Source: Planktothrix tepida PCC 9214
GTDB taxonomy: Bacteria > Cyanobacteriota > Cyanobacteriia > Cyanobacteriales > Microcoleaceae
Length of the DNA: 62,121 nt
Direction: 5' to 3'
Assembly: GCF_900009145.1 (NCBI RefSeq)
Contig: NZ_LN889817.1
Location: forward strand, 82,403 to 144,523
Below, piece by piece: positions 1 through 62,121 of the stretch. The notes under the pieces were generated by a model. That model saw only the letters and a program-made list of their open reading frames with translations, had not been told where the DNA came from and did not search any database. Each line of letters opens with the position of its first letter. Within the stretch, counting starts at the first letter, position 1. The position numbers and the translations under genes were made by a program.

Positions 1-2
1 GC

Positions 3-26
3 TGTCCCCTTGTCCCCTTGTCCCCT
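3..26. repeat. Octamer tandem repeat upstream of ddl
   Basis: Three perfect head-to-tail copies of TGTCCCCT, about 40 bp before the ddl start. It is the same style of short tandem repeat as the TGTTCCC, AATTACG and CAGTTAT heptamers elsewhere in the window. No function is evident. Confidence 0.85.
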
Positions 27-65
27 CATCCCTGCTATAGTATTCGAGAAATTTGAAACTGCGTT

Positions 66-1148
66 TTGAGTAATATGACTAAATTACGGGTAGGATTACT
101 ATTTGGTGGGTGTTCCGGCGAACATGAAGTTTCCATTAGTTCCGCTAGAGCGATCGCAAAAGCCTTAACAACCGATGAGAATGCAAATCGATATCAAGTG
201 CTACCCGTATATATTCAAAAAGATGGGGTTTGGAAAGATCGGGAAATCGCTCAACAGGTTTTAGAGTCTGGAAAACCTCTATTGATCAGCGATGAAGCTC
301 GACCGGGTGATCGCATTCCTCAGACGATTAATTTATCAGAAATTGATGTTTGGTTTCCGATTTTACATGGGCCTAATGGAGAAGATGGAACCATTCAAGG
401 ATTATTAACCTTAATGCAGGTTCCTTTTGTCGGGTCTGGGGTTTTAGGTTCAGCAATGGGAATGGATAAAATTGCGATGAAAATGGCATTTTCTCAAGCG
501 GGTTTACCCCAAGTTAAATATCAGTTGGTGATGCGATCGCAAATTTATTCTAACCCTTGTATTTTTCCGAAATTATGTGATCAATTAGAAGCTGAATTAG
601 GTTATCCTTGTTTTGTGAAACCTGCTAATTTAGGATCATCGGTAGGAATTTCTAAAGTTAGAAATCGTCAAGAATTAGAAACCGCTTTAGATAATGCAGC
701 TAGTTATGATCGGCGGATTATTGTAGAAGCGGGAGTGGTCGCGAGAGAATTAGAATGTGCGGTATTAGGAACTGATTATCCTAAAGCTTCTGTTGTGGGA
801 GAAATTACGTTTAATAGCGATTTTTATGATTATGAAACTAAATACACCGAAGGAAAAGCAGATTTATTTATTCCCGCAAAAGTTAGCGATGAAATCACCC
901 AGAAAATTCAAGAGATGGCGATTCAAGCCTTTTTAGCGATTGATGCTTCTGGATTAGGACGAGTTGACTTTTTCTATGTGGAAGAAACTGGAGAAATTCT
1001 CATCAATGAAATTAATACGCTTCCCGGTTTTACAGCCACCAGTATGTATCCCCAACTTTGGGCGACTACGGGTGTTCCCTTTCCTGAATTAGTCCATCAA
1101 TTAATCCAATTTGCCTTAGAACGTGATTCAGAAACGAAACGGAACTGA
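66..1148 (+). CDS. ddl: D-alanine--D-alanine ligase
   Basis: ATP-dependent cytosolic ligase that joins two D-alanines for the peptidoglycan stem peptide. The 360 residues match the longer DdlA-type enzymes. An N-terminal GGxSxEHEVS-like segment lies near residues 14-25. The family signature HGPNGEDG is at 101-108. An ATP-grasp nucleotide segment ([14 protein letters not shown]) follows in the middle. The C-terminal metal and product-binding stretch contains VDFF and EINTLPGFT. The frame opens with TTG at 66, and ATG at 75 (MTKLRVG) is an equally plausible start; neither has a strong Shine-Dalgarno. It stands alone, ahead of a two-hairpin terminator region and a convergent polysaccharide block. 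Confidence 0.96.
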
Positions 1149-1230
1149 ATTCCTCAAAGATGGCTTGCATAAATAGCAATTTGCATTTATAATACTATCA
1201 TTCCCTTTTCCCATCCTTTATTCCCTTGTT

Positions 1231-1276
1231 CCAATACGCTGTATTGGAATCCCCCGTCGGAGGCTCTGCCTCCGAC
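1231..1276. terminator. Two hairpins between convergent ddl and acetyltransferase genes
   Basis: Two perfect stem-loops lie back to back. The first has arms CCAATAC and GTATTGG around GCT (1231-1247). The second has arms GTCGGAGGC and GCCTCCGAC around TCT (1256-1276). They sit between converging genes, so a bidirectional transcription end is likely, although no long T-run follows. Similar GC-rich hairpins are dispersed repeats in filamentous cyanobacteria. Confidence 0.6.
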
Positions 1277-1305
1277 CCCTCTGTAAAGTTGATGCAGAAT
1301 CAGGA

Positions 1306-1866
1306 TTAACTCATGGGTCTGGAATAACAGGGACGACAAGGCGAACCCATACAAACTTGGCCCGAAGGCATATTTTTAAAGACACTACTGCGCGCCCCAA
1401 TTACAACATTGACTCCAATTTCAACCCCAGGGCCGATAAAGCAATCCGTAGCCACCCAAGCTCCATCTTCAATGACAATCGGAGCCGTTTTTAATTTAAA
1501 GTCCGGTGTTTTAATATCATGACTTCCGGTACATAAATAACTTTTTTGAGAGATGACGCAATGTTCGCCGATGGTAATTTGATCTAAACTATAAAAGACA
1601 ACATCATCTCCAATCCAACTATAATCTCCAATGGTGACTTTCCAAGGATAGGTAAATCGGGCTGTTGGACGAATAATCACCCCTTGACCAATTTTAGCTC
1701 CAAATAATCGTAAAATTTGACAGCGAATTCCATTCAAGGGATGTAGTGTTAAGGGAAATATCACGCCTTGAACTAGCCACCAGAATAACACAAACCAACC
1801 GGGTTTTCCCCGATCAAAATCCGACTGGTCATATTTCCTTAAATCTACAAATGTTGTTTTTTCCAT
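1306..1866 (-). CDS. WcaF-like hexapeptide-repeat acetyltransferase
   Basis: Predicted acyl-CoA-dependent O-acetyltransferase that decorates a surface or exopolysaccharide. The 186 residues have the plan of the WcaF/colanic-acid acetyltransferase group. A short hydrophobic stretch (about 24-42) is followed by a left-handed beta-helix built from hexapeptides such as VTIGDYSWIG, ITIGEHCVIS and VEIGVNVVIGA. The active-site-type His lies in GSHD near 115, and the end is GSPCRP. The ATG at 1866 starts MEKTTFVDLRKYD, which fits family starts. It lies beside two glycosyltransferases on the same strand, which supports a role in glycan assembly; the acceptor sugar is unknown. Confidence 0.85.
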   Translation of the reverse strand: MEKTTFVDLRKYDQSDFDRGKPGWFVLFWWLVQGVIFPLTLHPLNGIRCQILRLFGAKIGQGVIIRPTARFTYPWKVTIGDYSWIGDDVVFYSLDQITIGEHCVISQKSYLCTGSHDIKTPDFKLKTAPIVIEDGAWVATDCFIGPGVEIGVNVVIGARSSVFKNMPSGQVCMGSPCRPCYSRPMS

Positions 1867-1947
1867 GCTTCAAACCTTCAAAAGTTAGTGTAGTCATCCG
1901 TTTAAAAACTGAGTTTGGGCGGGGATAACCCACCCCTACGAATGAAA

Positions 1948-2889
1948 TTAATGGGTAGTTACAGAAGGTTCAACAGAGGATTGAGAGGGTTTTGGAGTAA
2001 CGTTTAATTGTCCGCCAAACTTACGCAATTCAAATAATTTAACCCCAATTTGATATTCGTATTGGCTTAACAGTCTGCCATAGATGTATCCCGCTTTGCC
2101 ATCTAAGAATCCCAATTGGATAAAATAGAATAAAATAAACCGCAACAGAGGTTTCAAGGGTAATCTCACCCAAATTTTCTTTAAAAATCGCTTGCGTTTA
2201 ACCGAATCACCAAAGAGACTGGCTCCAATAGTTTTACTATCATCAGCACCCGTTAAGAGATTATAATAAACTCTTGCTTCCCAATTAGAATAACGGTTAT
2301 GGCGTTCAATCCAGTGGAATAAATCTCGGAAATCTTCATGCAGCATATCCTCTTTAAGATATCCCACTTTCCCTGAAGACATAACAACGTGCTCGTGAAC
2401 TTCATTATCTCCAGTATTGGGAACATCTTCCGTTTGTAAGTTTTCATAGCGTCCCAATTTATGTTGAAATAAACGTAAATTCCAGTCAGGATATTTGCCG
2501 CCGTGACGAATCCAAGTGCCTAAAAAGAACACCCGACGATTAATATAATATCCCGTATATTCTCGGTTTTTAATCACTTCAGCAATTTCATCCCAAGATT
2601 CAGGCGTAATCCGTTCATCACAATCAACAATTAAAACCCATTCATTTCTAAACGGTAAATTTTCTAACGACCAATTTTTCTTCTTCGGCCATCCGCCTTT
2701 AAAATAGAATTGAACAACTTTGGCTCCATAACTTTCAGCAATTTCCACACTGCGATCGCTACTTTGGGAATCGACAACAAAAATCTCATCGGCTCTAGCA
2801 ACACTCGCTAAACAAGCAGGTAAATTGGCTTGTTCATTTCGAGCCGGAATTAACACAGAAACAGGAAGTTTAGATAAGTTAGAAGTCAT
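1948..2889 (-). CDS. Family 2 glycosyltransferase, WaaE/KdtX-like
   Basis: GT-A-fold glycosyltransferase of family GT2, resembling WaaE-type enzymes that add a hexose to a lipid-linked or core glycan. After an N-terminal VSVLIPARNEQANLP segment come VVDSQSSDRS, the hydrophilic KGGWPKKKNW and the metal-binding DCDER motif. Near the middle are WIRHGGKYPDWNLRLF and an EDVPNTGDNEVHEH stretch typical of the subgroup. I chose ATG 2889 (MTSNLSK); an in-frame TTG at 2904 would add five residues. The C-terminus carries a weakly hydrophobic stretch that could sit at the membrane. It lies between the acetyltransferase and a second GT2. Confidence 0.85.
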   Translation of the reverse strand: MTSNLSKLPVSVLIPARNEQANLPACLASVARADEIFVVDSQSSDRSVEIAESYGAKVVQFYFKGGWPKKKNWSLENLPFRNEWVLIVDCDERITPESWDEIAEVIKNREYTGYYINRRVFFLGTWIRHGGKYPDWNLRLFQHKLGRYENLQTEDVPNTGDNEVHEHVVMSSGKVGYLKEDMLHEDFRDLFHWIERHNRYSNWEARVYYNLLTGADDSKTIGASLFGDSVKRKRFLKKIWVRLPLKPLLRFILFYFIQLGFLDGKAGYIYGRLLSQYEYQIGVKLFELRKFGGQLNVTPKPSQSSVEPSVTTH

Positions 2890-2953
2890 GGTTAAACTTA
2901 ACAATAAATCAAAGGATTTCTACGAGGTATAAATTCACCATTCCAAATAGGAG

Positions 2954-3898
2954 TTATTGCGGGTTATTCCCTCGTTGAGACGTAGAACGAACTAAACCGG
3001 AAAGGGCAGCACTAAGATAGCCGATTTGACCGTAAGCATACACGAAATTATCAAATCGTAAGGCAGGATTGCCAAAATATTTAATAGTTTTGTACAATCC
3101 TCGCAGAATGCGTTCTCCTCCGCGTCCCAGTTGGATCATGCCGTCTCGTCCCGCTAATTGTTCGCGATAACATTCGCTAATGCCTTGCCACCATCCCCGT
3201 TCCATAAACCAAGATCGGTTCACCCGTTCCGGTGCAACATGATGGGCGACTAAGGCTTCAGGAATATAGGCAACTTGCCAACCGTCTTGGAGTGCGAGTT
3301 CAGTCATCTGTAATTCTTCATTGGATAACAATCGTTTTCCCACCCGGCCTAAATTAATATCAAAACCGCCAATTTTTTCTAAGAAACTGCGACGGATGGA
3401 GTAATTTAACCCTCTGGGTGTCAAACCCGGATTTTTAATGTCCACCCACTGCTCCCCTAAATTATAGACACCCAAATTTCCCGCTAAATTATCCGATAAC
3501 CAGAGTGGGGAAGTAATTCCTTCTGGCCAAATCAAAGTAACCTTGCCCCCAGCAATGGCGAGTTTCGGATGATTTTCATAAGCTGAATATAACACCCTTA
3601 ACCATTGAGGTGTGGCAATAGCATCGTCATCTAAATAAGCAAGAATCGGACTTTGAGCAATTTTTGCCCCCGTATTCCGGGCGACCGATAAACCTGTAAT
3701 CGGTTCATAAATATATCGCAATTTGGCATGGGGAAGACGAGCTTCCACCACTTGACGGGTTCCATCCGTGGAAGCATTATCCACCACAATCACTTCAAAT
3801 TCCGGGAAATCCTGTTGCAGCAAACTATCAATCGCTAACCCTAAATATTGTTCTCGATTGTGGGTACAAATAATTGCAGAAATAAGCGGTTGTGACAT
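2954..3898 (-). CDS. Family 2 glycosyltransferase
   Basis: A second GT2 enzyme of the polysaccharide block. It has the canonical start SAIICTHNREQYLGLAI, then VIVVDNASTDGT, GLSVARNTG and the DDD metal-binding triad in AYLDDDAIA. The acceptor region holds RGLNYSIRRSFLEKIGGFD and the base-like NEELQM segment. A C-terminal tail of about 60 residues has no obvious transmembrane helix. The ATG at 3898 (MSQPLIS) is preferred over an upstream start at 3925, because alignment to GT2 enzymes begins right after it. The donor and acceptor sugars cannot be told from sequence. Confidence 0.86.
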   Translation of the reverse strand: MSQPLISAIICTHNREQYLGLAIDSLLQQDFPEFEVIVVDNASTDGTRQVVEARLPHAKLRYIYEPITGLSVARNTGAKIAQSPILAYLDDDAIATPQWLRVLYSAYENHPKLAIAGGKVTLIWPEGITSPLWLSDNLAGNLGVYNLGEQWVDIKNPGLTPRGLNYSIRRSFLEKIGGFDINLGRVGKRLLSNEELQMTELALQDGWQVAYIPEALVAHHVAPERVNRSWFMERGWWQGISECYREQLAGRDGMIQLGRGGERILRGLYKTIKYFGNPALRFDNFVYAYGQIGYLSAALSGLVRSTSQRGNNPQ

Positions 3899-3946
3899 CG
3901 CTAAGACTCCATACTTGACAGTCAACCGTCAACCGCCAATTATCAA

Positions 3947-6900
3947 CTAAGTTAACAATTGGGAGATGGCTTTGACTAAGTGTTCAGGATCAACGGGTTT
4001 AGAAAGATGCTGCTGAAATCCTGCCGCTAACGCCCGACGTTGATTAAATTCTCCCGCATAAGCGGTTAATGCGATCGCCGGAATTTGTCCCCCAACTTCT
4101 AAAGGACGTTGGCGAATCTTGTGCATTAACATATAACCATCCATACCGGGCATTCCAATATCACAAATCAGCATCAGAGGTTGAAAATCCTCCCAAACTT
4201 GTAGAGCTTCCCTGGCAGAAGATGTTGTTAAGAGTTTAGCTCCTAGAGGTTCTAAGATGACCTGAATCAAGTCTCGCATATCCTCATCATCATCTACCAC
4301 TAAAATTCGCATTCCCTCTAAATTAACCGTTGCTTGTGTTTCCTCAACCCTAGCACAGCATTCACAACAATTTTCCATCAGGGGTAAACGCACCGTAAAG
4401 GTTGTCCCTAATCCTTCCCCTGGACTTTCGACGCTGACCGTTCCGCCATGAAGTTCACACAAATGACGGACAATGGCTAATCCTAAACCTAAACCGCCAA
4501 ATTGACGAGTGGTACTGCTATCTTCCTGACGAAAACAATCAAAAACTAAGGGTAAAAAATGACGATTAATTCCCCGTCCATTATCTTCAACTTGGATTTC
4601 GACTTGATGTTCAATTTGCTGTAAACGCACTTGTATCCGTCCGCCGTCGGGTGTGAATTTCACCGCATTGGAGAGCAGATTCCAGATGACTTGTTGTAAT
4701 CGTCCTCCGTCTCCCCAGACTAAACCAATATGGGAAGAAAATACTGTTTCCAGGGTAATATTTTTCGCTTCTGCGGCTAATCGTACCGTATCTAAGGCAG
4801 CTTCTACTGTTTCGCTGAGGGAAACTGTACCTACATTCAGCACCATTTTCCCCCGTAAAATTCGAGAAATATCTAATAAATCCTCAATCAGTTGGGCTTG
4901 TAATTTGGCATTGCGTTCAATGGTATCTAATGCTCGGTCGGTGGTAGTGGAATCAAAGGTTCGTGAACGCAGTAACTTTGTCCAGCCTAAAATTGGATTC
5001 AAGGGCGATCGCAATTCATGGGACAAAACCGCCAGAAATTCATCTTTAATCCGATTCGCATCTTGAGCTTGTTGATACAGTTGAATATTATCTAAAGCTA
5101 AAGCCGCCCGATACGCTAATTCTTCAGCAAAAGTCAAATCAGCATCGGTATAATGACGATGGGATTGGGCCGTTAAACAAAACGTTACCGCCCCTAATTT
5201 GCGATCGCGGGCGATTAACGGAACAGATATCCAAGAGGTAGGGGCGACGATATGCAGAAATTCGACTTGTTCAGGAACCGTCGTCATGGTTTCGATCCAA
5301 TCAGGATCAATCTGGGGCAATAATATAGAGTGACCCTGAGCTAAAACTTGAGCAATGGGATGATGATCATGGAGAGTCAGAACCCAGTTTTGACGTTGAC
5401 TCAAGTGTTGATTTTTGCTGGAATCACGATGATAAACCGCTAACCGTCGTAAACTGCCATCGCTTCCGGCCACATCAAAGAAACAACAATCGCCTAGAGT
5501 CGGAACTAATAATTGCGCTAAATTCATTAAGGTTGTCCGCGAATTCAAGGAACTAACCAAGACTGAACTCGCTTCTGCTAACACTTGTTCCAACTGTTCC
5601 GCCCGTTTGCGGGCTGTTAAATCCATTACGGTCATCCCCACACCCAAAACCTCACCATTGGGTAAACCTACGGGATAATAACTCACTAAACTATATTGAA
5701 AGGTTTTAACATGAGGAATTTCCAGATTTAAGGGTTGATTTAATAACGGTTGTTGCGTCTCAATCACCTGGCGTAAGATCGGTGTAATTTGAGCCGCCCA
5801 TTCGGGTAAAACCGTCGCTAAAGGTTGTCCAATCAATTCACTCAAGGGTAAGCCCTGAATCATGGCTAAGGCTTCATTGGCGTGCACATAGCGTAAATCA
5901 TGATCCAAAAAGGCAAGACCAACCGGAGAACTGGATAATAACGCCTGCAATAAAGTTTCGCTGCGATGTAGAGCTAATTCAATCTGTTTGCGGTCTGTAA
6001 TATTGATAGCTGCACAGGTAACACCTACCACTTGTTCGAGTTCATTAAATAAGGGTTCTACGGTTAAATCAAAACAGAAGTCTTGACCTTGTGGACTTAC
6101 CCAAACTTCTTCACGGGTTCCAATTCCTGTCTTTAAAACCCGACCTTTTATCCGAGTCAATTTTTCAGCATCATGAAGATCAAACAAATCAGTTTCTAAT
6201 AAACCAATAATGTCTTCATCGGGAGGATATTTTTGTTTAGGACAATTGTAGATCCAGGTATAACGCAAATCTTGATCTTGACTAAAAACAGTAATGGGGG
6301 AATTTTTCAGCGCCACTCGTAGGCGTTCTTCTGTAAGATGCCATTTCGCCTCAGAAAGCCGCTGTTGGGTTAAATCCAAAACAAAAAAAATCCCCCTATC
6401 TAACTCTACGGAAAAGGCTGTACCACTAATTAAAACAGGAATGCGTCGTCCTGATGGGTGTACATATTCCTTTTCCAACGGTTGACAACAGCCGGATGTT
6501 TGAATTTCGGCTAAAGCTTTTTCATCTAACCCTTGATATTCTGGGGGGGTTAAGGTTCGCCAGTTAAGTTCACCAGCTTCTAATTGTCGCCGAGTATAAC
6601 CCAAAAGATGTAAAAGGGCATTATTGGCTTCTATAATTTCACCCGATTTTGTCCACACTCCAATACCAACCGCATTACATTCAAATATCCGCCGAAAACG
6701 AGCTTCACTATATCGTAGAATCTCCTCGGTTTGTTTGCGTTGGGTAATCTCTTGGAAATAAACCGCTAATCCTTCTACACAGGGATAAGCTTTGAGTTCT
6801 AACCAATTTTGTTGAGTCTCATAGAAGGCTTCCCAACTCAAGGTTTGTTGTTGGGTAATAGCCTGTTGTAACGGAGTCGCGAGAAACGGTAGGGTTTCCC

Positions 6901-7276
6901 AAAGAATTTGCTCTTTTAAAGTTGAAGGGGACAGTTGTAGAATTCGAGTTGCAGCCGGATTCAGGTAGAGACAATAGCCTTGTTGATCTAAGATAACAAA
7001 CCCGTCCGTAATTTGATCGAGAATATTCACCCCATCCCAATTCATCCCTTGGGTTTCCGTCCCTTCTGAGGCAATTCTACCCTTTCGCTTGGTTTTGTCC
7101 GAGCTTTTTGAAGACTGCCAGATTTTGGGGGTTAACGGTTCTTTTCGGTCAGTTTTCCCTTGAGGAGATTGGGAAACAACGGGCGCAGGAGCATCCATCA
7201 TTGTCACATCCTTGCTGGTCTCAGGGGCAGGGGTGATATTGGGGTAAGCTTCCGAGAGGATAAGAGATGGTGTCAT
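3947..7276 (-). CDS. Multi-PAS/GAF hybrid histidine kinase with receiver
   Basis: Large cytosolic sensor kinase of 1109 residues with no membrane segment. After a low-complexity N-terminus come four PAS-type modules (about 85-180, 190-310, 318-430 and 438-555) and a GAF domain (about 565-715). The HisKA box FLAVLSHELRSPLNP follows near 740. The ATPase domain has NLLSNAVKFTPDGG, VEDNGRGI and GGLGLGLAI. The C-terminal receiver has the acidic pair in VVDDDEDM, phospho-Asp in LICDIGMPG and Lys in LSKPVDP. Phosphate is expected to pass internally from His to the receiver Asp. No separate response regulator or output gene is adjacent, so its target is unknown. The GAF domain lacks an obvious bilin-binding Cys near a conserved His. 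Confidence 0.93.
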   Translation of the reverse strand: MTPSLILSEAYPNITPAPETSKDVTMMDAPAPVVSQSPQGKTDRKEPLTPKIWQSSKSSDKTKRKGRIASEGTETQGMNWDGVNILDQITDGFVILDQQGYCLYLNPAATRILQLSPSTLKEQILWETLPFLATPLQQAITQQQTLSWEAFYETQQNWLELKAYPCVEGLAVYFQEITQRKQTEEILRYSEARFRRIFECNAVGIGVWTKSGEIIEANNALLHLLGYTRRQLEAGELNWRTLTPPEYQGLDEKALAEIQTSGCCQPLEKEYVHPSGRRIPVLISGTAFSVELDRGIFFVLDLTQQRLSEAKWHLTEERLRVALKNSPITVFSQDQDLRYTWIYNCPKQKYPPDEDIIGLLETDLFDLHDAEKLTRIKGRVLKTGIGTREEVWVSPQGQDFCFDLTVEPLFNELEQVVGVTCAAINITDRKQIELALHRSETLLQALLSSSPVGLAFLDHDLRYVHANEALAMIQGLPLSELIGQPLATVLPEWAAQITPILRQVIETQQPLLNQPLNLEIPHVKTFQYSLVSYYPVGLPNGEVLGVGMTVMDLTARKRAEQLEQVLAEASSVLVSSLNSRTTLMNLAQLLVPTLGDCCFFDVAGSDGSLRRLAVYHRDSSKNQHLSQRQNWVLTLHDHHPIAQVLAQGHSILLPQIDPDWIETMTTVPEQVEFLHIVAPTSWISVPLIARDRKLGAVTFCLTAQSHRHYTDADLTFAEELAYRAALALDNIQLYQQAQDANRIKDEFLAVLSHELRSPLNPILGWTKLLRSRTFDSTTTDRALDTIERNAKLQAQLIEDLLDISRILRGKMVLNVGTVSLSETVEAALDTVRLAAEAKNITLETVFSSHIGLVWGDGGRLQQVIWNLLSNAVKFTPDGGRIQVRLQQIEHQVEIQVEDNGRGINRHFLPLVFDCFRQEDSSTTRQFGGLGLGLAIVRHLCELHGGTVSVESPGEGLGTTFTVRLPLMENCCECCARVEETQATVNLEGMRILVVDDDEDMRDLIQVILEPLGAKLLTTSSAREALQVWEDFQPLMLICDIGMPGMDGYMLMHKIRQRPLEVGGQIPAIALTAYAGEFNQRRALAAGFQQHLSKPVDPEHLVKAISQLLT

Positions 7277-7691
7277 TCTAAGTTATGTGCAGAACAGTAT
7301 ATCTTGGGAGATCGGCAGGTTTGAATAGAGGGAATTAAAGCCATAAAAAGTTATTCCATGTATGTTGAACTCAGACTTAATTTGAGGGTTTACTCAATGA
7401 ACATCCCCCTATAGAATGAAAAATAAACCGAATTCCTCCTATTTTTCGTCTCTCTTAGGATAGAAATTATTCAAAATTGTCATCGATTTTTAAATTAGCT
7501 TAAAGATCAAACTTGATGTTATGTTCTCTCAAAAGATAGATTGAAGCTTAGTCAGAATTGGGAGTATAACGATAAAAGGTTAGCTTTGGAAGTTGGAGAT
7601 GGGGCTCAATGAATTCCTGAAGCAGGATAAACCCTTAACTTGAGACTATTAACCGACAACAGATCATTGATTAAAGCCTAAAGGAGGTTGT
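7277..7691. other. Intergenic region between divergent genes
   Basis: 415 AT-rich bases between the divergently transcribed histidine kinase and the YihY gene. I see no RNA gene, long repeat or open frame of note. Only promoters for the two flanking genes are expected. The right end carries the strong AAGGAGG ribosome binding site at 7681-7687. Confidence 0.5.
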
Positions 7692-8576
7692 GTGGTTAGT
7701 TGGAGAACGGTTTGGCGACTGCTCAAAGAAACGTATCAAGAATGGAGTCAAGATAATGCCTCGCAATTGGCAGCAGCTTTAGCTTATTACACCGTATTTT
7801 CTTTAGCTCCTTTATTGGTTATTGTTGTCGCAATTGCGGGTTTTTTCTTAGGGGAAGAAGCAGCACGGGGAGAATTGGTTGGACAAATTCAAGGGTTAGT
7901 GGGGAAAGACGGAGCAACCGTTATTCAAACCGCATTAGAAAATACCAACCGTCCGGGGGAAGGAAATGGAATTTTTGCATCCTTAGTAAGTCTTGGCTTT
8001 TTGATTTTTGGCGCGTCAGGGGTCTTTGTTCAGTTACAAGATTCTTTAAATACAATTTGGAATATTACAGCTAAACCCACAAATGCAGTGGGAAGTTTTG
8101 TTAGAAAACGAGCATTATCTTTTGCTGCGGTGATTAGTATTGGATTTTTATTATTAGTTTCTTTAACGGTTAGTGCCGTATTAACAGGATTAAGTCACTA
8201 TGCCAGTGAACTTTTACCGGGTGCAGATAGTTTATGGCAATTGCTCAATTTAATCGTTTCTTTTGCGGTTACTACCTTATTATTTGCTTTGATTTTTAAA
8301 TATTTACCTGATGTTTTGATTACTTGGAATGATGTTTTAATTGGGGCAATGATTACGGCTTTATTTTTTACATTAGGTAAATCTTTGATTGGAATGTATT
8401 TAGGAAGTAGTAGTTTTAGCTCAACCTACGGGGCGGCAGGATCATTAGTGATTTTTCTAACTTGGATTTATTATTCTGTACAAATTCTATTTTTTGGTGC
8501 AGAATTTACCCAAGTTTATACCCGCCATTATGGCTCTAATATTATCCCAGATCGCCATGCAGAATTTAAAAGCTGA
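7692..8576 (+). CDS. YihY/BrkB-family inner membrane protein
   Basis: Integral membrane protein of the YihY/virulence-factor-BrkB family (formerly misnamed RNase BN). Its transport substrate is not established. The hallmark N-terminal segment ASQLAAALAYYTVFSLAPLL is at about 24-43. About six transmembrane helices follow, with a cytoplasmic region containing a GKDGA loop. The C-terminal signature YGAAGSLVIFLTWIYYS is near 250. The start is GTG at 7692, fixed by a textbook AAGGAGG four bases upstream. It is monocistronic, followed by a repeat-rich spacer. Confidence 0.93.
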   Translation: MVSWRTVWRLLKETYQEWSQDNASQLAAALAYYTVFSLAPLLVIVVAIAGFFLGEEAARGELVGQIQGLVGKDGATVIQTALENTNRPGEGNGIFASLVSLGFLIFGASGVFVQLQDSLNTIWNITAKPTNAVGSFVRKRALSFAAVISIGFLLLVSLTVSAVLTGLSHYASELLPGADSLWQLLNLIVSFAVTTLLFALIFKYLPDVLITWNDVLIGAMITALFFTLGKSLIGMYLGSSSFSSTYGAAGSLVIFLTWIYYSVQILFFGAEFTQVYTRHYGSNIIPDRHAEFKS

Positions 8577-8583
8577 TAGAAGA

Positions 8584-8702
8584 TCAGTTATCAGTTATCA
8601 GTAGAGACGTGCCATGGCGCGTCTGTACCAGTTATCAGTTTATTTTCTATTCCCCCTTTGTAATTCGTAATTCGTAATTCGTAATTCCCTGTTCCCTATT
8701 CC
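8584..8702. repeat. Heptamer repeats and AGACGTGCC palindrome
   Basis: A spacer between converging genes made almost wholly of short repeats. CAGTTAT units occur on both sides of a palindrome with arms AGACGTGCC and GGCGCGTCT (8605-8624). Next come about four CGTAATT units (8660-8687), then TGTTCCC and TATTCCC units. The palindrome recurs almost exactly at 61410-61429, and the CGTAATT units are the reverse complement of the array at 36819-36846. The hairpin may also serve as a terminator. Confidence 0.8.
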
Positions 8703-9308
8703 CTATTTAGGCTGATGGGAACTCACCCGACTTAACAACCACAAACTGACTGCAATTCCTGCCAATTCTGCGGCCATGGCATTCACCATTGCTTGCATCG
8801 CAATTAAATTAAAAGGGGTAATAATAGAACCCGCATTTAAAACCGTTGTTCCTGGAAGGGGAGTGAGAAGTTTAGACCCACCCGGAGGTAAGGTAAGCAT
8901 CCGATATAATAAACTTCCCACCATTAAAAACCCCACTAAAATCACACAAGCCATTCCGATTAAATTAGCAGTAATTCCTAACCATAAAGCATGAATCACC
9001 TCTGCTTTAGCAGGCCGTTGGTTGGGATCTTCTAATTGATTGCCAATTTGACTATATCGGAAACACCAATACAGAGTAAAAATCAAAGCAAATAAACATC
9101 CATATCCTAAAACAAGACCTAGGGCAGAATTTTGGGGATTAGAAGGAGAAGCAGGTCTTAAAAACAAAACAAAAATCAATAGAAATATGGGAATTATGCC
9201 CAATATAGATTGCACCCAAAACCCAAACCAACCCAAACGACGAAAATCTTGGGCAATTTCATTAACATTAGGAGACGGAGATTCATAATTCGTATAGGGT
9301 TCAACCAT
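8703..9308 (-). CDS. DUF3611 (Tic21-like) membrane protein
   Basis: Four-helix membrane protein of the DUF3611 family, the cyanobacterial relatives of plastid TIC21/PIC1, which has been linked to protein import or iron transport. The characteristic N-terminal part is EIAQDFRRLGWFGFWVQ, directly followed by hydrophobic segments near 35-55, 70-90, 115-140 and 175-195. The ATG at 9308 (MVEPYTNYES) is chosen over an in-frame ATG at 9365, because AGGAAAAAAG lies just upstream of it. The resulting 201 residues match family size. Substrate in cyanobacteria is unresolved, so the function is left open. Confidence 0.82.
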   Translation of the reverse strand: MVEPYTNYESPSPNVNEIAQDFRRLGWFGFWVQSILGIIPIFLLIFVLFLRPASPSNPQNSALGLVLGYGCLFALIFTLYWCFRYSQIGNQLEDPNQRPAKAEVIHALWLGITANLIGMACVILVGFLMVGSLLYRMLTLPPGGSKLLTPLPGTTVLNAGSIITPFNLIAMQAMVNAMAAELAGIAVSLWLLSRVSSHQPK

Positions 9309-9701
9309 CTTTTTTCCTGGATTTAATCTGAATATTGACAGTAATATTTTTTTGTAAAAAAACAATATTAGATAGTTTAATCGAATATCTGAAACAAGTC
9401 AAGGATTTTAGACCCTATCGAGGACGATAACCTAACAACGCTTCGAGGGTAGACCCAGCAGCTATCAAAATCCCCTCTATATAGCCTTGCTTAAGATTTT
9501 TAATCCTTCTGAATAATATAAACCAACTGACCAATAAGCTCTTAAGGATCTAAATGAGTTATTAAGTAATCATGAAACCATTGTATTGCCAGTGTCCTCG
9601 GACTGCGTAGATATAGAGTTTAAATGCAATATAGCTTAAGCGATTAAATATTAATAATTAACAGAAAATTTCCATGAAATAGTTGACAAAAATAACGAAT
9701 A
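9309..9701. other. Intergenic region upstream of restriction-modification gene
   Basis: 393 bases, AT-rich, between divergent genes. I see no tRNA, long hairpin or repeat array. It presumably holds the promoters of the DUF3611 gene and of the restriction-modification gene. Confidence 0.45.
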
Positions 9702-12700
9702 TTGCTAGAGTTTAACCCTCATGGCTATTATGGCATCGGGAGTAATATTGTGACTGAGGGACAAAAAACTAATAAACCTCTATTTTCTCAACATTATTTA
9801 GAGCATCGCCTTCAGGACTGTCCAGAATGGCAAATTGATGTGACTGAGGGGTTTAAGCAGTTAAAAAATCTCTATCAGTCCAAACAAGATTTATTACCGA
9901 CGTTGAGTGAAGCGCAAACGGAGGATTTATTAATTCAACCGATATTAGAAATTTTAGGATTGAGTTATATTCCTCAAGTCACAATTCGGGCAAAAGGTCG
10001 TGCTGAACGTCCTGATTATGCTTTATTTAACAATGAAATAGAACGGGATCAAGCCTATCCTTTACAAACTGATGAAACCGCGTTTTATTCTAGGGTAATT
10101 GCGATCGCAGAAGCTAAATATTGGCAACGTCCCCTCAGTAAAGTTTCGACTAACGATCAACGGGATATTTATAAAAATACTAACCCATCCTTTCAGATTG
10201 CTAACTATTTAATGGGGACGGGAGTAGACTGGGGAATTTTAACCAATGGTCGAGAATGGCGACTCTATTATCGTCAAGCTTCTTCCAAAGCAACGGAATT
10301 TTATCAAGTCGATTTATTAGAGCTTTTATCAGCAGAAAATTTAGATCAATTCAAATATTTTTGGTTATTTTTTCGTCAGGAAGCCTTTGTTAAAGACCCC
10401 CAAGGACGTAATTTTTTAGAACGAGTACGCGAAGGAAGTACCACATACTCAACGCGAGTGGGGAATGAGTTAAAAGCCTTAGTATTTGATCGAATATTTC
10501 CTAATTTAGCCGGAGGTTTTGTTGCAGATGCAACTCAACGGGGACAACCTGTGACCTCTGAACAGGTTTATGAAGCCACTCTATCATTTCTTTATAAGTT
10601 GTTATTTTTGCTTTATGCGGAAGCCAGAAATCTCCTCCCAATTCAGGGCGATTATCGAGATTATAGCTTGATTCAATTAACACAAGAAGTCGCTGAAAAT
10701 CTTGATCGTCAGAAGAAGTTAAGCCAAACTTCAACCGGAATGTATGATAAATTATTAAATTTATTTAAAATTTTTGATCGAGGCGATCGCGGCTTAGAAG
10801 TTCCTCGATATAATGGAGGTTTATTTCATTTTAATTTTAGTCAAACTGAAGATCAATTAGACTATTCTGCTAATTATTTCTTATCTCAATTTAAACTATC
10901 TGATGCAGTATTAGCTCCTGTTTTAGACTTATTAGCGCGATTTGAAGGACAACCCATTGATTATAGTTTTTTAGGCGTGCGACAGTTGGGGTCAATTTAT
11001 GAAGGGTTATTAGAATATCGAGTGATTATTAAAGACGCGCTGACAGGAAATATTTATTTAGAAAATGATAAAGGCGATCGCAAAGCAACGGGCTCTTATT
11101 ACACCCCTGATTATATCGTTAAATACATTGTTAGTCATACTTTAAAACCTATTTTAGAACAGCGATCACAACGATTTGCTGAACTGATGACGCAAATTCA
11201 GCAACTGCAAAATCAATTACAAGATCAACGGTTAGGACAGCAAAGTTTAAACGGATTAAAAAAGGATTTAAAACGCTTACAGCGAGACGCACAAACCACT
11301 TTACTCGATATAAAAATTTTTGATCCAGCAATGGGAAGCGGTCACTTTTTAGTTGAAGCAGTGGATTATTTAACGGATGAACTTATTCATATTTTATCCC
11401 AATATCCCGAACAAAATCCAGTTTTAGAAATGCTCGATCAAACCCGTCAAAGCATTTTAAGTAATTTAGAACAACAGGGAATTACCATTAATCCCGATAG
11501 ACTAGAACCCACTCAATTATTACAACGGGTGGTGATGAAACGTTGTATTTATGGGGTGGATTTAAACCCGATGGCGGTAGAATTAGCCAAGGTTAGTTTA
11601 TGGCTACATTCCTTTACAATAGGTGCGCCTCTAAGTTTTTTAGACCATCATTTACGTTGTGGAAATTCATTAATTGGGATAACTGCGAGGGAAGCAGAAG
11701 CAAAAATGGCAGCCAATGAAACCGGACAGTTAAGTTTACTAACAGGGCCATTTGTGGAATTATTAAAAGCAGCAGAAATTATGCGGGGTGTGAGTGTTTT
11801 GAGTGATGCGACCTTTGCTGAAGTTGAACAAAGTGAAAAGTTATTTCGGTCTTTTGATCAAGCTGCAAAACCTTATAAACGGTTATTAGATATTTATGTT
11901 TCTCAGTTTTTTGGAATTAAACAAGCTCAGAATTTTTTAGAGAGATTTGGTACTCATGCAATTACAGCTAATCCCAATCAGATGAACAAAGCAGATGCAG
12001 CCATTTATGAAGAAGCGCAAAAACTCAGTGATGAAAAACGGTTTTTCCATTGGGATTTGGAATTTCCAGAAGTATTTATTGATTTAGAAAATGCTAATTG
12101 GAAAGAAAATTCAGGGTTTGATGCAGTGGTAGGAAATCCACCTTATGATATTTTAGCAGAGAAAGAGAGAAAAGAAAATCTAGGCTATTTCATTAATTAC
12201 CTAAAATCTAATCCAGTTTTTGCTCCTAGTCTCGGAGGAAAACTAGATTTATTTAGATTATTTATTTGTCGATCAGATTATTTGATCTCTCCAGTTGGAT
12301 TTGTTGGTCTGATTATTCCAATGTCTCTTTTAGCAGACCAACAAGCTATTTCTCTCAGAAAATTTTTGTTACAAGAAAATAAAATTTGTCAGGTTAATGC
12401 TTTTCCTCAGAAAGACGATCCAAATCTAAGAATTTTTAAGGAAGCAAAACTCCCCACTTGTATTATTATTCTAAATAGATCTGTAAGTAACAAACCTATT
12501 GAAGTTACAGTCCATCCTGGTAATCTTCTGGAAGAAATTTCAGGAAATTTTTCTTGTAGTCTAACTGAAATTGAGGCATTAGATGATGATAATTTGCCTA
12601 TTCCTCTACTTTCATCTAATCAAGAAGTTAACGTATTAAAACGATTTAATTCTCCCAATAAAATCCAAAAAATTAACAATATTTTCCTAACTTATCAAGG

Positions 12701-13691
12701 AGAAATCAATGAAACGACAATGGATCATTTAATCAGTACAAATCTGAATAGTGGCTCTCGAATATTAAGAGGAGGAAATGTACAGCGATATGAATTTATC
12801 CCTGAACCTAAACAGGGTATGGCAAAATATCTGAATGTCACTGAATATTATCAGCAAATTGGAGGAGAGCGAACTGCTCATACCCTTCAACCCCGAATTG
12901 GCTACCAGAGAAATGCTGCTCTTGATAGTTGGAAACGTCTAATTTTTGCACCTTTGCCAACTCCTTGCTATTGTTTTGATAGCGTTTCCTATTTTTTGGT
13001 TGAAAATCATAATTTCTCTTTAGCATTACTCGCATTGCTCAATTCTCGTCTGCTGGAATGGAGATTTAGGTTAACTAGCACCAATAATCATGTCAGTACA
13101 TCAGAAATTGCTGCTTTACCGATTCCAAAATTCACGTTCACAACTCCAACAGATCGCCGCCAAAAATCCCTAGAAAATGTGATCGCACTTTATAACCAAT
13201 ATCAAACCAATGGCAACTCCGAACCCATTTTATCCCAAATTGATGATCACCTGAACCAACAACCCGAAGAAGCCGATATAATTCACGATTTATTAGCCTA
13301 TTTAGCCGAACAAATGATTGAACTCAATAAACAAAAACAAGCCGAAATCCAAAGTTTTTTGCAATGGTTAGAATGCTTTCTCGGTTGCCCAATTGACAGT
13401 TTAACCAATAAATCTAAAATTCAGAATTATTTAGGAGACTACTACAAAAACGAACCCCATATCAGCTTTGATGAATTAATTTCTGTGTTAAATAAAAACA
13501 AAAAGAAAATTAAAATCGATCCGGTTAACCGAAAAGAACAACAAACTTTAAAAAAGGAATATCAAAACAGTTTAAACACCCTATTACCCCTCAAAAACCA
13601 GTTAATCAGATGTGATCAACTCATAGATGCGACCGTTTATAAACTCTATGGATTAACAGAAGAAGAAATTGCTATTGTAGAGGGAAGATGA
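9702..13691 (+). CDS. Single-chain Eco57I-like restriction-modification enzyme
   Basis: Fused restriction endonuclease and N6-adenine DNA methyltransferase (type IIG-like) of 1329 residues. A PD-(D/E)XK nuclease core is visible at the N-terminus, with Asp115 in RPDYAL and Glu147-x-Lys149 in AEAKYW. A long helical linker follows. The methyltransferase has the SAM-binding motif DPAMGSGHFLVEA near 541 and catalytic NPPY near 811. A C-terminal target-recognition and coiled region completes it. The frame opens at TTG 9702, and a GTG sixteen codons later (VTEGQ) is a possible alternative. One chain carries all activities, so no partner subunit is needed. No frameshift is seen, so the enzyme looks intact. 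The recognition site cannot be read from the sequence. Confidence 0.9.
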   Translation: MLEFNPHGYYGIGSNIVTEGQKTNKPLFSQHYLEHRLQDCPEWQIDVTEGFKQLKNLYQSKQDLLPTLSEAQTEDLLIQPILEILGLSYIPQVTIRAKGRAERPDYALFNNEIERDQAYPLQTDETAFYSRVIAIAEAKYWQRPLSKVSTNDQRDIYKNTNPSFQIANYLMGTGVDWGILTNGREWRLYYRQASSKATEFYQVDLLELLSAENLDQFKYFWLFFRQEAFVKDPQGRNFLERVREGSTTYSTRVGNELKALVFDRIFPNLAGGFVADATQRGQPVTSEQVYEATLSFLYKLLFLLYAEARNLLPIQGDYRDYSLIQLTQEVAENLDRQKKLSQTSTGMYDKLLNLFKIFDRGDRGLEVPRYNGGLFHFNFSQTEDQLDYSANYFLSQFKLSDAVLAPVLDLLARFEGQPIDYSFLGVRQLGSIYEGLLEYRVIIKDALTGNIYLENDKGDRKATGSYYTPDYIVKYIVSHTLKPILEQRSQRFAELMTQIQQLQNQLQDQRLGQQSLNGLKKDLKRLQRDAQTTLLDIKIFDPAMGSGHFLVEAVDYLTDELIHILSQYPEQNPVLEMLDQTRQSILSNLEQQGITINPDRLEPTQLLQRVVMKRCIYGVDLNPMAVELAKVSLWLHSFTIGAPLSFLDHHLRCGNSLIGITAREAEAKMAANETGQLSLLTGPFVELLKAAEIMRGVSVLSDATFAEVEQSEKLFRSFDQAAKPYKRLLDIYVSQFFGIKQAQNFLERFGTHAITANPNQMNKADAAIYEEAQKLSDEKRFFHWDLEFPEVFIDLENANWKENSGFDAVVGNPPYDILAEKERKENLGYFINYLKSNPVFAPSLGGKLDLFRLFICRSDYLISPVGFVGLIIPMSLLADQQAISLRKFLLQENKICQVNAFPQKDDPNLRIFKEAKLPTCIIILNRSVSNKPIEVTVHPGNLLEEISGNFSCSLTEIEALDDDNLPIPLLSSNQEVNVLKRFNSPNKIQKINNIFLTYQGEINETTMDHLISTNLNSGSRILRGGNVQRYEFIPEPKQGMAKYLNVTEYYQQIGGERTAHTLQPRIGYQRNAALDSWKRLIFAPLPTPCYCFDSVSYFLVENHNFSLALLALLNSRLLEWRFRLTSTNNHVSTSEIAALPIPKFTFTTPTDRRQKSLENVIALYNQYQTNGNSEPILSQIDDHLNQQPEEADIIHDLLAYLAEQMIELNKQKQAEIQSFLQWLECFLGCPIDSLTNKSKIQNYLGDYYKNEPHISFDELISVLNKNKKKIKIDPVNRKEQQTLKKEYQNSLNTLLPLKNQLIRCDQLIDATVYKLYGLTEEEIAIVEGR

Positions 13692-13803
13692 GCCAAATCA
13701 ATACTTGAATCTCGTCCCTAGACAGGAGCCTCGGAATGCCAAGAAAAGGCTCTGACTTCTATTAATATAAGGACGGTCGGCACAGCCTCTAAAATAGCAC
13801 TTT

Positions 13804-13859
13804 TTCCCTGTTCCCTGTTCCCTGTTCCCTGTTCCCTGTTCCCTGTTCCCTGTTCCCTG
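13804..13859. repeat. Heptanucleotide array (TTCCCTG)x8
   Basis: Eight perfect head-to-tail copies of TTCCCTG between the restriction-modification gene and the Uma2 gene. It is the longest array of this heptamer family in the window; another lies at 41777-41850. Copy-number variation between strains is typical of such arrays. Confidence 0.95.
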
Positions 13860-13881
13860 TTTACTAATGAGGTAAAACTTT

Positions 13882-14475
13882 ATGATCGCTCAAATTGAAA
13901 AACAAGACCATAAAACCATTGAACAATACCTAGAATTAGAACTCAATTCTCAAGAACGCCATGAATATATAGATGGAGAAATTGTTAGTATGACAGGTGG
14001 AACCCCCAATCATAACAAAATTGCAGGTAATTTTTATGCAGCTTTAAATTTTGCCCTCAAACGTCAACCTTATGAGGTATTTTTTACCGACCAACGCCTC
14101 TGGATTCCTCAAAAACAAATTTATACTTATCCAGATGTTATGATCATTCAAGGAGAATTACAATTTCAAGAAGGCAGAAAAGACACTTTAACGAATCCAA
14201 CATTAATCGCTGAAGTCCTCTCTAAATCTACAGAAGGATATGATCGAGGAGACAAATTTCATGCTTATCGAACTATTCCCACCTTCCAAGAATATCTTTT
14301 AATTGATCAATATCATCACCACGTTGAACAATTCACGAAAACGGATAATGGCAAATGGTTACTCTCCGAATATGAAGGCGAAACTGCCACCTTATCCCTC
14401 GCCTCAGTTACCTTTGAAATTTCCCTAGCTGATATTTACGATAAAGTCGATTTTACCTTGATAGAGCAACAGTAG
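13882..14475 (+). CDS. Uma2 (DUF820) family putative nuclease
   Basis: Member of the Uma2/DUF820 family, which is greatly expanded in cyanobacteria and has a PD-(D/E)XK nuclease-like fold. Its biological role is unproven. The 197 residues are full length. The hallmark features are HEYIDGEIVSMTGGTPNHN, the acidic residue in YPDVMII, and EVLSKSTEGYDRGDKF with the paired Glu and Lys. An ATG at 13882 follows GAGG at about 10 bases. It lies just after the restriction-modification gene, but Uma2 genes occur in many contexts, so a link to that enzyme is not claimed. Confidence 0.88.
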   Translation: MIAQIEKQDHKTIEQYLELELNSQERHEYIDGEIVSMTGGTPNHNKIAGNFYAALNFALKRQPYEVFFTDQRLWIPQKQIYTYPDVMIIQGELQFQEGRKDTLTNPTLIAEVLSKSTEGYDRGDKFHAYRTIPTFQEYLLIDQYHHHVEQFTKTDNGKWLLSEYEGETATLSLASVTFEISLADIYDKVDFTLIEQQ

Positions 14476-14898
14476 GTAGATTTGCCCGATCAGAAAAAAT
14501 ATTAAGACACAGAGACACCAAGAATACTTTGTGTCTTCGGGGTTTTAGACAACCCCAGGAACTCCCTATTACAGTGTCTCTTCATAAGATTCAGGTAGCC
14601 AGTTGTCAAACTGGTCTAGGGATAACATCGACAACCCCAACAAAATTAGGTGTGATCGAGAGGAAAAAATAGGGTTGTAATACCGATTAAATAAGAGCTT
14701 CAGGGTGATGCACAATTGCTTGATGTAGAGGAATGGACAAAGGCATCTACACAGTTACCTCAGAGAGTGGAACATTCTGATCACTACTTCCAAAGGGCTG
14801 CTTCTACTATTCAAAGTGTAGAGAGTTGAATCAGGAAACACCAAACCGCCTTTCACTCTCGCCTTCTGTACACCGTGCTTTACCCCAGGACATCCATC
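14476..14898. other. hetZ leader region
   Basis: 423 bases ahead of hetZ without a supported gene. It contains a hairpin with arms AAGACACA and TGTGTCTT (about 14503-14537), then the GGGGTT/AACCCC inverted repeat at 14539-14556. The rest shows no clear repeat. A long leader is consistent with the complex upstream regions known for hetZ in heterocystous species. Confidence 0.5.
14539..14556. promoter_or_regulatory. Candidate HetR-type palindrome upstream of hetZ
   Basis: Inverted repeat GGGGTT, six-base spacer, AACCCC, about 340 bp upstream of the hetZ ATG. HetR in Anabaena binds a GGGGTCTAACCCC-type palindrome upstream of hetP and hetZ. The present site keeps the G4 and C4 arms but has a longer centre. 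Calling it a HetR site is inference from position and partial similarity. Confidence 0.3.
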
Positions 14899-16080
14899 AT
14901 GTTTGCACAAGAAATTTCTATTCAAGATTCTCAAGTTACCCTCAATTCTATTAATCCTCAAGCCTTAGCTCAAATCTTATTACAAGAATTGCAAACAACG
15001 GTCAAAACCCTTCCCGCTAGTGGTCGGGCGGTGACGCTGCGGATGGCCTTAGAAGTCGAACGCATTTGCGAAAAAAGCAACCGCATTCAAACCTCTGGCG
15101 AAGTGCAAACCTGGCAACTCAGTTTAGCTCGTCATCGCTTGCAAAAGTGCTTAGAATATTACAAACTCGGTTCTCGTCAAGGTCGGGTAGAACTCCATTC
15201 TAATTTAGCCGCGATGGTGTACCGTCACGTTGCTTCCTTTGAGTCTCAGTTAAGCTTTCAAGCTCGTTACAACTTAATTGAAGATTTTCTGCAAGGGTTT
15301 TATGTCGAGTGTTTACGGGCTTTCCGTCGGGAACACGTTATGGAAGCCGACTATACTCCTCGCACTCGTTTAGAATTAGCAGAATACATGGCATTTACCG
15401 AACAGTATGCCAAACGTCAAATTGGTTTACCCGGTCGCAACCGTCAACGGTTAATTGTATTACGCGCCCAAGGGTTTGCTAAAGGTCAACCTCCTGAAAC
15501 GTCTATGGATATTGAATTAGCCGTTGAAGGGGGCAAAACCGAAGAAGCGGAAGCTCAAAGTCGGACATCGGCGATGCAGCAAATTCGGGAAAAAATGGTA
15601 TCTGAAACTCCTGACCCGGCTGAAAGTGTTTTACGCGATCGCGTTATTTCTGAACTGGTTCAATATTTAGAATCTCAAGGACAAAGTGATTGTGTCAAAT
15701 ACTTAACCTTGAAAATGCAAGATCTCCAAGCTTGCGATATTGACAAAGCCATGGGGTTAACGGCCCGTCAACGGGACTATCTGCAACAACGGTTTAAATA
15801 CCACGTTGAAAAATTCGCCCGGTCTACCAACTGGAAACTCGTCCATGAATGGTTAGGGGCGGATATTAACCAAAAATTGGGGATGAATAGCCAACAATGG
15901 GAAACCTTTCAAGCTCAATTATCCGCCGATCAACAAACGTTACTGCAACTCAAAGCAACTCAAGAAAGCGATAAAGCGATCGCATCTGCCCTGAAATGTA
16001 CTCCCAAACAAGTCCAAAAACGTTGGGCTAAACTCCTCGACATGGCTTTCAACTACCGTAACACCGAGGCCTTAGCATAA
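14899..16080 (+). CDS. hetZ: HetZ, heterocyst-differentiation regulator homologue
   Basis: Homologue of HetZ, a DNA-binding regulator acting with HetR and PatU3 early in heterocyst commitment in Anabaena. It is also conserved in filamentous species that make no heterocysts. The 393 residues are near full length. Recognisable blocks include SGRAVTLRMALEVERICEKS, WQLSLARHRLQKCLEYY, RQIGLPGRNRQRLIVLRAQ and a C-terminal region ending CTPKQVQKRWAKLLDMAF, which looks like a helix-turn-helix. The ATG at 14899 (MFAQEIS) is chosen; an upstream TTG at 14875 lacks support. The patU3 gene that follows hetZ in Anabaena is absent; a PHP gene follows instead. Confidence 0.9.
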   Translation: MFAQEISIQDSQVTLNSINPQALAQILLQELQTTVKTLPASGRAVTLRMALEVERICEKSNRIQTSGEVQTWQLSLARHRLQKCLEYYKLGSRQGRVELHSNLAAMVYRHVASFESQLSFQARYNLIEDFLQGFYVECLRAFRREHVMEADYTPRTRLELAEYMAFTEQYAKRQIGLPGRNRQRLIVLRAQGFAKGQPPETSMDIELAVEGGKTEEAEAQSRTSAMQQIREKMVSETPDPAESVLRDRVISELVQYLESQGQSDCVKYLTLKMQDLQACDIDKAMGLTARQRDYLQQRFKYHVEKFARSTNWKLVHEWLGADINQKLGMNSQQWETFQAQLSADQQTLLQLKATQESDKAIASALKCTPKQVQKRWAKLLDMAFNYRNTEALA

Positions 16081-16254
16081 TGGGAACTTGTGTTAGGAAA
16101 CAAGGAAACCCTCAACACCTTGTTCCCTGTTCCCTATTTCCTTATATAAGATTTTTAAATTGAAAATTGGTCAATCTTAAGGCTGTCTTGTCGCAACTAC
16201 CGAGTAAATTCGATACAGTAGATTACAGTAACAGTTTATTAAGATTAAGACGCT

Positions 16255-17022
16255 ATGAGTGTTAATCTAACTTCAGCTTCTGAACTTTTGTCGAGGTGGT
16301 TTCACATCCAGACCGGATATGTGGAATCATCGTTATTGATACCTCCTGCCCAAAATAGGTTAGCACTGCAACAGGTCTTTCAAACCTTGAATGCCAGAAG
16401 TTGCCCAACGTCCTATAACTTTCACCTCCATACCCGACGTTCAGATGGCCAACTTGAACCGGATGAAGTCATGCAACAGGCGATTGATATTGGGTTAAAA
16501 GGACTGGCTATTACAGATCACCATACAACCCAAGGGTACAAAGAATCACAACAGTGGTTAGACAACTGGAAACAAAACCATCCCGAACTTGCGAATACAG
16601 CCCCTCAGTTATGGACAGGGGCAGAAATTAATGCTCAGTTATTGGGTGTAGATGTCCATATTTTGGGTTATGCTTTTGATCCTGATGCAGCTTGTCTGCA
16701 ACCCTATCTGCAAGGTGATGCGGCTTTTTTAAAAACCGATGCCTATTATGCTGAAAACGTGATCGCTGCTATTCAAGGAGCAGGAGGGTTGGCTGTTTTA
16801 GCTCATCCAGCCAGGTATCGTCGTCCTTTCACTGAATTGATTGCAGAAGCGGCTCGTTTGGGAATAGATGGCATTGAAGTGTATTATGCCTATCGCCATA
16901 CGAACCCTTGGTCACTTAATACAGAAATCGTCAACCCAGTTAAACAGTTAACCGATAGCTATGGTTTACTAAACACCTGTGGCACCGACACTCATGGTCG
17001 TGATATCTTACTTCGGATTTAA
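16255..17022 (+). CDS. PHP-domain phosphoesterase-like protein
   Basis: Metal-dependent PHP-fold protein of the PolX/HisK/TrpH group; substrates range from histidinol phosphate to nucleic-acid ends. Metal-ligand motifs appear in order: NFHLHTRRSDG near 60, ITDHHTTQG near 88, GAEIN near 124, HILGYAF near 137, LAHPARYRR near 182, and the terminal GTDTHGRD. The 255 residues are complete. An ATG at 16255 gives MSVNLTSASELL, ahead of a roughly 50-residue N-terminal extension of unknown role. It follows hetZ by 174 bp and may be cotranscribed, but no functional link is known. Confidence 0.88.
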   Translation: MSVNLTSASELLSRWFHIQTGYVESSLLIPPAQNRLALQQVFQTLNARSCPTSYNFHLHTRRSDGQLEPDEVMQQAIDIGLKGLAITDHHTTQGYKESQQWLDNWKQNHPELANTAPQLWTGAEINAQLLGVDVHILGYAFDPDAACLQPYLQGDAAFLKTDAYYAENVIAAIQGAGGLAVLAHPARYRRPFTELIAEAARLGIDGIEVYYAYRHTNPWSLNTEIVNPVKQLTDSYGLLNTCGTDTHGRDILLRI

Positions 17023-17075
17023 GTAATGATGCCAGTTCCTCAAATGTTGAGACAGGAGAGTTTTCCCTATTCTAA

Positions 17076-17107
17076 ATAGGGTTCGACATTTTTTGGACGA
17101 ACCCTAT
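17076..17107. terminator. Perfect 10-bp hairpin after PHP gene
   Basis: Arms ATAGGGTTCG and CGAACCCTAT enclose a 12-base T-rich loop. It lies 54 bp past the PHP stop and before the convergent small membrane-protein gene. A T-run does not follow directly, so termination is likely but not certain. Confidence 0.55.
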
Positions 17108-17189
17108 GCTTTGAGTTAATAAAAATACAAGAAGTAACTCAGGATTTCTGCTAATCATGCTTCAGTTAATTTTTCCCCCCTATAGAAAG

Positions 17190-17309
17190 TTAAACTCCAC
17201 CTTTGAGGATCATCATTCCTAAAATTCCCATGAGAAGAATAAAGAACAGAACACTCATCCCGATGGATTGTTGTTCAGGTTGGGTTGAAGGTTTAGACAC
17301 TTTCATCAT
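17190..17309 (-). CDS. Small single-pass membrane protein (39 aa), unrecognised
   Basis: A short open frame encoding 39 residues, too short for usual gene callers. It starts with tandem ATG codons (17309 or 17306). A hydrophilic head KVSKPSTQPEQQS is followed by one hydrophobic helix GMSVLFFILLMGILGMMI and a short LKGGV tail. This is the architecture of small thylakoid complex subunits (NdhP/Q, Psb and Pet low-mass subunits), but I do not recognise the specific family. It lies about 105 bp downstream of the Rre1-type regulator on the same strand. The hydrophilic/TM organisation makes chance unlikely, but expression is unproven. Confidence 0.55.
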   Translation of the reverse strand: MMKVSKPSTQPEQQSIGMSVLFFILLMGILGMMILKGGV

Positions 17310-17414
17310 CACTAAAAATGATAAGCTCTACTCCCTTACAGTAACAGATCTATATAACTTTTGAAGCAGAATCCTTATAAATTGTAAGTTTATGTAACCT
17401 TTCTTCAATATTCC

Positions 17415-18152
17415 TTATTCGGTTAAACCATGTTCAAGAGCATAACGCACTAATTCTGTCCGGCTATTCGTTCCCGTTTTGGTAAACAGACGACTGACAT
17501 ATTTCTCAACATTGCGAACACTGGTTTCTAAATTACGGGCTATTTCTTTATTCATTAATCCCTTTGCGACTAAATCTAAAACACTTTGCTCACGCGGCGT
17601 TAAATCAATTTTAATCGGGGCGGGGGTTTGATGAATTCCGCTTTTGCCTTTTAACATATTTTCAATGCGAGCAATTTGACCTGCTAATGTAGCAATATCT
17701 GGATTTCCATCCCCGGTACTACTCCGCAAAGCAGCTTGTCTTGCTAATAAATTTTTGACAATAACCACTAATTCTTCAGGATCAAAGGGTTTGGATAAAT
17801 ACGCATCACATCCAGCTTGATACCCTTGAATGCGATCACTTTTCATGCCTTTAGCAGTTAGAAAAACAACGGGTAACGCTTTGAAACGAGGGTCTTCCCG
17901 CATTTGTTGTAAAAATTGATAGCCATCGACTCCCGGCATCATAATATCAGTAATGACTAAATCAGGAAGATTTTGTTGCAACAATTCCCATCCTTGTTTA
18001 GCATTACTCGCCACATCAACGGTAAAGTTACTATCTTCTAAATAAGCTTGTACCGCTTCTCGCAGTCCCGGTTCATCGTCCACTAATAACAATCTAGCGG
18101 GAACTTGGGAAACTTCAGCCTCAGATGCAGGAGGATTGATTGAACTCGACAT
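17415..18152 (-). CDS. rre1: NarL-type response regulator, Rre1/Ycf29-like
   Basis: Two-domain transcription factor. A receiver at about 19-135 has LLVDDEPGLREA, the phospho-Asp in VITDIMMPG and Lys in YLSKPFDPEEL. A linker of about 45 residues leads to a LuxR/FixJ helix-turn-helix at about 180-245 (LTPREQSVLDLVAKG, NKEIARNLETSVRNVEKYV). Length and the VQAYLEDS segment match the cyanobacterial Rre1 (slr1783) and plastid Ycf29 group. That group works with the sensor Hik2 in stress and redox signalling. The cognate kinase is not nearby. Family membership is firm; the exact orthologue is inferred from memory of the sequence. Confidence 0.85.
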   Translation of the reverse strand: MSSSINPPASEAEVSQVPARLLLVDDEPGLREAVQAYLEDSNFTVDVASNAKQGWELLQQNLPDLVITDIMMPGVDGYQFLQQMREDPRFKALPVVFLTAKGMKSDRIQGYQAGCDAYLSKPFDPEELVVIVKNLLARQAALRSSTGDGNPDIATLAGQIARIENMLKGKSGIHQTPAPIKIDLTPREQSVLDLVAKGLMNKEIARNLETSVRNVEKYVSRLFTKTGTNSRTELVRYALEHGLTE

Positions 18153-18276
18153 CAGATTAACCTAAATTCAACGTTTTTTTCACTTTAGCGAAAATTTTAA
18201 TTCAATTATACTGATCCAAAGGACGGTTTTTACTTCCTTAACCGTACTTGATAAAATTATAAGATTATGTAAATGC

Positions 18277-18317
18277 AAAGAACGATCGCCTATTTTCTGG
18301 ATCTGCGATCGCTCTTT
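18277..18317 (-). terminator. HIP1-containing terminator hairpin of argH
   Basis: Read on the minus strand, arms AAAGAGCGATCGC and GCGATCGTTCTTT fold with one mismatch around an 15-base loop, ending in TTT. It lies 19 bp beyond the argH stop. The stem uses two HIP1-type octamers, so a genome-wide repeat appears co-opted as a transcription terminator. Confidence 0.7.
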
Positions 18318-18335
18318 CTCGTTTACCAAATAATA

Positions 18336-19730
18336 TCAACAATTATTCAACCGTTGACGCGCATTTTCTAACGCTTGTTTTACCTGATTAAACCCAGTTC
18401 CGCCATAACTATTTCGAGCCGAAACCACTTGACGAGGTGCGATCGCTTCATAAATATCTGCCTCAAATTGAGGATGTAATTCTTGCCATTCTGCTAAGGT
18501 TAAATCCTTGAGTAATTTCCCGGCTTCTAAACAAGTTCTGACCACTTTTCCCACTAAATTATAAGCTTCTCGGAAGGGAATTCCTCGTGCGGCTAAATAA
18601 TCCGCAACATCCGTTGCATTCGAGAAATCTTCCGCCACTGCTTCTGCTAAACGGTTAGTCCGAAATTCTATTCCTTCTTCCATTAAAATCGTCATGGATT
18701 CTAAACTGCCTTTCACCGTTTTAACTGCATCAAATAAAGCTTCTTTATCTTCTTGCAAGTCCTTATTATAGGCTAAGGGTAATCCTTTCATAATCACTAA
18801 TAACCCTTGTAAATGCCCAAATACCCGCCCGGTTTTTCCCCTTACTAATTCAGGAATATCCGGGTTTTTCTTTTGTGGCATAATACTAGAACCCGTTGAA
18901 CAGCTATCAGTCAAGGTCACAAAACTAAATTCCTGAGAAGCCCAAAGGGTAATTTCTTCTGCTAAACGGCTCAAATGTACCATAATTAAACTCGCAGCCG
19001 ATAAAAATTCGATCGCCCAATCTCGATCACTGACTCCATCTAAACTATTAGCATAAACCTGCCCAAACCCTAATAATTCTGCACTATAATGGCGATCAAT
19101 GGGAAAAGTGGTTCCTGCTAAAGCACCACTTCCCAACGGACAAATATCGACTCGTTTATACACATCTCCTAAGCGTTCCCAATCTCGATTTGCCATTTCC
19201 ACATAAGCCAATAAATGATGGGCTAAACTGAGTGGTTGGGCGCGTTGGAGATGGGTATAACCAGGAATAAAGGTTTCAACATTTGTTTCTGCTAAATCTA
19301 ATAACACTCGTTGAAAATCAACTAATTGTTGACGAATTTGTTGGATTTGATCTCGTAAATATAAACGGGTATCGGTTCCCACTTGATCATTCCGAGATCG
19401 CGCGGTATGGAGTTTCTTTCCTACATCTCCGACTAATTCCGTTAAACGACGTTCAACTGCAAAATGAACATCCTCCGCATCAACACCAGGGTTAAAGTTT
19501 CCGTCCCGATATTCTTGACGAATTTGTTCTAAACCGAAAACCAGTTTTTCGGCTTCTTCAGGGGTAATAATTCCTGTTTTCGCTAACATTTTGGCATGAG
19601 CAACTGATCCGGTCAAATCATATTCAATCAGTTGGATATCAAACCCAATACTAGCGTTAAACTCTGCAATGGCAGGATGCAGGGATTTTTCAAACCGTTG
19701 GCTCCAGGTTTTCGAGTTTGTTGGGGTCAT
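18336..19730 (-). CDS. argH: Argininosuccinate lyase
   Basis: Cytosolic lyase of the fumarase/aspartase superfamily. It splits argininosuccinate into arginine and fumarate in the last step of arginine synthesis. The 464 residues are full length. Visible motifs are [19 protein letters not shown], the catalytic-His region in [11 protein letters not shown] and the superfamily signature [11 protein letters not shown] near 285. The ATG at 19730 gives [13 protein letters not shown], which fits cyanobacterial homologues. An IS605-type right-end-like hairpin lies about 37 bp upstream of the start. The gene ends in a HIP1-based terminator. Confidence 0.97.
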
Positions 19731-19766
19731 ATTCGGGCTTTTTCTGATTCTTTGTCAACTCTACAT

Positions 19767-19804
19767 CTTGACATTCCCCCTAGCTGAAAGCAAGGGGATT
19801 CTTG
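19767..19804 (-). mobile_element. IS200/IS605-type right-end-like remnant upstream of argH
   Basis: On the minus strand the sequence reads AAGAATCCCC, a short imperfect loop, then AGGGGGAATGTCAAG. That is the usual form of the right end of cyanobacterial IS605/TnpB elements: GAATCCC stem, then GGGA-TGTCAA. The argH ATG follows about 37 bases beyond this end. No intact transposase remains next to it. The assignment rests on motif shape and on its resemblance to the rpsP-adjacent copy. Confidence 0.45.
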
Positions 19805-19900
19805 ATGGGAAATACTTTTGTCTCGGTTGCTACAAAATTACTGAAAAATTCACTAAGTTTAACAATACTATTGCTAAATTTTCTATAGTGCTACTTGAAG

Positions 19901-19998
19901 AGGGAACAGGGAACAGGGAACAGTAAGAAGTGAAAGAGTTTCAAGATTCACTCATTGTCCCAACTCTAAATTGAGTCATCAAGGGTGACACTGCATAA
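19901..19998. repeat. Dispersed unit shared with 38451-38535
   Basis: Starts with AGGGAACA-type heptamers, then CAGTAAG, TGAAAG and TTTAAGATT-like sequence, CTGTCCTAACT-like sequence and a GGGT(A/G)ACACT segment. The same order of blocks occurs after the HutX-like gene at 38451-38535, with point differences. This is a moderately conserved dispersed repeat, not a gene. Confidence 0.55.
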
Positions 19999-20306
19999 AA
20001 TCTTGATTTTGTCAAGAGGCTGATTTGAAGCTTCAGGGAAACCTGGAAAAATTCGTGTTCTGTTAAAGCTCAATTGTGTCAGAAAATTATAACTTTTTAC
20101 GAAAGAATGAGAGTTTTAGCCTCTATTTTGACGTTTAGACATAATAAACCCTTAACGGGTGTTTCCTTAAGTGTACCAGAACCCCCATGATTCCGTCAAC
20201 TATTTGAGAGTAATTTTCAATAAAATATCAAAATTTCCTGACATTATTTTCAATAATAAAATTTTCTATATAAATAAAAAGTTTTATCTAATCTATAATG
20301 GCATCT

Positions 20307-20325
20307 GGGTGGGGTCTCCCCACCC
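20307..20325. terminator. GGGTGGGG/CCCCACCC hairpin at mazG 3' end
   Basis: A perfect 8-bp GC-rich stem with a TCT loop, 11 bp past the mazG stop. The flanking CCCCTACAA matches a dispersed hairpin family also seen near 1917-1940 and 46875-46895. It probably ends mazG transcription. Confidence 0.55.
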
Positions 20326-20335
20326 CTACAACGGA

Positions 20336-21160
20336 TTATTTTTTGGCTAGGATGGCTTTTGCTTGTTGCCAGAGGGCATCAAGTTCTTCTAAACTGTATT
20401 CTGAGAAGGGGCGATCGCAAGCTTCCTCAAGTTTTGATAACCGTTGAATAAAGCGATGATTGGTTTCATGTAATCCCATATAGGGATCTAAATCATGCCA
20501 ACGAGCTAAATTAATTAAGACAAATAAAATATCACCTAATTCCGCCTGTTGATGCTCTTTATCCGTTCCTTGAATGGCTTCTTTAAATTCTCCGACTTCT
20601 TCGTCAAATTTATCCCAAACTCCCTCAACATTATCCCATTCAAACCCAATAGCTGCGGCTTTTTTAGAAATTTTCATTCCTGCCATTAGGGGGGGTAATT
20701 GTCGCGCATAACGGCTTAATTTAGAACTTAAATTCTGGGTTTCAGGTGTTTCTCCTTGTTCATTGGCTTTGATTTCTTCCCAATTTTGTCGAACTTCTTC
20801 CACACTATTAACCTCTACGTCACCAAAAACATGAGGATGACGACGAATTAACTTTTCAGTAATATTATTAGCGACATCTGCTATTGAAAATTGTTGAGTT
20901 TCGCTGGCAATTTGAGCTTGTAAAATTACTTGTAATAATAAATCCCCTAATTCATCTACAATGGCCTTTTGATCACCACTGCGAATAGCATCAACCACTT
21001 CATACGCTTCTTCAAGAATATAGGGAATTAACGTTTCTGGAGTTTGTTCTAAATCCCAAGGACATCCCCCCTCTGGCGATCGCAATTTAGCAACCACATC
21101 GATTAAATTTTGTAAGGCAATTAAGTTAGGAGTTAAAGTCATATTTTCAGCGTTGTTCAT
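20336..21160 (-). CDS. mazG: MazG nucleoside triphosphate pyrophosphohydrolase
   Basis: All-alpha NTP pyrophosphatase that hydrolyses (d)NTPs to monophosphates, a house-cleaning role. The 274 residues contain the tandem MazG arrangement. The first domain has GGCPWDLEQTPETLIPYILEE and EEAYEVVDAI, followed by DELGDLLLQV with metal-binding Glu and Asp. The second has GFEWDNVEGVWDKFDEE and AELGDILFVLINLAR. The ATG at 21160 follows AGAGG at 8 bases, which settles the start over a later ATG at 21142. It runs in the same direction as the DUF2227 gene, 42 bp upstream. Confidence 0.95.
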   Translation of the reverse strand: MNNAENMTLTPNLIALQNLIDVVAKLRSPEGGCPWDLEQTPETLIPYILEEAYEVVDAIRSGDQKAIVDELGDLLLQVILQAQIASETQQFSIADVANNITEKLIRRHPHVFGDVEVNSVEEVRQNWEEIKANEQGETPETQNLSSKLSRYARQLPPLMAGMKISKKAAAIGFEWDNVEGVWDKFDEEVGEFKEAIQGTDKEHQQAELGDILFVLINLARWHDLDPYMGLHETNHRFIQRLSKLEEACDRPFSEYSLEELDALWQQAKAILAKK

Positions 21161-21202
21161 TACAAATACCTCTATTGTGATCTAAAACCAGGGTAAAAAA
21201 CT

Positions 21203-21874
21203 TTATTTCTTAGAACGACGAGAAGATTTTTTAGAAGTTGTTGAATTTGATTTTGAACGTTGGGGTTTAATGGGGGGAAGTTCCACAGAAGCAGTTTTAG
21301 AAACTGAGCGTTTGCGTTTTTTCGGTTGTTCAGGTTCTAGGGTAGGGCGAGAAGTTTCTCCTGTTTTTAGCCATTTTCTAAATTCCTTATAAAACGAGTT
21401 CGACCAATCACTAAAAGAATGGCTCATTGCTCCCATTTCTAATCCTAAATAAACCGCAATACATTCTCTGGGATAACGGGAGAGGGAACTTAAACTATTT
21501 TGAGCAATTTCTAAAGGATTTGAGGAAATCAGCCCTAAATATTCTGCAATTAGTAATCCCAAAAGCCCAATTAAACCAAGACCACCCCCTAAATAAAGAA
21601 TCCTCAACGCCGTACCAATAAACGGCCCATGCGATAAAAAGGAGCGATGACGTAAACTATTTTGATAGGGAACCCAGAACCATCGCAACAGTCCCCAGCG
21701 TTGAAACTGTCGGGAGTCGATATCTAAATCTGGCCCAAACATTAACCCACTAAACAGGAAACTTCCTGTCACCAGAAAGGTTAAGTGACTGCTGCGAGTT
21801 TGGCTCCAGGTCAAACCCGCAATAAACGGTAAGCTCCAAAGGGTAATACGGTCGTGGGTTTGACCAGAGGGCAT
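21203..21874 (-). CDS. DUF2227 putative metal-binding membrane protein
   Basis: Member of DUF2227, a family of predicted metal-binding membrane proteins related to YdjM/phospholipase-like hydrolases. His and Asp motifs are in order: GQTHDRIT near 4-11, GPDLDIDS near 47-54, and LRHRSFLSHGPFIG near 74-87. Hydrophobic segments lie at about 13-30, 33-47 and 85-115. The C-terminal 50 residues are Lys/Arg/Ser-rich and probably disordered. Biochemical function is unknown. It may be cotranscribed with mazG downstream. Confidence 0.85.
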   Translation of the reverse strand: MPSGQTHDRITLWSLPFIAGLTWSQTRSSHLTFLVTGSFLFSGLMFGPDLDIDSRQFQRWGLLRWFWVPYQNSLRHRSFLSHGPFIGTALRILYLGGGLGLIGLLGLLIAEYLGLISSNPLEIAQNSLSSLSRYPRECIAVYLGLEMGAMSHSFSDWSNSFYKEFRKWLKTGETSRPTLEPEQPKKRKRSVSKTASVELPPIKPQRSKSNSTTSKKSSRRSKK

Positions 21875-21905
21875 GGGGGATGAAAATTAAAAATTGCTAA
21901 TAGGG

Positions 21906-21933
21906 TTGTGCTTCTAAAAGTTTATGTTATAAT
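21906..21933 (+). promoter_or_regulatory. Candidate promoter of tRNA-Val
   Basis: A perfect TATAAT (21928-21933) with TTGTGC 16 bases upstream (21906-21911). Initiation would fall about 10 bp before the tRNA 5' end. Confidence 0.5.
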
Positions 21934-21950
21934 AAATTAATGTGTGAATC

Positions 21951-22022
21951 GGGCGGTTAACTCAGCGGTAGAGTGCTTCCCTTACAAGGAAGAGGCCACA
22001 AGTTCGAATCTTGTACCGCCCA
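21951..22022 (+). tRNA. tRNA-Val (anticodon TAC)
   Basis: 72-nt tRNA with a complete cloverleaf. The acceptor arms GGGCGGT and ACCGCCC pair, with discriminator A. The D-loop contains AGCGGTA. The anticodon stem CTTCC/GGAAG holds the loop CTTACAA with anticodon TAC, reading GUA valine codons. The T-arm is ACAAG-TTCGAAT-CTTGT. CCA is not encoded. Immediately downstream is a degenerate inverted copy of the same tRNA. Confidence 0.97.
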
Positions 22023-22025
22023 TTA

Positions 22026-22087
22026 TTGATTATAAACTTGTAAGCCTTTCATTATAAGGGAAGCACTCTACACTGAGTTAACAGCCC
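22026..22087 (-). pseudogene. Inverted degenerate copy of tRNA-Val
   Basis: On the minus strand this stretch begins GGGCTGTTAACTCAGTG and continues TAGAGTGCTTCCCTTA, then ACAAGTT. It aligns with tRNA-Val from its 5' end through the anticodon arm and into the T-arm. The differences are G to T in the acceptor arm, a D-loop deletion and a broken anticodon stem. The 3' acceptor half is lost, so it cannot fold as a tRNA. Together with the real gene it makes a long inverted repeat with almost no spacer. Confidence 0.8.
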
Positions 22088-22101
22088 TTACTTGTATCCA
22101 G

Positions 22102-22272
22102 TTAGTTATTCTTCAAGGATACAAGATAGATACAAGTTTGACAGTAACCCTTCACATCACCTTTACCCTTACCGGGGCTATCAACTTTCAGATTTACTTC
22201 CAGTTGTATGTACTTAGGGAAGTCAGCAGAACTTTTTGCCGGCAGTAAAAATTTTCTCCCCAATCCGTAAGC
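22102..22272 (-). pseudogene. C-terminal remnant of an unidentified protein
   Basis: An open frame of about 56 codons with no start codon of its own. It encodes a coding-like sequence containing FPKYIQLEVNLKVDSPGKGK and then KGYCQTC, followed by a stop. Its 5' end abuts the inverted-repeat element at 22275-22555, which probably removed the rest of the gene. I do not recognise the family. The C-x-x-C near the end hints at a metal-binding or recombination-type tail, but that is speculation. Confidence 0.4.
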
Positions 22273-22274
22273 TC

Positions 22275-22555
22275 AAAAATGGCTCTCCTGTACCTATGGT
22301 GATAAGTAAATCTTATAAAGAAAGACAAGCTAGTAGCTTTTCACGCATCATCTCAAAATTTTTGAAGCCATAGCTTTGACAAAGAATTAATAAGTCTAAT
22401 TTAAGAACAATAAAACTTTCTTGTTCTTGACAAGTGAACACCGTAATATTCGCTTATGTTGAGCAAACGCTCTAGTTGAAAGTCCATATTCAGTCGGAGT
22501 GTAAAACGTAGCTTACGCTACATTTTACACTATTTATTGAGGAGAGCCGTTTTTT
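22275..22555 (-). mobile_element. Miniature ISL3-like element with terminal inverted repeats
   Basis: About 280 bp bounded by inverted repeats ending GGCTCTCCT (22281-22289 and 22540-22548), each preceded by an A-run. ISL3-family elements typically have termini starting GGCTCT. Inside, on the minus strand, a frame starts MDFQLERLLNISEYYGV at 22487. After a frameshift it continues as TCQEQESFIVLKLDLLIL and ends near 22320. This looks like a short N-terminal transposase remnant. A 14-bp hairpin (22499-22530) sits at one end. The family assignment is tentative. Confidence 0.45.
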
Positions 22556-22565
22556 CATCCTAGGT

Positions 22566-23957
22566 TTATAAAATTCGCTGTAGAATCAGATAAACTAACC
22601 GAAATAAAGCGGTGACAGCCACAGCGAATATAGCCGTTATTAAAGGAACTATGATTAAAATCAAATAAAATTTGAGTTTTAATAAAATAAAATATAAAAT
22701 TCCAATCGATATAAAAGGGATAATAATAAAATCAATTCCTCTTTCAATCCAATGGTGATATTGAGCCAATATTAATCCACTCAAACCGACTAAAATTAAA
22801 ACTAATAGTAGAATAGGGTTAATATTAAAAACCTTAAATAAGGCAAATCCTAAGCAACTGAAAACCCCTAATTCAAACCCGGTAAACGCCGCACCCGATA
22901 GCAATTCTAAGGGAGAAGCAAAACGATTACTGACAGCAGGTTGTAGTTGGGTTGTGCGAGGAGAAACCACAGGAGATGGAACTGGGGAAGGTTGAGGAAT
23001 GGCTAGAATAGAAGGGGGATTTAAAGCACTTAAAACTTGGGGAGCGGAACCAAAGCGATCGCTCGGTGTCGGTAATAACATTTTATCTAAAATTGCAGCT
23101 AATTCATCGGAAACCGAAACAAATTGTTTCCATCGCCATTGATCACTATAACTATCAAATAACTCTTGGGGTTCTTTTCCGGTTAATAATACCAGACAAG
23201 TTGCCGCCAACGCATATAAATCTGTTGAAGGAAAGACCGTATATCCTCGCATTTGTTCAGGGGGAGCGAACCCTAATGAATAAATTCCCGTCGAGGTTCC
23301 CCCCGGACTTTGGGTGACTTGTTTAACCGCCCCAAAATCTAATAAATGTAAACGACCTTGATAATCCCGCATAATATTAGAGGGTTTAATATCTCGATGA
23401 ATCACATCATGATCATGAACAAATTCCAGAATTTTGAGAATTTCTTCTAACACTTCTTGAACTTCTGCTTCTGAAAATTGTCCTTTTGCAGCGAGTTCCG
23501 TTTCTAAGTTTTCGCCATTAATATATTCTTGAACAATATAAAAAAATTGTTGGGGTTTCGAGGAATGCCATCCCGGTGCTTCTAAGGGAAAATAGGCAAA
23601 TAAATCGGGAATTTGGGGATGTGTATTGCCCAACTGTTCCAACACATGAGCTTCTCGTTCAAATAGCATTTGTGCTGTTGCTAATTGTTGAGAATTGAAA
23701 TCTGAGGAGGGTTGAAATTGCTTAACAACACAATATTTAAGGGTGGGAGATCGACGATCTTTGGCTAGAAATGCCGTCCCAAATCCCCCTTTTCCTAATA
23801 ATCTTTCTGGGAGATACCGACCATCTAAAATTAACGGCATTCCACAGGTTGTACAAAATTTTTGCTGCACCGTTTTGAGGGTCATTTGATCCTCTAAATC
23901 TATAAAATTATTGCGATCAGCACCCAAACAACCTGGACGAGTACAGTAAATTTTCAT
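22566..23957 (-). CDS. Ser/Thr protein kinase with N-terminal zinc ribbon and C-terminal membrane anchor
   Basis: Eukaryotic-type protein kinase of the cyanobacterial 4-Cys class. Cysteines 5, 10, 35 and 38 form a predicted zinc ribbon. The kinase domain spans about 48-305, with Gly loop GKGGFGTAF (55-63), Lys79 in VVKQF, catalytic HRDIKPSNIM near 188, DFGAV near 210 and an APPEQ activation-segment end. A Pro-rich linker precedes three to four hydrophobic segments at about 360-463, so the catalytic part is probably cytosolic and membrane-tethered. A second, truncated kinase of the same class lies at the right end of the window. Substrates are unknown. Confidence 0.93.
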   Translation of the reverse strand: MKIYCTRPGCLGADRNNFIDLEDQMTLKTVQQKFCTTCGMPLILDGRYLPERLLGKGGFGTAFLAKDRRSPTLKYCVVKQFQPSSDFNSQQLATAQMLFEREAHVLEQLGNTHPQIPDLFAYFPLEAPGWHSSKPQQFFYIVQEYINGENLETELAAKGQFSEAEVQEVLEEILKILEFVHDHDVIHRDIKPSNIMRDYQGRLHLLDFGAVKQVTQSPGGTSTGIYSLGFAPPEQMRGYTVFPSTDLYALAATCLVLLTGKEPQELFDSYSDQWRWKQFVSVSDELAAILDKMLLPTPSDRFGSAPQVLSALNPPSILAIPQPSPVPSPVVSPRTTQLQPAVSNRFASPLELLSGAAFTGFELGVFSCLGFALFKVFNINPILLLVLILVGLSGLILAQYHHWIERGIDFIIIPFISIGILYFILLKLKFYLILIIVPLITAIFAVAVTALFRLVYLILQRIL

Positions 23958-24079
23958 AGGATTTTGCAGAAATAGGGAACAGGAAATCGTTATTATTTTT
24001 CCATTTTTTGATAAAAATAATGATCATTCAGGATGCTTTTTTAAAAGGAGATTTCGGAAAACCCTAGCAATTTTCAGAA

Positions 24080-25114
24080 TTAAAGTTCTGGTTCCTGGGG
24101 ATCGTTTAAATCGGAAGGGGGAATAAAGGTGTCAAACGCTGTCGATTTTTTAGCTGCATTTTGAGAAACCTCTTGAGTGTTTAACATCCAATCTTCGGGG
24201 GTAAATAAAGGTAAAATATCCCGACTAAAGGCTTCAGCCGCCTTGGATTGATAGCGATTAGGATTAACAATAACTGAAAGCATTCGTTTGACCACAACAT
24301 CTTCAATCATAACTCGGTGTAAAACGTTCATTTGTAGTTCTTTTTCAATCGCCGAAGTCGAAACAAATGCAGCCCCTAATCCCGCTTGTACCGTATTTTT
24401 AATCGCTTCAATAGAATTTAACTCCATTTCCACTTTCAGACAACGGGGGTCAATTTCACATCGGGTTAAAACTTGATCAATGACTTTGCGAATGGTTGAC
24501 TGAGAATCCAAAGCAATAAATTGTAGTTGATACAAATCTTCTTTTTGAATTGTATTTAATTGGGCGAAGGGATGGGACGGAGGAATAATTAAGGCTAATT
24601 CATCTTCAACATAAGGTTGAATCGTTAACGCATCTTGTAATTCCGGTGGAACTTCTCCCCCAATAATCGCTAAATCAATTTGTCCATTCGATACACTCCA
24701 AGCCGTTCTTCGAGTTGAATGAACGTGTAACTGTACCGCCACATCAGGATATTTTTCGCGAAATAATCCAATCATGCGTGGGAGTAAATAGGTTCCGGTG
24801 GTTTGGGATGCACCCACAATTAATGTTCCGCCTTGAAGATTTTGTAAATCCTCGATCGCGCGGCAGGTTTCCTGACATAAACTCAGGATTTTTTCGCCAT
24901 AATTCAAAAGTAGATGTCCGGCTTCTGTTAATTTTGCTCTTCGTCCTCCCCGATCAAATAAAGGAACACTTAACTGTCGTTCTAAATTTTGCACTTGTAA
25001 ACTAATGGCGGGTTGAGACACATATAAACTATCCGCGGCTCGCTTAAAACTTCCCTCAGCCGCGATCGCTTTGAGAATGCGTAATTGATCTAAGGTAAAA
25101 GGAACATCTGTCAT
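24080..25114 (-). CDS. LysR-type regulator, RbcR paralogue
   Basis: Transcription regulator of the RbcR/Ycf30 branch, which senses carbon and redox metabolites and controls RuBisCO and related genes. The winged helix at 1-65 has [20 protein letters not shown] and [17 protein letters not shown]. The effector-binding domain begins near 95 with [18 protein letters not shown]. The 344 residues include a C-terminal tail (about 310-344) longer than in the neighbouring paralogue. It lies 96 bp downstream of a closely similar gene on the same strand, so the two arose by tandem duplication. Which of the pair keeps the RbcR role is unclear. Confidence 0.9.
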
Positions 25115-25210
25115 TGTTGGAAAGGGTAAAAAATTTAGGTTAAAATCCTGTAGAGAATTAGAGCATTACCTCAGCACTAAATCTCACCAGTTAGAAAAAA
25201 TGGGATAAAA

Positions 25211-26200
25211 TTAATCCGATAAAGGCAATGCCGTATAGTCCAGAGGATGCTGGATATCAATAGAATGTTGGTTAAAGTTAGGGCTGGCAAATTTAGGTAA
25301 AATTTCATTGGTAAACGCTTCAGCCGCCTTTGATCGATAGCGATTGGGATTATAAATCACAGATAAAGTTCGTTTAACAATGACTTGATCAATTTTAACG
25401 CTTTGGATCACTCCCATTTGCAATTCTTTTTCAATGGCAGAGGTAGACACGAACGCGACCCCTAATCCCGACTGAACGGCATTTTTAATCGCTTCAATAG
25501 AACTCAGTTCCATTTCTAATTTAAGCTGGGTGGTATCAATTCCACACCGCGTTAAAACTTGATCAATGACTTTACGAATGGTGGATTGAGAATCCAAAGT
25601 AATGAATTTTAACTGATATAAATCCTCTTTGAGAATGGTTTCTTGTTGGGCAAATTCATGGGAAGTTGGAACAATCAACGCCAGTTCATCCTCAGCATAG
25701 GGAACAATTTCCAACGCCTGAGCCAGTTCCGGGGCAATTTCACCCCCCACTATCGCTAGGTCAATTTGTCCATTCACCACACTCCAAGCGGTGCGTCGTG
25801 TCGAATGAACGTGTAACTGTACCGAAACATCGGGGTATTTTTCCCGAAATAAACCGATCATCCGGGGGAGCAAATAGGTTCCGGTGGTTTGAGACGCCCC
25901 AATGATCAAAGTTCCCCCTCGCAGATTTTGTAAATCGTCAATGGCGCGACAGGTTTCTTGACACAGGGACAAGACTTTTTCACCATAACTGAGGAGCAGA
26001 TGACCTGCTTCGGTCAGTTGAGCGCGACGTCCCCCGCGATCAAATAAGGGTACATTTAACTGTCGTTCCAGATTTTGTACCTGGAGACTGACAGCCGGTT
26101 GGGAGACGTACAAGCTATCAGCAGCGCGTTTAAAGCTGCCTTCAGCCGCAATGGCTTTGAGAATGCGTAACTGATCTAAAGTGAATGGAAGGTCAGACAT
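25211..26200 (-). CDS. rbcR: LysR-type regulator RbcR
   Basis: LysR regulator with the RbcR/Ycf30 sequence: [20 protein letters not shown] at the start, [19 protein letters not shown] near 55-73 and [20 protein letters not shown] near 125-144. The start at MSDLPF is favoured over a TTG three codons upstream. The effector domain covers about 92-300. The start region diverges from the Z-ISO-like gene 131 bp away, so LysR-style autoregulation or control of that gene is possible. The downstream gene is a paralogue with most of the helix-turn-helix unchanged, so both may bind related operators. The symbol is given by family resemblance. Confidence 0.88.
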
Positions 26201-26331
26201 ATTCCTCAACCTCGGTAAAATCAGGAAGCGTGATGGCTATTAGGTTTGGGGATCAAGTTCTTTCAGCATACTGCGGGATGATCTGTATTGAAATTAACTT
26301 TATTATCTAACTAAATCGAGAAGAGGTAAAA

Positions 26332-27045
26332 ATGTCCGAGAATTGGCTGACTCCGAGCCATTTTGTCATGGTTGGGTTACTGTTGGGATTTGCGATCGCC
26401 CATAGTGGGTTAGCAGCATTACGGCCTTGGGGAGAAGCGAAAATTGGCCCGCGATTCTATCGAATTTTATTTGCGTTAGTGAGTATCCCCTTTGCCACCG
26501 TCCTGATTATCTACTTTTTTAATCACCGTTATGATGGATTACAGTTGTGGTCTGTGCAGGATGTTCCCGTTGTTAAACCCATTGTTTGGGTGTTATCAGC
26601 GATTTCCTTTATTTTTCTGTATCCGGCCACCTTTAATTTGTTAGAAATTGCCGCCATTGCTAAACCGGAAGTTCATCTGTATGAAACGGGAATTATCAGG
26701 ATTACCAGACATCCGCAAATGGTGGGTCAAGTGATTTGGTGTATCGGTCATACCTTGTGGATGGGAACCAGTTTCACCTTGTTAACCTCCCTAGGGTTAG
26801 TTTTGCATCATTTATTTGCAGTTTGGCATGGCGATCGCCGTTTGTTCGCTCGTTATGGACAATCCTTTGAAACCGTGAAATCTCGGACTTCTGTGATTCC
26901 CTTCTTAGCCATTGTCCAAGGTCGTCAAACCTTTGAATGGAAGGAGTTTTTTCGCTGGGCTTATTTAGGAGTCGGTCTTTTTATTCTCCTACTCTGGCAA
27001 GCTCATCCACTATTAATTCGTGCCACAGGTAACGTAGACTGGTAG
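26332..27045 (+). CDS. NnrU-family 15-cis-zeta-carotene isomerase (Z-ISO) homologue
   Basis: Membrane protein of the NnrU family that aligns closely with plant Z-ISO, a haem-dependent isomerase of the 15-cis bond in zeta-carotene. Shared blocks are AHSGLAALRPWGE (about 23-35), NHRYDGLQLW (60-69), FLYPATFNLLEIAAIAKPE (84-102), TRHPQMVGQVIWC (118-130), HHLFAVWHGDRRLFARYG (154-171) and KSRTSVIPF. The His residues in HHLF, RHP and AHSG include the likely haem ligands. There are five to six membrane helices. It starts at ATG 26332 after AGAGG. It is usually auto-labelled only as NnrU, so the specific call matters for carotenoid annotation. Confidence 0.82.
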   Translation: MSENWLTPSHFVMVGLLLGFAIAHSGLAALRPWGEAKIGPRFYRILFALVSIPFATVLIIYFFNHRYDGLQLWSVQDVPVVKPIVWVLSAISFIFLYPATFNLLEIAAIAKPEVHLYETGIIRITRHPQMVGQVIWCIGHTLWMGTSFTLLTSLGLVLHHLFAVWHGDRRLFARYGQSFETVKSRTSVIPFLAIVQGRQTFEWKEFFRWAYLGVGLFILLLWQAHPLLIRATGNVDW

Positions 27046-27093
27046 CATGATCCCAGGGATATAAAAACATTCATTAATAAAATTCGAGGGATC

Positions 27094-27471
27094 ATGCTAT
27101 TGTCCGTCAGTGAGCAGATGTTTACGCAAGAAGTTCTCGAAGCTTCTACTCCCGTGCTTGTGCATTTTTGGGCGCCTTGGTGTGGACTGTGTAAGCTGAT
27201 TATGCCTCAACTGCGTCAATTCCAAGAGGACTGGCGGGGCAAAGTCAAGCTGGTTGCTGTTAATGCAGATCAAAGTTTAAAATTAGCCACCACCTATCGC
27301 CTACAAACGTTGCCAACTTTGATTGTTTTTGATCGAGGCCAAGTGTTATATCGACTCGACCATTTCCAAGGACGAGAAGATTTACGTCGTAGTCTGGATT
27401 CGTTTATGGTGAGTTATCAAAGTTGTCAACAAACTCGCCAAACCCAAGAAGTTTTACCCTTGGAAGCTTGA
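27094..27471 (+). CDS. Thioredoxin-family protein
   Basis: Thioredoxin-fold dithiol oxidoreductase of 125 residues. The active site is WAPWCGLCK (about 29-37), CGLC instead of the classical CGPC, which should shift its redox behaviour. The cis-Pro region TLPTLIVF and the GR/E C-terminal helix are present. A C-terminal extension of about 18 residues (CQQTRQTQEVLPLEA) carries an extra Cys. The ATG at 27094 gives MLLSVSEQMF. It lies 48 bp after the Z-ISO-like gene on the same strand, so the two may be cotranscribed. Its target is unknown. Confidence 0.9.
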   Translation: MLLSVSEQMFTQEVLEASTPVLVHFWAPWCGLCKLIMPQLRQFQEDWRGKVKLVAVNADQSLKLATTYRLQTLPTLIVFDRGQVLYRLDHFQGREDLRRSLDSFMVSYQSCQQTRQTQEVLPLEA

Positions 27472-27476
27472 ATCAG

Positions 27477-27522
27477 TTATCAGTTATCAGTTATCAAGTA
27501 TCCGCATCATCAGTTATCAGTT
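27477..27522. repeat. CAGTTAT heptamer repeats
   Basis: Two short runs of CAGTTAT/TCAGTTA units separated by about 17 bp, just after the thioredoxin-like gene. The same heptamer occurs at 8584-8640. Confidence 0.8.
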
Positions 27523-27730
27523 ATCAATTATTAAGGCAATTAACCTTAGATACCTAACTCCCACCTCCTGTAAACCCTAGTCTATTGTTTGGTGAAGTCT
27601 GCCCTACACATCCTGAGTTAAGACTTCCTCAGAAAGATTTCAGGAATTTTTACCCATAAGGTTCATACTCTATGTCAAAATTATCAACAGTTTTGGCAAG
27701 TTCATTAAGAACTATAAAGTTGACATTGTT

Positions 27731-29785
27731 ATGGAACCTCTCTATCAATATGCCTGGTTAATTCCCGTGTTGCCCCTATTAGGTGCAGCGCTGGTTGGAA
27801 TTGGGCTAATTTCCTTCAACACCGCCACTAATAATTTGAGACAAGTTTGTTCAACCTTTCTCGTCTCGCTGTTAGGGGCATCAACGGTACTCGCTTTCGC
27901 CCTATTGTGGAGTCAACTCCAAGGTCATGCGCCCTACACCCATATCATTGAGTGGGCAGCAGCAGGGGACTTTAGACTGACGATGGGTTATACCATTGAC
28001 CATCTAGCGGCGGTAATGCTGGCGATTGTAACGACGGTAGCATTTCTCGTCATGATCTATACCGATGGTTACATGGCCCATGACCCCGGTTATGTACGAT
28101 TTTATGCCTATCTGAGTTTATTTAGTTCTTCCATGTTGGGGCTAGTGATTTGCCCGAACTTAATTCAGGTTTATATTTTCTGGGAACTGGTGGGGATGTG
28201 TTCCTACCTGTTAATTGGGTTCTGGTACGACCGCAAACCTGCCGCTGATGCTTGTCAGAAGGCATTTGTCACCAACCGGGTTGGTGACTTTGGCTTACTG
28301 TTAGGAATGTTAGGAATTTATTGGGCCACCAATACCTTTGATTTTGGCTTAATGGGAGAACGTCTCGAACACGCCGTCGAAACGGGTTCCCTCAGCATGG
28401 GTTTAGCAACCTTCTTGGGAGTATTAGTCTTTCTTGGCCCCGTTGCTAAGTCGGCTCAATTTCCCCTGCACGTTTGGCTTCCCGATGCCATGGAAGGCCC
28501 GACCCCGATTTCGGCATTAATTCACGCCGCCACGATGGTCGCCGCCGGAGTGTTTTTAGTCGCCCGGATGTATCCCGTTTTTGAAGGGTTCCCAACGGTG
28601 ATGAATATCATCGCCTTTACAGGTTGCTTTACGGCCTTTTTGGGGGCAACTATTGCTTTAACCCAAAATGACATTAAGAAAGGGTTAGCGTATTCGACGA
28701 TTTCCCAACTGGGTTACATGGTAATGGCCATGGGAGTAGGAGCTTACAGTGCTGGACTCTTCCACCTGATGACCCATGCTTATTTTAAAGCTATGTTATT
28801 CCTGTGTTCCGGTTCAGTGATTCACGGGATGGAGGCTGTTGTTGGACATGACCCGATTTTAGCCCAGGATATGCGTCTGATGGGCGGGTTACGCAAATAT
28901 ATGCCCGTCACCTCCGCTTGTTTCTTAATTGGAACCTTAGCGATATGTGGAATTCCCCCCTTTGCGGGTTTTTGGTCTAAGGATGAAATTCTCAGTAATG
29001 CCTTTGCTGCGAACCCGATGTTGTGGTTAGTCGGTTGGTTAACGGCTGGGATGACTGCCTTCTATATGTTCCGAATGTATTTCATGACCTTTGAAGGCAA
29101 ATTCCGAGGCAATGATAACACGATTCAAAACAGTTTATTAGCGGAAGCCAACGGCTCCCAATTTGCCTTTGGCCCTGGGGCGATGAACCCGGAAGAGTTA
29201 AACCAAGGTCATGATCACGGTCATAGCCATGATCCCCATGAGTCCCCCATTACGATGACCTTACCGTTAATGTTGTTAGCGGTTCCTTCAATATTAATTG
29301 GGTTTGTGGGAACGCCCTTTAACAATATATTTGAGTTGTTTGTTCATGCTCCTGGGGAAAGCCTCAAACAGGTTCAGGAACATCTGGCGGAATTTGACTT
29401 AACGGAATTTTTGATTATGGCCGGAAGTTCCGTTGGTATTGCCTTAGTGGGGATTACGATTGCCTATTTAATGTATTTGGCAGGTAAAATTGATCCGGCT
29501 GCGATCGCTAAACAATACCAATCCCTCTACAATTTCTCGAAAAACAAATGGTATCTCGACGATATCAACGAGGTGCTATTTGTTCAAGGTAGCCGTCGGT
29601 TAGCCCGACAAGTGATGGAAGTAGACTATCGTGTTGTGGATGGGGCTGTTAACCTGACCGGGTTAGTCACTCTGGTTACGGGAGAAGGCTTAAAATACCT
29701 GGAAAATGGTCGTGCCCAATTCTACGCTCTGATTGTATTCGTCGCCGTCCTCGGCTTTGTTGTGTTCTCAGGAATTACCGGATAA
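27731..29785 (+). CDS. ndhF: NAD(P)H-quinone oxidoreductase subunit 5 (NdhF1)
   Basis: Large proton-pumping membrane subunit of cyanobacterial NDH-1, in thylakoids, used in respiration and cyclic electron flow. The 684 residues predict about 16 membrane helices. Typical segments are WELVGMCSYLLIGFWYDR, AFVTNRVGDFG, SAQFPLHVWLPDAMEGPTPI (proton-channel core), HAATMVAAGVFL and STISQLGYM. The His-rich loop HDHGHSHDPH near 495-505 and the long C-terminal lateral helix are present. Pairing with an ndhD downstream of NdhD1 type suggests the respiratory NDH-1L form rather than the CO2-uptake NdhF3/F4 forms. That subtype call is inference. Confidence 0.95.
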   Translation: MEPLYQYAWLIPVLPLLGAALVGIGLISFNTATNNLRQVCSTFLVSLLGASTVLAFALLWSQLQGHAPYTHIIEWAAAGDFRLTMGYTIDHLAAVMLAIVTTVAFLVMIYTDGYMAHDPGYVRFYAYLSLFSSSMLGLVICPNLIQVYIFWELVGMCSYLLIGFWYDRKPAADACQKAFVTNRVGDFGLLLGMLGIYWATNTFDFGLMGERLEHAVETGSLSMGLATFLGVLVFLGPVAKSAQFPLHVWLPDAMEGPTPISALIHAATMVAAGVFLVARMYPVFEGFPTVMNIIAFTGCFTAFLGATIALTQNDIKKGLAYSTISQLGYMVMAMGVGAYSAGLFHLMTHAYFKAMLFLCSGSVIHGMEAVVGHDPILAQDMRLMGGLRKYMPVTSACFLIGTLAICGIPPFAGFWSKDEILSNAFAANPMLWLVGWLTAGMTAFYMFRMYFMTFEGKFRGNDNTIQNSLLAEANGSQFAFGPGAMNPEELNQGHDHGHSHDPHESPITMTLPLMLLAVPSILIGFVGTPFNNIFELFVHAPGESLKQVQEHLAEFDLTEFLIMAGSSVGIALVGITIAYLMYLAGKIDPAAIAKQYQSLYNFSKNKWYLDDINEVLFVQGSRRLARQVMEVDYRVVDGAVNLTGLVTLVTGEGLKYLENGRAQFYALIVFVAVLGFVVFSGITG

Positions 29786-30133
29786 ATCCTCTTCTGAGCG
29801 GGGTTTCTCCTCCCCTGACGGTTAAGGGTCAATAGTTAACAATCAAGCTGAAATTAAGAAAGGTTAAATTTCTGTTCTAAATATTGATTCTTGTTTAACA
29901 ATAGAAATCATGAATTTAGAAAGGAAAATTTTTAACCTTTCTCTGAACTTTATTAGAGGGAAGGTAAATTTAAAGTTTTCCTTTTTAGGGATAACAATAA
30001 ATTGATCTTCCCTTTAATAATCTAACTTCTGAATTCTACAAATAGGGACTTCATTGACAGCATAACACGGCGCAAATCTTTATTAAGAATTAAGACTATT
30101 TTGACTTAATTCTTAATTCTAAGTTCTTTATTC
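29786..30133. other. ndhF-ndhD intergenic region
   Basis: 348 AT-rich bases between ndhF and ndhD. A GCGGGG/CCCCTG-type imperfect hairpin just after ndhF may end that transcript. Several A/T-rich inverted segments follow, including the strong hairpin at 30084-30115. No gene is apparent. The length suggests ndhD has its own promoter. Confidence 0.5.
30084..30115 (+). promoter_or_regulatory. Perfect 11-bp hairpin in the ndhD 5' leader
   Basis: Arms TAAGAATTAAG and CTTAATTCTTA surround a 10-base loop, ending 18 bases before the ndhD ATG. No purine-rich ribosome binding site is visible between hairpin and start. It could affect translation or mRNA stability, or be a processing site; this is inference. 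Confidence 0.45.
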
Positions 30134-31732
30134 ATGACCGAAACTATGGAAAATTTTCCTTGGCTAACAACGATTATCTTATTTCCGATTGTAGCCTCCC
30201 TACTCATCCCGATTATTCCCGATAAAGATGGAAAAACCGTGAGATGGTACGCCTTAATTGTGGGGCTAATCGATTTTGCCTTTATTGTTTATGCCTTTAA
30301 TACGGGATACGATCTGCATACACCCGGTTTACAATTAGCTGAAAAATATGCTTGGGTTCCCCAAATTGACTTAAATTGGTCTGTAGGGGCAGATGGTTTA
30401 TCCATGCCCTTAATTATTTTAACCGGATTTATCACCACTTTAGCAATTTTAGCAGCTTGGCCGGTTACGTTTAAACCCAAATTATTCTATTTCTTGATGT
30501 TGGCAATGTATGGCGGACAAATTGCCGTTTTTGCCGTTCAAGATATGTTGCTTTTCTTCCTGGTTTGGGAGTTAGAATTAGTTCCGGTTTATCTAATTTT
30601 ATCGATTTGGGGTGGGAAAAAACGTCTCTACGCTGCAACCAAATTTATTCTCTATACAGCAGGAGGTTCCCTCTTCATTTTAGTCGGTTCCTTAGCCATG
30701 GCATTCTATGGGGATACTGTTACCTTTGATATGCAGGCGATCGCGGCTAAACATTATCCACTGAATTTACAACTGTTATTATATGGTGGGTTCCTAATAG
30801 CTTATGGCGTAAAATTACCGATTTTTCCCCTGCATACTTGGCTACCGGATGCTCACGGAGAAGCGACCGCTCCCGCCCATATGTTACTAGCAGGAATTCT
30901 ATTAAAAATGGGGGGGTATGGGTTATTAAGAATGAATGCCGAAATGTTACCCGATGCCCATGCAACTTTCGCCCCTATTTTAGTTATTTTGGGTGTGGTT
31001 AATATTGTCTATGCGGCGTTAACATCTTTTGCTCAACGAAACCTGAAACGGAAAATCGCTTATTCGTCAATTTCCCACATGGGGTTTGTATTAATTGGGA
31101 TAGCCTCTTTTACCGATATTGGGGTAAGTGGGGCAATGTTACAAATGGTTTCTCACGGGTTAATTGGAGCAAGTTTATTCTTCTTAGTCGGCTGTACCTA
31201 CGACCGCACCCATACATTAATGTTGGATGAAATGGGTGGGGTTGGTGTCAAGATGAAGAAGGTCTTCGCCATGTGGACAGCGTGCAGTATGGCATCCTTA
31301 GCCTTACCGGGGATGAGTGGATTTGTTGCCGAATTAATGGTGTTTATCGGGTTTGCAACTAGCGACGCTTATAACTCCACCTTTAAAGTCATTGTGATTC
31401 TATTAGCAGCCGTTGGGGTAATTTTAACGCCCATTTATCTGCTGTCGATGTTGCGTGAAATTCTCTACGGCCCCGAAAATAAAGAGTTAGTAGAACATGA
31501 AGAACTGGTAGATGCAGAACCCCGTGAAGTGTTCATTATTGCCAGCTTATTAGTGCCCATTATTGGCATTGGGTTATATCCCAAAATATTAACCCAAATC
31601 TATGATTCCACAACCACACAGTTAACGGCTTTATTACGTCATTCTGTTCCGACGTTAGCGCAAAAAGCCCCAGAAGTTAAACCGAATAAATGGAAATTCT
31701 TCTCTTTGAGTGCGCCTAAAATTGGCAATTAG
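30134..31732 (+). CDS. ndhD: NAD(P)H-quinone oxidoreductase subunit 4 (NdhD1)
   Basis: Proton-pumping Mrp-type membrane subunit of NDH-1, with about 14 predicted helices in 532 residues. Signature segments are [22 protein letters not shown] with the key Glu, [39 protein letters not shown] and [15 protein letters not shown]. The start at ATG 30134 ([12 protein letters not shown]) lacks a clear Shine-Dalgarno; an ATG four codons on is a weaker alternative. It lies 348 bp after ndhF. Its length and C-terminus fit the respiratory NdhD1/D2 group. A U-rich terminator follows at 31758. Confidence 0.95.
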
Positions 31733-31757
31733 TTAGTCATCAAATAGTGATTTCATA

Positions 31758-31791
31758 AACCTGATTTCTTGAAGAAATCGGGTTTCTTTTT
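31758..31791 (+). terminator. Rho-independent terminator of ndhD
   Basis: Arms AACCTGATTTCTT and AAGAAATCGGGTT pair with one G-U and are followed by TCTTTTTATT. It lies 25 bp after the ndhD stop. This hairpin is a variant of the AAACCGGGTTT-type repeat family. Confidence 0.8.
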
Positions 31792-31803
31792 ATTGGCAAT
31801 CAT

Positions 31804-32243
31804 TTACCCTACTGTAAGTTGAGTAAGTAATGTTTCTGTTGTCCATGTTGGACAACCACAACCTAAAAAATCGCAATCTAGCGTCCAAATTGCTGCATTC
31901 AGGGCTAATGCTAAAGCAACCGTTGACCAATCCTGGGGAGGGGATCTTTAGGAATACGATTTCTGGCTTCTGTTTCCAGGTGAATATAAACTGATTCTTC
32001 AATAATAGTAATTTTAGTATTAATCACATTTTGTGCAGCTTCTAGTAACTTTTCTCCCAGTTCTTCAGATGCACCTTTTTTATGAATAATAGCATTAATC
32101 CGTTTCCTTAATTCATGAGAAGTTTCTGATAAAACAGATTCGGTCACATACAAAATTAAACCAGGATGTTGAATTAACTCCTTTCCTCTTTGTCTTAATA
32201 GCTCAGAAACTAAAATATTAGCATCAACAACTAACTGCATCAT
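31804..32243 (-). pseudogene. Frameshifted PIN-domain toxin (VapC-like)
   Basis: A PIN-domain ribonuclease gene split by one frameshift. The first part (from ATG 32243 or 32240) reads MQLVVDANILVSELLRQRG with the first acidic residue, a Glu-containing middle and EARNRIPKDP. At a CCCCTCCCC run near 31938-31946 the frame is lost. In the shifted frame the missing end appears intact: DWSTVALALALNAAIWTLDC, then a second Asp, GCGCPTWTTE and a stop at 31804. PIN toxins cleave RNA and need all the acidic residues, so the product is probably inactive. A one-base slip in the C-run is the likely cause. Confidence 0.8.
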
Positions 32244-32333
32244 TTTAAGTAGGTAGTCATAAATAAACGGTAAAACCGAAAAAGTGAATTCCTTACACAC
32301 AGAGATTTACAGCGTTTGGGATTTTACGCTTAA

Positions 32334-32708
32334 TTACGCCCATTTACTTAAGGGTTGACTTAAATCTAAAGCTTCAGCTAATTCTTCCTTTGTTATGTCT
32401 GTTTCCTCTAAAAATTGCTTAACCGCTTGGTCAAATTCATCTAGTGCTTGTAGAGCTTGCTGTTGAGATGGTTTTTTAAGAGTTACGTTAAGTTTTAATG
32501 ATGTTTCAGTTTCTCGGTGAAAATTTGAAAGAGCTACTGCTTGAAGCAGATTTTCAAGGACAACATCTTCGACCACTTCAGCAACTAAATTAGAAATCAT
32601 TGCTTGATCTTCTTGAATAAGTTCTCGAATCGCCTGTTTTAGAGCTTCTCGAATCACCTGTTTTAGAGCCCCTTTGAGCTTATTATCATCTAGGATAATG
32701 GAAGTCAT
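32334..32708 (-). CDS. Possible antitoxin partner of the PIN protein, unrecognised
   Basis: A 124-residue protein rich in charged helices, 90 bp upstream of the frameshifted PIN gene on the same strand. This is the position expected of an antitoxin. It contains no helix-turn-helix I can name. The N-terminal part is repetitive because of an imperfect tandem duplication of 24 bp (32623-32670), encoding the repeated segments LKQVIREA and LKQAIREL. The C-terminal half has EEDITKEE-like helices ending AEALDLSQPLSKWA. If it is an antitoxin, it now lacks a working toxin. Confidence 0.6.
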   Translation of the reverse strand: MTSIILDDNKLKGALKQVIREALKQAIRELIQEDQAMISNLVAEVVEDVVLENLLQAVALSNFHRETETSLKLNVTLKKPSQQQALQALDEFDQAVKQFLEETDITKEELAEALDLSQPLSKWA

Positions 32709-32782
32709 AGCCAGTTGAGAGGATAAAGTTAGTTTAATTATAAGCGATACTTAAACAATTAATCTAATTTGAGGCTAAAATC

Positions 32783-33049
32783 ATGCCTGAGAATTCATCG
32801 ATAATTAGTATATCTACTGAAATCATGGGGGGAACTCCAGTATTTCTAGGGACGAGAGTTCCCATACAAACCCTATTTGACTATTTAGAGGCGGGAGAGT
32901 CTATTGATGATTTTTTAGAGGGATTTCCAACTGTTAGTAGAGAACAAATTATTGCGCTGTTGGAAGAAGCTAAAAAACAACTGTTCAGCAGAATTGCTAT
33001 ACTAATCTTTGCGGTAATGGTAACTCCATTTTTATTTCAACAAAGATAA
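32783..33049 (+). CDS. DUF433-domain protein with abnormal C-terminus
   Basis: DUF433 proteins (winged-helix-like, about 75 residues) are usually the antitoxin-like partner of a DUF5615 PIN-like protein. Residues 1-68 match: STEIMGGTPVFLGTRVPIQT, LFDYLEAGESIDDFLEGFP and VSREQIIALLEEAKKQL. The last 20 residues (SRIAILIFAVMVTPFLFQQR) are strongly hydrophobic and unlike the family's usual hydrophilic end. No DUF5615 gene follows. A deletion or frameshift has probably replaced the native end and removed the partner. Confidence 0.8.
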   Translation: MPENSSIISISTEIMGGTPVFLGTRVPIQTLFDYLEAGESIDDFLEGFPTVSREQIIALLEEAKKQLFSRIAILIFAVMVTPFLFQQR

Positions 33050-33149
33050 TAAAATAGGATCAGGGTTAGTTTTATTATAAGCGATCACTTCTCATCCAAC
33101 AAAAACAGTTAGACTATACAAGACATGAGTGTTGAGAGGTAATTTTTTT

Positions 33150-33620
33150 ATGAATCCTCAGTTATCTCAAAGAGAGTCAAGCGATTTAACCCTTTATGAT
33201 CAGGATTATTATTTATGGATTGAGAAAACCTTAGAACAATTGCGACAAAACCAATTTCAAGAGATTGATCTTCAAAATTTAATTGCAGAGTTAGACAGTA
33301 TGGGCAGAAGTGAGAAACGATCTGTTCAAAGTAATTTAACAGTTTTGTTAATGCACTTACTTAAATATAAATATCAACCGAATAAACGATCTCAAAGTTG
33401 GAGGAGTACAATTGTTGAGCATCGACGACGTTTATTAATTTTGTTTAAAGATAGCCCCAGTTTAAAGGGATATGGTCAAGAAATATTTGCAGAATGTTAT
33501 CAAGATGCGCGTCAGGATGCAGCAACGGAAACGCAATTAAAAGTTAGTGTTTTCCCTGATGAATGTCCGTTTAATTTAGAATTAGTTTTGAAGGTTGATT
33601 ATTTAGCTGATGAAGACTAA
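33150..33620 (+). CDS. DUF29-domain protein
   Basis: Member of DUF29, a small helical family abundant in cyanobacteria and of unknown function. The signature is visible: LYDQDYYLWIEKTLEQLRQN, DLQNLIAELDSMGRSEKRSV, LMHLLKYKYQPNKRSQSW, and PSLKGYGQEIFAECYQDAR. The ATG at 33150 (MNPQLSQ) follows GAGAGGTAA and is preferred to an earlier in-frame start at 33129. The resulting protein has 156 residues, normal for the family. A second DUF29 gene lies at 44127-44558. Confidence 0.88.
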   Translation: MNPQLSQRESSDLTLYDQDYYLWIEKTLEQLRQNQFQEIDLQNLIAELDSMGRSEKRSVQSNLTVLLMHLLKYKYQPNKRSQSWRSTIVEHRRRLLILFKDSPSLKGYGQEIFAECYQDARQDAATETQLKVSVFPDECPFNLELVLKVDYLADED

Positions 33621-33712
33621 GCGATCGCATTTTAACTCAACGGATTTAGAAATAGGACAGATAACAGGATAAAAATGATAAAATATCCTTAACTGTGCTG
33701 TATTATATTAAT

Positions 33713-33799
33713 ATGACCTTAACGGAATTCCAAACTCAACTTTTGTCTCTGACTCTAAAAGAACAAGAAGAAGAAATAAAGTTGAGAATGATTGGGTAA
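33713..33799 (+). pseudogene. Short N-terminal remnant, antitoxin-like
   Basis: A 28-codon frame, MTLTEFQTQLLSLTLKEQEE then IKLRMIG and stop. The start resembles N-termini of small cyanobacterial antitoxin-like proteins with a LPPxE-type helix, but the rest is missing. It lies in a zone of other toxin-antitoxin debris. Identification is weak. Confidence 0.3.
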
Positions 33800-33885
33800 A
33801 GGTAAAGACAATTTCCAACTTCTGATAGAGGAATTAAGGGAAAATAAGTCTTTATATTGAATGGAAATTAATAGGAGAAATATTC

Positions 33886-34269
33886 ATGAAAGTTCCTGTT
33901 GAAATTACTTATCGAGATGTGGAAAAGACCGATTATCTGGATGAGCTAATCAACAAAAAAGTGGCTAAGTTAGAGCGATATTGTAATTATATGAGTAGTT
34001 GCCGAGTTGTAGTTGAAAAAATCCATGATCGTCCTAAAAGTGGTTCTCCCTATCGAGTTCGTTTAGATATTACTGTACCCCCAGGACATGAGTTAGCTGC
34101 TTCTGAGAACCCTCAAGAAGGAGTTCAATATGAATCGTTAAAAGCTGTGATTCGAGATGTGTTTGAAGCCGCACGTCGTCAATTAGTGGAATTAGTTCAA
34201 CGTCAACGGGATGAAGTCAAAACCCATACGGCTGAGGAAGTTGATTCTTATTCTGTACCCCAAATTTAG
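33886..34269 (+). CDS. Short HPF/RaiA-type ribosome-associated protein
   Basis: Ribosome-hibernation-factor fold (HPF/RaiA/YfiA), which binds the 30S decoding region when growth stops. The 127 residues cover only the N-terminal domain: VPVEITYRDVEKTDYLDELI, KKVAKLERYCNYMSSCRVVV, then YRVRLDITVPPGHEL and an AIRDVFEAARRQL helix. The long cyanobacterial LrtA has an additional dimerisation domain that is missing here. The Lys/Arg pattern on the last helix is weaker than in HPF, so a variant role is possible. It starts at ATG 33886 after TAGGAG. Confidence 0.82.
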   Translation: MKVPVEITYRDVEKTDYLDELINKKVAKLERYCNYMSSCRVVVEKIHDRPKSGSPYRVRLDITVPPGHELAASENPQEGVQYESLKAVIRDVFEAARRQLVELVQRQRDEVKTHTAEEVDSYSVPQI

Positions 34270-34305
34270 GGGATTTTACTAAGAATTGGGTTTTGAATCG
34301 CTCAT

Positions 34306-34375
34306 AAAAAAACCGGGTTTCTTTGCAGAATTGAATAATTTAAAGTAAATTAAAAACAACAGAAACCGGGTTTTT
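34306..34375. terminator. Paired AAACCGGGTTT repeats between convergent genes
   Basis: Copies of AAAAACCGGGTTTCT (about 34307-34321) and AGAAACCGGGTTTTT (34361-34375) flank about 40 AT-rich bases. They can pair with one central mismatch, giving a bidirectional terminator between the HPF-like gene and the ion-channel gene. The motif is dispersed in the window (46172, 46222, 51485). Confidence 0.6.
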
Positions 34376-34391
34376 CTGAATTTAATCTGAT

Positions 34392-35468
34392 TTACAAGAG
34401 TAAGATTAGTGTGACTCCTCCGGCTAAGATAACGATATTTGTAGCCAAGAACAATTGATCAAGCTTTTTGACTCGGAGAATGGATTCAGGATGTTCGCTT
34501 TTTGCCCAATCTGCCGTAATAATGGTTTCTAAAATTCCTGCAATAATCAAAACGTAAACTAAAGCATAGATTTTATCTACTAAAACCAAATAGCCTACGT
34601 CGGGTAAAGCATCGGAATAGGATTGTTGTAGAAAAACAATCGTTAATAAAGCGGTAACGGGAAGAATAATCCGAGAATCAACATAGATAGGATAGAGTAA
34701 TAAGGAACCCCAACTGGAGAATAAAACGACAAATAACGGAAGTAATAATTTCCAGGTAAAGAAACTTAAGGGACGGGAAATGTTCATTTCAAACCGCACG
34801 GTCGAATAAATCCAGTTATTTTTTCCTTCGTCTAAATCCCCAAAATTAGAGGGATATTGATGGAATAAGGTTTTAATCTCAGAATTTCTAATTTTCCACC
34901 CAGGAACTGTTAAATCCGCAGCATAGCCAGATTCTTTTGTATCCGCTATATAGACTAATTCAGTTAAGGGATAAACGGCATTTTCAATCGTGACGCCTAA
35001 ACGTTGTTCATCCAGGGGATAGCGGGAAAATTCAAACGGTTCTCGAAACCGACTTTCGACCCGCATAATTTGATAGAAACTGCCATCTTTGAGTTTTTTC
35101 GGTTCTTCATAGGCGGGTTCGATAATTCTTCCCCAGTCTTCAACACCGTTCATAAATTCTAAATTAGTAACGGGGTCAATTTTGCCTTTCCAACGTAACC
35201 ATAAATAGAAATCCAAGTAATAGGTATTACTGGACGCATTCAGTTCATAAATATTTTGAGCATAAACTCCAACGGTAACTTTTTGGGCTGTGGCGGGAAT
35301 TTCAGTGAGCGGTTGATAAATCGGTGAATTTTTTTCAGGGGTTGGAGTGCGAAAACTGTTCCCAAACTGTAAACTTAAAATTAGGATCAAAATACCCAAG
35401 GCAGGGATCACAAGTTTACGACTATTTTTTTTCAGGTTAATCCAATCGGATAATCGGGATAAGGACAT
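34392..35468 (-). CDS. Pentameric ligand-gated ion channel homologue (GLIC-like)
   Basis: Predicted cation or anion channel of the prokaryotic Cys-loop-receptor family, whose known members include the proton-gated GLIC of Gloeobacter. An N-terminal hydrophobic segment (about 18-36) is a signal or anchor. The extracellular beta-sandwich spans about 62-232, with YYLDFYLWLRW, then FEFSRYPLDEQRLGVTIENA at 145-164, the counterpart of the Cys-loop neighbourhood but without cysteines. Four helices follow: M1 233-259, pore-lining M2 264-285 (RIILPVTALLTIVFLQQSYS), M3 290-318 and M4 337-358. The M3-M4 loop is short, as in prokaryotic members. The whole protein contains no cysteine. The ligand and ion selectivity are unknown. 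Confidence 0.87.
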   Translation of the reverse strand: MSLSRLSDWINLKKNSRKLVIPALGILILILSLQFGNSFRTPTPEKNSPIYQPLTEIPATAQKVTVGVYAQNIYELNASSNTYYLDFYLWLRWKGKIDPVTNLEFMNGVEDWGRIIEPAYEEPKKLKDGSFYQIMRVESRFREPFEFSRYPLDEQRLGVTIENAVYPLTELVYIADTKESGYAADLTVPGWKIRNSEIKTLFHQYPSNFGDLDEGKNNWIYSTVRFEMNISRPLSFFTWKLLLPLFVVLFSSWGSLLLYPIYVDSRIILPVTALLTIVFLQQSYSDALPDVGYLVLVDKIYALVYVLIIAGILETIITADWAKSEHPESILRVKKLDQLFLATNIVILAGGVTLILLL

Positions 35469-35608
35469 GGGTAGATGTTGGCTGGTTTAGGCTAAGGGGT
35501 GAGTCAGGGTAGGGGGGTCAATCGCCCATCCAGCCATTGTTGGCTAAAGTTTCCCTAAACAAATGACTCGGCTGTTGAAAAATAGCTTACCGAAAATTCT
35601 GGGTTTAA

Positions 35609-35637
35609 AGCCTCTAAGTTCCACTTAGGCTTTTTAT
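35609..35637 (+). terminator. Hairpin with T-run upstream of TnpB remnant
   Basis: Arms GCCTCTAAG and CTTAGGC pair with one bulged base around TTCCA, followed by TTTTTATT. It has the form of an intrinsic terminator on the plus strand, but no intact plus-strand gene ends here. It may belong to the degraded element. Confidence 0.5.
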
Positions 35638-35689
35638 TGAGTATTGTGGTAGGATGATGTTGGTATGAAAAGACCCACCCAACTTTGCA

Positions 35690-35959
35690 GTCGATATACC
35701 ACTGATAGCGGTGTGAAACCGAGCCTGAAGGAGACCGGGGAAGCAGATGTAAGGCAATGGAAATCCAACCTTGAATGCACTTTAAATCTCAATAAATTTT
35801 AGTCGCCGGAGGGCATTCGGAGACTTTAATCGGACGCGGAGATTGTATAAGACCTAAATACTTAGGCATTGATCGATGAAACGTCAACCCCATTCAACGA
35901 CCCTTGTGGCGTGGCGAAGAATCCACTCGCTTTTAGGCAGTGGAGGATGTCAAAATTCA
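35690..35959 (+). mobile_element. IS200/IS605 tnpB 3' remnant with right end (omega-RNA-like)
   Basis: Degenerate plus-strand coding sequence resembling the tail of cyanobacterial TnpB. In successive frames one reads [44 protein letters not shown] and then [20 protein letters not shown]. The frame breaks by stops and by a GATC-type duplication near 35868. The DNA ends GAAGAATCCACTCGC, loop, GTGGAGGATGTCAA, the usual right end of these elements. In TnpB systems this segment forms the omega-RNA scaffold, and the bases after TGTCAA act as the guide. Here those bases are the rpsP leader. No intact tnpA or tnpB is nearby. Confidence 0.65.
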
Positions 35960-35982
35960 TAGAGGAGTATTTTGAATCAATA

Positions 35983-36270
35983 ATGATCAAACTGCGTTTA
36001 AAGAGATTCGGAAAAAAGCGGGAAGCTAGTTACCGCATTGTGGCGATGAATAGCGTTTCTCGCCGAGATGGTCGTCCCCTAGAAGAACTGGGCTTCTACA
36101 ATCCCAGAACCGATGAAGTCCGATTGGATGTCCCTGGCATTGTCCGCCGCTTACAGCAAGGGGCTCAACCGACTGAGACCGTGCGTAGCATCCTGAGAAA
36201 AGCCAATGTTTTTGAACAACTCAAGTCTGGAGTCCAACCCGAAGCCACGACCGCAGAATCCGCAGTCTAA
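35983..36270 (+). CDS. rpsP: 30S ribosomal protein bS16
   Basis: Small-subunit ribosomal protein that binds 16S rRNA during assembly. The true start is ATG 35983 ([20 protein letters not shown]), after AGAGGAG. The longer in-frame opening from 35869 runs through the tail of the transposon remnant and is not part of the protein. The 95 residues include [19 protein letters not shown] and [16 protein letters not shown], followed by a short variable Ala/Glu-rich end. The insertion remnant ends only 23 bp upstream, so the promoter probably lies within or upstream of that remnant. Confidence 0.96.
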
Positions 36271-36667
36271 TCCCAATTATGACCAACTGGTGCGGTTTTT
36301 AATCGAGCCGTTTCTGGATTCCCCAGACACCTTGCGGGTCGATTGTGAGCATTTTGCGAGTCTGCGTAAAACTTGGATTCGGTTGGCGGTGGAAGCCGAA
36401 GACAAGGGGCGGGTTTATGGTCGTGGCGGACGCAATATTCAAGCCATTCGGATGGTTTTAATCGCACTAGCCGCAGCGTCCGGTGAAACGATTTATTTGG
36501 ATATCTATAACGATAGTGAATCCGATGAGTCTCATCGGGAACGGGAACCTAGAGAGTCGTTTAGTCATCGCTCTCCAGGGCGATATGCAGGGGGAGAAGG
36601 GCGTACTCGTCCACCCACACGTTCATCCCCTTCTAAGCCTCGTTTGAACCGAAGATATGAAGAATAA
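36206..36667 (+). CDS. khpA: KhpA-type KH-domain RNA-binding protein
   Basis: Single KH-domain RNA-binding protein, usually encoded beside rpsP. In other bacteria KhpA pairs with KhpB/EloR in RNA regulation and cell division. The core (about 27-105) holds [20 protein letters not shown], the GxxG loop in [20 protein letters not shown] and a hydrophobic beta strand. The C-terminal 45 residues are Arg/Ser/Pro-rich and probably disordered, extra to the minimal KhpA. The only good start, ATG 36206, lies 65 nt inside rpsP in another frame, so the two should be translationally coupled. A later GTG at LVRFL would cut into the domain. Confidence 0.85.
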
Positions 36668-36980
36668 CGTTACCCAAATCTGTCCTAAGCAGTAAAACCA
36701 ACGGCTCAGGATAGATTAAAGGTTAGACGAATTTTTTAACGTTGGGCAGAATTGGGGGTAAATTGACCCCAATAGTTTTGCCCAACCTCTTCTCAGTATT
36801 TTTTAGAAGGGAATGGGGAATTACGAATTACGAATTACGAATTACGAATAGGGAATAGGATATAAAGAAAAAGAGGGGTGTACGGTTTAGATTTGCTGGA
36901 TTAGTCTTTGTTAATTTCTGTTAGTTGTGACGGTTATATATTGGCATTGAATCATTGATTGAGAAAAAGTTGATATTATC
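36668..36980. other. Spacer before phoH with AATTACG array
   Basis: 313 bases without a gene. A short TTGGGC...GCCCAA inverted repeat (about 36743-36785) lies near the left side. Four tandem AATTACG heptamers (36819-36846) sit in the middle. The phoH promoter is expected in the AT-rich right third. Confidence 0.55.
36819..36846. repeat. (AATTACG)x4 heptamer array
   Basis: Four perfect copies of AATTACG. It is the reverse complement of the CGTAATT array at 8660-8687. Both are flanked by GGGAATAGG/CCCTATTCC-type sequence, so it is the same compound repeat in opposite orientation. Confidence 0.92.
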
Positions 36981-37940
36981 ATGACTGAGCGATTTACCCT
37001 TCAGTTACCGAGTATTGAAAGTGCAATGGCGCTTTCGGGCTATCAAGAAGATAATCTAAAAGTTCTATCTCAACAAACAGGTGCTCAACTGGTGATGCGA
37101 GGACAGGAATTGCTCGTGAGTGGAACCGCCAGTCAAATTCAATTGTGTGAAAAATTAGTTGAATCGTTAAAAGAATTTTGGAAAGACGGAAAACCAATTA
37201 CTTCTGTAGATATTCTCACGGCGCGTCATGCCATTAATACCCATCAAGAGGATGCTTTTCAAGAAATCCAGCGTGATGTTTTAGCAAAAACACGGCGAGG
37301 ACTAGAAATTCGGGCTAAGACCTTTCGCCAACGTCAATATATTCAGGCGATGCGGACTCAAGATTTAGTCTTTTGTATTGGCCCTGCGGGAACGGGGAAA
37401 ACCTATTTAGCGGCAATTTTAGCGTTACAAGCGTTATTATCTGATCAATATGAACGATTAATTTTAACTCGTCCGGCGGTGGAAGCGGGGGAAAAATTAG
37501 GGTTTTTACCTGGAGATTTACAACAAAAAGTTAATCCCTATTTACGACCGTTATATGATGCCCTTTATGAATTAATTGACCCGGAAAAAGCGGCGAATTT
37601 AATGGAACGAGGGGTGATTGAAGTGGCTCCCCTGGCTTATATGCGGGGTCGGACGTTAAACAATTCTTTTATTATTTTAGATGAAGCCCAAAATACTACC
37701 CCGGCTCAAATGAAAATGGTATTAACTCGTTTAGGATTTCGCTCTCGAATGGTGGTGACGGGAGATATTACCCAAACGGATTTATTACCCAATCAAACAT
37801 CGGGATTAACAACAGCGTTAAAAATCTTAAAAAATGTGGAAGGAATTGCTTTTTGTGAATTTTCACAAGCGGATGTGGTGCGCCATTCCCTTGTCCAACG
37901 CATTGTTGCTGCTTACGAAAAACATGAGAAAATCAACTAA
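36981..37940 (+). CDS. phoH: PhoH-family ATPase
   Basis: Cytosolic P-loop ATPase related to superfamily 1 helicase N-domains, usually tied to RNA metabolism or phosphate stress. The 319 residues begin with a KH-like segment (about 1-70). The ATPase core has Walker A IGPAGTGKTYLA near 132, RPAVEAGEKLGFLPGD, Walker B FIILDEAQNTTP near 231 and the sensor segment VVTGDITQTDLP-like near 258. The ATG at 36981 starts MTERFTLQLP. It lies 313 bp after khpA, with its own promoter expected. Confidence 0.95.
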   Translation: MTERFTLQLPSIESAMALSGYQEDNLKVLSQQTGAQLVMRGQELLVSGTASQIQLCEKLVESLKEFWKDGKPITSVDILTARHAINTHQEDAFQEIQRDVLAKTRRGLEIRAKTFRQRQYIQAMRTQDLVFCIGPAGTGKTYLAAILALQALLSDQYERLILTRPAVEAGEKLGFLPGDLQQKVNPYLRPLYDALYELIDPEKAANLMERGVIEVAPLAYMRGRTLNNSFIILDEAQNTTPAQMKMVLTRLGFRSRMVVTGDITQTDLLPNQTSGLTTALKILKNVEGIAFCEFSQADVVRHSLVQRIVAAYEKHEKIN

Positions 37941-38040
37941 ATCAAGGGTTTAACCTCTAGGTTAGAAAAAATCCAGCCAAAGGTTACAGAATTCTAGTAA
38001 AATTTAGAATTAAAAAGAATTTATAACTGGATTTTAGACC

Positions 38041-38445
38041 ATGAGTAATCTCAAAGAATTTTTAGAAGCGTGTGAAAATTTAGGAACATTACGGTTAATT
38101 GTTACCAGCAGTGCAGCCGTATTAGAAGCCAGGGGAAAAATTGAAAAGCTATTTTATGCAGAATTACCCAAAGGCAAATATGCAAATATGCACACCGAGG
38201 GATTTGAATTTCATCTGAATATGGATCATGTTAAACAGGTGAAATTTGAAACGGGAGAAGCCAAACGGGGGAATTTTACAACCTATGCCATTCGCTTTCT
38301 GAGTGAACAGCAGGAAGTTGTATTAAGTGCGTTTTTACAATGGGGAAAACCGGGAGAATATGAACCCGGACAAGTGGAAAATTGGGAAGCGTTAAAAGCA
38401 AAATATGGAGAAGTTTGGGAACCTATTCCCTTAGAAAGTTTATAG
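38041..38445 (+). CDS. ChuX/HutX-like haem-binding protein
   Basis: Small cytosolic protein of the HutX/ChuX group, haem-binding proteins linked to haem trafficking or degradation. The 134 residues carry LKEFLEACENLGTLRLIVTS, then YAELPKGKYANMHTEGFEFH with Met and His candidates for haem contact, LNMDHVKQVKFETG, and a C-terminal SAFLQWGKPGEYEP. The ATG at 38041 gives MSNLKEFLEA. It is monocistronic. The family call is good; the haem role in cyanobacteria is inference. The 3' side carries a copy of the dispersed GGGAACA repeat unit. Confidence 0.78.
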   Translation: MSNLKEFLEACENLGTLRLIVTSSAAVLEARGKIEKLFYAELPKGKYANMHTEGFEFHLNMDHVKQVKFETGEAKRGNFTTYAIRFLSEQQEVVLSAFLQWGKPGEYEPGQVENWEALKAKYGEVWEPIPLESL

Positions 38446-38450
38446 GGGAA

Positions 38451-38535
38451 AGGGAACAGGGAACAGGGAACAGTAAGTTGTGAAAGGGTTTAATAATTTA
38501 GACTGTCCTAACTGTAATGGGTAACACTATACAAC
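38451..38535. repeat. Dispersed unit shared with 19901-19998
   Basis: Starts with three GGGAACA heptamers, then CAGTAAG, TGTGAAAGGGTTTAA, CTGTCCTAACTGTAAT and GGGTAACACTATAC. The block order matches the copy upstream of argH. It separates the HutX-like gene from the following secreted protein gene. Confidence 0.55.
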
Positions 38536-38545
38536 TTGAAAAAAA

Positions 38546-39358
38546 ATGAAAAAATTGATTTTAATTGTGGGTTTAATTCTAGGTTTAATTCTAGGGGAAA
38601 CAGACGCGCAAGCGGGAGAATTAGCCGAGCGTTTATCCGAATTTCCAAACTGGACTCACAAACCGATGGTTAAAGTCGCAGAGGGAGATTTGTTTTATCC
38701 TGAGTGGATGGAAGGAGAGTGGGACGTTACCAGTACATTAGTGGATAAAGTGGCTCCTCTAGCTCCGCAAATTAGCACTCCTGGGTTTGAAAAAAATTCA
38801 ACCTTTATGAATCAACCCATTGAGTTTAAGGTTAGATTTAAAACAGTTCAATTGTTACCTAAGCTACAGATTTTTCCCTTAACTTTATTTTTTACCCAAG
38901 AAGGTTCTGAGCAGCACGCCGATGGAAAAATCTATCCTAAGATAGTGAGCGATCGCGCTTTTAATGGGTTTAATATGGGTAGAGCCATCTTAGGAGAAAA
39001 TGGGATTTTATCCGTTAAGGTTGATCCAACAAATCCCAATCGCCTGATCACTGCTTTACCCGGAAATTTAGAACTCGTTTCAACGGTAACAGGTCGGAGT
39101 CGTGAAATTCCCAGTGAGGATCAATTTATTGCCAGCGAAATTAGTCAGCAAGTCTTTGAAAGTTCATCTCAAATTTATTTTAATGAAGTAGAAACAACAA
39201 CGGCTTACAAGGCAGAATTGGATGCTCCGGTAAAATCAATTGTAGGAGATCAAGTGACGGCGGTTTATTTATCTCCTCAAGATCCGAATTTCTTCACAGC
39301 TAGTGGTCATCCTGTGGCGTTATATCGATATAAATTAAAGTTAGTCCAGAAGCAGTGA
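38546..39358 (+). CDS. Secreted cyanobacterial protein, DUF6816-like
   Basis: Conserved protein of cyanobacteria with relatives in plant chloroplast lumen; the activity is unknown. A signal peptide is clear: KKLILIVGLILGLILGE then cleavage near AQA-GE, at about residue 24. The mature part carries the recognisable WTHKPMVKVAEGDLFYPEWM and EGEWDVTSTLVD segments (about 37-70), a central RFKTVQLLP strand and a C-terminal PVALYRYKLKL strand. This suggests a lipocalin-like beta-barrel. The ATG at 38546 directly precedes the signal peptide. The location is periplasm or thylakoid lumen. Confidence 0.72.
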   Translation: MKKLILIVGLILGLILGETDAQAGELAERLSEFPNWTHKPMVKVAEGDLFYPEWMEGEWDVTSTLVDKVAPLAPQISTPGFEKNSTFMNQPIEFKVRFKTVQLLPKLQIFPLTLFFTQEGSEQHADGKIYPKIVSDRAFNGFNMGRAILGENGILSVKVDPTNPNRLITALPGNLELVSTVTGRSREIPSEDQFIASEISQQVFESSSQIYFNEVETTTAYKAELDAPVKSIVGDQVTAVYLSPQDPNFFTASGHPVALYRYKLKLVQKQ

Positions 39359-39422
39359 CCCATAAATCGGGTTTTGAGGGGGCGATCAATGGCAACAACG
39401 ACTGATTAAAAGGGGGGTCATT

Positions 39423-40286
39423 ATGAAATTTAAAGTCGGTTGTGAATTAGATTATCAGGTGAGTGCCAATAGTACGTTTATTTTCAATGTTAATGTTGCT
39501 AAAACCCCAAATCAAAACATCCTAGAAGAATATCTCTGTTTAGAACCCGATCTAAATCATGAGGAATATATTGCTCCAGTTTTAGATAATCGTTATATTC
39601 GGATTAATGTCCCGTCGGGAAATTTACACTTATCCTATCAAGCTTTTGTTGATGTCATTTATGAGGAAACAAATCCCACAACGATTAATGAAGTTCCGAT
39701 TGCTCAACTTCCCTTAGAATTATTACAATATATTTATCCAAGTCGCTATTGTCAATCTGACCGATTAATGCGTTTTGCTCAATCAGAATTTGGCGATTTA
39801 TTGCCCGATTATTCCAGAGTAACGGCAATTTGTAATTGGATTTATGATAACGTCACTTACTTATCGGGGAGCAGTGATCAACATACCTCTGCCTTTGATA
39901 CGGTAACAGAACGGGCGGGAGTTTGTCGAGATTTTGCCCATTTAGGAATTGCCTTTTGTCGATCTTTAAATATTCCGGCTCGGTTTGCATCGGGTTATGC
40001 TTATAAACTGCAACCCCCGGATTTTCATGCTTATTTTGAGGCGTATTTAGGCGATCGCTGGTACTTATTTGATGCCACTCGCCTTGCGCCCCGCAATGGA
40101 TTAATTAGAATTGGAACGGGACGAGATGCGGCGGATATTGCCTTTGCCACTATTTTTGGAATGGCAGAAATGAACCAAATGAAAGTGGAAGTTGAATGTT
40201 TAGAAACTCATTCAGATTCTGACTGTCCCGAATATACTTATCAAGCCATTAGTCATCAAGTTTCTGAGAACAATTCGCCCGTGTAG
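39423..40286 (+). CDS. Transglutaminase-like cysteine protease-fold protein
   Basis: Bacterial transglutaminase-like domain protein, predicted peptidase or amidase. The catalytic triad is visible: Cys in ERAGVCRDFAHLGIAFCRSL near 165, His in DFHAYFEAYLGDRWY near 202, and Asp in LFDATR near 216. The N-terminal 70 residues form the beta-rich domain common to this family. No signal peptide is present, so it is probably cytosolic. The ATG at 39423 follows GGGGGTC. The 287 residues are complete. Substrate is unknown. Confidence 0.9.
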   Translation: MKFKVGCELDYQVSANSTFIFNVNVAKTPNQNILEEYLCLEPDLNHEEYIAPVLDNRYIRINVPSGNLHLSYQAFVDVIYEETNPTTINEVPIAQLPLELLQYIYPSRYCQSDRLMRFAQSEFGDLLPDYSRVTAICNWIYDNVTYLSGSSDQHTSAFDTVTERAGVCRDFAHLGIAFCRSLNIPARFASGYAYKLQPPDFHAYFEAYLGDRWYLFDATRLAPRNGLIRIGTGRDAADIAFATIFGMAEMNQMKVEVECLETHSDSDCPEYTYQAISHQVSENNSPV

Positions 40287-40321
40287 TAGAATTAATTCAG
40301 TAAAAAAAAAGCTTGAGAATT

Positions 40322-40705
40322 ATGGCTAAAAAACGGTTTGTAATTGAAATGGGGATGGGCGTTGATCAACATGGACAGGAACCTACGGTTGCCGCGGCTA
40401 GGGCACTTAGAAATGCAATTGCCCATAATGCGTTACCCGGAATTTGGGAAGTGGCGGGATTAAATCATCCCAATGAAATGATTGTAGAAGTGCAAATTGC
40501 CGTTCCCTATCCTGAACAAGTCAGAACCGAAGAAGTATTAGCCGTTTTACCTTTTGGACAGAAAAAGATTACCGTTGAAACCGGAGGAATGGTGGTACAA
40601 GGACGGGCAATTGAAGAATTTCAAGACAAAAATGATGAAATGTTAATTGCTGTTGCGGCGGTAACAGTTTGGGTCGAAAAGGAAGATGAATCTTCAAGGG
40701 ATTAG
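40322..40705 (+). CDS. Lin0512-family protein
   Basis: Member of the Lin0512 family, small proteins of unknown function that form ring-like assemblies in solved structures. The 127 residues show the typical MAKKRFVIEMGMGVDQHGQE start, AARALRNAIAHNALPG and VPYPEQVRTEEVLAVLPFG. The C-terminus is VAAVTVWVE plus an acidic tail. ATG 40322 is used; a TTG three codons earlier is less likely. It lies 35 bp after the transglutaminase-like gene and may be in the same transcript. Confidence 0.88.
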   Translation: MAKKRFVIEMGMGVDQHGQEPTVAAARALRNAIAHNALPGIWEVAGLNHPNEMIVEVQIAVPYPEQVRTEEVLAVLPFGQKKITVETGGMVVQGRAIEEFQDKNDEMLIAVAAVTVWVEKEDESSRD

Positions 40706-40856
40706 AATGATCTTTTGCTTATCCCGCTCTCTAGTTCCTTGATAAATCAGGGAATGATTGCTTTTAGAGATTAAAAATAGAATTTAATAGCCTTCCAGAG
40801 CGAGCATAAGCGATAGATTCAGGGTAGGAAAAGGGTGCAATTAGAGTGTAATTAGT

Positions 40857-41366
40857 TTAAACCGGATAGTACAAACCATCGCCCCGTCTGTGCCAACCAA
40901 TACCACTGGGATCTTTTTGTTGACTCCAATAGCTAAAATGTTCTGCACCTTTGGCAAATTCTTTGGCAACACTTCCTGTATTCACTCCTAAGCGACGAGT
41001 TAATTCTTCTTCTGTTTTGGGTGTCAACCTCAATAAATTTCTAGGATGATTATTATTAGTAGAATTAGCTCCACGACGAGTCGTTTCAGCCGTGACAGTT
41101 TTGTCTAATAACTGCTGCATCAAGGCGATTTGTCCTTTTAAAAGGTCAATATCTCCTTTTAAAAGTTTTACTTGGTCTTGTACAATTTCTTCGACCTCCG
41201 TTCGCAGTTCAGAATTGAGTTGAGGCTGTTCCCCATCAAAGAACTGTTTAATCATTTGGACTAACGCTGCACTTTCCGTTAAGTTGTGCCGTTTCATGTA
41301 CTGACGCAGTTTTTTATGATAGTCCGGGGGAACGTAAGTAACGGCTCTGATATTCTTTGTTACCAT
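40857..41366 (-). CDS. Ribbon-helix-helix-like protein with coiled coil, unrecognised
   Basis: A 169-residue protein. The N-terminal 45 residues (RAVTYVPPDYHKKLRQYMKR, then LTESAALVQMIKQFF) look like a CopG-type ribbon-helix-helix DNA-binding unit. A heptad-like coiled coil (about 55-90, with LLKGDIDLLKGQIALMQQLL) follows. The C-terminal half has RLTPKTEEELTRRLGVN and ends SGIGWHRRGDGLYYPV, a motif with several Trp and Tyr of unknown role. Similar proteins occur in cyanobacterial plasmids and chromosomes, but I cannot name the family. No toxin-like gene is adjacent. Confidence 0.65.
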   Translation of the reverse strand: MVTKNIRAVTYVPPDYHKKLRQYMKRHNLTESAALVQMIKQFFDGEQPQLNSELRTEVEEIVQDQVKLLKGDIDLLKGQIALMQQLLDKTVTAETTRRGANSTNNNHPRNLLRLTPKTEEELTRRLGVNTGSVAKEFAKGAEHFSYWSQQKDPSGIGWHRRGDGLYYPV

Positions 41367-42022
41367 GAGTATGTTAAATTATGCTACCTCAACACTAACA
41401 CGACTTGCAAACAAGTAAGCTACTATTAGCATACTATTCAGCTTAAACTCAGTTGATGTATCATTGAGAATCAACAATGGTGATCTCTCAATTTTGCCAA
41501 TATCAACCGAGATTCAAGGTTCTTGATTTAGCCATATTAGCTTAAATTTTGGCATTTGCACCGTCGCTCATCGATTTAGGGCTTGAAGGTTGCTTGATGA
41601 AGCTGACCTCTAACTCTCAGGCTTTTATAATCTGACAAAAACTGGTTTAAGAAAGAATTTCTTATTAGGTAGAAATATTTTATATTCCATCCTTAAATAT
41701 TTGCTATCAATAATTGATCGGATACCTAATAACTTTTTCCTATCCCCTCTATTACCTATTCCCTATTTTCTTTTCCCCCTGTTCCCTGTTCCCTGTTTCC
41801 TGTTCTCTGTTCCCTGTTCCCTGTTCCCTGTTCCCTGTTCCCTGTTCCCTAGCTATCTCTTTAGTGTTAACTGTACTTGACTTTATGTTATGGCTAAAGA
41901 GGGAGGAAATAGGCAGACAAATCCCCTACATTTAAAACATCGCTTACATTGTTGAAGCACGATTTTAATTCTAAATCGTTGATTCACATCTTAACCGAGC
42001 GAATATCCAAGGAGATTAATTC
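41367..42022. other. 656-bp intergenic region with heptamer array
   Basis: No gene is supported. The left third shows imperfect TACTATT direct repeats near 41421-41443 just upstream of the ribbon-helix-helix gene, possible operator half-sites. The middle is AT-rich. The array at 41777-41850 creates an open frame of low-complexity protein that is not a gene. The right end holds the ribosome binding site AAGGAG for the next gene. Confidence 0.55.
41777..41850. repeat. Imperfect TGTTCCC heptamer array (about 10 copies)
   Basis: About ten head-to-tail CTGTTCC/TGTTCCC units, with two variants (TGTTTCC and TGTTCTC) near the left side. It is the same family as the eight-copy array at 13804-13859. 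Confidence 0.9.
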
Positions 42023-42319
42023 ATGAAACTGAATTCTTTACCCAAATTAGTTAGTGCTACTGCCTTAGCTTTAAGTTTAGCAGTTCTGCCATCTACACTG
42101 TCTGCTTCTGCTCAAACCACACCCACAGATACAGGCACAACAGGCACAACAGGCACAGATAACACCAATACAACCTACAGCCAAACAGCAGGAGATCGAG
42201 ATTTTGATTGGGGTTGGTTAGGTTTGCTCGGTTTAATTGGTTTAGCTGGTTTAGCTCGTAAAAATGAAGATCCAGCCCCCCGTTATCGCACCACAGATGA
42301 AGCCGCAAACCGCTACTAA
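42023..42319 (+). CDS. Small secreted WGxxGxxG protein, copy 1
   Basis: A 98-residue exported protein with a WGxxGxxG C-terminal motif. The signal peptide (about 1-30) has a clear hydrophobic core ATALALSLAVLP and ends at ASA-QTT. A Thr/Gly/Asp-rich low-complexity linker (TGTTGTTGTDNTNTT) follows. The motif and hydrophobic run WGWLGLLGLIGLAGLARK lie at about 69-86. The rest is a charged tail. The motif is known as a sorting-like short domain of unknown receptor. ATG 42023 follows AAGGAG. A paralogue follows 15 bp later in the same operon. Confidence 0.82.
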   Translation: MKLNSLPKLVSATALALSLAVLPSTLSASAQTTPTDTGTTGTTGTDNTNTTYSQTAGDRDFDWGWLGLLGLIGLAGLARKNEDPAPRYRTTDEAANRY

Positions 42320-42334
42320 AATAGAGGATTACTC

Positions 42335-42616
42335 ATGAGAATTAAACCGTCTGTGCAACAGCTTTTGGGTACAGGAATGATTGCTTTAAGTTTAGCTGTA
42401 TTTCCTGCATCCTTACCCGCTCACGCTCAAACTAATCCTAATAGTCCCACCGTTGATACGACTCCATTTCAAGAAACAAGAGATGATAATAATAACTGGG
42501 GTTGGTTAGGACTTCTGGGGTTAATTGGTTTAGCAAACTTATTTCGTCAACCCAAAACCCATCACGAAACCTATCGTGATCCCAACGTTACCACTCGTCC
42601 CGGCTATCGAGAATAA
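42335..42616 (+). CDS. Small secreted WGxxGxxG protein, copy 2
   Basis: A 93-residue paralogue of the preceding gene, with the same plan. It has a signal peptide (about 1-31, LAVFPASLPAHAQ), a short polar linker, and WGWLGLLGLIGLANLFRQ at about 59-76 with a charged tail. The signal and motif are conserved, but the linker and tail differ. This suggests tandem duplication with constraint only at the two ends. Both proteins probably sit in or at the cytoplasmic or outer membrane after export. Function is unknown. Confidence 0.82.
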   Translation: MRIKPSVQQLLGTGMIALSLAVFPASLPAHAQTNPNSPTVDTTPFQETRDDNNNWGWLGLLGLIGLANLFRQPKTHHETYRDPNVTTRPGYRE

Positions 42617-42796
42617 AATCATCAAATATTGGTTAAATAAGAGATTGTAGGGTTAAAAAGCTGGGGTAGGTGATACCTACCCTGATTTTATTTTAGGGGT
42701 CTGAATTCAGGGGGAAACAAGGGAGGATAACCGAAACCGAGGAATAGGATTTTAACCTTAAACTAGAATCAAAGTAGAGAATATCAAACCTGACTT

Positions 42797-44116
42797 ATGA
42801 CTGAAACCCCGGATTCTCAAATCTCCTCCCCGGTGTCTGAAACGCCCCATCAATCAACCTCTGTTAATTCCTCTTGGATGGATGGAATTGCAACTGGTTG
42901 GAGTTGGACAACCCAACAACTTAAAGGACTTTTCCCGACTGACCAAATAGCTCAAACCGTTGTGCAATGGTTTAGTGTTAATGAAACTCAAATTGCTGAG
43001 ATTTTAGAAAAGGTTCGCGCCGAACTTCCTACTACAGAAGCGTTATTAATTGGCAAACCGCAAGCGGGAAAAAGCTCAATTGTTCGAGGATTAACGGGGG
43101 TTTCAGCCGAAATTGTGGGTCAAGGTTTTCGTCCCCATACTCAACACACCGAACGCTATGCCTACCCCTCTAATGACTTACCCTTACTGATTTTTAAAGA
43201 TACCGTTGGTTTAGGAGATATTAATCAAAATACTGAGCTAATTATTCAAGAATTAATTGGGGATTTACAACAAGAAAGCCAAGGAGCAAGGGTTTTAATT
43301 CTAACGGTTAAAATCAACGATTTTGCAACGGATACATTACGAACAATTGCTCAAAGCTTACGGAAAAAATATCCTAATATTCCTTGTTTATTGGTCGTTA
43401 CTTGTCTCCATGAACTTTATCCTTCCCAAATTGATAACCATCCGATTTATCCTCCTGATTTTGAAGATATTAATCGAGCCTTTGCAGAATTAAAATTAGC
43501 CTTTAAAGGGTTATATGATCAGGCTGTTTTAATTGATTTTACCTTAGAAGAAGATGGCTATACCCCTGTATATTATGGCTTAGAAGCTTTGCGGGATACC
43601 TTAGCCGATTTGCTTCCTGAAGCCGAAGCAAGAACCATTCATCAATTATTAAATGGAGAAGTTAACAATCAACTGGGAAATATCTATCGAGATGTGGGAA
43701 GACGGTATATTTTAGCCTTTAGTATTATGGCTGCGACCGTTGCAGCTGTTCCGATTCCCTTTGCTACGATGCCTGTCTTAACCACCCTGCAAGTTTCTCT
43801 GGTGGTATTATTAGGAAATCTTTATGGAAAAACTTTAAATCTATCTCAAGCAGGGGGCTTAGTCAGTGCGATCGCGGGAGGATTTTTAGCCCAAATGATC
43901 GGTCGAGAATTAATTAAATTTATTCCCGGTTTTGGCAGTGTAATTGCTGCGTCTTGGGCTGCTGCTTATACTTGGGCATTAGGGGAAGGAGCTTGTGTTT
44001 ATTTTGGGGATTTAATGGGAGGAAAAAAACCAGATCCGCAAAAAATTCAAGTTGTTATGGAAGAAGCATTCAAAACAGCAAAAGAACGGTTTAAAGGAAT
44101 TAATGAATCCAAATAG
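42797..44116 (+). CDS. Membrane-associated P-loop GTPase
   Basis: Era/dynamin-like GTPase of 439 residues. The N-terminal 80 residues are low-complexity. The G domain follows: G1 GKPQAGKSS near 87, G3 DTVGLGD near 135, then LILTVKINDF. In place of the usual NKxD it has TCLHE, so guanine specificity is uncertain. Two hydrophobic blocks (about 303-335 and 350-395) predict a membrane-inserted helical hairpin like that of DUF697-type GTPases. The ATG at 42797 starts MTETPDSQ. The DUF29 gene begins 10 bp downstream, so the two are probably cotranscribed. Confidence 0.82.
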   Translation: MTETPDSQISSPVSETPHQSTSVNSSWMDGIATGWSWTTQQLKGLFPTDQIAQTVVQWFSVNETQIAEILEKVRAELPTTEALLIGKPQAGKSSIVRGLTGVSAEIVGQGFRPHTQHTERYAYPSNDLPLLIFKDTVGLGDINQNTELIIQELIGDLQQESQGARVLILTVKINDFATDTLRTIAQSLRKKYPNIPCLLVVTCLHELYPSQIDNHPIYPPDFEDINRAFAELKLAFKGLYDQAVLIDFTLEEDGYTPVYYGLEALRDTLADLLPEAEARTIHQLLNGEVNNQLGNIYRDVGRRYILAFSIMAATVAAVPIPFATMPVLTTLQVSLVVLLGNLYGKTLNLSQAGGLVSAIAGGFLAQMIGRELIKFIPGFGSVIAASWAAAYTWALGEGACVYFGDLMGGKKPDPQKIQVVMEEAFKTAKERFKGINESK

Positions 44117-44126
44117 AGGATAAACG

Positions 44127-44558
44127 ATGACTCATTTATATGAAAGCGATTTTCAGGGTTGGATAGAAGATCAAGTAAATCTTCTGAAAACTCAACAATG
44201 GCAACAGTTAGATACACTGAATTTAATTGAAGAAATCGAAGCCTTGGGACGAAAAGAACGACAAGAACTGAGAAATCGATTAGGCATTCTCTTAGGACAT
44301 TTGTTAAAATGGCAATTTCAACTAGATAAACGAACGAATAGTGGGTTGGGAACCATTCGAGAACAACGCATTCAAATTAAATTTTTATTACAAGATAGTC
44401 CGAGTTTAAAGCCTTATTTGAATCAAATTTTACCTGATGCTTATGAATTAGGATTGGCTTTAGCCATTAGAGAAACAAAACTCGGTGAACAAATCTTTCC
44501 TGAAGTCTGTCCCTATACCTTAGAACAAACCTTAGATCCTCAATTTTTACCCATTTAA
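44127..44558 (+). CDS. DUF29-domain protein
   Basis: A second DUF29 protein, 143 residues, starting MTHLYESDFQGWIEDQVNLL. Conserved blocks are LNLIEEIEALGRKERQEL, LGHLLKWQFQLDKRTNSG and SPSLKPYLNQILPDAYELG. It lies 10 bp after the GTPase stop, in the same operon. DUF29 has no known activity. It differs clearly from the copy at 33150-33620, so it is not a recent duplicate. Confidence 0.88.
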   Translation: MTHLYESDFQGWIEDQVNLLKTQQWQQLDTLNLIEEIEALGRKERQELRNRLGILLGHLLKWQFQLDKRTNSGLGTIREQRIQIKFLLQDSPSLKPYLNQILPDAYELGLALAIRETKLGEQIFPEVCPYTLEQTLDPQFLPI

Positions 44559-44695
44559 TCTGCTTATATCCGCATAAATACTGACCTTTTATTGATTAAA
44601 CATCATGAAATTTGTATTAAGATTTGCCAAGAAGGGGTTTCAATTAACGAAAATTATATGAGATCAAAACTTCAATTTTAATAAAGGAATAAATC

Positions 44696-46168
44696 ATGGT
44701 GACATCGATCAGACCCGATCAAAAAGTGAAAATTGGGCCAACTCAATTACTGATCAATAATGAATGGGTGAATAGCGTTTCGGGTCGTTGCTTTCAGACC
44801 ATTAACCCCACGACAGGAGAGATTATCTGTGATGTAGCTGAGGCTGACGCTGCTGATGTTGATCAAGCTGTTAAAGCGGCACGAACGGCATTTACTCGTG
44901 GCAATTGGCCACAAATGTCAGCGACGAAACGGGGCGAACTGCTGTACAAATTAGCAGATTTAATTGAACAAAATATTGTAGAATTAGCACAGTTAGAATC
45001 CTTGGATAATGGTAAACCTGTGACGGATTCACTGAATATTGATTTGCCCTTGGTGATTGCTTGCTATCGTTATTATGCTGGGTGGGCTGATAAAATTCAA
45101 GGCAAAACCATTCCGATTAACGGTTCTTATTTCTGTTATACCCGCCATGAACCCATCGGTGTAGTCGGTCAGATTATCCCCTGGAATTTCCCTCTGTTAA
45201 TGCAGGCTTGGAAGTTAGCGCCAGCCTTAGCAACCGGGAATACCGTTGTACTTAAAACCGCCGAACAAACTCCTTTATCAGCGTTAAGGATCGGTTCCCT
45301 TATCGTTGAAGCGGGTTTTCCTCCCGGTGTCGTTAACATTTTATCGGGCTACGGGCCAACAGCCGGGGCAGCAATTTCTCACCATAATGACATTGATAAG
45401 GTGGCTTTTACGGGATCAACGGAAGTCGGACATTTAATTATGGAAGCTGCCGCCAAAAGCAATCTCAAGCGTGTCACATTGGAATTAGGCGGTAAGAGTC
45501 CTAATATTATTTTTGCCGATGCCAATATGGATGCGGCCATCGAAGGAACTCACTTTGGTCTATTCTTTAACCAAGGACAATGCTGCTGTGCGGGGTCGCG
45601 GGTGTTCGTGGAAGAAAAATGCTATGACGAGTTTGTCGCCAAAACCGTTGAACGTGCTAAACAACGAGTCGTCGGCGATCCTTTTGACCCTAAAACTCAG
45701 CAAGGGCCGCAGGTGGATCAAGAGCAATTTAATAAGGTGATGGGCTACATTGAATCGGGTGTACGCGAAAATGCCCAGATGTTATGCGGGGGTCATCGTG
45801 TGGGCGATCGCGGTTTCTTTATCGAGCCTACTATTTTCGCAAATGTTCGGGATGAGATGAAGATTGCTCAAGAAGAAATCTTTGGGCCGGTGATGAGTAT
45901 TATCAAGTTTAAAGATATCAACGAAGTGATTGAACGAGCTAATAATACCATCTATGGTCTGGCTGCGGCGGTTTGGACGCAAGATATTACTAAAGCTCAT
46001 ACCATTGCTAACAGTCTCCGGGCGGGTACAGTTTGGGTCAATTGTTATGATGTTTTCGATGCGGCGGCACCCTTTGGCGGATTCAAACAATCGGGAATTG
46101 GGCGCGAATTAGGCGAATACGGTTTGCAACAATACACCGAAATTAAGACGGTGACAATCAAGCTTTAA
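44696..46168 (+). CDS. Aldehyde dehydrogenase (ALDH1/2-like)
   Basis: NAD(P)-dependent aldehyde dehydrogenase of the class that contains betaine- and retinal-type enzymes. The 490 residues are complete. The N-terminal [15 protein letters not shown] segment and [20 protein letters not shown] cofactor loop are present. The catalytic Glu263 is in LELGGKSPN, and catalytic Cys297 is in [10 protein letters not shown]. The C-terminal [14 protein letters not shown] is as expected. The physiological aldehyde cannot be deduced. An in-frame alternative start is not seen near ATG 44696, which follows AAAGGAA. The gene is followed by a hairpin repeat. Confidence 0.94.
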
Positions 46169-46171
46169 TCA

Positions 46172-46236
46172 AGAAACCGGGTTTTTCAACAAAACTCAAT
46201 TTGTGAAGTCAAGCTAACTGCAAAAACCCGGTTTCT
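46172..46236. terminator. Perfect 15-bp inverted repeat after aldehyde dehydrogenase
   Basis: Arms AGAAACCGGGTTTTT (46172-46186) and AAAAACCCGGTTTCT (46222-46236) are exact reverse complements around a 35-base loop. It lies just past the stop and has a T-run on the plus strand after the first arm. It is the best copy of the dispersed AAACCGGGTTT family and probably a terminator in both directions. Confidence 0.65.
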
Positions 46237-46344
46237 ATAGGTTAGGGATACAGAGAATGTACATTTTCATTTTTAAACACCAAACTATTCCCCTCATCTA
46301 TTTTAAACTTTATTTGTTACAAAACTTAAGCAAGCTCAAATATC

Positions 46345-46788
46345 CTACTGACTCAGAGCAGTAGAATTTATATTTTCTTCTATTTTACAACTATTAGACC
46401 GAGAATTAATAGCAGGAATCAAGTTTTGTTGACCATTTTGCCAACTCATAATTTTATTTCTAAAATGAATTGTTCCATGAGTATAACCATGCCAAATTTT
46501 TTCCAGTTCTCTTAAATCTTCACAAGGAAATTTAGCAATATCCTGTTGATTTAACTCAATGGGATCAGAATATTTCGTATCTTTTCCTAAAGCTAATAAC
46601 ATCATTCTATAGGTTTGACGTTCAGCTTTAGTAAATTGTTTTGCTGCTAATAAGTTAGCTAATCTTTGATAGTCTGGTTTCACCCTGATTTTTTCAGATA
46701 TTGTTGCTGTTCTTGCCATTCCAATCACCAAAGATGTAATCGATGCCATCACACCCAATGCAACAATTATCTTTTCTCGATTACCCAT
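46345..46788 (-). CDS. GUN4-like domain protein with N-terminal membrane helix
   Basis: A 147-residue protein. An N-terminal helix (IIVALGVMASITSLVIGMA, about 6-24) is followed by a short GUN4-like domain: YQRLANLLAAKQFTKAERQT, then DIAKFPCEDLRELEKIWHGY. GUN4 proteins bind tetrapyrroles and assist magnesium chelatase, but several cyanobacterial GUN4-domain proteins have other roles. Here the usual GRFGFSVQ stretch is replaced by GTIHFRNKIM, so pigment binding is doubtful. The C-terminal 25 residues are Ser/Asn-rich. The start MGNREKI at 46788 is chosen as the first ATG. Confidence 0.65.
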   Translation of the reverse strand: MGNREKIIVALGVMASITSLVIGMARTATISEKIRVKPDYQRLANLLAAKQFTKAERQTYRMMLLALGKDTKYSDPIELNQQDIAKFPCEDLRELEKIWHGYTHGTIHFRNKIMSWQNGQQNLIPAINSRSNSCKIEENINSTALSQ

Positions 46789-46905
46789 TTTTCCTTCACA
46801 TTAGCTCTTTGTTGGGCTTTCACCCTAATCCCAAAAATTATAAACCCTTAATCCCTTCCTGACAAATATTAAGGTTTGGATGGGTCAAACCCACCCCATA
46901 TTAAG

Positions 46906-48867
46906 TTAAAGTTGCTGTAATTTTTGATAACGACCTAATGCCAACAACGGGAAATAATGTTGATAATAATGATATTTGATGTAAAAATGACCGGGAAAAC
47001 CAGTTCCCGTAAATTCCGACTCATCCCATCGACCATCGGAAAGTTGCGTTGAAATTAAATAGTTAATTCCCCGTTCAATCACCTGCATTTCATACTGTCC
47101 TGTTGCTTGCCCCGTTGCCATTAAGCCAATTAATGCCCAAGCGGTTTGAGAGGCTGTACTAACTCCTTTTCCTTTCAATTGTGGATCATTATAACTGCGG
47201 CAAGTTTCCCCCCAACCGCCATCGGAATTTTGACAACTTACTAACCAGTTTTCCCCCCGCTTCATCAGAGGTTTAAGAGAACCATGAACCCAATTTTTAT
47301 AAACAGGATGAATGACCGCTAATGCTGATAATACCCCACTGGTTCCATAAATATAATTAACCCCCCAACGTCCGAACCAACTACCATCAATTTCTTGTTC
47401 TTGTTTTAAATAGGAAATTGCCCGTTCAATTGAAGGTTTCAGCGATTGAATTTTAAATTGAAATTCTGAGCAATTTGGGTCTAATTCTCCTAACATTTCA
47501 ATAACTCTTGCTGTAACATCTGCCGTATTAGGATCAATCATGGCTTTTAAATCCCCATAGGGAACGGCATTAATCCAATCTTGATCATTATCAATATCAA
47601 AAGCTGCCCATCCTCCGGCTTTACATTGCATTGAGATCATCCAATCAATCCCGCGAATGATGGTTGCTGTTTTTAAGGATTCATCAGGAATTTTAGCTTG
47701 ATTTAAAGCCATTACCACAACAGCAGAATCATCTAAATCAGGATAAAAACGATTCGTAAATTCAAATGCCCATCCGCCAGGTTTTCCTTGTTTATTTTTA
47801 ACAATCCAATCTCCATAATCTAAAATTTGTTGGCGAATTAACCAGTCTGAACTTTTAACAATAGCAGCATGGTTTGGATCAATGCCTGACTCAATTAAAG
47901 CTCGAATTACCCAAGCTGTATCCCAAACTGGAGATACACAAGCTTGCATCCGATAAGTTTCTTCTGTTTCAATAGCGAAATTATCAATGGCTTCTAAACC
48001 CCGTTGAACGATGGGATCAGACACAGAATAATTTAAGCATTTTAAGGCCAATAAAGAATTTAACATCGCAGGGATAATTCCCGCCCAGTCTCCCGTTATT
48101 TCTTGTCGTTCTAAAATCCATTGTTCCGCCGCTTTTAACCCTTGTTCTCGTAAGGGGACAACATTAAAGAGTTCTGCAAATTTAAAAATTTGATCTAACC
48201 CTAAGAATATATCCGTCCAATCGTTATTTTTAGGCAGTTTAAAAATAGTATTTTGTCTTCCTTCTACATATAATTCATCTAAATTTAGGCTAGGATCAAA
48301 CCGAAAAATTGGCTTTTTATCAAAAACAATTAATAAAGGAACGGTACTACTTCTCGCCCAACTAGACATTTCATAAATAGTAAAAGGTGAACCTTCGGGT
48401 AACAACATAATCCAAGGGGGAATTGAGGGAATTCCTCGCCAGTCATAACACCCAATTAAAGCTAAATGTAGTTTTGTAAAAATCCGAGTTTTTGTAATTC
48501 CACCCCGTTCTAAAATAAATTTTTTGGCTTTAATTAAGGCGGGATCAATTTCTGATACCCCTAATATTTTTAACGCCATATACGCTTCAAGGGTTGTACT
48601 GAGTTCGCCTCCATCTCCGTAGAATAATTCCCAACCGCCATGATCTCGTTGTTGAGAACGCAAGTAGGTTTCAGCTTTAGATAAAGGGCGATTTTTATCA
48701 GTTCCCCAAATTTTATGTAATAGGATAATTTCTGATATAATCGTTACATTAGATTCCAATTCTCCCCACCAATAACCTTCGGGATATTGTTGAGATAAAA
48801 GAAAGTTTTGGCTGGCTGCGATCGCCTCTTTTAACGTTGTTAAAGAAACTGGATTTTGTGCTTCCAT
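46906..48867 (-). CDS. shc: Squalene-hopene cyclase
   Basis: Monotopic membrane triterpene cyclase converting squalene to hopene or diplopterol, the core step of hopanoid synthesis. The 653 residues are full length. The catalytic DxDD motif DLDDSA is near 377. Several QW-type repeats are seen, such as QQYPEGYWWGE near 27 and QNSDGGWGE near 555. The ATG 48867 gives MEAQNPVSLTTLKEA. It is divergent from a three-gene operon ending in hpnB, a hopanoid-associated glycosyltransferase. That places both halves of a hopanoid locus here, though the extended-hopanoid genes hpnH and hpnG are not in this window. Confidence 0.96.
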   Translation of the reverse strand: MEAQNPVSLTTLKEAIAASQNFLLSQQYPEGYWWGELESNVTIISEIILLHKIWGTDKNRPLSKAETYLRSQQRDHGGWELFYGDGGELSTTLEAYMALKILGVSEIDPALIKAKKFILERGGITKTRIFTKLHLALIGCYDWRGIPSIPPWIMLLPEGSPFTIYEMSSWARSSTVPLLIVFDKKPIFRFDPSLNLDELYVEGRQNTIFKLPKNNDWTDIFLGLDQIFKFAELFNVVPLREQGLKAAEQWILERQEITGDWAGIIPAMLNSLLALKCLNYSVSDPIVQRGLEAIDNFAIETEETYRMQACVSPVWDTAWVIRALIESGIDPNHAAIVKSSDWLIRQQILDYGDWIVKNKQGKPGGWAFEFTNRFYPDLDDSAVVVMALNQAKIPDESLKTATIIRGIDWMISMQCKAGGWAAFDIDNDQDWINAVPYGDLKAMIDPNTADVTARVIEMLGELDPNCSEFQFKIQSLKPSIERAISYLKQEQEIDGSWFGRWGVNYIYGTSGVLSALAVIHPVYKNWVHGSLKPLMKRGENWLVSCQNSDGGWGETCRSYNDPQLKGKGVSTASQTAWALIGLMATGQATGQYEMQVIERGINYLISTQLSDGRWDESEFTGTGFPGHFYIKYHYYQHYFPLLALGRYQKLQQL

Positions 48868-48947
48868 TGTTAACTGTCCAACTCCTGCTAATGTTTTTGA
48901 GGATATCCTCTGTTTGATAAGTATGAGGCATTATATCGTATTTCTTC

Positions 48948-48976
48948 TTGAATTGATCAAGATTGTATTGTATAAT
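48948..48976 (+). promoter_or_regulatory. Sigma-70-type promoter for the DUF4160-hpnB operon
   Basis: TTGAAT (48948-48953), a 17-base spacer, then a perfect TATAAT (48971-48976). This lies about 68 bp before the DUF4160 ATG, in the divergent region shared with shc. Confidence 0.6.
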
Positions 48977-49044
48977 AAACTATAAAACTAATTTTATTAT
49001 TTTATCCTTACTGCTGTTTTAATCTTGTTACCGACAAGGACTTT

Positions 49045-49305
49045 ATGCCAGAAATTAGCCGATTTTTTGGAGCTATAATTACTATGTACTATAACGATCA
49101 TCCTCCTCCTCATTTTCATGTTCGCTATGGTAAGCAGAAGGCATTAATCAGCATTTCAACTGGAGAAGTATTAGAAGGAAACCTTTCCCCTAGACTGCTA
49201 AAATTAATTCAAGAATGGACAGCATTATACCAGAACGAACTACTCACGAATTGGGAATTAGCCAGACAAAATCTAATTTTGAATAAAATTGAACCCCTGG
49301 AGTAA
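49045..49305 (+). CDS. DUF4160-domain protein
   Basis: An 86-residue protein of DUF4160, usually encoded beside a DUF2442 gene in a toxin-antitoxin-like pair. The signature is in order: MPEISRFFGAIITMYYNDHP, PPHFHVRYG, KALISISTGEVLEGNLSPR, and a C-terminal helix LLTNWELARQNL. The ATG at 49045 follows GACAAGGAC. The activity is not established. The DUF2442 gene begins three bases after its stop, so translation is likely coupled. Confidence 0.88.
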   Translation: MPEISRFFGAIITMYYNDHPPPHFHVRYGKQKALISISTGEVLEGNLSPRLLKLIQEWTALYQNELLTNWELARQNLILNKIEPLE

Positions 49306-49308
49306 ATC

Positions 49309-49584
49309 ATGCTTAAAGATATTGTTGAAGTTCATCCCTTAACAAATTACCAGCTAAAACTTCGTTTTGAAGATGGAGTAGAAGGGATCATTGATGTATC
49401 TAAACTCGTTCAGTTTACTGGAGTATTTGAACCTTTAAAAAACCTTGATTACTTTAATCAAGTTAAACTTTCTAGCGAGTGGGGAACTGTTTATTGGGAT
49501 AGCGGTGCTGACTTAGATCCTGATGTATTGTATTCCTATTTGTCTAAGCAACCGATACAGTTAAAAACCGCGAGTATTTCTTGA
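49309..49584 (+). CDS. DUF2442-domain protein
   Basis: A 91-residue DUF2442 protein. It carries IVEVHPLTNYQLKLRFEDGV, EGIIDVSKLVQFTGVFEPL and a terminal VYWDSGADLDPDVLY, all typical. It follows the DUF4160 gene by three bases and precedes hpnB by seven, forming a tight operon of three genes. DUF4160/DUF2442 pairs are mobile accessory modules. Its place between shc and hpnB suggests insertion into the hopanoid locus. Confidence 0.88.
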   Translation: MLKDIVEVHPLTNYQLKLRFEDGVEGIIDVSKLVQFTGVFEPLKNLDYFNQVKLSSEWGTVYWDSGADLDPDVLYSYLSKQPIQLKTASIS

Positions 49585-49591
49585 TTTTAAA

Positions 49592-50845
49592 ATGGAAAAT
49601 TCAATTTTAATTTTAACACTATTATCATTAATAATATGGATTGTATTATTAATGTTTCGAGGACAATTTTGGCAAGCAGATCAACGACTTCTGGAAGTTC
49701 AAAAACCGTTATTAAATTATCCCTCTGTTGCTATAATTGTGCCAGCCAGAAATGAAGCAGAGTTAATTAAAATTAGTTTGCGATCGCTTTTAAAACAAAA
49801 CTATCCCGGTTCATTTTCTATTATTTTAGTCGATGATCAAAGCCATGATGGAACAGCCAATATTGCCGAAAAAACTGCTCAAATCTTAAATAAAACAGAC
49901 CAATTAAAGATTATCCCTTCTCAACCGTTACCTGGGGGATGGACAGGGAAACTTTGGGCGATGGAACAGGGAGTTAAATATACTCAACAATTAATAAACC
50001 CTCCCGATTATATTTTATTTACCGATGCTGATATTGAACATTCTCCTAATAACTTAAAGCAATTAGTGGAAAAAGCCGAAACGGAACAATTACAATTAGT
50101 GTCGCTAATGGTATTATTAAGATGTCAAAGTTTCTGGGAAAAATTATTAATCCCCCCTTTTGTATTTTTCTTCCAAAAATTATATCCGTTTCGGTGGGTT
50201 AATCATCCTCAAAGTCAACTCGCAGCCGCAGCAGGAGGGTGTATTTTAATTTGTCGGGAAGCTTTAACACGAATTGGCGGTTTACAAATATTAAAACAAG
50301 CGTTAATTGATGATTGTTCTTTAGCACAAGCCGTGAAATTAATCCCCCTAACCCATCTTGACGAGGAAAACTTTTCTCCTCTTAATCAGGAATTTTCAAT
50401 CAAGAGTTTTATCTTTCCTTTTACCTCTAAAGCCTATTATCCGATTTGGTTAGGGTTAACAGAAACAACTCAGAGTTTAAGACCCTATCCAAGTTTATCA
50501 AGTATTTGGGATATGGTTGCTAGAACAGCTTTTAGCCAACTAAATTTTTCGATAATTTTATTAGGATTAACCTTAATTGGAATGATTCTAATTTATTTAA
50601 TGTTTCCTGTGGGTTTGATTGGGGGAATTCTGCATGAAAACGGTTTAATTATTCTAGTAGCAACGTTAACCGGGTTATTGATGGAAATTGCTTATTATCC
50701 CACCTTAAAACTCTATCGTCTTTCTCCCGTTTGGGGGTTAACTTTACCGTTTATAGGCTTTTTATATGCGTTAATGACTTTAGATTCAGCCTTAAAATAT
50801 TGGCGAGGAAAAGGGGGAAGCTGGAAAGGTAGAACTTATCCCTAA
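49592..50845 (+). CDS. hpnB: Hopene-associated glycosyltransferase HpnB
   Basis: Membrane-bound GT2 glycosyltransferase of the HpnB group, found beside hopanoid genes. The exact sugar transfer is unproven. An N-terminal helix (about 4-22) precedes VAIIVPARNEAELIKISLRS, ILVDDQSHDGTA, the DADI metal motif near 144, and LPGGWTGKLWAMEQG. The acceptor region has GGCILICREALTRIGG, then helices near 310-400. It is 417 residues, slightly longer than average, and starts at ATG 49592, seven bases after the DUF2442 stop. The nearby divergent shc supports the assignment. Confidence 0.88.
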   Translation: MENSILILTLLSLIIWIVLLMFRGQFWQADQRLLEVQKPLLNYPSVAIIVPARNEAELIKISLRSLLKQNYPGSFSIILVDDQSHDGTANIAEKTAQILNKTDQLKIIPSQPLPGGWTGKLWAMEQGVKYTQQLINPPDYILFTDADIEHSPNNLKQLVEKAETEQLQLVSLMVLLRCQSFWEKLLIPPFVFFFQKLYPFRWVNHPQSQLAAAAGGCILICREALTRIGGLQILKQALIDDCSLAQAVKLIPLTHLDEENFSPLNQEFSIKSFIFPFTSKAYYPIWLGLTETTQSLRPYPSLSSIWDMVARTAFSQLNFSIILLGLTLIGMILIYLMFPVGLIGGILHENGLIILVATLTGLLMEIAYYPTLKLYRLSPVWGLTLPFIGFLYALMTLDSALKYWRGKGGSWKGRTYP

Positions 50846-50976
50846 AATTTGAGAAAAGGGTCTTCCGTACTGACAATATCGTGACATACAAAATACGGAA
50901 GAATTAAAATGCAACAGATCATCAATATTGCCACTAGGTTGCCTTATCTGTCACAACCCTTTTCATTTAATTCAGT

Positions 50977-51246
50977 CTACTTTTTGACGCTTTGGCTGAT
51001 AGCTTCAACTAACTCTGGCATACTATCAAATTGATCTTGACCCGCTTGCTCTAATATCGATCTTAAATCTACGGTCTGCTCTTTTGTCCACTGAATTTCT
51101 TCGTGACCTTGTGCTTGCTGAAGGACGTCTTCTTTACTAGCAGGAAAATCTATTCCTGACAGTGCTTGAGTGACGGCGGCTACTCCATAAGCTTCACCTT
51201 TGTCCGGGCCGCGATGTCCGCTCCCTTCTCCAGATTGATTAGCCAT
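50977..51246 (-). CDS. DUF2795-domain protein
   Basis: A small soluble protein of DUF2795, function unknown. After a Gly/Ser-rich start (SGEGSGHRGPDKGEAYG) comes the folded part: AVTQALSGIDFPASKEDVLQ, then QAQGHEEIQWTKEQ and a final helix with PELVEAISQSV. The 89 residues are complete. The ATG 51246 follows AGGAGAATTTT, which is a good ribosome binding site. It is monocistronic. Confidence 0.87.
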   Translation of the reverse strand: MANQSGEGSGHRGPDKGEAYGVAAVTQALSGIDFPASKEDVLQQAQGHEEIQWTKEQTVDLRSILEQAGQDQFDSMPELVEAISQSVKK

Positions 51247-51484
51247 AAAATTCTCCTAATAAAATGCTGTATTTAAGTCATAACTTAAAGTTCATATTGG
51301 CGATAAACCTCTATCTTTAGAGTAGTTTTATGTAATTATTTTAGGTGATTAATTTAACCTTAAAAGAACCCATCATTAAATCGATAAAAATATTAATTCT
51401 TTAATAAAAGTTAATGTGAAATCAAGCTTAAAGAACCTAATCCGGTTTCTTCTGTTCCCTCTTAAAATTGGCGAAGGTATTGTT

Positions 51485-51499
51485 GAAAAAACCGGGTTT
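51485..51499. repeat. AAACCGGGTTT repeat copy
   Basis: GAAAAAACCGGGTTTGG matches the dispersed hairpin-arm motif. A partial inverted partner (CCGGTTTCTT, near 51442-51451) lies about 35 bp upstream, so a terminator for the AI-2E-type gene at its 3' end is possible. Confidence 0.5.
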
Positions 51500-51503
51500 G
51501 GGT

Positions 51504-52586
51504 TTAGGCTTTTGTTTCAAGAGAATCTTTACTTCCTTCTTTTGATTGCATTTCTTCAATATCTAATAAATTCACAATTACCCCTGCAATGGGAACTGAG
51601 AGAAATACTCCTAAAATTCCCGCAATTTTTGCCCCAACCAGTAAAGCAAAAAACAAAACCACAGGGTTAATATTAACTGCGCTTTGCATAATGCGAGGGG
51701 CAATAAAATTGTCCTGAATTTGTTGTAAAATTATACTGACAACCAATACTTGTGCTGTCAAAAACCAGCCACTTTGAATTAAAACAATTAAACTGATCAT
51801 TAAAATCCCTAGAGTTGCTCCTATCCCTGGAATAAAATCAAAAAAGCTAACAATAATCGCCAGGGATAAAGAAAAAGGAATTTTTAAGGTGCTATAAACC
51901 AAAAAACTAGCGATTCCCAAGAAAAATGAGAGTAAAAGTTGACCTCGAAAAAAACCTAAAAAGCTTTTTTGAAGGGCGGCTGAAAATTGGCTACGATGGG
52001 GATAAGGAATGAGTTTTAACAGTAAAAACCAAAGCCTTTCTCCATCAACCAACATAAAAAAGGCAATAACAAAAATGATAATAAATGAAAGCAACGCATT
52101 CGGTAATGAAGAAAAAGTTCCTACCAGGATGCTCACCATCGAACCCAAAGATTTATTAAATTCGGTTTCTATAGGAGCAATATTAATATTGATTTTCCGA
52201 TGGGTTAAAAACGCTTGTAAACGGTCAAATGGATTATCGGCTGATGTTAAATTTTCAACAACAAGGGAGAGAAGCTGTTGAAATTGATTAAAAAACATTG
52301 TTCCTAAAGCTAATCCTGTAGCCACAACCAGAAATAGGCTCAGAAAAATAACAATTCCTAATGCTAATCCTCGACCTAAATATCGCTCTAAATAGCGCAC
52401 GGGATAGTTGAGAAGAAAAGCTAAAATTGCAGCTAATACAAATGTAAAAAAGATGTTTTCAAAGTAGTCAAAAATTAAAATTAATGCCCAGCCAGAGGCA
52501 AAAAACAATAAAAATCGCACTAAGCTATTGGTGCTAATGCGATTCCACAAGGCATTATCCTGGGAATCTGGGGGTAAATTATCCAT
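51504..52586 (-). CDS. AI-2E family (PerM/YdiK-like) transporter
   Basis: Multi-pass membrane protein of the AI-2E/PerM family. A few members export autoinducer-2 or exchange Na+ and H+, but most are uncharacterised. The 360 residues have seven to eight helices. An early FFTFVLAAILAFLLNYPV helix, a periplasmic helical region (about 110-160), and the family signature FIPGIGATLGILMISLIVLI near 255 are followed by DNFIAPRIMQSAVNINPVV near 296. The C-terminal 20 residues are charged. ATG 52586 gives MDNLPPDSQD. Substrate unassigned. Confidence 0.9.
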   Translation of the reverse strand: MDNLPPDSQDNALWNRISTNSLVRFLLFFASGWALILIFDYFENIFFTFVLAAILAFLLNYPVRYLERYLGRGLALGIVIFLSLFLVVATGLALGTMFFNQFQQLLSLVVENLTSADNPFDRLQAFLTHRKININIAPIETEFNKSLGSMVSILVGTFSSLPNALLSFIIIFVIAFFMLVDGERLWFLLLKLIPYPHRSQFSAALQKSFLGFFRGQLLLSFFLGIASFLVYSTLKIPFSLSLAIIVSFFDFIPGIGATLGILMISLIVLIQSGWFLTAQVLVVSIILQQIQDNFIAPRIMQSAVNINPVVLFFALLVGAKIAGILGVFLSVPIAGVIVNLLDIEEMQSKEGSKDSLETKA

Positions 52587-52724
52587 TGGGATGACTCAAT
52601 TTTTGCCAACGTTGACATTTTAGCGGATTTGTAATGGGTTATGAATGTAATTTTGCGATGGATCAGAGCTATTTGAATACTTTAGTCTCTGTAACTTTTG
52701 TATTCAAAGTTTTACTATTGTTTT

Positions 52725-52958
52725 ATGAGTAAATTAGACAAAATTTTAGGGTTAGAGCTCCAACGTCGTCGTACAGACAAAGGTTGGTCTCAAGAATACC
52801 TGGCAGAAATGACAGGTTTGCACAGGACTTATATCAGTCAGTTAGAACGAGGGCTAAAAAGCCCGTCCATTAGAGTTTTGAATCATATTACTAAGGCTCT
52901 AAATATAACAATGAGTGAATTTTTATTGTCTGTAGAGGAGTCTCTTCGTACTGAATGA
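52725..52958 (+). CDS. XRE-type helix-turn-helix, likely R-M control protein
   Basis: A 77-residue Cro/C1-type DNA-binding protein: MSKLDKILGLELQRRRTDKG, then the helix-turn-helix YLAEMTGLHRTYISQLERG and SIRVLNHITKALNI. Start ATG 52725 is preferred to upstream in-frame codons. Its size and place, directly ahead of a restriction-gene remnant and near a methyltransferase, match C proteins. Those proteins time expression of type II restriction-modification systems. With the locus damaged it may now be an orphan regulator. The stop overlaps the start of the next frame. Confidence 0.85.
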   Translation: MSKLDKILGLELQRRRTDKGWSQEYLAEMTGLHRTYISQLERGLKSPSIRVLNHITKALNITMSEFLLSVEESLRTE

Positions 52959-53244
52959 TCAGGAAATTGAACGGCTCAGGCAAGCAATTCTTGCTACTGT
53001 TGCTTCTCCGATTATTGGTTCAATTGAAGATTATACTTGGGAAGCTATTTTTCATTATATTAAAAATATTCCTGTATCTGATCCTGCACTAGGACGAACT
53101 AAACTTCTCTATGATGCTGTTAATTTTACAACAAAAACAGGTTAGTCACTAAAATCGCTGCAAATTAACAATATGAGACGGGGAAATACGTTTTGGTTTG
53201 TTATTCAAAGAGCAGATATTATTAAAAAAGCTGTTCTATTGTGA
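52951..53244 (+). pseudogene. Truncated restriction endonuclease remnant
   Basis: A plus-strand coding-like frame that begins at or before 52951, overlapping the end of the C-protein gene, with no ATG, GTG or TTG start. It reads NDQEIERLRQAILATVASPI, GSIEDYTWEAIFHYIKN and LLYDAVNFTTKTG. It is then broken by TAG at 53143, where TGG would restore Trp. The same frame continues with SLKSLQINNMRRGNTFWFVI and QRADIIKKA to 53244. There it runs into the convergent methyltransferase. The position between C protein and methyltransferase marks it as the former restriction gene; the family was not recognised. Confidence 0.7.
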
Positions 53245-54057
53245 ATATCCATTATATCCTCTCGATCCTACTGCTTTTACTTGGGCATGGACATTTGTAC
53301 TTTCATGACGTATGATGGTTTGATAGAGATTTTGGGGAGAATCAGGATAATTTTGATGGGTATATTCTTCTCCATCTTTTAAAGAGGGTAAGTCTCCAAT
53401 AGCATCTTTAATTGTTACAATAGGAGACAGGTTAGATTCAAAAATATTCAATTGCCTAGAAGATAAACTAGAGCGATAATCGCTTCTAATATCTCCTTGA
53501 TGGGTAGGTTTGGGAATGTCAAGCTTTCGGTTGAGACTTGCTAGAAAAAAAGCTCTAGACCGAGTTTGAGGAATACCATAGTAAGCTGCATTTAAAATGG
53601 ATGAGGTGACTTTGTAACCAAAAGATTCAAGTTTTTCAGTGATCTCATTTTTGATAATGCCTTCATAAGCATTTAGAATTTCAGGAACATTTTCCATAAC
53701 CACATAAACAGGCCTAAACTCCTGTACAAATGTCAAAAAAGTTTGATACAGTTGATTACGAGAATCGTTAAAATAGCGATCACTGGCTGGAATATTTCGG
53801 GAAAAACCTTGGCAAGGTGGCCCTCCTACTAATACAGTTAATTTTTCCTGGGTTAAACCTAAAGCTAAACGAAGGTCAGAGGGGTTAACTTCCCGGATAT
53901 CTTGTTGGAGAATTTTAGTGCTTGGATAGTTATATTTATAGGTAGCGATGGCTTTTTTATCGATTTCAATTGCACAGAGAGATTGAAATCCTGCCAGGTG
54001 AAATCCTGTTGTCAAGCCACCTGCACCAGCAAACAGATCAATGATTGTATATGTCAT
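53236..54057 (-). CDS. C5-cytosine DNA methyltransferase, C-terminally truncated
   Basis: Type II DNA (cytosine-5)-methyltransferase missing its end. Motif I DLFAGAGGLTTGFHLAGF (7-24), motif IV with catalytic Cys in GGPPCQGFSR near 78, motif VI VVMENVPEI near 118 and motif VIII IPQTRSRAFF near 161 are intact. Part of the recognition region follows. Motif IX (RE..R.QSFP type) and motif X (GNAV type) are absent, and the frame stops after 273 residues. Typical members have 320-400. Without motif X the SAM pocket is incomplete, so activity is unlikely. The truncation meets the truncated restriction gene, which points to one deletion. Confidence 0.9.
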   Translation of the reverse strand: MTYTIIDLFAGAGGLTTGFHLAGFQSLCAIEIDKKAIATYKYNYPSTKILQQDIREVNPSDLRLALGLTQEKLTVLVGGPPCQGFSRNIPASDRYFNDSRNQLYQTFLTFVQEFRPVYVVMENVPEILNAYEGIIKNEITEKLESFGYKVTSSILNAAYYGIPQTRSRAFFLASLNRKLDIPKPTHQGDIRSDYRSSLSSRQLNIFESNLSPIVTIKDAIGDLPSLKDGEEYTHQNYPDSPQNLYQTIIRHESTNVHAQVKAVGSRGYNGYSQ

Positions 54058-54158
54058 AATCTAAGATACTATAGTATTCAATTGTGATTGTCAAGTGCAT
54101 GACGTTGAATAGAGTTAAGGATTTTTACTAAACGTTTATCTAAACTCATGAGAAAACT

Positions 54159-56081
54159 ATGATTAGACTCAAACAATGGCAATGGATTGTATTAATCACG
54201 CCGATCACAATCATGGTAATTTTTTTGCTGGTGGCGGCGGGAGTCACCATTCATGACTGGGGAATTAATTGGATTTGGGCGGTATTTACCTTGATATTTT
54301 TGGGTTGGCGTTGGTTGTTAGTGAAATGGACTCAACCCTTGGTTAAACAGATGGAAACCGTCGTTGCTGAAGTCAATCAGGAACTAGAATCCTCCTTTGA
54401 TCAACCCATATCTCAATCGACTGCAAATCAGGCAATTAATCAAGTAGAAACAGCCCTACAGGACATTTTAAAAGCCTCCCAAAATGATCCGCCAATTTGG
54501 GAAGATAGTTTAATCTTTTGGAAACGCTGTCAAGATGTGGTGACAACTGTTGCTAATATTTATCATCCTGAAGTTAAATATCCTCTCCTCAGCATTTATA
54601 TTCCTCAAGCGTATCAATTAATGCGAGGAACTGTGGATGATTTAGATCAATGGATGGAAAAATTATCTCCAGTTTTAAATCAAGTTACCGTTGGACAAGG
54701 CTATGAAGCTTATCAAGTTTATCAGAAATTAGAACCCTCCGCCCGTAAACTTTGGCGGGTGTGGAATTGGGCACAATGGCTATTAAATCCAACAGTTGCT
54801 TTAGCGCGAGTTACGACTCAAAAATCTACCAATCAAGCAACACAACAATTATTAGTTAATTTAGGTCAATCCTTACGCGAATCAGCCTTAAGAAATTTGT
54901 GTCGTCAAGCGGTTATTCTCTACAGTGGAACTACCTTACCTGTAACAGAATTTGCGGTTACAACTCCCTCCCTTCCTCAAGCTAAAACACAAACTTTACG
55001 AGAAATTTTAACCCAAACTGAATCCGTTGAAACCTTAAAACAAAAACCTGTTAATTTACTGTTGGTGGGACGTACAGGCGCAGGGAAAAGTAGTTTAATT
55101 AATAGCCTCTTTCAAGCTGATAATGCAGCAGTGGATGTCTTACCCAGTACCGATAAAATTCAAAATTATCAGTGGCAAATAGAAACCGGAGAAAGCCTCA
55201 ATTTATGGGATACTCCGGGCTATGAACAGGTGAATCGTCCTGAGTTGCGAGAACAAGTTTTAGACTATGCTGCCAACGCAGATTTATTATTATTAGTAAC
55301 TCCAGCCCTTGATCCCGCTTTACAAATGGATGGGGATTTTTTGAAGGAGATTAAACAGCAGGGGTTAGAGTTACCCATTATTATCATTGTTACTCAAGTT
55401 GATCGCTTACGTCCGATGCGAGAATGGCAACCGCCCTATGATTGGAAATCGGGAAATCGCCCCAAGGAAAAAGCCATTCGAGAAGCTACACAATATCGAA
55501 TTGAACAATTAGGAGAATATTGCGATCGCGTTTTACCAATTGTCACCCAAGATCGTCAAACTCAGCGCCAACCATGGGGAATTGATGTGTTATCAATTGC
55601 CCTTTTAGATACGATTAATCCCGCTAAACAACTGCGTTTAGCCCGGTTTTTGAAAAATCGAGAAGCCCGGATTTTAGCAACGGCTAAAATTATTGATCAT
55701 TATACCTTTCAAATGGCAACAACCCAAGGATTAACGGCGTTATTAAAAAGCCCCATTCTCAGATTTATTTCAACATTAACAACAGGTTCTCCCACCTTGG
55801 CTTTATTGCTTGCAGAACAAATTCCCGTCGAACAATTACCCGTTGTGATTGGTAAATTGCAAATGGCCTATGATTTGTTTATGTTATTAAATTCAGGAGA
55901 ATCTGATCCAGTGAATTTTGATTTATTGGCTCTCTGGCCGTTACTGTTAGAAAATCCTAATCCCCCGGAAAAAAATGCTTGGGCTTTTGGTCATGCGTTA
56001 GTAGAATATTGGACACAAAAGCTTACAATTGGACAAATGCAGCAGCGATTTCAATTTTATTTAAAGTCTCAAAGTGCTTAA
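54159..56081 (+). CDS. Large GTPase with N-terminal membrane helices
   Basis: A 640-residue membrane-tethered GTPase. Two hydrophobic segments (about 10-32 and 36-56) form a hairpin anchor, followed by a mostly helical region of about 230 residues. The G domain has G1 GRTGAGKSS near 304, G3 DTPGYE near 351 and G4 TQVD near 411, with an insertion containing PPYDWKSGNRPKEK. A C-terminal helical part has another hydrophobic stretch near 530-550. It belongs to the Era/dynamin-like superfamily. It differs from the GTPase at 42797, which carries its hydrophobic segments at the C-terminus. Role unknown. Confidence 0.85.
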   Translation: MIRLKQWQWIVLITPITIMVIFLLVAAGVTIHDWGINWIWAVFTLIFLGWRWLLVKWTQPLVKQMETVVAEVNQELESSFDQPISQSTANQAINQVETALQDILKASQNDPPIWEDSLIFWKRCQDVVTTVANIYHPEVKYPLLSIYIPQAYQLMRGTVDDLDQWMEKLSPVLNQVTVGQGYEAYQVYQKLEPSARKLWRVWNWAQWLLNPTVALARVTTQKSTNQATQQLLVNLGQSLRESALRNLCRQAVILYSGTTLPVTEFAVTTPSLPQAKTQTLREILTQTESVETLKQKPVNLLLVGRTGAGKSSLINSLFQADNAAVDVLPSTDKIQNYQWQIETGESLNLWDTPGYEQVNRPELREQVLDYAANADLLLLVTPALDPALQMDGDFLKEIKQQGLELPIIIIVTQVDRLRPMREWQPPYDWKSGNRPKEKAIREATQYRIEQLGEYCDRVLPIVTQDRQTQRQPWGIDVLSIALLDTINPAKQLRLARFLKNREARILATAKIIDHYTFQMATTQGLTALLKSPILRFISTLTTGSPTLALLLAEQIPVEQLPVVIGKLQMAYDLFMLLNSGESDPVNFDLLALWPLLLENPNPPEKNAWAFGHALVEYWTQKLTIGQMQQRFQFYLKSQSA

Positions 56082-56220
56082 TATGAAATCTTGAAAGAAT
56101 TAGCCCCTCCTCTCCACCTCTCCCTGCTCTTTCCTACAAGAAGAGTGTTTTTATTTGAGAGGGAAGAGGATGTATTAGGTTTAATTTGCGTTCAGCAAAC
56201 TGTTAATATTCCCTAAAAAA

Positions 56221-56556
56221 TTACGATTCACCTGGATTAGGACTAAAATATTTATTGAACTTATCGGCTTCGCCTTTATATTGCTCTGCGTCTGGGGGAG
56301 CGGGTTTCTTGCGAGTAAGATTCGGCCACTTTTCAGCATACTCCCTGTTAATTTCTAACCAGCGTTCTGCACCTTGATATGTATCAGGGATGATGGCTTC
56401 AGCCGGACATTCAGCTTCACACACTCCACAATCAATACACTCATCAGGATTGATAACGAGCATATTTTCACCTTCATAAAAACAGTCCACAGGGCAAACG
56501 TCAACACAATCTGTGTACTTACATTTAACACAAGCTTCTGTAATAACGTAAGGCAT
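56221..56556 (-). CDS. fdxA: 7Fe ferredoxin (FdxA type)
   Basis: Bacterial-type ferredoxin with one [3Fe-4S] and one [4Fe-4S] cluster, a soluble electron carrier. Cluster ligands are visible in [19 protein letters not shown] (9-27) and in [12 protein letters not shown] (41-52). The C-terminal extension of about 55 residues is typical of FdxA rather than of 2[4Fe-4S] forms. ATG 56556 follows AAGGAGAACAGCG, a strong site. The 111 residues are complete. It is monocistronic. Confidence 0.93.
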
Positions 56557-56805
56557 CGCTGTTCTCCTTTAAGAACATTAATTTTTAAATTCTAAAGCCA
56601 TCTCATAATCAACTAAAAAAAATTAATCAAAACTTAACATTATTTCGTTAAATAACTTAAAAAAAGGCTTTATAGGCAATTTCACTAATTAGCAAAATAT
56701 TCAAACCCAGTATAATTTAAAAAAACGTTATCCTTAAAATTAGGTGGGGTATGAGCAAAAAATAATGAGACAATAGTACATGGGTAAAGTGATCAGGCAA
56801 ATATT

Positions 56806-58536
56806 ATGCAATCTGTTGATTTAACGACATTAATCGCAAGCTGTTGTGAACTGCGGAAAGACTGGCTTCCAGCGCGGTTAGAACAGGTGTATCAACGCGA
56901 TCGCTTTACGATTTCTTTGGGGTTACGCACCCTCAAGCGTCGAGGCTGGTTAGATATTTCTTGGCATCCCCAAGCGGCTAGAATTTGTATTGGTGATCCT
57001 CCTCCCCGTATTCCTGATACCTTTACTTTTAGTGATCAACTGCGGCATCAATTAGGGGGATTAGCATTAGTTGAAATTCAGCAAATTGATCCTTGGGAAC
57101 GAATTTTAGATCTACAATTTTCCCAGCGTCCAGGGGATAGTCCCCTCTGGCATTTGTATGTGGAAATTATGGGAAAATATAGTAATGTAATTTTAACCGG
57201 ATCGGACAATAGTATTGTTACGGCAGCCCATCAGGTGAATATACAACAATCGAGTGTGCGACCAATTTTAACAGGTCAACCCTATGAACTGCCTCCTAAA
57301 TTAACCGAACCCATTCCCAGTTTAAATGAGCCTCAATCTCGTTGGCAAGAGCGTGTCAGTTTAATTCCCAGTGCTTTAAAACAACAACTCTTAAAAAACT
57401 ATCGAGGCTTAAGTTCGGGGTTAGTGTTATCGATGATTCAAGCTGCTAATTTAGATCCCACTCAACCCACACATACTTTAAGGACAGAAGACTGGAATCG
57501 GTTATTTAAAAGTTGGCAAACTTGGTTAAAAACTTTAGAAAATTATAATTTTTTTCCTTATTATACTTCAAAAGGTTATGAGGTTATTCCTTGGACTTCA
57601 GAAACGGTTTCTGACGTTAAATCTATTCAAATTTTACTCAATACTTATTATACTAATCAATTAAATCATCAAGAATTTCAGCAACTCCGGCATCAAATTA
57701 ATCAAAAAATCAATAATGTTTTAACGAAATTGCAATTTAAAGCCGAACAATTTATTCAACGGTTACAACAATCTGATGAAGCCGATGAGTATCGGGCAAA
57801 AGCCGATCTATTAATGGCATTTCTGCACGAATGGAAACCGGGCATGAAGGAGATTTTGTTACCGGATTTTGAGACGGGAGAACCGGTTAAAATTCCCCTC
57901 AATCCAGAGAATAATGCCGTCTGGAATGCTCAAAATTTATATAAACGACATCAAAAGTTAAAACGAGCCAGAATTGCCGTTGAACCCCTGTTAAATGAAG
58001 TTAAAACCGAGATTAACTATTTAGAACAAGTTGAATCAGCAATTAGTTTAATTGAAACCTATAAAACTGCCGAAGATTTACAAACCTTAGCTGAAATTCG
58101 AGAAGAGTTAATTCAACAAGGTTATATTAATGTTCCTGATAATCGCAGTTCTAATTCTCCCTCATCCATAGAATTCTATCGCTATCAAACTCCCAATAAT
58201 TTTGAGGTTTTAATCGGCAGAAATAATCGTCAAAATGATCAATTAACCTTTAAAGTTGCAACGGATTATGATTTATGGTTTCATACTCAAGAAATCCCCG
58301 GTAGTCATGTATTGTTGCGGTTAAGTGCGGGACAGGTTGCTGATGATATGGATTTACAATTTACAGCTAATTTAACCGCCTATTATAGTCGCGCCAGACA
58401 AAGTGAACAAGTTCCAGTTATTTATACTAAACCCAAGCACGTTTATAAACCCAAAGGGTCTAAACCAGGGATGGTGATTTATAAACAAGAAACCGTGATT
58501 TGGGGGAATCCTCATCAAGCTAAAATTGCATTGTGA
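56806..58536 (+). CDS. NFACT-family RQC protein (RqcH/FbpA-like)
   Basis: NFACT protein, the bacterial relatives of Rqc2/NEMF. RqcH-type members recruit tRNA to stalled 50S subunits and add C-terminal Ala tails; some others bind fibronectin. The 576 residues contain NFACT-N (about 1-190, with SLGLRTLKRRGWLDISWHPQ and GKYSNVILTG), helix-hairpin and coiled-coil parts (about 220-440), and the NFACT-R domain near 465-575 with LIGRNNRQNDQLTFKVA and DLWFHTQEIPGSHVLLR. The end is truncated relative to eukaryotic forms, as in bacteria. The N-terminal Asp-Arg motif required for tRNA binding could not be checked, so the RqcH role is likely but inferred. Confidence 0.88.
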   Translation: MQSVDLTTLIASCCELRKDWLPARLEQVYQRDRFTISLGLRTLKRRGWLDISWHPQAARICIGDPPPRIPDTFTFSDQLRHQLGGLALVEIQQIDPWERILDLQFSQRPGDSPLWHLYVEIMGKYSNVILTGSDNSIVTAAHQVNIQQSSVRPILTGQPYELPPKLTEPIPSLNEPQSRWQERVSLIPSALKQQLLKNYRGLSSGLVLSMIQAANLDPTQPTHTLRTEDWNRLFKSWQTWLKTLENYNFFPYYTSKGYEVIPWTSETVSDVKSIQILLNTYYTNQLNHQEFQQLRHQINQKINNVLTKLQFKAEQFIQRLQQSDEADEYRAKADLLMAFLHEWKPGMKEILLPDFETGEPVKIPLNPENNAVWNAQNLYKRHQKLKRARIAVEPLLNEVKTEINYLEQVESAISLIETYKTAEDLQTLAEIREELIQQGYINVPDNRSSNSPSSIEFYRYQTPNNFEVLIGRNNRQNDQLTFKVATDYDLWFHTQEIPGSHVLLRLSAGQVADDMDLQFTANLTAYYSRARQSEQVPVIYTKPKHVYKPKGSKPGMVIYKQETVIWGNPHQAKIAL

Positions 58537-58563
58537 TATTAATAGAAATTAGTGTCAAATTAA

Positions 58564-58613
58564 AGCCCTGAACTAAAGTTCGGGCTAAAAGCTTAAGTCA
58601 TCTAAAGATGACT
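58564..58613. repeat. Two dispersed-type hairpins after the NFACT gene
   Basis: A stem with arms AGCCCTGAAC and GTTCGGGCT around TAAA (58564-58586), then a perfect stem with arms AGTCATCT and AGATGACT (58596-58613). They lie after the stop of the NFACT gene and resemble palindromes found between genes in filamentous cyanobacteria. A second inverted pair, TTAGGAATGAAAAA and TTTTTCATTCCTAA, surrounds the next 90 bases. Confidence 0.65.
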
Positions 58614-58761
58614 AATAATTAGGAATGAAAAATAAATAACTTGCACAACTAAACCCTGGAAACCTTGATCCACTGTAAACTATTTCTCAATTAGTCACCT
58701 TATTGGTTTTTCATTCCTAAGATCATTCTTCATTAACCAGTTTTAACGGGTTTTAGCTTTG

Positions 58762-58784
58762 AGCCTGAAATTTATTTCAAGGCT
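58762..58784. terminator. Hairpin between convergent NFACT and amidase genes
   Basis: Arms AGCCTGAAAT and ATTTCAAGGCT pair with one bulge, followed by TTTTC on the plus strand and preceded by AAAGC-type purines on the minus side. It suits termination from both directions. Confidence 0.6.
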
Positions 58785-58824
58785 TTTCTTGTGTCAATAT
58801 TAGCTGTTCCCTACTCTAACTATT

Positions 58825-59856
58825 CTAATTCAGATAAGCCGATTGACAACTAATCATAATTTCTTGAGTTCGGGGATAGGATTGTAAATATTGAAGAAAC
58901 AGTTGAGCATCAAAACTTCTGGGATCTCGCCTTTCTCCTGAACGATCAACTGCCGCATGAGTCGTAATTCGATAATCAGGAACCCCAGTTTTTGCCACTA
59001 ACCATGCTAAAGATTGATATTGTGCAGCCGTATAACCACTATGAGAATCAGCATTATTGCGACCATCCGCAGGCGTTTCTAAAGAAACATGATAAGCAAA
59101 ATTATTCACAGAAGGAGGACGTTGAGGATGGGTTTTTACAGTTTCCGTTCCCGTTGAAGTAGCAAATACAGAATCTCCCGCACCAAATGCTCTTAAATCA
59201 GGGGGAACAATATAAACAATATCCCCCGTTAACATAATTAAAGTATGATAACTCGCTTGATTATCCTCGGAATTTTGGGCAGTTTGGAAAAAATTGACCG
59301 CACTATAAACATCCGATACAGTTTCATGAATCACTACAATTGGGGCATTATTTACAGGTTGCCCATTAATATCATAAAGAAATCGTTGTCCATAATTTGT
59401 CGGATTTGCTAAGGCTTGATATTCATTGGGAGCATAACTCATCCCGCCTTGAAGATTGGCTGTTTGTACATCCGTTGGTCGCCGAAACCGATATAACGTG
59501 ACGGGATTCACAGGTGGCCCAACTCTCCCACTCGCGGTCGGGTTAGGATCAGGTTGTAATGCACAGGTTCCAGGGACAGGAACATTATTCACATTCGCCA
59601 CCGTTTTTGGTTGCGCGTGAGTCGCCTCTGGCTGTTCTGGAAGTTCCTCAGCCACCACCAGTTTGATGTCTGGAGATGGGGAGAGAGAGGGAGAGACTGT
59701 TTCAGCAATAACCCGCTCAAATTTTGGCGGAGAAGGCATTTGGCTCCATAATGACATCCCTTGGGCTACAAGCCAATCTTTATTTTTGAGTCCAACCGTT
59801 ACTCCAATCCCTAGTAAATACAGGGTTAACAACAGAATAGGCGTCCATTTTCTCAT
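58825..59856 (-). CDS. N-acetylmuramoyl-L-alanine amidase (Amidase_2/PGRP-like)
   Basis: Zinc amidase of the Amidase_2 fold that cleaves the bond between muramic acid and the stem peptide in peptidoglycan. An N-terminal helix (about 3-20, PILLLTLYLLGIGVTVG) anchors or exports it. A Pro/Thr-rich linker of about 100 residues follows. The amidase domain begins near 175: VVIHETVSD holds the first zinc His, YHVSLET is near 258, and ITTHAAVDRSGERRDP near 307 holds the last. I use ATG 59856 (MRKWTPIL), since the upstream in-frame start at 59913 would precede the signal with a poor site. Periplasmic location is expected. Confidence 0.88.
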   Translation of the reverse strand: MRKWTPILLLTLYLLGIGVTVGLKNKDWLVAQGMSLWSQMPSPPKFERVIAETVSPSLSPSPDIKLVVAEELPEQPEATHAQPKTVANVNNVPVPGTCALQPDPNPTASGRVGPPVNPVTLYRFRRPTDVQTANLQGGMSYAPNEYQALANPTNYGQRFLYDINGQPVNNAPIVVIHETVSDVYSAVNFFQTAQNSEDNQASYHTLIMLTGDIVYIVPPDLRAFGAGDSVFATSTGTETVKTHPQRPPSVNNFAYHVSLETPADGRNNADSHSGYTAAQYQSLAWLVAKTGVPDYRITTHAAVDRSGERRDPRSFDAQLFLQYLQSYPRTQEIMISCQSAYLN

Positions 59857-60067
59857 GGGTGAGTTAGCCAATATTAAGTGCAACGTTTTCCAGTTTACTA
59901 TGACAAAAATCAAGCGAAAAAAAAACCACTGGTAATCAGCCAGTGGGTGAGGAACGAAACGTGATTTTGGTGTGAGGAGGAGTTAACTTGCTTATGATTT
60001 ACAGATTATCGTCACGATATTGAGTTATTGTGTCAATTTGATGACAAAGCTATGAATTTTTCCAGCA

Positions 60068-61177
60068 TTAAGCCAAACAACGAACGGGAAAGTTTTCTAA
60101 TACTTGACGAATCACATCAGACGTGACTTGATCTGTAACGATCGCTTCTCCGATGCGAGTTGGTAAGACAAATCGCACTTTTCCAGCCTTGACTTTTTTA
60201 TCGGTTTGTAGACTATCCAAAATATCATCCAGATTTAATCCGGGGGGGAGTTGGGTCGGTAATCCCGCCTTTTCAATTAACGCGAATTGTCGTTGATCAC
60301 TGTCTTGATCCCATAATCCTAATTTAACTGCAATTTGACTCGCAGCTACCATCCCAATTCCGACGGCTTCCCCATGAATTACAACGGTATATCCGGTTAA
60401 ACTTTCCACCGCATGACCAATGGTATGACCATAATTTAAAATCGCTCTTAACCCCGATTCTTTTTCATCTTGACTAACAACATCCGCTTTACTTTGACAA
60501 GAACGAGTTAAAATTTCTTGTAATAATCCAGAGTCTAAAGATTGGATTTGATCTAAACCTGGGGATTGTTCGAGTTTAACAAATAATTCCTCATCCCAAA
60601 TTACACCATATTTAATCACTTCTGCCATTCCGGCTCTAAATTCTCGTTCAGGAAGGGTTGGCAAAACATCAGGATCAATTAACACTAATTTCGGTTGATG
60701 AAACGCCCCAATTAAGTTTTTTCCATGGGGATGATTAACGCCTGTTTTCCCTCCAATAGACGCATCCACCATTGCTAATAAAGAAGTCGGAACCTGAACG
60801 ACATTAATCCCTCGTAACCAAGTCGCCGCCGCAAACCCGGTCATATCTCCAATAATTCCACCCCCTAATGCCACCATTGTAGAGGAACGTTCTAATCGGT
60901 GTTTTAATGCAGCATCATAAATCATTTGTAGGGTTTCGGGGGTTTTGTATTCTTCACCTGCTGGAAGGGTACAAATCGCCACATCAAACCCCGCTTGTTC
61001 TAAGGAAATGCGGGCACGTTCTCCATAATAATTAAAGATTTCTGGGTTAGAAACTAATAATATTTTTTTGCCTAAATTTAATGGGGTGATCAATTCCCCT
61101 AATCGATCTAAGTGTCCTGCACCGATGGCAATATTATAGGATAATGACCCTAAATTAACCCGAATCATCGACTCCAT
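60068..61177 (-). CDS. aroB: 3-dehydroquinate synthase
   Basis: Second enzyme of the shikimate pathway, converting DAHP to 3-dehydroquinate with NAD+ and a divalent metal. The 369 residues are full length. Features are the NAD-binding [15 protein letters not shown] near 103, [20 protein letters not shown] near 130, [14 protein letters not shown] near 187, and metal-binding residues in [12 protein letters not shown] near 247 and [11 protein letters not shown]. The ATG 61177 follows GAGGGGAAGAAT. It is monocistronic. Confidence 0.97.
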
Positions 61178-61293
61178 ATTCTTCCCCTCATTAACTCACC
61201 CTTAAAAATTGTATTCTATTTTTTACCCCTTAAGGATGATCACGGACGGATCACTCATGATTCAATGGAGAGTAATGTTTATGGAGTTGTGTA

Positions 61294-61398
61294 ATGCTTA
61301 CAGTGGATGGCGCGATCGCTTACGTTATCATCTATGCGGGAGCTTTAGTTGCAGCAGCCGGAATTATGTTTACCCTGCGTGCGGTTAAACTGATCTAA
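61294..61398 (+). CDS. petL: Likely cytochrome b6-f complex subunit PetL (34 aa)
   Basis: A 34-residue single-helix peptide, too short for usual gene calls: MLTVDGAIAYVIIYAGALV, then AAAGIMFTLRAVKLI. The pattern of a short N-terminal head, one helix with small residues, and the terminal RAVKLI resembles PetL, a small subunit on the outer rim of the b6-f complex. PetL in other cyanobacteria ends IKSIKLI-like. ATG 61294 has GTAATG context and no strong Shine-Dalgarno. Alternatives are other small thylakoid subunits. A GC-rich hairpin lies just downstream. Confidence 0.7.
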   Translation: MLTVDGAIAYVIIYAGALVAAAGIMFTLRAVKLI

Positions 61399-61409
61399 TC
61401 CTACCGTAG

Positions 61410-61429
61410 AGACGCGCCACGGCGCGTCT
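61410..61429 (+). terminator. AGACGCGCC palindrome after petL
   Basis: A perfect stem with arms AGACGCGCC and GGCGCGTCT and a two-base loop, 12 bp after the petL stop. It is the same palindrome family as 8605-8624. It could act as a terminator or transcript-stabilising hairpin. Confidence 0.6.
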
Positions 61430-61550
61430 AAATCCATTGTTGTGTTTGAGCAGTGTTAGAAGAGAGTCCTGAAGGACTGACTACGGGTTAATTTTTTTCT
61501 GAGATTAATATCTGATATGATTAATAGAATAGATGCGATCGCATTTTTCT

Positions 61551-62042
61551 ATGACTTATTGTTTAAATTCTAATTGTCCTAAACCCTATAATTCTGATCA
61601 AAGTCAATTTTGTTTAAGTTGTGGAACTCCACTGCGATTAAAAGACCGATATCGAGCGATTGATATTATCGGACAAGGAGGATTTGGTAAAACGTTTTTA
61701 GCGATTGATGAGGATAAACCTTCTAAACCGCGTTGCGTGATCAAGCAATTTTTTCCCCAGTCTCAAGATGCTGAAGCAATACAAAAAGCATCGGAATTAT
61801 TTGAACAAGAAGCAATTCGTTTAGATGAATTAGGGAAACATCCTCATATTCCTGAACTTTTGGCTTATATTCCCATTGAACAACAACAATATTTAATCCA
61901 AGAATTTATAGACGGGGAAAATTTAGCTAAAATTCTCACTCAGGAAGGAGCTTTTCAGGAAATTCAGATTCAATCTTTGTTAATCTGTTTACTTCCAATA
62001 TTAGAGTTTATTCATACTAAAAATGTGATTCACCGAGATATA
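61551..62042 (+). CDS. 4-Cys zinc-ribbon Ser/Thr kinase, interrupted (partial)
   Basis: N-terminal part of a eukaryotic-type protein kinase of the class seen at 22566. Cysteines 4, 9, 21 and 24 form a zinc ribbon. The kinase domain starts near 33 with IDIIGQGGFGKTFLAID and CVIKQFFPQS, and continues to FIHTKNVIHRDI near 164. There the catalytic loop should read HRDIKPxN. Instead the DNA switches to AGCAATCCTAAATAGG, and the frame reads unrelated residues to the window end. The gene is therefore broken at about 62041, probably by an insertion sequence. Its remaining half is outside the window or beyond the element. Confidence 0.82.
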
Positions 62043-62121
62043 GCAATCCTAAATAGGTTGTGGCAAAATCCCGTACATAAAAAGCTTGGGAAAATCAAAA
62101 ATTTGCCCCTGAGCAAAAAAC
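62041..62121. mobile_element. Probable insertion-sequence left end at the window edge
   Basis: From about 62041 the sequence stops matching the kinase, inside the codons of HRDIKPxN. It begins TAGCAATCCTAAATAGG TTGTGG. A duplicated TA at the junction (GATATAGC) would suit an IS630/Tc1-type insertion, and such ends starting with GCAATCC... are common in cyanobacterial elements. Only 81 bases are visible, so this is inference. Confidence 0.45.

Follow-up and report, generated by a model that had tools for sequence, protein, structure and literature searches.

Bacterial channels of the family and the Planktothrix protein

Among the described bacterial pentameric ligand-gated ion channels (pLGICs), ELIC is the amine-gated Erwinia/Dickeya ligand-gated ion channel, and GLIC is the proton-gated channel of Gloeobacter violaceus. 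Cyanobacteria, including Synechococcus and Prochlorococcus, are named as pLGIC carriers in the parts compared of Tasneem and others (2004) and Jaiteh and others (2016) (PMC549065, PMC4795631). According to the part of the latter report consulted (PMC4795631, 2016), no pLGIC from a unicellular organism has a known biological role.

The window, i.e., the whole stretch of 62,121 nucleotides analysed here from Planktothrix tepida PCC 9214, encodes, in an intact gene, a bacterial relative of the ion channels that serve nerves as receptors (Table 1). The source genome measures 6.78 Mb and the contig is C61. A sequence-only reading of this DNA had assigned the product to the pLGIC family, and the sequence matches, a profile, the predicted fold and structural lists all bear this out. 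Sequence searches of the kind proposed with that reading gave the following: phmmer matches known pLGICs with E-values of 1e-12 to 1e-16 and a profile comparison gives 2.1e-53, but the curated detection thresholds of Pfam (13.3 of 26 and 11.3 of 28.1 bits) and of NCBIfam (51.5 of 280.2 and 36.7 of 500 bits) are not reached. The monomer is predicted to fold as a β-sandwich ectodomain followed by a four-helix membrane domain, as in pLGICs. Two structural-similarity lists return only pLGICs among the best matches listed (50 + 50); another fold for the ectodomain was rejected on this ground, and the outcome named in advance as refuting, an ectodomain from another beta-rich family, did not appear.

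Table 1. Position within the window of the pLGIC subunit gene and of the parts of its product.
Feature	Position	Strand	Basis or detail
pLGIC subunit gene	34392..35468	-	358 codons + stop; ATG start
N-terminal helix, residues 3-38 (signal peptide or uncleaved anchor)	35355..35462	-	hydropathy peak 19-37; low-confidence predicted helix
β-sandwich ectodomain, about residues 58-233	34770..35297	-	predicted fold and structural matches
Pro-loop motif YPLD, residues 150-153	35010..35021	-	P151 in 91/91 relatives
E104, aligned with ELIC Glu77	35157..35159	-	alignment
E162, aligned with ELIC Glu131	34983..34985	-	alignment
M1 helix, residues 234-257, with P244	34698..34769	-	sequence and structure model
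M2 pore helix, residues 263-287	34608..34682	-	alignment and structure model
M3 helix, residues 296-324	34497..34583	-	structure model
M4 helix, residues 327-357	34398..34490	-	structure model

The marks of the superfamily are present: the [F/Y]PxD Pro loop as Y150-P-L-D153, the pre-M1 Arg and M1 Pro as R232 and P244, and the basic 0' and Leu 9' of M2 as R266 and L275. Three further traits read from the sequence hold: the conserved ectodomain-loop proline is kept, in the window protein as in 91/91 relatives; the Cys pair is absent, the 358 residues containing no cysteine at all; and the M3-M4 loop is short, M3 ending at residue 324 and M4 beginning at 327 in the structure model. Metazoan Cys-loop receptors (GluCl, GABA-A and glycine receptors) are only 17-20% identical to the window protein, which lacks their loop disulfide cysteines; the large M3-M4 domain of the metazoan receptors is missing as well. 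With ELIC, it has in common the fold, the size, the absence of loop cysteines, and R0', T6', L9' and P23' in M2; in contrast, P4', F13', Q15' and Q16' stand where ELIC has Ser, Ala, Ala and Phe. The hWxP segment of ELIC and of GLIC is missing.

Hydropathy reveals one hydrophobic stretch at the N-terminus and others from residue 232 onward. A classical signal-peptide site of A-x-A-like type ends the N-terminus in G055 (ALAQA) and its congener G433 (ASAQA). No such N-terminal site was found in the Planktothrix copies, in which the N-terminus may be an uncleaved anchor.

Kinship and a distinctive pore helix

The window protein belongs to a clade of 12 rows (SH-aLRT 99) comprising six sequences from the genus, those of genomes G055, G433, G179, G638 and G529, and one from an uncultured cyanobacterium (L035). 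The window protein shares 60% identity with the sequence of G055, 51% with that of G179 and 63% with that of L035; a further relative, in G159, is 48% identical and interrupted by a stop. GLIC and ELIC are located in a separate branch of 18 rows (99). The window protein is of the same family as GLIC and ELIC, as the earlier reading had it, but falls outside their branch. Orthology with GLIC was rejected, GLIC lying in another supported branch and the window protein having no hWxP segment. The neighbours of GLIC are four cyanobacterial sequences (L015, L022, L109, L119) that group with it and are up to 40% identical to it.

Searched with the window profile, 48/386 genomes of the phylum, 85/388 of the order and 62/201 of the family of G361 contain some pLGIC match. 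The window type itself is rare: long copies, one of them interrupted, occur in 13/388 genomes of the order, besides the broken copies of G006 and G008. A scan of 84,980 species genomes with ectodomain patterns yielded seven confirmed loci, five cyanobacterial, one from Anaerolineae and one from Parabeggiatoa, and a single scan of viral contigs with ectodomain-only patterns found no relative.

M2 aligns gap-free with its counterparts in GLIC and ELIC from -2' to 23', and it coincides by sequence and by predicted monomer fold with the pore helix of solved pLGICs, an indirect check on the other outcome named in advance as refuting, an M2 that lines no pore. Its positions are D264 (-2'), R266 (0'), P270 (4'), T272 (6') and L275 (9'), then F279 (13'), Q281 (15') and Q282 (16'). 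Pro is found at 4' in 41/91 rows, Gln-Gln at 15'-16' in 36/91, and both in 35/91. In the resulting Pro4'/Gln-Gln set of 41 rows, from which one periplasmic-binding-protein fusion was removed by hand, the conserved positions are D/E-2' (39 rows), R0' (39), P4' (40), T6' (36), L9' (41), F13' (37), Q15' (40), Q16' (36) and Y18' (37). On a tree of 84 rows from which the M2 columns had been left out, 2 changes suffice for the 37 rows belonging to the set, against a shuffled mean of 27.6; taken singly, Pro4' requires 4 and Gln-Gln 5. A tree constrained to keep the set in one group is not rejected (p-AU 0.493). All these trees were built by quick methods and contain several long branches; the set is compatible with one clade, which does not amount to proof of a single origin.

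On these sequence comparisons, the window protein belongs to a subfamily of cyanobacterial channels whose pore is distinctive. The Pro4'/Gln-Gln signature is not described in the parts compared of the accounts of cyanobacterial pLGICs by Tasneem (2004) and Jaiteh (2016). No laboratory study of the subfamily was found in the literature searched, the pore signature itself not being among the queries, and a search on Planktothrix and ligand-gated ion channels returned nothing related by title. The Pro4'/Gln15'/Gln16' pore offers natural variation useful for studies of conduction and structure.

Candidate ligand site and proposed mechanism

According to the part of PMC3119659 consulted, which numbers the aromatic residues of the site Tyr174 and Phe187, ELIC binds its amine close to Glu77 and Glu131, and replacing either of them with alanine abolishes the response. 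In the present alignment with ELIC, Glu77, Glu131 and Tyr38 are kept as E104, E162 and Y88, while Phe19 corresponds to Y69 and Phe188 to Y221. ELIC Tyr175 aligns with H203, and Y205 is found two residues further on. Other places of the pocket are not kept, Phe133, Asn103 and Arg91 being replaced by A164, I134 and E122. Within the window-type clade, E104, E162, Y88 and Y205 are invariant (12/12 rows), and an aromatic residue occupies position 69 in 11/11 filled rows and position 221 in 11/12. Outside it, Glu is present at the Glu77 place in 28/79 rows and at the Glu131 place in 53/79, and an acid at 104 together with Glu at 162 in 21/79; neither residue is specific to the clade, nor is the pair. 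In the model, E104 belongs to strand 103-105 and E162 ends strand 154-163, Y221 is in strand 220-231 and Y205 just past strand 191-204. These modelled positions of E104, E162, Y205 and Y221 are as an ELIC-type site demands.

The ligand had been called unknown. The matter is not wholly open, as the two amine-holding glutamates of ELIC are kept. Given this retention, a primary amine would be the ligand to test first, and a short list of agonists worth trying follows from it. That the ligand is an amine can be put forward tentatively from the alignment. The same channel might instead respond to protons, alkali, Ca2+ or carboxylates, an equally tentative reading that draws on the partial conservation of the ELIC pocket and on two precedents for non-amine gating in the literature consulted in part, GLIC, which is activated by protons, and DeCLIC, which opens upon calcium depletion. 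sTeLIC is a further channel with gating of this non-amine kind. On the other side, Arg and Ile stand in GLIC where the window protein has E104 and E162, and the two proteins belong to different branches. Furthermore, the divalent site of ELIC comprises D113, D158 and E150, at whose places the window protein has P144, P189 and G181.

The best explanation of the whole is likely a homopentameric pLGIC with a small periplasmic ligand, a hydrophobic gate and probable cation conduction. The gene product would be one subunit of a homopentamer in the cytoplasmic membrane, with the ectodomain facing the periplasm. There a small molecule, quite possibly a primary amine, would bind between subunits at E104, E162, Y69, Y88, Y205 and Y221, and the signal would reach the M2 helices via the Pro loop (D153) and the pre-M1 R232, between which the Asp-Arg coupling bridge is kept. 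By analogy with GLIC, ELIC and animal receptors, the L9' and F13' rings of M2 may form the hydrophobic gate. Upon opening, ions would pass, and the ring of acidic D-2' residues at the cytoplasmic end of the pore would favour cations. Cation selectivity is thereby probable, with the proviso that, according to the part of PMC4795631 consulted, pre-M2 residues are in general no predictor of selectivity in prokaryotes. An anion-selective channel, for which Arg at 0', a small residue (Ser) at -1' and the absence of the cation-channel Glu-1' could be invoked, is unlikely given the acidic D-2', a position held by D or E in 39/41 rows of the set, like E-2' of GLIC.

The source genome contains a second, very different pLGIC (L002, 1399-2406, G000:C26), and the window protein might work only as a heteromer with it. 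The two genes, however, are on different contigs, their products are 28% identical, and G009 has the window type with no second pLGIC match; obligate heteromery is very improbable. More broadly, and quite tentatively, the window protein may be one branch of a separate cyanobacterial class: amine-sensing pLGICs with Pro4' and a double Gln ring near the outer mouth, conducting and gating unlike GLIC and ELIC, and occurring also in many picocyanobacteria, nearly all of those sampled lacking one or both halves of the Asp-Arg bridge.

Constraint, neighbourhood and unusual relatives

A full copy of the gene is present in 7/10 genomes of the genus including the source, the six others being 85-97% identical. 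Six Planktothrix orthologues compared in 15 pairs display a mean dN/dS of 0.116, with 0.086 for residues 58-236, 0.028 for residues 237-322 and about 0.21 for each end. The window gene is under purifying selection, which supports a functional channel as its likely product. Breakage does occur: an internal deletion in G008 leaves only about residues 1-68 and 253-353, what survives in G006 spans roughly residues 13-74 and is interrupted by stops, and the search of G004 (73% complete) recovered pLGIC sequence of a different type only. The first two cases could point to a gene in decay that yields no functional product, but this reading is hardly credible in view of the seven intact copies and of the low dN/dS, above all in the pore region. 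Closely related Planktothrix species thus differ naturally in whether their copy is intact or broken, so that a role can be sought by comparing them.

On the side of lower coordinates, 3' of the window gene, lies a gene of ribosome-hibernation type (33886-34269); at higher coordinates, rpsP, a KH-domain gene and phoH are divergent from it. The latter side is the same at the gene or its remnant in 8/8 genomes of the genus compared (own, G001, G002, G003, G005, G006, G007 and G008; G004 and G009 were left out), and this position is inherited. At seven loci outside the genus (G055, G179, G159, G041, G312, G090 and G065), no window gene besides the channel was found adjoining; a functional neighbour was rejected on this basis, in agreement with the earlier remark that the gene has no obvious partner. 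An ABC-2 permease gene lies directly downstream (<=15 bases) of the orthologue in G055 (L088, 7224-11251) and G433 (L103, 1459-3327). The G055 orthologue is moreover preceded by genes for an ABC ATPase and a second permease, so that the channel lies inside an ABC cluster. The permease is not called a partner because only two genomes of one genus are concerned. A promoter and terminator scan gave fewer sites than shuffled sequences and is uninformative, and the RNA families within the window amount to one tRNA (21951-22022).

Several relatives depart from the usual plan. In L002 and L028, glycine stands in place of the proline of M1 and also of the one that follows M2; L002 matches no Pfam model at E 0.01, and sequences of this type form a supported branch of 14 rows. 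Two pLGIC genes lie close together on the same strand at L023 (G040:C92), L076 (G237:C57) and L069 (G359:C47), and possibly encode heteromers. The Pro-loop Asp and the pre-M1 Arg form a conserved salt bridge of the superfamily. Both are lost in 24/91 rows, both kept in 64 and one kept in 3, the losses falling mostly in family f36 (L044-L074) and also in L018 and L046. As the Arg was lost once on the tree, about one loss event is indicated, not repeated coevolution.

Fusions were also observed. In a metagenome assembly of Candidatus Parabeggiatoa sp. HSG14 (JAUCGK010000421.1), a single open frame of 1034 codons (L037, 2020-5121, + strand) encodes a periplasmic-binding-protein domain (Peripla_BP_6, 64-387) and then a complete pLGIC ectodomain (472-658), which scores 145 bits against a profile built from 11 fused pLGIC ectodomains. 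The place of the pLGIC pore is taken by a mechanosensitive channel domain of MscS type (824-889, E 1.4e-17). A receptor head of Cys-loop type on an MscS pore would, if true, be striking, this being one locus in a metagenome assembly; no paper on such a combination was found in the literature searched. Frames of about 1190-1225 residues in G039 (L086, 57-3731) and G164 (L078, 404-3967) carry an N-terminal Peripla_BP_6 domain, a central pLGIC and, after M4, a second solute-binding protein (SBP_bac_1), and a frame of similar length at L078 4054-7608 perhaps shares this architecture. Finally, in G043 (L025, 1372-3306, - strand), a dCache-like sensor domain precedes a pLGIC ectodomain, and the open frame stops in the M2 region.
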